Shown here: positions 1 to 20,544 of the stretch, in pieces
Position numbering within the stretch: position 1 is the stretch's first letter
Layout: every line of letters starts with the position of its first letter
Virus record (IMG/VR): IMGVR_UViG_3300048928_000603
Span: 1-20,544 of that record
Origin: a virus
DNA: 20,544 nt
Strand: one strand, 5' to 3'
The notes under the pieces: generated by a model
Database searches by the model: none
What the model was told of the DNA's origin: nothing
Seen by the model: only the letters and a program-made list of their open reading frames with translations
Translations under genes and position numbers: made by a program

Positions 1-1164
1 ATGAAAGCAATTTATTCCAAGCCTAAAATCTACAAAGGAACAGGCAAAAACAAAGAATGGTATATTTGGTGGAGGTATAATAAGAAGCTTTTTATAAAGC
101 GTGATGATATTAACCGCATCAAAGATTTAAAAGAAAGACTTTTAGAAGCTGAAGCCATTAGCAATTACTATTTCAACAAACTTAGATCCGGATGGAATCC
201 TCTGGTACCCGATCTAGAAGCTATTGAGGGTTTAGACTTAACCTTGTCCGATGCTTTAGATTTTGCAATGGATAAAAAGAAATCCAGATTATCCCATAAA
301 ACCTATTTAGATTATCAATGTACAATCCGATTCTGCAAAGACGCAATTCGTACTTTAAACTTAGGTAAGCTGCTAGTTGTAGACACTAAGCGCGTTCACA
401 TTAAAACTATAATGGAAACGATGATGAAGCAGCGCAAGTGGTCAAATCTATCTTACAACAAGAACCTTAATTACCTACAAGCTGTATTGTCTGAACTCCT
501 TCAATGGGATATTATACCTATAAACCCCGGTCACAACATAAAGCACCTTCAGGTTAATGAATACATTTCTAACGTTCCAGCCACACCGGAAGAACATAAA
601 ATAATAAAAGAGCACTTAGAGACCTTTCATGTTGATTTTGGAAGGTTTGTACAAACACTTTTTTATACCGGCATACGTCCTGTTGAACTAACACGCATAC
701 AGATATCCTATGTCGACATGATAAATCGTATTATTACTTTACCCGGATCAATAACAAAATCAAGAAAAGAAAGGACCGTACCTATAAACAATTCACTCTA
801 TGAAATATTTGAATCCATGAATATTTTCAGTTATCCAGGAGAATATTATCTTTTTGGTAGTTTCAGAGAAAAAGGCAAAGGAAATATAGGAAGTCATAAA
901 GATTTTATTTGCGGCCCTACTCAATTAAAAAGAGATACAGCAACTAACAGGTGGCGCAAAATTGTAAAAATAGGACTTGGTATAAACGTAAATCTTTATT
1001 CTACTAAGAAATCAGGAGCAAACGCTTACATCATGGCCGGTGCAAGTATAAGAGCAATTAAAGAGCTATTCGGTCATACTTCTGAAATGACTACAGAAAT
1101 TTACATTACAAATCTAAAAGATGTTTTAAAGAAAGATATTCTAGCAAATTCACCTATATATTAA
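1..1164 (+). CDS. int: Tyrosine recombinase / phage integrase
   Basis: Site-specific recombinase expected to integrate and excise the prophage. The N-terminal ~75 residues look like an arm-binding domain and residues ~80-190 like a SAM-like core-binding domain. The C-terminal catalytic domain shows R226 in YTGIRPVEL, the beta-hairpin lysine K253 in ITKSRKERTVP, H359 in LFGHTSEMTTEIY and the nucleophile Y368. Box II reads YSTKK (333-337) where classical enzymes have HxLRH: Y and K in place of H and R are familiar from Bacteroidota phage integrases, but the second K in place of H is less usual. The ATG is the first base of the window, so a slightly longer N-terminus or upstream regulation cannot be excluded; 387 aa is normal for the family. 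It converges on the late genes and ends just before a strong terminator. Confidence 0.93.
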   Translation: MKAIYSKPKIYKGTGKNKEWYIWWRYNKKLFIKRDDINRIKDLKERLLEAEAISNYYFNKLRSGWNPLVPDLEAIEGLDLTLSDALDFAMDKKKSRLSHKTYLDYQCTIRFCKDAIRTLNLGKLLVVDTKRVHIKTIMETMMKQRKWSNLSYNKNLNYLQAVLSELLQWDIIPINPGHNIKHLQVNEYISNVPATPEEHKIIKEHLETFHVDFGRFVQTLFYTGIRPVELTRIQISYVDMINRIITLPGSITKSRKERTVPINNSLYEIFESMNIFSYPGEYYLFGSFREKGKGNIGSHKDFICGPTQLKRDTATNRWRKIVKIGLGINVNLYSTKKSGANAYIMAGASIRAIKELFGHTSEMTTEIYITNLKDVLKKDILANSPIY

Positions 1165-1187
1165 AACTCTCGAAATCGAGGGAATTA

Positions 1188-1216
1188 AAAAGGGTACCCG
1201 ATTTGAGTACCCTTTT
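1188..1216. terminator. Bidirectional intrinsic terminator
   Basis: A perfect 10-bp inverted repeat, AAAAGGGTAC (1188-1197) and GTACCCTTTT (1207-1216), with a 9-nt loop. The A-run and T-run flanks give a U-tract on both strands, so it can end the integrase transcript on + and the late operon on minus. A weaker stem (CTCGA/TCGAG with flanking pairs, 1167-1182) lies just upstream on the + side. Confidence 0.88.
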
Positions 1217-1217
1217 A

Positions 1218-1850
1218 TTATTTTATTGAAAAGCCAACTATTAAACCAGCTGCCAACCAAGTATACCATTTTTTATACCATGGTTCCGGAACTACTACTT
1301 CAACAGATTTCATTTCTATTACTTTTATATAAGGATTAGTATTTGTAATATCTGTTACTGCTGTTTGCTTACCTAAAAACCACTTTCTTTTAAAACCGGT
1401 TATTGATGTTGTGCTAGTCCATGTGCTTAAAGAATCGATCTGTATTCCCTTTTGATTTGATTTATAAGAAAATCTATACCAATCCTTTTTAACTTCTCCT
1501 GTACGCTCAAAAATGCATGGAACTGTATCTTTATATGCAATCCTTATCGTATCAATCTGCATTACCGTTTTATACTTGGTAATGGTATTGACTTTTAAAA
1601 ATTCCTTTGCCAGTTTAGCCAGTTCGGCATCTTTATCCAGGATAACTTTTTGCAATTGTTCTTTATCCAGTTGCAGTGTATTGATGCTGGCCGTTTGAGT
1701 ACCCAACTTATTTTTAAAGTGTTTTACAGTGTCGATGATCGCTTCTAAATTAGAATCAGCATGTGACTTATGAAAGCTGCAGGTTTGCATCGATGCTAAT
1801 AACAGGACCAACAAAACCAGTATTGCCATGTATGGGATATACTTTCTCAT
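1218..1850 (-). CDS. Spanin-like membrane protein with two terminal TM segments
   Basis: Last gene of the late block, directly after the endolysin (its ATG overlaps the endolysin TAA by one base), the usual place for a spanin-type third lysis gene. The 210-aa product has a hydrophobic N-terminal anchor (~residues 5-22), a charged helical, probably coiled-coil stretch (~35-90), a beta-rich middle part, and a second hydrophobic segment at the extreme C-terminus (~196-208) preceded by aromatic and lysine residues (WYKKWYTW). Proteins of this layout are common and mostly unnamed in Bacteroidota phages. There is no proper lipobox around C24, so it does not match a classical unimolecular spanin. 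The spanin role is inferred from position and topology only; it could equally be an unrelated membrane protein. Confidence 0.7.
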   Translation of the reverse strand: MRKYIPYMAILVLLVLLLASMQTCSFHKSHADSNLEAIIDTVKHFKNKLGTQTASINTLQLDKEQLQKVILDKDAELAKLAKEFLKVNTITKYKTVMQIDTIRIAYKDTVPCIFERTGEVKKDWYRFSYKSNQKGIQIDSLSTWTSTTSITGFKRKWFLGKQTAVTDITNTNPYIKVIEMKSVEVVVPEPWYKKWYTWLAAGLIVGFSIK

Positions 1851-2314
1851 TAGTCTAATACTTTTGGATGAACAAATAATACACCTGTCGTTTTTCTAAC
1901 TCTGTTCATAACCTGCCCTCCATTACTTTGATTAGTTAATGAAGTATTGCCCTCAATTGAATAAAATATTCCTGAACCCATGGATTTCCAACCGTTGAAT
2001 ATTCCAACATGGTCATAACGGCCGTCATTATTCCAGTCAAAAAATACAAGATCACCAACCTGAGGATTTTCTGTAATTTCACCTGTTTTTTTAAAATGTG
2101 CTACAGCAGTCTGGCATCCGGCAAAACCTTTTGTAAATCCGATTTTAGGCAAAGCATAACCTGCCTGAGCATATACCCAACTGCAAAATATTCCACACCA
2201 AGCAACACCATCAAAACCAAACCATTTACCGTATTTTGTTTTATTGCTATTCACAGGGCTTTCAACCTGTCCAACTTCTTTAATAGCTACATCTATAATT
2301 TTTTGACCTTTCAT
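1850..2314 (-). CDS. CHAP-domain endolysin (peptidoglycan hydrolase)
   Basis: A 154-aa cell-wall hydrolase consisting of little more than a CHAP (NlpC/P60-like) domain. The catalytic cysteine is C40 in GVAWCGIFCSW; the histidine is H102 in RYDHVGIF, preceded by the typical QVGDLVFFDW strand (85-94); the polar third residue is probably E121 or N123 in IEGNTS. It would act as an amidase or endopeptidase on host peptidoglycan. There is no signal peptide, so release to the periplasm should depend on a holin, which fits the small membrane protein encoded immediately upstream. No separate cell-wall-binding domain is present, as is common for phages of Gram-negative hosts. A bifunctional or purely virion-associated role is unlikely given the lysis-cassette position. 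Confidence 0.9.
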   Translation of the reverse strand: MKGQKIIDVAIKEVGQVESPVNSNKTKYGKWFGFDGVAWCGIFCSWVYAQAGYALPKIGFTKGFAGCQTAVAHFKKTGEITENPQVGDLVFFDWNNDGRYDHVGIFNGWKSMGSGIFYSIEGNTSLTNQSNGGQVMNRVRKTTGVLFVHPKVLD

Positions 2315-2316
2315 AA

Positions 2317-2859
2317 TTATTCTGTTTTTTCGTCTTTTTTATTAAATAAATCATCTAGGTTCCCATTCTTCTCAAAATTGTATAACCTTTCCATTATGAA
2401 TGCCGGAGGGAATTTATTCTGATTAAGTATATAAATGTTTTTTAGTGTTTTAGATATAGGATATAATAAAGTAGTTACCTGAATAAGTACTTTAAATGAT
2501 TCCCCTACTATATTGTTCCCTGCTGTATTTCTCAACATATCAAGGAGAACATACACAACCAGCACGTTTATAAACATTGAAATGTTCCTCATAAAAAAGT
2601 CACCCCAGCTAAATGTGTTCATTTTTACATGATAAACTATACCTATTATCATGTTTAGTATCAATGCTACTAATACATAATTAAAGAACTGACTATTATC
2701 CTTATACCAAAAATCAAAATAATCCAGCACCAAAACCACCGGAGCTGATGTAGCTATCAATTTAAGCCAATATTGAATTTTCTCTGCTATTGAAGGTTTA
2801 TCCGAAGCCAGTAAAATGATTGAGAAATAAATTTTTCTGATAAATAGTGTTAATTCCAT
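2317..2859 (-). CDS. Putative holin (multi-span membrane protein)
   Basis: A 180-aa protein with several hydrophobic segments: roughly residues 30-47 after the charged SDKPSIAEKIQYW stretch, 60-77, 92-110, and a weaker one near 120-137. The C-terminal tail is charged and ends in KKDEKTE. It is 2 nt upstream of the CHAP endolysin and 5 nt downstream of the tail-fibre gene, the normal holin position. Size and an N-terminal SDKP-type motif before the first strong membrane segment resemble holin-family proteins annotated in Bacteroidota prophages. Pore formation and lysis timing are inferred from context; the sequence alone shows only a small polytopic membrane protein. Confidence 0.75.
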   Translation of the reverse strand: MELTLFIRKIYFSIILLASDKPSIAEKIQYWLKLIATSAPVVLVLDYFDFWYKDNSQFFNYVLVALILNMIIGIVYHVKMNTFSWGDFFMRNISMFINVLVVYVLLDMLRNTAGNNIVGESFKVLIQVTTLLYPISKTLKNIYILNQNKFPPAFIMERLYNFEKNGNLDDLFNKKDEKTE

Positions 2860-2864
2860 ATAGT

Positions 2865-5624
2865 TTATTTTATGATTCTTAGTTTGAAATCTCCTGCAGG
2901 TGTTACCACTGATGGTGTATCTGTATTTGTAATACGTACTGTTACTTTATCAGCAGCAGATACCCAGGCTGTATAATATATTCTTGGAAGGTTTAATGCG
3001 ATAGGAGCAAATACTTCAACACAATCACCTATAACCGCCCCCGTGAAATCAATTTCTAAATCGGAATAGGAATGTGATCCAAGATCCGGGAAGTCTATGT
3101 TTTGGGTTAGCTTTAAAATGACAGGAAGCGCATCAGTAAGGCCCGGTATATCCGATATCGTAGTATTATGGGGATTACCTGTAGTTTGACTATGATCATA
3201 CGCTATTTTACCACGATCACCACGATAAGCAGAACCTGCAGTTTCACCCAAAGCAAGTGAAATACTCAATCCTACATAAGAAGAACCTGACCAACGATAA
3301 GTTAGATTTGTATCATTTGCCACATATATTTTACCGGATTCACCTGTTGCAGGGAATGCTGCTAAATTTGCGTATTCCAATACATCATCTACATAAGAAG
3401 GAAGCTGTGAAGCCGGAACCGTACCACCAACTAAATCTGCTTTACCTGATAGTGATGTAGCAAGGTTCGAAACATCTGTAATTGCAATTGATAACCACGC
3501 TTTAACTCCTGATGCGACCACTAATACAGCGGTATTATCCTTGTTGCCTAGTAAAAAATCCATAGAAGGTGATACACTAGATAAATTTACAGGCATTGTA
3601 TTCCATAATGTCGAATTTCCGGCATTACCTGTAATATTTATGCCCCATGTCCCCGTTGCATCAGAACCGTTTTTATTTGCTTTTAAATCAAGCTGGCTTT
3701 TATTAACTGAATCACCAGGCAATATTCCATTCGGAATTTTTATCGGTGCTGCAAACACAGCCGATTCAAGATATATTTCAGGCGTTCCCTGAAGGTATAG
3801 GAATCTCGAAGCAATTAATTTAGCAACATGGTAATAGCCTTTATTATTTAAATGCAAATAATCAGAAAGGATTGACCAAGCAAGGTACCCAGATGCATGA
3901 TTTAAAACATCCTGAGGAATACTTGTATCATAAATAGTTAATAAGTAAGCTTGCATATCAACAAACCTATCACCATAAATAGCTTTAAGCTGTGCGTTAA
4001 GATCATCAACCTGTGTGTTGTCTTCAAAAATGTGCTTGGTAATACCTATAACCAGATATCGATCATGAGGTAAAGCAGCCACCATAGCAGCAATATCAGC
4101 AAGTACCGTTGTAGGATCACCCGCATTATTCCTGCCAGCCCAAAAAATGAATGATAAATGCCATAATTGGGGGGCTTGAAAAAAACGAGTTCTAATTTGT
4201 GTAGAAGTTTCCCCGGCTATACCAATATTTAAAACATTCCTACCTAATCTTTTTGAGAGTTGTGAAGGATAATCCCCATCCCCAGTACAACCTATACCTT
4301 CAGTCATACTATCCCCTACTGAAACAATAGTATTTGCATCACCATTGATAAATTCCCATTTAGAAACAGGACCATAATCTAGTGCATATTTGTTATTGTC
4401 ATAGTTAGATATCAGTACATTAGTTCCACTTGTAACAACATCACCGTTTTTATATATAGTACCACTACTAAACGCACCAATCAACTTGCCAAGTTTAATC
4501 CATTTATTGTATGTCAATATTTTAGGATCCGTATTAGTGTTGTTAGATGCACACCAGTATGCATAACCTTCCCTATTAACTATGTTACCTGTAACAAAAG
4601 CAGTTGTATTATCCCAAACACCTACATAGTTACCTCCAAAATGGCTATCCCATGCTGGCTTATGGCTTTTAAATAATGGTTCAGTAGTATTGTTATCTGA
4701 TAAGCTTTTGAATAAATATTTTTGCCCGTTTATACTTTCTGTTACTAAACTATTCTCAGAATATATTCCCGGTTTCCAATCAAGTATATTAAAATCAGGA
4801 GTAACGCTGCTATTAGTTGAAATAACAAAATCATCTGCTGTAAATTGTGTGCCAGATCCTCCATAAATGCCAGGTACACCTTTAAACAAAGCGAAATACA
4901 AAACACCTTTATCAGTATATGTAAAATAGTATGATCTAACCCCCCCATCTTCCTGAACTTCTCCAGAATCTCCTAAATCCCAAACAGCTTGATTTGCTTT
5001 TGTTATGAAATCACCAGCAACAACCGGATCAAGATTATTAATAATTGCATTAGGATCATCTTTTATATCTTCAGGTGTTAGTTGTGAAACTGTAACAAAA
5101 AAGAGCTGAGATGCATTTATAACAGGGCCATTTCCGCCCCATAACCCCTTACCTCCAAAGAATAAGTAAACATATCGCTTACTTACAGATTCAATGCTTT
5201 CTATAATCGTTAAAACTATAGGAGATTGTGTTTGTAATACTGTAAATGGTAAAAAAGGCTGTATAGCAAATGTACTGCTGTTTAATCTGCTTACAATTTC
5301 AGGTAATGTTGCAACTACACCAACAGGTAAAGTAAAAGACATGGTTTTACCTCTATTATTTTGATCAAAAGCTGTTCCTTCACCCATATTAGCACGGGAA
5401 TAGATCACATCTAGTAATGCAGCTTGTAGTAATGCAGCAGAAGCATACACTATACCATTTACAGAAAATTGACCGTAGTTAGTAAGTTCTACAAGCACAT
5501 CTTTTTTCTCATAACAATTGAAAATCATTAATCTGCTGCCAGCAACAACAGATATATAATTCTTCAGGTAAGTAATACCGTTATGAGAAAATTTTCTTTC
5601 ATCTACATTAACAATAACATTCAT
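2865..5624 (-). CDS. Tail fibre / receptor-binding protein with CBM-like modules and SGNH hydrolase
   Basis: A 919-aa modular protein, probably the host-recognition fibre or tailspike. Residues 1-~110 look like a virion-attachment domain. Three short aromatic modules follow (~281-327, 335-376, 381-428), each with an early W/F, a Y or F plus NG/TG and V turn, and a closing W, resembling CBM5/12 carbohydrate-binding folds. Next is an SGNH/GDSL hydrolase domain: GDSMTEG with nucleophile S439, a block II glycine (NIGIAGE), block III N499-N500, and the D588-x-x-H591 pair. The C-terminal third carries phage-fibre motifs: GTWGINITGNAGN and YRGDRGKIAYDHSQ followed by GNPH, then a beta-rich tip. Inferred role: binding and deacylating a surface glycan during adsorption. 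It sits between the connector candidate and the holin, a normal late-fibre position. Confidence 0.85.
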   Translation of the reverse strand: MNVIVNVDERKFSHNGITYLKNYISVVAGSRLMIFNCYEKKDVLVELTNYGQFSVNGIVYASAALLQAALLDVIYSRANMGEGTAFDQNNRGKTMSFTLPVGVVATLPEIVSRLNSSTFAIQPFLPFTVLQTQSPIVLTIIESIESVSKRYVYLFFGGKGLWGGNGPVINASQLFFVTVSQLTPEDIKDDPNAIINNLDPVVAGDFITKANQAVWDLGDSGEVQEDGGVRSYYFTYTDKGVLYFALFKGVPGIYGGSGTQFTADDFVISTNSSVTPDFNILDWKPGIYSENSLVTESINGQKYLFKSLSDNNTTEPLFKSHKPAWDSHFGGNYVGVWDNTTAFVTGNIVNREGYAYWCASNNTNTDPKILTYNKWIKLGKLIGAFSSGTIYKNGDVVTSGTNVLISNYDNNKYALDYGPVSKWEFINGDANTIVSVGDSMTEGIGCTGDGDYPSQLSKRLGRNVLNIGIAGETSTQIRTRFFQAPQLWHLSFIFWAGRNNAGDPTTVLADIAAMVAALPHDRYLVIGITKHIFEDNTQVDDLNAQLKAIYGDRFVDMQAYLLTIYDTSIPQDVLNHASGYLAWSILSDYLHLNNKGYYHVAKLIASRFLYLQGTPEIYLESAVFAAPIKIPNGILPGDSVNKSQLDLKANKNGSDATGTWGINITGNAGNSTLWNTMPVNLSSVSPSMDFLLGNKDNTAVLVVASGVKAWLSIAITDVSNLATSLSGKADLVGGTVPASQLPSYVDDVLEYANLAAFPATGESGKIYVANDTNLTYRWSGSSYVGLSISLALGETAGSAYRGDRGKIAYDHSQTTGNPHNTTISDIPGLTDALPVILKLTQNIDFPDLGSHSYSDLEIDFTGAVIGDCVEVFAPIALNLPRIYYTAWVSAADKVTVRITNTDTPSVVTPAGDFKLRIIK

Positions 5625-5625
5625 G

Positions 5626-6126
5626 CTATCCTATTTTAGTAAAACGCATACCTCTTGAAGGAGTTGAGTTTTTACAGTGGTTAAAGTCTGGGTTGTTGGT
5701 TCTAACGAGATAGTTTTTTACATTTTCCCATATCTGAAATGCTGCATCTCGGTTAAGGCTATATATAGATTTCTTTGCAGATGTATCTACTGGCCGACTA
5801 TTGTCATTTAATTTTTCAACAACAGAATAAGGAGTATCAATGGCAGATCCGAACATCATATACCTGGCATATGTAAAATAACAAATGACCATTTTCAAAC
5901 CATAGTTTGTATAGTCCATTCCATTATATTGATAAATACCTCCTTCCATTAAATCTGAATAACCCGAAGGTGATGCCATAATTTTATTATAGAGGTTTTC
6001 ACCCAACAATGTTTGAACATCTAACATCTGAGCATCCAATATCATTTCATTCAGCTTATCATCGTTAGGCGTTTTACTGATTTGCCTGTACTTAGCGATA
6101 TCAGACCTGGTTATTAACTTCTGCAT
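5626..6126 (-). CDS. Putative head-tail connector / adaptor protein
   Basis: A 166-aa mostly helical protein. The start (LITRSDIAKYRQIS), the acidic helix with LLGENLYNKI, and the Y-rich helix around GLKMVICYFTYARYMMFG resemble an uncharacterised Bacteroidota phage family that I associate with gp6-like head completion proteins; the identification is from memory. Its gene starts inside the 3' end of the portal gene (26-nt overlap) and ends 1 nt before the fibre gene, so it is probably translated with the portal. A role as a ring adaptor below the portal is inferred from size, helix content and neighbourhood. It could alternatively be another virion protein without enzymatic function. Confidence 0.7.
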   Translation of the reverse strand: MQKLITRSDIAKYRQISKTPNDDKLNEMILDAQMLDVQTLLGENLYNKIMASPSGYSDLMEGGIYQYNGMDYTNYGLKMVICYFTYARYMMFGSAIDTPYSVVEKLNDNSRPVDTSAKKSIYSLNRDAAFQIWENVKNYLVRTNNPDFNHCKNSTPSRGMRFTKIG

Positions 6127-7258
6127 CTTCTATAAGTTTTAACGGTTGGATGATTAATTTTGAATAATCCTGTGATTTTTCCAATAACTGATTAAGTATT
6201 GAAGTAAGCAGGTTACGTTCTTTGGTAGTGTTTTCCCAATAGGTGCGCTTCATTTCCTTTATAGCTTCTCCAGAACTACCAAAAAGAGAAGCTTCATTTG
6301 TTTTTATCAGTCCGGATGGAAGATTATTAAAAGCAACTAGAATGTTTTCTCTAACGCTGGTTTCGGTATAATTAAACAGCTTGTCATCTATCTTGCTTTC
6401 AATCTGCTTTATAAGAATAGCTTCTTCAAGTTTTTCACCTGCAAAATCCATTTCAAGACATAATACACCTCCAGCATTCTGAGCGCCTAAGCTGTCTTTT
6501 ATAGCTTGTTGAAAAAGGGTTCTTTCATTTTCCGCTTCCGCTAGTTCAGCACTCCCGGGTTCAAGTTCTTTTCCAACCAAAGGGCGCGTAATTACAAGTG
6601 TATTACCAAAAAAACCTTTTCTCAAAAGCCTGTTTTTATAAATAGATGATTGGGCTTCACTATCGCAATCCTCAGCAACAGAATCTATCCTGGATAAAGG
6701 ATAAATCAATTTAGTGTCCATGTTCACAAATAATATTTGCCCTTTGTAGCTTTCCCATCCACCGGCTTTTTCTACCTGTGCATCGATCACTTTTTTACGC
6801 GGATTAAAAACATCGATAAGCTGAATGTCTGCTTTTTTAGGTTTGAGCCATTCTTTGCAAACAGCAATTTTTCCGGAATAATCATTACTGTCGGTTTTAC
6901 CAATACGGCACCACTCGAACGGGATAACACTAACATCGGAGATCTGGTAAAGGGCATTCCAGTTAACATGAATAAACACACCACGTTGTTTTACAAGATC
7001 ATCTGCAACATCATCAGCAAAATCTACAAGCTTTATATTTTTATCCTTATTAATGATGATTGTATCATTTTCAGGTCCATAACCTTTGCCGATTAAATAC
7101 TGAACCATAATGTTAGAAGCCGATTTTGCCGTAACACTATTATTAATAAGCCTATCCATACGTTCTGGATAGGCATTATCTGTATCATTGGAATAAACAT
7201 CGACAGACTTGTTCCAAGGCGTTAAACGCTTCCATACATCTATCAATAAGGTTTTCAT
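6101..7258 (-). CDS. Phage portal protein
   Basis: A 385-aa protein with portal hallmarks. Near the N-terminus is the YPERMDRLINNSVTAKSA stretch followed by VQYLIGKGY (to residue 60), then a beta-rich wing region with WNALYQISDVSVIPFEWCRI. The C-terminal stem and crown region (301-350) has VRENILVAFNNLP, LFGSSGEAIKEMKRTYW and a helix-rich tail, as in other dodecameric portals where DNA enters and leaves the capsid. It is at the short end for portal proteins. It is 1 nt downstream of the CxxC-protein gene, and its 3' end overlaps the connector candidate. Position is odd: portal normally precedes protease and capsid, whereas here it is transcribed after them. Confidence 0.8.
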   Translation of the reverse strand: MKTLLIDVWKRLTPWNKSVDVYSNDTDNAYPERMDRLINNSVTAKSASNIMVQYLIGKGYGPENDTIIINKDKNIKLVDFADDVADDLVKQRGVFIHVNWNALYQISDVSVIPFEWCRIGKTDSNDYSGKIAVCKEWLKPKKADIQLIDVFNPRKKVIDAQVEKAGGWESYKGQILFVNMDTKLIYPLSRIDSVAEDCDSEAQSSIYKNRLLRKGFFGNTLVITRPLVGKELEPGSAELAEAENERTLFQQAIKDSLGAQNAGGVLCLEMDFAGEKLEEAILIKQIESKIDDKLFNYTETSVRENILVAFNNLPSGLIKTNEASLFGSSGEAIKEMKRTYWENTTKERNLLTSILNQLLEKSQDYSKLIIQPLKLIEDAEVNNQV

Positions 7259-7259
7259 A

Positions 7260-7838
7260 TTATTCCTGTTTTGTTTCGTTAATCTGTTCCTCAGTACCGG
7301 TTACAGTGATTGCACCAATTACAGGAAGATCGCTATCCCCTGGTTCAAAATTTACTATCGCTTCTTTTGCTGTTGCTACAGCTTTTTCATGCTTTTCTTT
7401 TGTTTTGTGGTGTGCGTTTACTGGAAGTGCTGCCAGATCTTCTTCAGCTTTCTTTAGATTAGATTGCAATAGTTCTAGTGTTATTACTGGAGCATCATCA
7501 TCTGGGATATGAGAAAAATATCTTTCACCGTTTGGGTGACTTAGAAGTATTTTCGCATACTCTACAGTAATATTTTCGTTATTCACAAATATTTGAGAAC
7601 CAAATCCTAAAGGCATGTTTTCATATTTATCATGAAGGACATAACCTGATTCTTTATTTGATTTTTTCATTGTGTTTTTGTATTTAATTAGATATTCAGA
7701 AATGCATTTAGAGCATCCCGGGTTAACTTTCGTATTAAATAAAATCTGATATTCTTTCAGAAATAATTCTAGATATCTAACACCATCACTGTTAACCCCT
7801 GAAGTGATGGTGTTAATATCCATTGAGATAAAATCCAT
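7260..7838 (-). CDS. Conserved phage protein with CxxC motif, unknown function
   Basis: A 192-aa protein I cannot name. It has a helical N-terminal part with a C42-x-x-C45 pair (NPGCSKCISEYL), a middle section LGFGSQIFVNNENITVEYAK, a helical probably coiled-coil stretch (~125-165, LLQSNLKKAEEDLA), and an acidic C-terminal tail. Similar CxxC-plus-FGSQ proteins occur in my memory of Bacteroidota prophages beside structural genes. It lies between the 199-aa beta-rich protein and the portal with gaps of 1-2 nt, which points to a virion or assembly role. A single CxxC cannot make a full zinc site in the monomer, so metal binding would need a dimer; a redox pair is the alternative. The function is open. 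Confidence 0.75.
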   Translation of the reverse strand: MDFISMDINTITSGVNSDGVRYLELFLKEYQILFNTKVNPGCSKCISEYLIKYKNTMKKSNKESGYVLHDKYENMPLGFGSQIFVNNENITVEYAKILLSHPNGERYFSHIPDDDAPVITLELLQSNLKKAEEDLAALPVNAHHKTKEKHEKAVATAKEAIVNFEPGDSDLPVIGAITVTGTEEQINETKQE

Positions 7839-7840
7839 GA

Positions 7841-8440
7841 TTAACCTGCTGCTTGGATAAACTTGTTATCGAATACCGTTTTAGTAGCGGCATAAGTAAC
7901 ATCAAGAAGTGTTTTTGGCATAGTCGTTTCTTCATAACCATCAACTGAAGTCAATTCAAACATTATCATGTTATCATTTTCTTTAGAGCTGTTTGTCATG
8001 GTCATTAATTCAAGACCAGCATTAAATCCAAGTACTTCAAAAGCATCTTTATTTGTTACTCCTTTCCATACCTGCTCTATAACTGCAACATACTTTGCGC
8101 CTTTTGAAAGGCTGTCAGCTTGCTGTTTGTTTTCTGCACTTGGATTGAAAATAACTCCTGAAAATGTATGCTTGAATTTATCGGGGGCGTTTTCTTTTTT
8201 AACTAATTCCCACGCTTTGCCATTGGATTGTTTTACACCGGTTAATAAATAACCTGTTTTCCCTGGCTTTAGCTGAAGGTTAGTAACTAATATTCTATTA
8301 CTCGCATCTATTGTGCTTGCTACTACATCAATATCATCTTTATTGATTAGCACAACGTTTTGCTCAATACCACCAACTGGTGCATTGGAGCAATCGAATA
8401 ATATATCTGCTGTTAAATGTCCTGTACAATCTACTGGCAT
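7841..8440 (-). CDS. Beta-rich virion protein, possible major tail tube protein
   Basis: A 199-aa protein predicted to be mainly beta strands, with the cysteines C4 and C17 near the N-terminus (DCTGHL, DCSNAPVGGI), alternating hydrophobic strands such as NRILVTNLQL and KYVAVIEQVW, and a C-terminal part FELTSVDGYEET. Related proteins starting with a DC..NPPVGG-like motif recur in Bacteroidota phages, as I recall. Size and strand content fit a tail tube subunit, and no better major tail protein candidate is visible in the window, but its position between capsid and portal is not diagnostic. A head decoration protein is the alternative. A 33-nt gap containing a hairpin separates it from the capsid gene, unlike the tighter packing elsewhere. 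Confidence 0.75.
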   Translation of the reverse strand: MPVDCTGHLTADILFDCSNAPVGGIEQNVVLINKDDIDVVASTIDASNRILVTNLQLKPGKTGYLLTGVKQSNGKAWELVKKENAPDKFKHTFSGVIFNPSAENKQQADSLSKGAKYVAVIEQVWKGVTNKDAFEVLGFNAGLELMTMTNSSKENDNMIMFELTSVDGYEETTMPKTLLDVTYAATKTVFDNKFIQAAG

Positions 8441-8465
8441 AATCTTTATTTTAAAAGTTAAACAA

Positions 8466-8488
8466 GTAGCGGCTTAGTAAGCCGCTAC
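8466..8488 (-). terminator. Hairpin across the capsid stop codon (partial terminator or mRNA-end stabiliser)
   Basis: A perfect 10-bp inverted repeat, GTAGCGGCTT (8466-8475) and AAGCCGCTAC (8479-8488), with a 3-nt loop. It includes the last capsid codons and its TAA (8474-8476). On the minus strand it is followed by TTGTTTAAC, a poor U-tract, so partial termination or protection of the capsid mRNA 3' end is more likely than a full stop. Confidence 0.6.
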
Positions 8489-9535
8489 AGTTAAATAATT
8501 TTCAAGGTGTTTTGCATCAATAGTGTAAACCGCATCCATGATGTTTATCTTTTGAGTTTTATCATAAAACACATCAAGGCTTTGAAAATCTTCAGTAGAA
8601 AGTGTTCCAACTGGAATATTTTCTTTAATGGTTAAAACTGCTCTATGAGGTAAATTTAATTTAGTACCATTGTCCTGGTATTGGTCAATTGTTCTGTCCC
8701 AAATATCCATCATCTTGACTGGCACACCCCTGTATCTAATGTTTGTAGAACCATCTTCAGCCCTTTCGAGGAATCCGTTAGTAATAGTTTTATTTTCCAA
8801 CGTATCAACAAAATTGTCAAACAAAGAAGCCGTAACAAGCAATTCGGCATTGCTATCTTTTGAAAGCCTTTTATCTGCTTTGTTAAACATTTTTTTGAAT
8901 ATCCCTAATGCTTCATCATCTGCCAAAGCTTGTGCTGCATAACTAGCACCTGCATTTTTAGCAATGTTTACATAGTTAGATGCAGAAGAAGGTACATCAG
9001 CAAAAATTTGCTTAAACAACCCATCAAAAGTGTTGATTTTAGCTAAATCAATTGCTGCATTAAACACACCTCCATCAGCAATTAACTTAGCTGTTTTATC
9101 AGCAAACCAAATTTTTATGATGATGCTTTCCATCATTGCCGCTTCAATTGCTGCAATAACAATTCCTAGCTCTTCACTGTCAACTACATCATAAAAATCA
9201 GGATTCATCTTTTGGGCTTTTTTGAAAAGCTTAAGAAGTGCCGGTAGATCTTTTTGACAATGTGTTAATCTGAAATCTTCTGTAACAGGATCCCAATACT
9301 TTTGAGACATTGTAAAACCACCTTCTGAGTTTGGTGTACAACCAACAGACAACTTACCTAAAAGCTTATCTATTCTTTGCGCCAAAACAATTTGTGTTTT
9401 CATTACAATACCAGTTTCAACAACGTGGATATCTTCTAGTGTTGGGCTTGTAAAAAGCTTTTCAAAAATAATTTTGTTTGCTTCACGGACCTCTTCAGGG
9501 TTCATGGTTAATGCACTTACATCTATAACTGCCAT
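8474..9535 (-). CDS. Major capsid protein (HK97-like fold expected)
   Basis: A 353-aa protein, the usual size for a capsid subunit. It lacks membrane segments and has the expected composition: a helical N-terminal arm, a long helix around residues 125-150 (VIAAIEAAMMESIIIKIWFA), and a C-terminal part with YRGVPVKMMDIWDRTID, then LPHRAVLTIKENIPVGT and the closing VFYDKTQKINIMDAVYTIDAKHLE. I recognise this pattern from Bacteroidota prophage capsid proteins. Its gene is 3 nt downstream of the ClpP-like prohead protease and scaffold, the standard pairing. A hairpin at its stop codon may raise its transcript level over the genes downstream. The leader is A/T-rich (AAAAAATAAATAAGCT) without a Shine-Dalgarno motif. 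Confidence 0.88.
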   Translation of the reverse strand: MAVIDVSALTMNPEEVREANKIIFEKLFTSPTLEDIHVVETGIVMKTQIVLAQRIDKLLGKLSVGCTPNSEGGFTMSQKYWDPVTEDFRLTHCQKDLPALLKLFKKAQKMNPDFYDVVDSEELGIVIAAIEAAMMESIIIKIWFADKTAKLIADGGVFNAAIDLAKINTFDGLFKQIFADVPSSASNYVNIAKNAGASYAAQALADDEALGIFKKMFNKADKRLSKDSNAELLVTASLFDNFVDTLENKTITNGFLERAEDGSTNIRYRGVPVKMMDIWDRTIDQYQDNGTKLNLPHRAVLTIKENIPVGTLSTEDFQSLDVFYDKTQKINIMDAVYTIDAKHLENYLTVAAY

Positions 9536-9538
9536 AGC

Positions 9539-10579
9539 TTATTTATTTTTTGCGTTTTTAATTCTTTCAGCTGCTCCAGCAAACCTGTTAGCAGGATTAA
9601 TGTTTTTCGGCTTTTCAGGTGTTTCTTTCTTGCCGCCAGCATTAAATTGTGATTTAACTTTTGCTTTAAGCTTGTTAAATTCTGTATTAATGGTATCAAT
9701 CTGTGTTTGATGGCTGGCTTGTGCATCTGCTAACTCCTGAGTTAATCTTTCATTTTCAGATCTCAATTCTGCAAGTTCATCATCACCTTCCGGATCTTTG
9801 ATTTCCATTAATTCTCCAGCTGCAAACACATAAGTGAATCCATCCGGAAGCAGGTATTCACCTTCAGCAGGTGTTCCATCTACAGTAGCTTTTGCTCCTA
9901 CTTCTATTACGGCATCATCTGCCAGATCGGTAAAGTCTATTTCAGTGCCGGTAGCATCCTGAATAACTTTGTTTTTGATTTTTGGCGATAACAAGGTTTC
10001 CAGTTTCCCGAAAATTTTTGTAAAAAAGCCTTTGTCTTCTTCAGTCATACTTGATTTATTAAATGGTTTAAAAAATGCTTTTGCGGTAACCGGTAGCGGT
10101 TGTGATGTAGTAAAACCCAATGTCTGTAATTGCTCAGGAGTTAACCAGGATTCATCCCTTAACAATGGTTGTAGAGCTTCTTCAGAAAGATTTAATTCTT
10201 TCTTATAGAAGTCCATTAGCTGTTTTTCTACAGCTCTCAACTCTTTTGCATACTGTTCCAATTCATCTGCATTGCCTGCACTTTCCATCCAAGGTAAATG
10301 GATCATGAATTGTGTATTAGGTAAAATGCTTCTGCTGGATCCTGCCATAAAAATTACTGTAGCAATAGAAGCAACAAGACCGCTGCCAATTGTTTCAATT
10401 GGTTTACCTATGGAACGTATATAATTAAAAATGTCAAATCCTGCATCTACAAAGCCACCTGGTGAATTAATATGAACCTTGAATGATACAGCTTCTGGCT
10501 GGCCTTTAACCTGACCGACTATATCAATCAAGTTAACTTCAATGCCAATTTCTCCGGATATATAAATGTTTCCTATCAT
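9539..10579 (-). CDS. ClpP-type prohead protease fused to a scaffold-like domain
   Basis: Residues 1-~160 form a ClpP/SppA-like serine protease: HINSPGG (36-42), nucleophile S71 in GLVASIATVIFMAGSSR, H94 in FMIHLPW, and D142 in RDESWLTPEQLQTLGF. Such proteases mature the procapsid by cutting scaffold and capsid arms. After a linker, residues ~178-346 hold a second part: a SMTEEDKGFFTKIF start, a beta stretch with GEYLLPDGFTYVFAAGE, then a coiled coil (~255-310) and a basic tail (to NAKNK), as expected for a scaffold. This resembles the lambda C/Nu3 arrangement, and M178 could serve as an internal start. The gene opens a new block after the moron and directly precedes the capsid gene. The ATG at 10579 was chosen because the protease fold begins right there. 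Confidence 0.9.
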   Translation of the reverse strand: MIGNIYISGEIGIEVNLIDIVGQVKGQPEAVSFKVHINSPGGFVDAGFDIFNYIRSIGKPIETIGSGLVASIATVIFMAGSSRSILPNTQFMIHLPWMESAGNADELEQYAKELRAVEKQLMDFYKKELNLSEEALQPLLRDESWLTPEQLQTLGFTTSQPLPVTAKAFFKPFNKSSMTEEDKGFFTKIFGKLETLLSPKIKNKVIQDATGTEIDFTDLADDAVIEVGAKATVDGTPAEGEYLLPDGFTYVFAAGELMEIKDPEGDDELAELRSENERLTQELADAQASHQTQIDTINTEFNKLKAKVKSQFNAGGKKETPEKPKNINPANRFAGAAERIKNAKNK

Positions 10580-10583
10580 ACTG

Positions 10584-10591
10584 TAAAATTA
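10584..10591 (-). promoter_or_regulatory. Possible -7 box for the head-gene block
   Basis: On the minus strand this reads TAATTTTA, one mismatch from the Bacteroidota TAnnTTTG element, and it ends 4 nt before the protease ATG. No convincing -33 TTTG is seen upstream. A promoter is plausible because the preceding minus-strand genes end at a hairpin 320 bp away, but readthrough could also supply transcription. Confidence 0.2.
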
Positions 10592-10630
10592 GATAGCGAA
10601 AAATGATGTTTAGTGCATTGGTTTTTGCAT

Positions 10631-10638
10631 TAAATTTG
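10631..10638 (+). promoter_or_regulatory. TAnnTTTG-type -7 box of the moron gene
   Basis: TAAATTTG matches the Bacteroidota -7 consensus exactly and ends 4 nt before the ATG at 10643, so the transcript would be leaderless or nearly so. A weak -33 candidate (TTTA, 10609-10612) lies 18 nt upstream. A direct repeat of TGCATT (10614-10619 and 10626-10631, 12 nt apart) touches the box and could be an operator. Confidence 0.4.
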
Positions 10639-10642
10639 TGAC

Positions 10643-10903
10643 ATGGAGTATTTGATTATTTTTTTAATATGCTGTACAGCAGTTGGGTTTGCCGTTATCA
10701 AAACGGTTCGTTTCTTTTACCCGAAAAAGAAAGAAAGTAACCCATACATCGCTTATCAAAAATTAAAGATCAATAATGATAAGCACTATGATGAATATTT
10801 GCAGTGGCTCCCTAAACAGGATAATGTTTGGCCAGTTGATAAGGTAATGGCTAAAGAAGATATAGATCGAGATAAAGATTTCAACAATCTTTTAAATCAA
10901 TAA
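10643..10903 (+). CDS. Moron-like small single-TM membrane protein
   Basis: An 86-aa protein encoded against the direction of all surrounding late genes. It has one N-terminal membrane helix (~residues 3-24, with CC at 10-11), then a basic stop FYPKKK that should keep the ~60-residue hydrophilic tail in the cytoplasm. The tail contains NPYIAYQKLKINNDKHYDEY, then WLPKQDN and an acidic C-terminus. I have the impression that similar NPY.AYQK.KI.ND proteins exist in Bacteroidota genomes, without known function. A -7-like box precedes the gene and a strong terminator follows its stop within a base, so it looks like an independent unit that could be expressed in the lysogen. Superinfection exclusion or other lysogenic conversion is a reasonable guess, unsupported by any recognised domain. 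Confidence 0.8.
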   Translation: MEYLIIFLICCTAVGFAVIKTVRFFYPKKKESNPYIAYQKLKINNDKHYDEYLQWLPKQDNVWPVDKVMAKEDIDRDKDFNNLLNQ

Positions 10904-10930
10904 AGCCAGCATAATGCTGGCTTTATTTTT
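10901..10930. terminator. Intrinsic terminator after the moron gene, shared with the convergent operon end
   Basis: Ten-bp stem TAAAGCCAGC (10901-10910) and GCTGGCTTTA (10916-10925), loop ATAAT, followed on + by a T-rich run ATTTTTTA. It begins at the moron TAA (10901-10903) and lies just past the stop of the convergent HTH-like gene (10930-10932). On minus the U-tract is weaker (TTGATTT), so it may act there too, less strongly. Confidence 0.85.
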
Positions 10931-11175
10931 TATGGTTTTTCCATAAAGGATATTACATAGTACATTGATCTGCGTGATATATCATAACGCGTTGCTACAG
11001 TCATTATAGCTTCTTCCTTTGTGGGTTTTGAAAAGTTTTTTTTCTGGTTTTCAATTTCTTGCAAATAGGCTTCATAATACGTCTTCCAATCCAGTATGTG
11101 AACAGGAATTAAGTTTTTACCCATTAGTTTAATAAAATCATCTTTAAGGCTTACAATTGTTTCATAGCGTGTCAT
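10930..11175 (-). CDS. Small HTH-like protein, unknown function
   Basis: The chosen start is the ATG at 11175, one base after the stop of the zinc-ribbon gene (TAA-A-ATG). The open frame extends further to an ATG at 11247, but that would overlap the upstream gene by 71 nt, against the spacing seen elsewhere. The resulting 81-aa protein begins MTRYETIVSLKDDFIKL and has an aromatic helix DWKTYYEAYLQEIE. Its end, TKEEAIMTVATRYDISRRSMYYVISFME, reads like a helix-turn-helix (helix, ATRYDIS turn, RRSMYYVI recognition helix). It is the last gene before the transcription break at the moron. DNA binding, possibly in late regulation or packaging, is an inference; a structural role is not excluded. Confidence 0.7.
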   Translation of the reverse strand: MTRYETIVSLKDDFIKLMGKNLIPVHILDWKTYYEAYLQEIENQKKNFSKPTKEEAIMTVATRYDISRRSMYYVISFMEKP

Positions 11176-11176
11176 T

Positions 11177-11419
11177 TTACCATTTGAGTTTCGGACAAAT
11201 ATCTTTGGAGCGAACCTTTGCGGATAACGGGCATCCGCATTGGTCACAGTAGGCTCCCTCTACTTCTTTTAGTTTATCTTTTATAAAGGCTAAAACTTTA
11301 CCTTGTTTTGCATGCGGACATGCTGCACATATTATTGCACGTTCCTTTGCAATCGTTTCTATTACCTCGCTTTTGTCAAGGTAGTTTTTCCAACCTGAAA
11401 GGATCTTTTTAATTTCCAT
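11177..11419 (-). CDS. Small zinc-ribbon protein
   Basis: An 80-aa protein with C31-x-x-C34 (IICAACPHAKQG) and C58-x-x-C61-x-C63 (YCDQCGCPLSAKVRS), then C75 in the terminal ICPKLKW. Two CxxC knuckles about 25 residues apart form a typical zinc ribbon; C63 and C75 add possible ligands. Small proteins ending in CxxCGCPL..K.R...CP..KW are frequent in phages, including those of Bacteroidota, with no established role. Its ATG overlaps the tape-measure stop by one base (TAATG), so it is translationally coupled, and it is followed after 1 nt by the HTH-like gene. Nucleic-acid binding or virion assembly are both possible. Confidence 0.82.
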   Translation of the reverse strand: MEIKKILSGWKNYLDKSEVIETIAKERAIICAACPHAKQGKVLAFIKDKLKEVEGAYCDQCGCPLSAKVRSKDICPKLKW

Positions 11420-14400
11420 TAGAAGTGGGTATATTGTTTTACAGTAACCTCTTTATTAACACCATCAATTATATCATATACACCAACAACAGGCGGTGGT
11501 ATATTGCTAACTGCTTCTGATATTCTTGATGCTAATTCTTCAGCATTGATTAAAGGCGGTGCAATCTCTCTCGATACAATACCACCATTTTCAAAATAAT
11601 TTGATGATGAACTACCTCCGGCAGGAAATGAGTTATTAAATGCCATAAAATGACGTGCTGCATTCCTATTCATCACCCCGATAAGTTCGCCACGTTCAGC
11701 TTCAAACTGTGTACCGTCTGCTCCTGTAAATATTGTTCCACCTGAACTATGTCTGTTACCTCCAACTTCCTGAAGACCTCCTTTTTCAAATTTAGCACCA
11801 ACAGTTTTTGCAACCTGCGTTGCTCCAGTTGCTATGATAATACCACCTTGGATTGCTGAGTTAACTGCCAGCGCTGCTGTTAATGGATTTGAGGCAAAAA
11901 CAGATGCTTGTTGAAATGCTTTGGCAGCATTCGTTACGGTACTGTTTACAATTTCAGCAATCGAAACGGCTTTACCTAAATTACTTTCCTGACCAAATAA
12001 GCCTTTTAATCCTGAAATAAGATCTGCTCTTTGCTGAAGTTTAAAATCTTTAACCGACTTATCAATATCCTTATCTAGTTGTGCATACTTAGCCCTTATC
12101 AAAGTTAAATCAGCACCGGTTTTAGAAGCTTCTGCAATTTCCTGATCTCTTTGCAACTGCAATCTTTCGCGTTCAGTTTCCATTTGAAGAATGAAATTTT
12201 CTTCATTGATTACCTTTTGATTTTCAAGATCAGCAATTTTACGGCTTCTCTCTTCTTCATCACGCTGCTGTTTTAGTTCATCTTTTTTCTTTTGTGCTTC
12301 ATCATTGATCCTTTGCTCTTCAATTTGATAAGCTTCAGTTTCACCTAGCTTTACTTTAAGCAAATCTCTTTCGGCTTGTGCTAATGTGTTTATGCGTTCT
12401 AACTCGTTGTTAAGTATTTCTTCATTTAAGAACTTATTACTATCTAACTTAGATTGATTAGCGCGCTGAATGGCCTTAAATTCATTCTCAGCATTGGTAA
12501 TTACAGCTTCCTGTTGTGACTTCATAAAATCAAGATTAGCCTGGTTGGTGGCTTTTCTTAATGCTAGTTCATCGTTAGCTGTTTTCTTAGAAGCATTGAA
12601 ATCTGCTTTTGCAATGTCAATTTTCTTAACCCTTACTGCTTCGGCCAGTCTTATTTCTTCTTCAACTGATTTAGCTTTCTGATCCTGGACCTGAAGAAAA
12701 ATATCAAGTTCCAGTTTAAGCTTTTGAGCATAAGCAGTAAGAGCATCCTGTAATTTCTTTTCATTTTCCAAACGGGCTTTTGTTGCTGCTTCTTCTGCTT
12801 TCTTTCTATCTTCTAATACCTTTGCTGCTGCTTTTTCAGCATCTTCAATCAATTTATTTCTTTTATTGATGTTCTTCTCCATATTGGTGTAAAACTCATT
12901 TTCAAGTGCTATTTGATCTAGCTGTGCTTTTGAAAGTGCTTCAAAAAGTTCATCAACTCCATTTGTTTTTTCTTCAATGTATTCTTTATAGTTAAGGCCC
13001 TGCTTTTTTAATTGCTTAAATTCTTCTTCTGTTAGTTCTGCATCCTGTCTTATCTGCTCCTGAGCAATACGCAATGCTTCATCAGCATTTTTCTTTCTTT
13101 GCTGGAAGTCCTGATCTTCAAGATCAGATGCTTTTTGCAACATGGCCAAACGTTCTTCTTCAGTTTTGGTTCTGTCTTTTGCCTGAACATTAAGCCTATT
13201 TATTTCAGCTCTATTCCTTGCGGATTGAATTTCCTGTAATGCCATAGCATCTTCCAGATCCTGTTGTGCCTTTTTAAGTTTAATGGCATCATCAGCCGCC
13301 TGACTCATGGAACTACCCAACCCACTGAAAGCATCTGTTAATGATTTAGCACCGCTAACAAATGCTATGACAGCATTTATGAGAACCTGAAAAACTGCGG
13401 TTACTGCTGCAAAGCCTTGTTCAATCTTATCAATTAAAGGGGTGAAACTTTTAAATGCAGCTATAAGTAAAACAACAGCAGCTATAATAAGACCAATACC
13501 TAATGCATCTAAAACCAATTGCAATATTGTTAATGCACCCGAAAGAATGTTGGTCCCGGTTGCAGCTCCTCTAGCAGTAGCATTTTGGGCCACCTGCGCT
13601 GTTGATACTGCTTCTGCTCCGGCTGTTGCTACTGCTGCGGTTGTTGCTTGGACTTCCTGAGCAACTGTAACCGCTTCAGATCCGGCCGCTAATGTGGTTG
13701 CACTGGCAGCAGCTACATCTTCAGCAGCAGCTAATACTGTTGTGCTTGTTGCTAATACTTCCGTTTCAACAGCAGCTGCAGTTTGTGTTGTTTTCAGCAA
13801 ACCAAGATCAGTAACAGCTTCTTTAAGTTTATCCCCTATATCAGTAAGGATCGGTGTAAAGCTTTTCATTACATCAACTACACCACTGGAATCTGCACCA
13901 ACAGCACCTAAAGCCCCACTGAATATACCTGTATCTTTTATAGCTTCTTTTATACCTTCAGAATAACCCCCTACTGCAATTTTTTGCTTTTCATATTCCG
14001 ATACGTTACCCTTAATCCAATTATTGTTTTCATTGATCTTAGCATTAATCGCATCAAGATCTTTTTGGTAGGTTGCAGAAGTAACATTTAAATCTTTTCT
14101 TAGTTTTAAAAGATCTGCATTGTTTTTTCTATACTCGTTTTCCGTCTGGTTTAACCGGTCTACAGTTTCAGCTAATGCGGCCTGTTGATTAACAAGCTTG
14201 CCACCTTCTGATACCTGAGCCTGTACAGCTGTTGTTTGCAAACGGTATGCAGCAGATAACCTTCTTAACTCAACTTCATTTCTGATGAACTGTGCAGATC
14301 CTTCTTCACCTGATTTCTTCAACTCGCTTTGCTCTGCTTTAAGTGCCATGATGGCCGTCTTACTTTCCATAGATGCTTGAAGTAATTTCTGTACATCAAG

Positions 14401-14436
14401 ATCCAGTTCTGCTAATACTATTCTTTCTCCTGCCAT
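11419..14436 (-). CDS. Tail tape measure protein
   Basis: A 1005-aa protein with tape-measure layout: helical coiled-coil N-terminus (~residues 10-150), an Ala/Thr-rich section (~218-292) containing a 21-residue near-duplication, hydrophobic segments (~302-328, 340-362), a very long charged coiled coil (~375-790, rich in E, K, Q), and a glycine/serine-rich C-terminus with GGLQEVGGNRHSSGGT and RGELIGVMNRNA. By the usual 0.15 nm per residue rule, the upper tail length is about 150 nm. Membrane-active segments may assist DNA passage at infection. It follows the 741-aa tail protein by 3 nt; no chaperone pair with a frameshift lies directly upstream, unlike in typical siphophages. Alternative calls are unlikely. 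Confidence 0.88.
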   Translation of the reverse strand: MAGERIVLAELDLDVQKLLQASMESKTAIMALKAEQSELKKSGEEGSAQFIRNEVELRRLSAAYRLQTTAVQAQVSEGGKLVNQQAALAETVDRLNQTENEYRKNNADLLKLRKDLNVTSATYQKDLDAINAKINENNNWIKGNVSEYEKQKIAVGGYSEGIKEAIKDTGIFSGALGAVGADSSGVVDVMKSFTPILTDIGDKLKEAVTDLGLLKTTQTAAAVETEVLATSTTVLAAAEDVAAASATTLAAGSEAVTVAQEVQATTAAVATAGAEAVSTAQVAQNATARGAATGTNILSGALTILQLVLDALGIGLIIAAVVLLIAAFKSFTPLIDKIEQGFAAVTAVFQVLINAVIAFVSGAKSLTDAFSGLGSSMSQAADDAIKLKKAQQDLEDAMALQEIQSARNRAEINRLNVQAKDRTKTEEERLAMLQKASDLEDQDFQQRKKNADEALRIAQEQIRQDAELTEEEFKQLKKQGLNYKEYIEEKTNGVDELFEALSKAQLDQIALENEFYTNMEKNINKRNKLIEDAEKAAAKVLEDRKKAEEAATKARLENEKKLQDALTAYAQKLKLELDIFLQVQDQKAKSVEEEIRLAEAVRVKKIDIAKADFNASKKTANDELALRKATNQANLDFMKSQQEAVITNAENEFKAIQRANQSKLDSNKFLNEEILNNELERINTLAQAERDLLKVKLGETEAYQIEEQRINDEAQKKKDELKQQRDEEERSRKIADLENQKVINEENFILQMETERERLQLQRDQEIAEASKTGADLTLIRAKYAQLDKDIDKSVKDFKLQQRADLISGLKGLFGQESNLGKAVSIAEIVNSTVTNAAKAFQQASVFASNPLTAALAVNSAIQGGIIIATGATQVAKTVGAKFEKGGLQEVGGNRHSSGGTIFTGADGTQFEAERGELIGVMNRNAARHFMAFNNSFPAGGSSSSNYFENGGIVSREIAPPLINAEELASRISEAVSNIPPPVVGVYDIIDGVNKEVTVKQYTHF

Positions 14437-14439
14437 AGC

Positions 14440-16665
14440 TTATGGTATTATGATTTGTGTTGATGGTGTAGTTAACTGAACTACATTTGAAAACTCATTA
14501 CCTGCTTTAATCCTGATGTACCATACACCGGCTGATGGTAAGTTGAAGTTAACAGGGTTTACAAAACTTTGAAATATTGTACTACTCCATGAAGTTTGAT
14601 TAAGTGAGTATTGTAAAGCCAAAGTGTTTACATTAACACTCAATTCATACGTTACCTTAATGGCATTGTTCAAAACAATAACCTTTGTTATTTTTACAGC
14701 CTTTGGAGGATCTGCCAAATCTTCAAACATAACCCGGACCATCTCACATTTAGTTGGCCTGCCTGGTATGTAATTATTGATCTTATTCATCAGGTAGTAA
14801 TTACCCAGCTGGCTAAAGAAATACAGCTTTTTAAAGTCAAAGCTTGAAACATCGATATCGTTAAGATATAATTCAGCATTTACTATAGCTGCTCTTGTAA
14901 AGATCTGCCTTAACGGTGCGTAATAATCCTGCAGGATATCAGCAAAAGGCAGGTTATAATAATTCTCTCTATAGTATAGCGTTGCAGTTCCTGTAAGAGC
15001 TAACCTTTTTGATATAACATTTATCAATCCGGTACGCTGAACTGATCTTAAAAAATAATATCTCTTATCCAACGGATTGTATTTTATAGGATCTTCACCT
15101 TCAGCAGGATCTTCTACAACTTCTTTATCCCATATTTTATAAACATTGATAGGCTCGTTTAGATATCTGGTTTGTAATCTTTCCGGGCTGTATATTTTTG
15201 ACTTTACAAGGTCTTTTTTATCCTGAAGGTTTACGTTATTAACAAGAATAAATGAATCGTTGTGCGTGCTTTCTTTGTCGTTATAGTTATACCTGAAGTA
15301 ATTTTGTTGTGCATATGTACCATAGATATAGTTTTCTGTTAGCTTCTTTGAAAACTTGCTACTCCAATCTACAGTGTTAGCAGATACCAATTGTTCGTTA
15401 AGTGTTAGGAAAGTGTATTTCTGTTCGTATTTGCCCTTAAATATGGTAAGGCCGAAACGCTGTACTACTTCGTTTATAAAATCTTTGATAGGGAAATCTG
15501 AAAAGGCTTGACTAAAGTCTATCTCGTTAGGATCTACTCTATAAAATTCAACTTCTAGTTTATTGTTAGGAGTATTCAAACCTAAATAGCCGCCTACAGC
15601 TTCAGTTGCCCTGGTAACAATAACACATATTGTATCAAGTTCATTTAATTGGAATATATCCGGGGGTGAATACTCAAAGTCTTCACCTGAAGGAATATTA
15701 TCAGCAACTACTTTGAAGGTTGGTATTCCGATTTCAGTATTACTACTTGCTTCTTGTCCATTTTTACCTAATCTTATTTTACCATTTTGTGGCATACTTA
15801 GATTTGTATCTTTATAGCCAAATAGCTTCCCTTTAACCCTGATTCTATAAGTAGCAGATTCAGCTACTTGCATGTGAATATTATTAAAATTAGAAAGAAG
15901 TTCATTTACTATAGTAGAATTCCATTTTGCAAACCAATGACCAGTTGCGCCAGGGCTTTGAAAAACATAGTTATCACTTTTAAAAATGGTGTGATCGTTT
16001 TCTCCTGTTATAAGCTGGCCTTTTGGGAAGGTCATCCATAACTCTTTAAAGTTATAGGTGTTGAACACAGTACCAAAGTATTGACAATTGAAGGTTGTAA
16101 ATACTTTATCCCATAACCATGATACATTAACAGAAGGTACGAGATAATCAATATTGACAGAAGGTGTAATTCCTTCATCTGTATTCACATTACCTGTATC
16201 ACCGTTGTAATCTGCTAGGATGTATTTATAAGGCTTTACTTGTGACCATGTAGAAAGAACCTCTATAACTGTTTTTTGATGCACTAAAGCAGATAGATCA
16301 AGATCAGAAAGATTCTTATTTTCAATAGCTTTATAGAAGTCAATGATACCATCAATAACAACTACATCATAAGTCTTACCACCATCCGTGACAATAGCCC
16401 AACCATTATAAATGAAGCATTCGCCGGTACTACTGTACAGGGTGCAATTATTTCTTTTATAAGGAACCATTGAAACATTACCGGGTAATGTCATGTACTG
16501 CATTATCCTAACATTGTTTGCTGTTTTAGGTAACTTGAATGTATTGGTATAGCTGGCATCCCTGCTATCAATACTATTCAAATCATTGACCTGCTTAGTT
16601 TGTGCAATTACCTGTGATGGTTCTAAATCAACCTTTTCATTATTTATGTATAGGGCTAAACTCAT
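14440..16665 (-). CDS. Large tail protein, probably tail tip / hub component
   Basis: A 741-aa beta-rich protein. It opens with LYINNEKVDLEPSQVIAQTKQVND and RDASYTNTFKLPKTANN, motifs I associate with a large tail protein found beside tape measures in Bacteroidota phages. A VIDGIIDFYKAIENKNLSDLDLS segment follows at about 104-126, and the last ~90 residues (LNNAIKVTYELSVNVNTLALQ onwards) look like an Ig/FN3-type module for glycan contact or tip stability. Its start overlaps the stop of the 393-aa tail gene by 4 nt (ATGA) and it ends 3 nt before the tape measure, so the three genes form a unit. A role as distal-tail or hub protein is inferred from size, beta content and context; the fold is not proven here. 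Confidence 0.75.
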   Translation of the reverse strand: MSLALYINNEKVDLEPSQVIAQTKQVNDLNSIDSRDASYTNTFKLPKTANNVRIMQYMTLPGNVSMVPYKRNNCTLYSSTGECFIYNGWAIVTDGGKTYDVVVIDGIIDFYKAIENKNLSDLDLSALVHQKTVIEVLSTWSQVKPYKYILADYNGDTGNVNTDEGITPSVNIDYLVPSVNVSWLWDKVFTTFNCQYFGTVFNTYNFKELWMTFPKGQLITGENDHTIFKSDNYVFQSPGATGHWFAKWNSTIVNELLSNFNNIHMQVAESATYRIRVKGKLFGYKDTNLSMPQNGKIRLGKNGQEASSNTEIGIPTFKVVADNIPSGEDFEYSPPDIFQLNELDTICVIVTRATEAVGGYLGLNTPNNKLEVEFYRVDPNEIDFSQAFSDFPIKDFINEVVQRFGLTIFKGKYEQKYTFLTLNEQLVSANTVDWSSKFSKKLTENYIYGTYAQQNYFRYNYNDKESTHNDSFILVNNVNLQDKKDLVKSKIYSPERLQTRYLNEPINVYKIWDKEVVEDPAEGEDPIKYNPLDKRYYFLRSVQRTGLINVISKRLALTGTATLYYRENYYNLPFADILQDYYAPLRQIFTRAAIVNAELYLNDIDVSSFDFKKLYFFSQLGNYYLMNKINNYIPGRPTKCEMVRVMFEDLADPPKAVKITKVIVLNNAIKVTYELSVNVNTLALQYSLNQTSWSSTIFQSFVNPVNFNLPSAGVWYIRIKAGNEFSNVVQLTTPSTQIIIP

Positions 16666-17843
16666 AAGGTTTGTGTGTATCGTTGTGGTAATTCAAAATC
16701 AAAAACAAAGTTTGTAAGTTGCTGCTTTGGGTTCTTTACTCTGGTATTAGTTGTTTTAAGACTTACCTCTACCCAGTCCCTAAAACCATTACGTGCGAAT
16801 GGCTGGCCAGTGAACATGTATATTTTAGGGCTGTCAATTATTCCCTCTAAGACAATTCTCTCATGTTCCGGAATAAGCTCAGCAATAACTTTGATAGTGT
16901 CCTGCGAATCCTTACCAATTTGTATTGCATTACTGAATGTATCTTCCAGGTTGTCATTATCACGGCTTAGTTCTCCCAGCTGTTTTGAAGTTCGATCAAT
17001 CGAATAGGTGTTTTCAAACAACCAATAGTTATAACCACCATATTTATTTAGCCATTTGAAGTACACACCACATCTATAAGGCATCTTTTCTAAAGTGATA
17101 AATTTGTCTTTAGTAGAGGGTTGCCCTACTTTTGACCATATAAGTTTATTATATCCTTCAACTAATGGCAATAGATCCTCCAGTGTTTCATCGGTACGGC
17201 CATCAGAAAAGAATAAGCGACCAGCTAAGTTTACGGATCCTGTCTTATCAATTGTAAAAGACATATCAAGAAGGTTTGTTTCATTCTTGATTTTGTAATT
17301 GTTTATATTGGCCGTAATATTATTGCCATAAAAGAACGGAAGATCAAAAGGATATCCCTGCCAGTATTTTATATAGTTATGGTAGTATGTATTCTTATCG
17401 TAGGGTGACATTACATAAAACTCTCTCATGTCAAATTGCGGCCTAAGTCCTAGCTGTTCAACTCCAGCAATCCAGAAAAGTCCAACAGTGTACGATTCAC
17501 CAGGAATAACTATGTTCAGGTTCTTTTTTAAGATCGTTCCTATAGTGTTATCATAAAAGAAGCTGGTAATATCATTGCTATTGATATTTGTCTGCGTGGT
17601 ATCTTCAAAGTTTCGTTTGTTTATCAGTGATACTATATAAGGCTTCAGGTTGCATGTAAATGTTCCATCCGGCGCCGGGTATAATCTCATTGTTACATCA
17701 GGAACACTTCCAGGTGTATCAATTATAACATCAGCATATTTTACAATGGTTGTTGAGTTATTACTATAGAACTTAATAACGTCATTGTTATATGCCATCC
17801 TTAATTTTAAAGGTTCTAAAGATTTTATAAATACTATTGCCAT
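16662..17843 (-). CDS. Tail protein, possible distal tail (Dit-like) component
   Basis: A 393-aa beta-rich protein without membrane segments. It begins MAIVFIKSLEPLKLRMAYN and contains a CGVYFKWLNKYGGYNYWLF motif (about 261-279) that recurs in unnamed Bacteroidota phage tail proteins. The C-terminal part FVFDFELPQRYTQTL closes with a strand. It is joined by a 1-base overlap (start 17843) to the gp10-like gene and by a 4-base overlap to the 741-aa gene, which suggests assembly of the two large proteins at the tail tip. I cannot assign catalytic residues, and a distal-tail function is inference. Confidence 0.7.
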   Translation of the reverse strand: MAIVFIKSLEPLKLRMAYNNDVIKFYSNNSTTIVKYADVIIDTPGSVPDVTMRLYPAPDGTFTCNLKPYIVSLINKRNFEDTTQTNINSNDITSFFYDNTIGTILKKNLNIVIPGESYTVGLFWIAGVEQLGLRPQFDMREFYVMSPYDKNTYYHNYIKYWQGYPFDLPFFYGNNITANINNYKIKNETNLLDMSFTIDKTGSVNLAGRLFFSDGRTDETLEDLLPLVEGYNKLIWSKVGQPSTKDKFITLEKMPYRCGVYFKWLNKYGGYNYWLFENTYSIDRTSKQLGELSRDNDNLEDTFSNAIQIGKDSQDTIKVIAELIPEHERIVLEGIIDSPKIYMFTGQPFARNGFRDWVEVSLKTTNTRVKNPKQQLTNFVFDFELPQRYTQTL

Positions 17844-18325
17844 TATGCTGCCTGTTTTAAAAATGTTGTAATGTCTCTAATGAATCCGGCTGTTTGTTCT
17901 ATACCTATTCTATCAATGATTTGCTGTATTCTCTCTGGAGTAATAACCTGAGTAATAAGATTAACACCTCCATATTCTTCTCGTTTCCATCCTTCACGCA
18001 TAATCTTTCTAACGATCAGAAATGCTAAACTACTTACTGATATTTCACCCTCGATACGGCTTGCAATACCTTTATCCTTTATCCATTGTTCTATTGCTTC
18101 ACTGAAAGATGTACCCGTTCCTGATTTACCACCGGCATTGCGGCCATACTCTAATTGCTGTGAATAGCTTTCACCAATGATCTTTGCATTATTGCCTGAA
18201 ACAACTACCTCCAAGCTATCAGCCCAATGACCTGAAGCCCTCATTCCAAGTTCATCATACTTGGCAATAAGCTCAGTTTTCAAAGCATCAAACTCCTGCT
18301 GTAGTATTTCTGTATTCTCATTCAT
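17843..18325 (-). CDS. HK97 gp10-like neck / tail-completion protein
   Basis: Chosen start: ATG at 18325 (MNENTEILQQEFDALK), giving 160 aa and an 8-nt overlap with the preceding gene. The frame runs on to an ATG at 18397, but that would add 24 residues of poor character and an 80-nt overlap. The protein shows the gp10-type pattern: helical N-terminus, ASGHWADSLEVVV strand, SYSQQLEYGRNAGGKSGTG loop, IEQWIKDKGI helix, then SLAFLIVRKIMREGW and a C-terminal helix. In other phages such proteins join head and tail or complete the tail. Its position next to a tail-terminator-like protein fits that role. The assignment rests on pattern memory. Confidence 0.78.
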   Translation of the reverse strand: MNENTEILQQEFDALKTELIAKYDELGMRASGHWADSLEVVVSGNNAKIIGESYSQQLEYGRNAGGKSGTGTSFSEAIEQWIKDKGIASRIEGEISVSSLAFLIVRKIMREGWKREEYGGVNLITQVITPERIQQIIDRIGIEQTAGFIRDITTFLKQAA

Positions 18326-18767
18326 GGGTATAAGGCACTTTAATTTTATAAGAGCATAACAAACCGTCCATGTTAGCATCGAGCGCATCAGTAACATCTA
18401 TGTTATCCCATTGGCTAACTGTTAGATCAATGCATGAAAGCGTATTACCAATTGATGTAAACACGCTTAAAAGAGGCTCTATGTTTATTACATACTTACT
18501 TGTTTGTTCCGTTCCAACTTCTTGAAAGTACTGCTGATCGTAATCACTATGCTTTACCAGAAAGAACTTACCTTCGTAATTTGTGGCTATGATTTTAGTA
18601 CCGGTAATGTTGTACTCACTTTTCCTGTTTGTAAATTCATGCAGCAGGAATATGTTAGTAGGCTCCAGCGTACCATCTAAAAGGTTTAGAGCCGCTTTTT
18701 TACCATAATGATAAACTAACCCCTTATCTAGTGCAACGTCCTGTAATATTCTTACTATGTCTTTCAT
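18318..18767 (-). CDS. Putative tail-terminator-like protein
   Basis: A 149-aa protein with a helical N-terminus (MKDIVRILQDVALDKGLVYHYG), a beta-rich middle (NRKSEYNITGTKIIATNYEGK, then KFFLVKHSDYD), and an end that reads TDALDANMDGLLCSYKIKVPY, similar to the closing strands of small tail-completion proteins in Bacteroidota phages. It begins 1 nt after the 38-aa microprotein gene and overlaps the gp10-like gene by 8 nt. Size, fold pattern and neighbours suggest the ring that ends the tail tube, but this is inference. Confidence 0.65.
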   Translation of the reverse strand: MKDIVRILQDVALDKGLVYHYGKKAALNLLDGTLEPTNIFLLHEFTNRKSEYNITGTKIIATNYEGKFFLVKHSDYDQQYFQEVGTEQTSKYVINIEPLLSVFTSIGNTLSCIDLTVSQWDNIDVTDALDANMDGLLCSYKIKVPYTHE

Positions 18768-18768
18768 C

Positions 18769-18885
18769 TTAGAATATGTATTTAATAAGTGATAAAATTC
18801 CTTGGATAACCCATATTACAAAGACAATAAGTCCTATTAGCGACATAAATGCCAAAGCATTCAATTTTCGTTTTGATAGTTTCAT
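18769..18885 (-). CDS. 38-aa single-TM membrane microprotein
   Basis: A short gene inside the 114-nt space between its two neighbours. It encodes 38 residues: a basic start (MKLSKRKLNALAF), one hydrophobic helix (~residues 11-34, with MSLIGLIVFVIWVIQGIL) and a short KYIF end. The ATG overlaps the stop of the 102-aa gene by 4 nt (ATGA) and its TAA is followed after 1 nt by the next ATG. This exact fit into the operon, and a basic-then-hydrophobic profile with no internal stops, argue that it is real. The positive N-terminus predicts N-in/C-out topology. No family is recognised; roles as pinholin, antiholin, superinfection-exclusion or membrane helper are all possible. Confidence 0.75.
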   Translation of the reverse strand: MKLSKRKLNALAFMSLIGLIVFVIWVIQGILSLIKYIF

Positions 18886-19190
18886 TCTGCTATATATATT
18901 GCGGTTGGTCGGTTGAAAACTTTTGCATCTCCATCGTGAATGACATAATCCTCTACATCGTTCATAATAGGTTTATCACACTTAATAGCATAATGTATTT
19001 GGCATCCTGCTACTATCACATAGTTCTCATCATTACCTACTTTTGCAAACCAGTTTGATGATCTCGCATTCGTTTTTACTCCCAATACTGAATCATCAGT
19101 AATTTGAACATTACCCCAAACGGCTTTATATTGCTTCCCATCTGGAGCATAAAACCATGCATCTGTTGTTATTAAGTGATTTCCTTCCAT
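18882..19190 (-). CDS. Conserved hypothetical phage protein
   Basis: A 102-aa beta-rich soluble protein. It begins EGNHLITTDAWFYAPDGKQY and continues with KAVWGNVQITDD, GVKTNARSSNWFAKVGN and VIVAGCQIHYAIKCDK; it has no membrane segment or known catalytic motif. I have the impression of related TNARS.NW proteins in Bacteroidota phages but no function. It lies between the 180-aa unknown (2-nt gap) and the 38-aa microprotein (4-nt overlap). A small virion, decoration or DNA-interacting protein are all conceivable. Confidence 0.75.
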   Translation of the reverse strand: MEGNHLITTDAWFYAPDGKQYKAVWGNVQITDDSVLGVKTNARSSNWFAKVGNDENYVIVAGCQIHYAIKCDKPIMNDVEDYVIHDGDAKVFNRPTAIYIAE

Positions 19191-19192
19191 AA

Positions 19193-19735
19193 CTATTTAC
19201 TATTAAGTTTTTGATATTCTGATTCTACTTCATTTTGTGCTTTGATCTGAACCAACAAGCTAAACACCTCACTATATGGTTTACGCCCTAAATCAAACGG
19301 GTATTGTCCAAACAGCTTACCCAGCTGTATTAATGGCAGGGTATCATTAAAGGGCCTTAAATTATCAGCACCTGCCATTTTCCATAAATGTTCATCAGTT
19401 GCTTTGCTGGCCAGCTGCTTTGCTTCATTCTGCACAAGTGCATTAAAAGAATCAGTCATGAACTTCTTAGCCTGGAAGAACTCAACTACTCCAGCTCTCC
19501 AGAACTTCACTTCCGGCACATCAAAACATATTTCAAACAATTGGCATATGATCTCCCATTTATCAACCTTTTGTATTATGCGTATGCAATACTTAACATT
19601 GGCATAAGGCATCTGGTTAATGTTCATCTTACCACCTTGGAAGCTGTTAACCGGGTTCACATGCTCCAGTACAGAATCATACATCGATGAATCAACAAGG
19701 GTTGCATATTGTCTTAATGTTATATTTTTCATCAT
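19193..19735 (-). CDS. Unknown phage protein next to terminase
   Basis: A 180-aa helical, soluble protein that I cannot assign. Recognisable pieces are NITLRQYATLVDSSMYDSVL at the start, AGADNLRPFNDTLPLIQLGKLFGQ and the end FSLLVQIKAQNEVESEYQKL, a helix-rich pattern seen in unnamed Bacteroidota phage proteins. The start MMK is ambiguous by one codon; the ATG at 19735 was chosen for the 4-nt ATGA overlap with the terminase stop. A tail assembly chaperone is one idea, from the C-terminal helices and the absence of a chaperone before the tape measure, but nothing here proves it. Confidence 0.75.
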   Translation of the reverse strand: MMKNITLRQYATLVDSSMYDSVLEHVNPVNSFQGGKMNINQMPYANVKYCIRIIQKVDKWEIICQLFEICFDVPEVKFWRAGVVEFFQAKKFMTDSFNALVQNEAKQLASKATDEHLWKMAGADNLRPFNDTLPLIQLGKLFGQYPFDLGRKPYSEVFSLLVQIKAQNEVESEYQKLNSK

Positions 19736-20544
19736 GATACTCTTACTCTTGTTTTATATGTTTTTCTGAGGGCAAACCAGTAACGCATCATAATGCTATC
19801 CCAATCATCGGGTGAACGTCCAAGTTTTTCACTTACTGTTTCTTTAGGAACTACTCCAAGCTTACCATCTTTTTCAAGGTTCTTTTGTTTGACCTGTTCC
19901 ATTTCTTCAGCGGTCCTTTCCCGAACTATACTATCATCACAAATTTCACCTGTCAACCTATTACATATCATTTCAGCCATTTTAAAAGAGCATTGACTTT
20001 TTAAGTTCTCGTAATTGGGCTTTACATAATTACCTCCTTCGAGCATCTCTAAAGGAGAACTATTGTTTACAAAGCCACCGCATTTTAAATAGTCTACAAC
20101 TCCACCTCCTACACCGTCTTCATCTGCTACAATGTTTGTGATAGAAACACCATGCTTATTAGCTAATTCCCTAGCCTTTGAAACAGTTTCAGGTACTAGA
20201 GATTTAGCCATTTCATAACGAGCAATACACAACCATCCGTGCCAGATCCTGAACACTGTCTTATCCTTTCCTTTTCGGGCTACATCAATAGTCATGTACT
20301 TAATGCCTTCAGGTTTTAGATGATATCCTTTAGCATATTCAGCCGGTGTAGTAAAGTAATCAGTGATACTTTCTATATCAATAAGTGCTGCTGGATCATC
20401 GTCATACTCCCAATTCCCAAAATACAGACGTTCCCGGCTATTCTTATCAAGTCTTAGCAATGCTTGCAGATAACTTGGATGCAAGTGTGGATTATCTGTT
20501 GGTAGTGCTTGTATAAACCTTCTAAACAATTCAAGGCTTTTATC
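19732..20544 (-). CDS. Terminase large subunit, nuclease part (5' truncated by window edge)
   Basis: The visible 270 residues are the C-terminal nuclease half of the DNA-packaging terminase; the ATPase half lies beyond the right edge. The frame is open to base 20544 (GAT), so no true start is present. It shows RERLYFGNWEYDDDP, then the RNase-H-like nuclease acids: D87 in YMTIDVARKGKD, D141-E142-D143 in NIVADEDGVGGGVVD, and D246/D249 in GRSPDDWDSIMMRYW (numbered from the edge). The enzyme cuts concatemers and translocates DNA through the portal. Its stop overlaps the next gene by 4 nt (ATGA). The ATPase motifs cannot be checked here. Confidence 0.9.
   Translation of the reverse strand, partial: DKSLELFRRFIQALPTDNPHLHPSYLQALLRLDKNSRERLYFGNWEYDDDPAALIDIESITDYFTTPAEYAKGYHLKPEGIKYMTIDVARKGKDKTVFRIWHGWLCIARYEMAKSLVPETVSKARELANKHGVSITNIVADEDGVGGGVVDYLKCGGFVNNSSPLEMLEGGNYVKPNYENLKSQCSFKMAEMICNRLTGEICDDSIVRERTAEEMEQVKQKNLEKDGKLGVVPKETVSEKLGRSPDDWDSIMMRYWFALRKTYKTRVRVS

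Follow-up and report, generated by a model that had tools for sequence, protein, structure and literature searches.

A small membrane-protein gene read against the late genes of a temperate Bacteroidota siphophage is best explained, as a whole, as a resident cargo gene that serves the lysogen and whose promoter overlaps a head-operon dyad bound by the neighboring regulator g105; we put the probability of this reading at about 0.5. The gene would have its regular place in a cargo slot that is conserved at the tail/head module boundary of these phages, and comparative evidence suggests that its own sigma-A-type promoter reads it as a leaderless mRNA. Its job would most likely be to change or protect the lysogen, and the other contents of the slot make exclusion of other phages the first candidate. 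Binding of the dyad by g105 is probable and would activate the head operon late in infection; in the geometry of the window the bound protein would also occupy the DNA just upstream of the -7 box of the opposite-strand gene and shut that gene off.

The window, that is, the whole 20.5-kb virus record analyzed (IMGVR_UViG_3300048928_000603; 20,544 nt), is a temperate siphophage of Bacteroidota with an integrase at one end and its late genes (terminase, tail, tape measure, g80, g105, head protease, capsid, portal, and endolysin) on the minus strand. A reading made from the sequence only had proposed that a single-TM gene on the plus strand interrupts this structural block, and the ORF, its TM helix, and its conservation confirmed this (Table 1). 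The product is predicted to be small and to sit in the inner membrane with its tail in the cytoplasm; a single N-terminal hydrophobic/TM helix (residues 2-25 in the AF2 model, pTM 0.29) is followed by charged helices and the motif NPYIxxHxxKxxNDKxYDxYLxW. Single-protein searches with it as the query returned zero matches in viral contigs, genomes, and phage records. No known exclusion family was matched in Pfam, PHROGs, NCBIfam, or PADLOC, where the best match reached only 0.0068 and no defence family was hit.

Table 1 Features of the window discussed in the text.
Feature	Position	Strand	Remark
Endolysin	1850-2314		
Multi-TM, holin-like gene	2317-2859		beside the endolysin
ClpP-type head maturation protease	9539..10579	-	first gene of the divergent head operon
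-7-like box TAATTTTA of the head operon	10584..10591	-	4 nt before the protease ATG
Dyad GTGCA-N8-TGCAT	10613..10630	.	centre 10621.5
-7 box TAAATTTG of the opposite-strand gene	10631..10638	+	box end 4 nt before the ATG
Opposite-strand gene, 86 aa, ATG start	10643..10903	+	between g105 and the head protease
Intrinsic terminator	10899..10927	+	overlaps the stop codon of the opposite-strand gene
g105, 81-aa HTH protein	10930..11175	-	candidate dyad-binding regulator; real start probably ATG 11175, not GTG 11247
g80, 80-aa Cys-rich (zinc-ribbon-like) protein	11177..11419	-	conserved partner of g105

Relatives of the gene were reached only via its flanking genes. Searched against viral contigs and genomes, these yielded 120 loci, in which the stretch upstream of the protease took 84 distinct forms. 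An opposite-strand small TM gene that starts 41-135 nt from the protease ATG, in the slot and orientation seen in the window, is present in about 31 loci, some of which are near-identical to one another. Hosts that carry the locus include Salinimicrobium sediminis CGMCC 1.12641 (L107) and Aquimarina intermedia DSM 17527 (L113). Ten of these counterparts are of a longer type that can be aligned with the window protein (NPYI..., YDxYLxW) and the rest are shorter; the two types are likely, if not strictly proven, to be homologous, and a long (L072) and a short (L107) representative have their N-terminal half in common. A profile search of all loci on both strands detected 27 longer-type members, every one of them in the g105-protease interval and on the opposite strand. 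The dN/dS ratios were 0.09-0.54 in ten pairs of the relatives' genes (the pair of the window and L031 was saturated), and a counterpart is present even in a prophage whose capsid protein is just 23% identical.

Seven relatives (L103, L036, L046, L048, L061, L070, and L085) lack the gene, although g105, the protease, and the protease promoter are all in place. When relatives without the segment between 10580 and 10930 were compared, L103 proved to retain the dyad and a degenerate terminator and to lack only the box and the ORF that L031 has. Because several relatives have intact flanks without it, these patterns fit a dispensable gene, whether gained or lost. The interpretation of the gene as a moron stood in substance: it has its own promoter box and terminator, it is absent from relatives with both flanks, and its slot holds defence genes elsewhere. 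The picture of a lone recent insertion was dropped, since many divergent phages carry counterparts that are placed and oriented alike.

Judged from its gene content, the g105-protease interval is a cargo hot spot, mostly on the opposite strand. This interval between two conserved phage genes varies in length (median 368 nt, maximum 5962, at least 1 kb in 18 of 70 cases), unlike the protease-MCP (capsid), g80-g105, and g393-g741 junctions, which are tight. The longest ATG ORF was on the opposite strand in 38 of the 56 gaps of at least 200 nt. Recognised anti-phage systems occur here in several relatives (L099, L123, and L029; L117 and L027). Opposite-strand occupants include PD-T4-7 (L029) and glycosyltransferases (L090), and SocA/Panacea, PIN, and methylase genes are encoded on the late strand (L117, L027, L047); lipoprotein-like and unassigned genes were also found, some without a tie to defence. 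By association with such slot neighbors, superinfection exclusion by the 86-aa protein is plausible. These findings point to a recurrent site for anti-phage and other cargo genes in little-studied Bacteroidota phages, and the anchor pair of g105 and head protease is a handle for finding more of them.

Two of the slots deserve separate description. A Flavobacterium salilacus prophage (L099:5581-8761) carries an opposite-strand type II R-M system consisting of a control protein, an NgoFVII-like PLD endonuclease, and an Eco57I-type methylase. In a distant prophage (L123:1489-2391), the counterpart of the window gene is directly followed by HEPN/AbiV in the same orientation.

The promoter box and the terminator that the sequence-only reading had assigned to the gene were found again. 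The terminator at the stop codon is strong, with a 13-bp stem of -21.2 kcal/mol (z -6) that none of 200 shuffles equaled, and it is not general among relatives. The TAnnTTTG-like box is present, and on its own it is not significant, as boxes of this type are about as frequent in the AT-rich window as expected (31 seen, 31.3 expected); what counts is the constant spacing in relatives. A box lies 3-4 nt before the start of the opposite-strand gene in 22 of the 31 relatives, 17 times as strict TAnnTTTG and five times with a final A. In F. johnsoniae, transcription starts 4-5 nt after TAnnTTTG (PMC6847099), and the predicted start of the opposite-strand gene is the A of its ATG (10643). The leaderless mRNA that had been suggested is therefore a well-supported prediction from the spacing in those 22 relatives.

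The protease commonly has its own -7-like box 4-6 nt before the ATG, kept in many relatives, which bears out the earlier view that the late transcription unit is split at this point. Taken with the known distance from box to start in F. johnsoniae, the conserved spacings indicate that the pair is likely arranged as two divergent leaderless promoters. Leaderless mRNAs are a small minority in Bacteroidota hosts (5.5% in F. psychrophilum; 3.7% under 10 nt in B. theta; PMC6847099, PMC9723704, PMC7366714). The phage starts resemble these in having the TAnnTTTG box with the start 4-5 nt downstream, whereas the predicted leaderless starts, rare in the hosts, recur at the divergent pair in many phages.

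The conserved unit between the two boxes in relatives is an inverted repeat, GTGCA-N8-TGCAC. Dyads of ~16-20 bp upstream of the protease, centered 42-46 nt from its ATG, were seen 11 times in 29 de-duplicated loci, compared with 0.73 expected and a shuffle maximum of 3. Their position follows the -7 box, so that most of these loci have the dyad center at -42.5 relative to the predicted start. In the window itself the dyad is imperfect, and shuffled sequence scores just as well; the dyad center lies at -42.5 relative to the start predicted for the head operon and at -21.5 relative to that of the opposite-strand gene. A TGCATT direct repeat (10614-10619 and 10626-10631) had been proposed as an operator of the opposite-strand gene. 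The repeat exists, but it belongs to the dyad and sits where a head-operon activator would bind, which argues against an operator of this gene alone. As a search pattern the dyad was unspecific: among 30 viral contigs holding it, five were this locus, and the other 25 had neither a detected adjoining protease nor a TM ORF at the start.

Some loci have further or differently placed dyads. In L072, L073, and L107, a second dyad, AGTAAT...ATTACT, lies between the GTGCA dyad and the protease, ~22 nt upstream of its ATG. AACTAAC/GTTAGTT-like dyads in L061, L038, L048, and L095 are centered ~25-30 nt from the protease ATG, not 42.

The candidate dyad-binding protein, g105 (74-84 aa among members), was modeled with high confidence (AF2 pLDDT 94). 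Its profile matches are weak and are to HTH_11, Mor, and late-activator PHROGs: Pfam Mor (PF08765) was matched marginally by one of 35 members (E 0.031), and the PHROG late activators (5e-4 and 0.004) each by a single member. Comparison with PDB folds gave generic HTH matches and no clear relative; the Mor fold 1rr7 (Z 5.0, rmsd 3.4, 52 aligned) ties with many HTH proteins. The half-sites differ between phages, being GTGCA in the window, L016, and L017, GACAT in L031 and L103, and TTTACAA in L007, L046, and L057. Near-identical g105 recognition helices tend to go with common half-sites, even between distant phages: sites are 93% alike in L065 and L067 (proteases 49% identical) and 100% alike in L007 and L057 (53%), whereas L002 and L007 differ in both helix and half-site with proteases 83% identical. 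Over 20 phages the correlation of helix and operator was 0.19 (p 0.015), and a weak 0.14 (p 0.048) with relatedness controlled, which is suggestive of half-sites that track the recognition helix of the adjacent g105. The Cys-rich g80 always adjoins g105 and may have a role in transcription together with it.

Mu Mor binds a 16-bp element at -43.5 that takes over from the -35 box (PMC4390567), and on this analogy g105 is plausibly a late activator of the head operon that works like Mor. Both Mor/C (PF08765) and g105 are small HTH proteins, and here the dyad of two short inverted repeats is centered at -42.5. They differ in that Mor has 129 aa, and the similarity of g105 comprises the marginal Pfam match with no convincing fold match. 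No described late activator for these phages was found in the literature searched. Late-gene control is now testable, with a small HTH protein and a dyad whose distance to a predicted leaderless head promoter is fixed.

The facing promoters fall mainly into two spacings, 54-55 bp from box to box (the window, L016, L017, L031, L072, L073, and L107) and 74-76 bp (L002, L007, L009, L033, L054, L057, and L062), which are about two helical turns apart, with a few loci at 61-71. In the narrower group the dyad center is about -21 from the opposite-strand gene, which suggests that this gene would be repressed while the head operon is on. In the wider group it is about -42 from both genes, which suggests co-activation of the opposite-strand gene with the head genes instead of expression in the lysogen. 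The two groups thus disagree on the timing of opposite-strand gene expression, and this is the chief source of doubt about it. It may be that g105, specific to the dyad of its own phage, activates the head operon and silences the lysogen's exclusion gene in a single binding event in the window's geometry, that other phages moved the second promoter by two helical turns and activate both, and that operator and helix have co-diverged, which would make the switch self-specific; this combination we offer tentatively and rather doubt.

The wider spacing leads to an unlikely but serious alternative, a late gene: a single symmetric dyad would let g105 activate it and the head operon together, and the membrane protein would aid lysis timing, assembly at the membrane, or release. 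In L002, L033, and L054 the two box ends are equidistant from the dyad (38.5 nt), and divergent pairing with the head operon is widespread. However, the window's dyad lies at -21.5 relative to the opposite-strand gene and adjoins the -7 box of that gene, the gene is dispensable in relatives, its slot mates are defence genes, and the window has a separate endolysin and multi-TM holin-like gene. With that multi-TM gene beside the endolysin, a holin role was rejected as the first choice. The protein could instead be a membrane partner that holds or senses for g105, as the genes are neighbors with a common operator region. This is quite improbable, because g105 and the dyad persist without the gene in L103, L046, and L036, and the family occurs in G099, G139, and G175, where no g105 match was found.

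Cargo that changes the host in envelope, nutrition, or stress and is unrelated to phage defence is improbable to a lesser degree: the slot's lipoprotein-like, glycosyltransferase, and further unassigned genes speak for it, but the identifiable occupants lean to anti-phage functions. A chance ORF or decayed gene, to which the lack of any database family for the window protein might point, has a negligible probability and was rejected, as it is refuted by conservation, namely homologues with a conserved motif, purifying selection, and a conserved start and promoter.

HK97 gp15 is a small membrane exclusion protein. The same is true of P22 SieA (PMC10883804). The lysogen-serving cargo gene proposed here resembles morons and these two proteins in lying among late genes as an accessory unit with a promoter and terminator to itself and in encoding a small membrane protein; it differs from them in matching no sequence family, in its predicted leaderless start, and in being old and positionally conserved. 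The slot is comparable to the anti-phage hot spots between two conserved phage genes in P2-like phages and P4 satellites (PMC9122126, PMC9519451), which are also small variable loci with defence systems and genes of unknown function (PMC9122126); the P2 hot spot likewise adjoins a structural gene, portal (PMC9519451). It differs from them in its Bacteroidota siphophage carriers, in lying between a tail-side regulator and the head protease with mostly opposite-strand contents, and in the one small TM family that recurs as resident, the start region of which is common with the head-operon dyad.

This resident family of small membrane proteins is a ready candidate set for exclusion tests. Tandem opposite-strand paralogues of the small TM protein occur in Flavobacterium prophages and related contigs (L022:4665-5922, L096, L023, L030, and L102). 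Two members were found outside the slot, one (L130) near a short integrase-like ORF beside a thioredoxin-reductase-like gene and the other (L133) adjoining a phosphoglycerate-kinase-like gene. A MAG labeled Methylophaga (L106) also holds this Bacteroidota-type phage, probably through a binning error.
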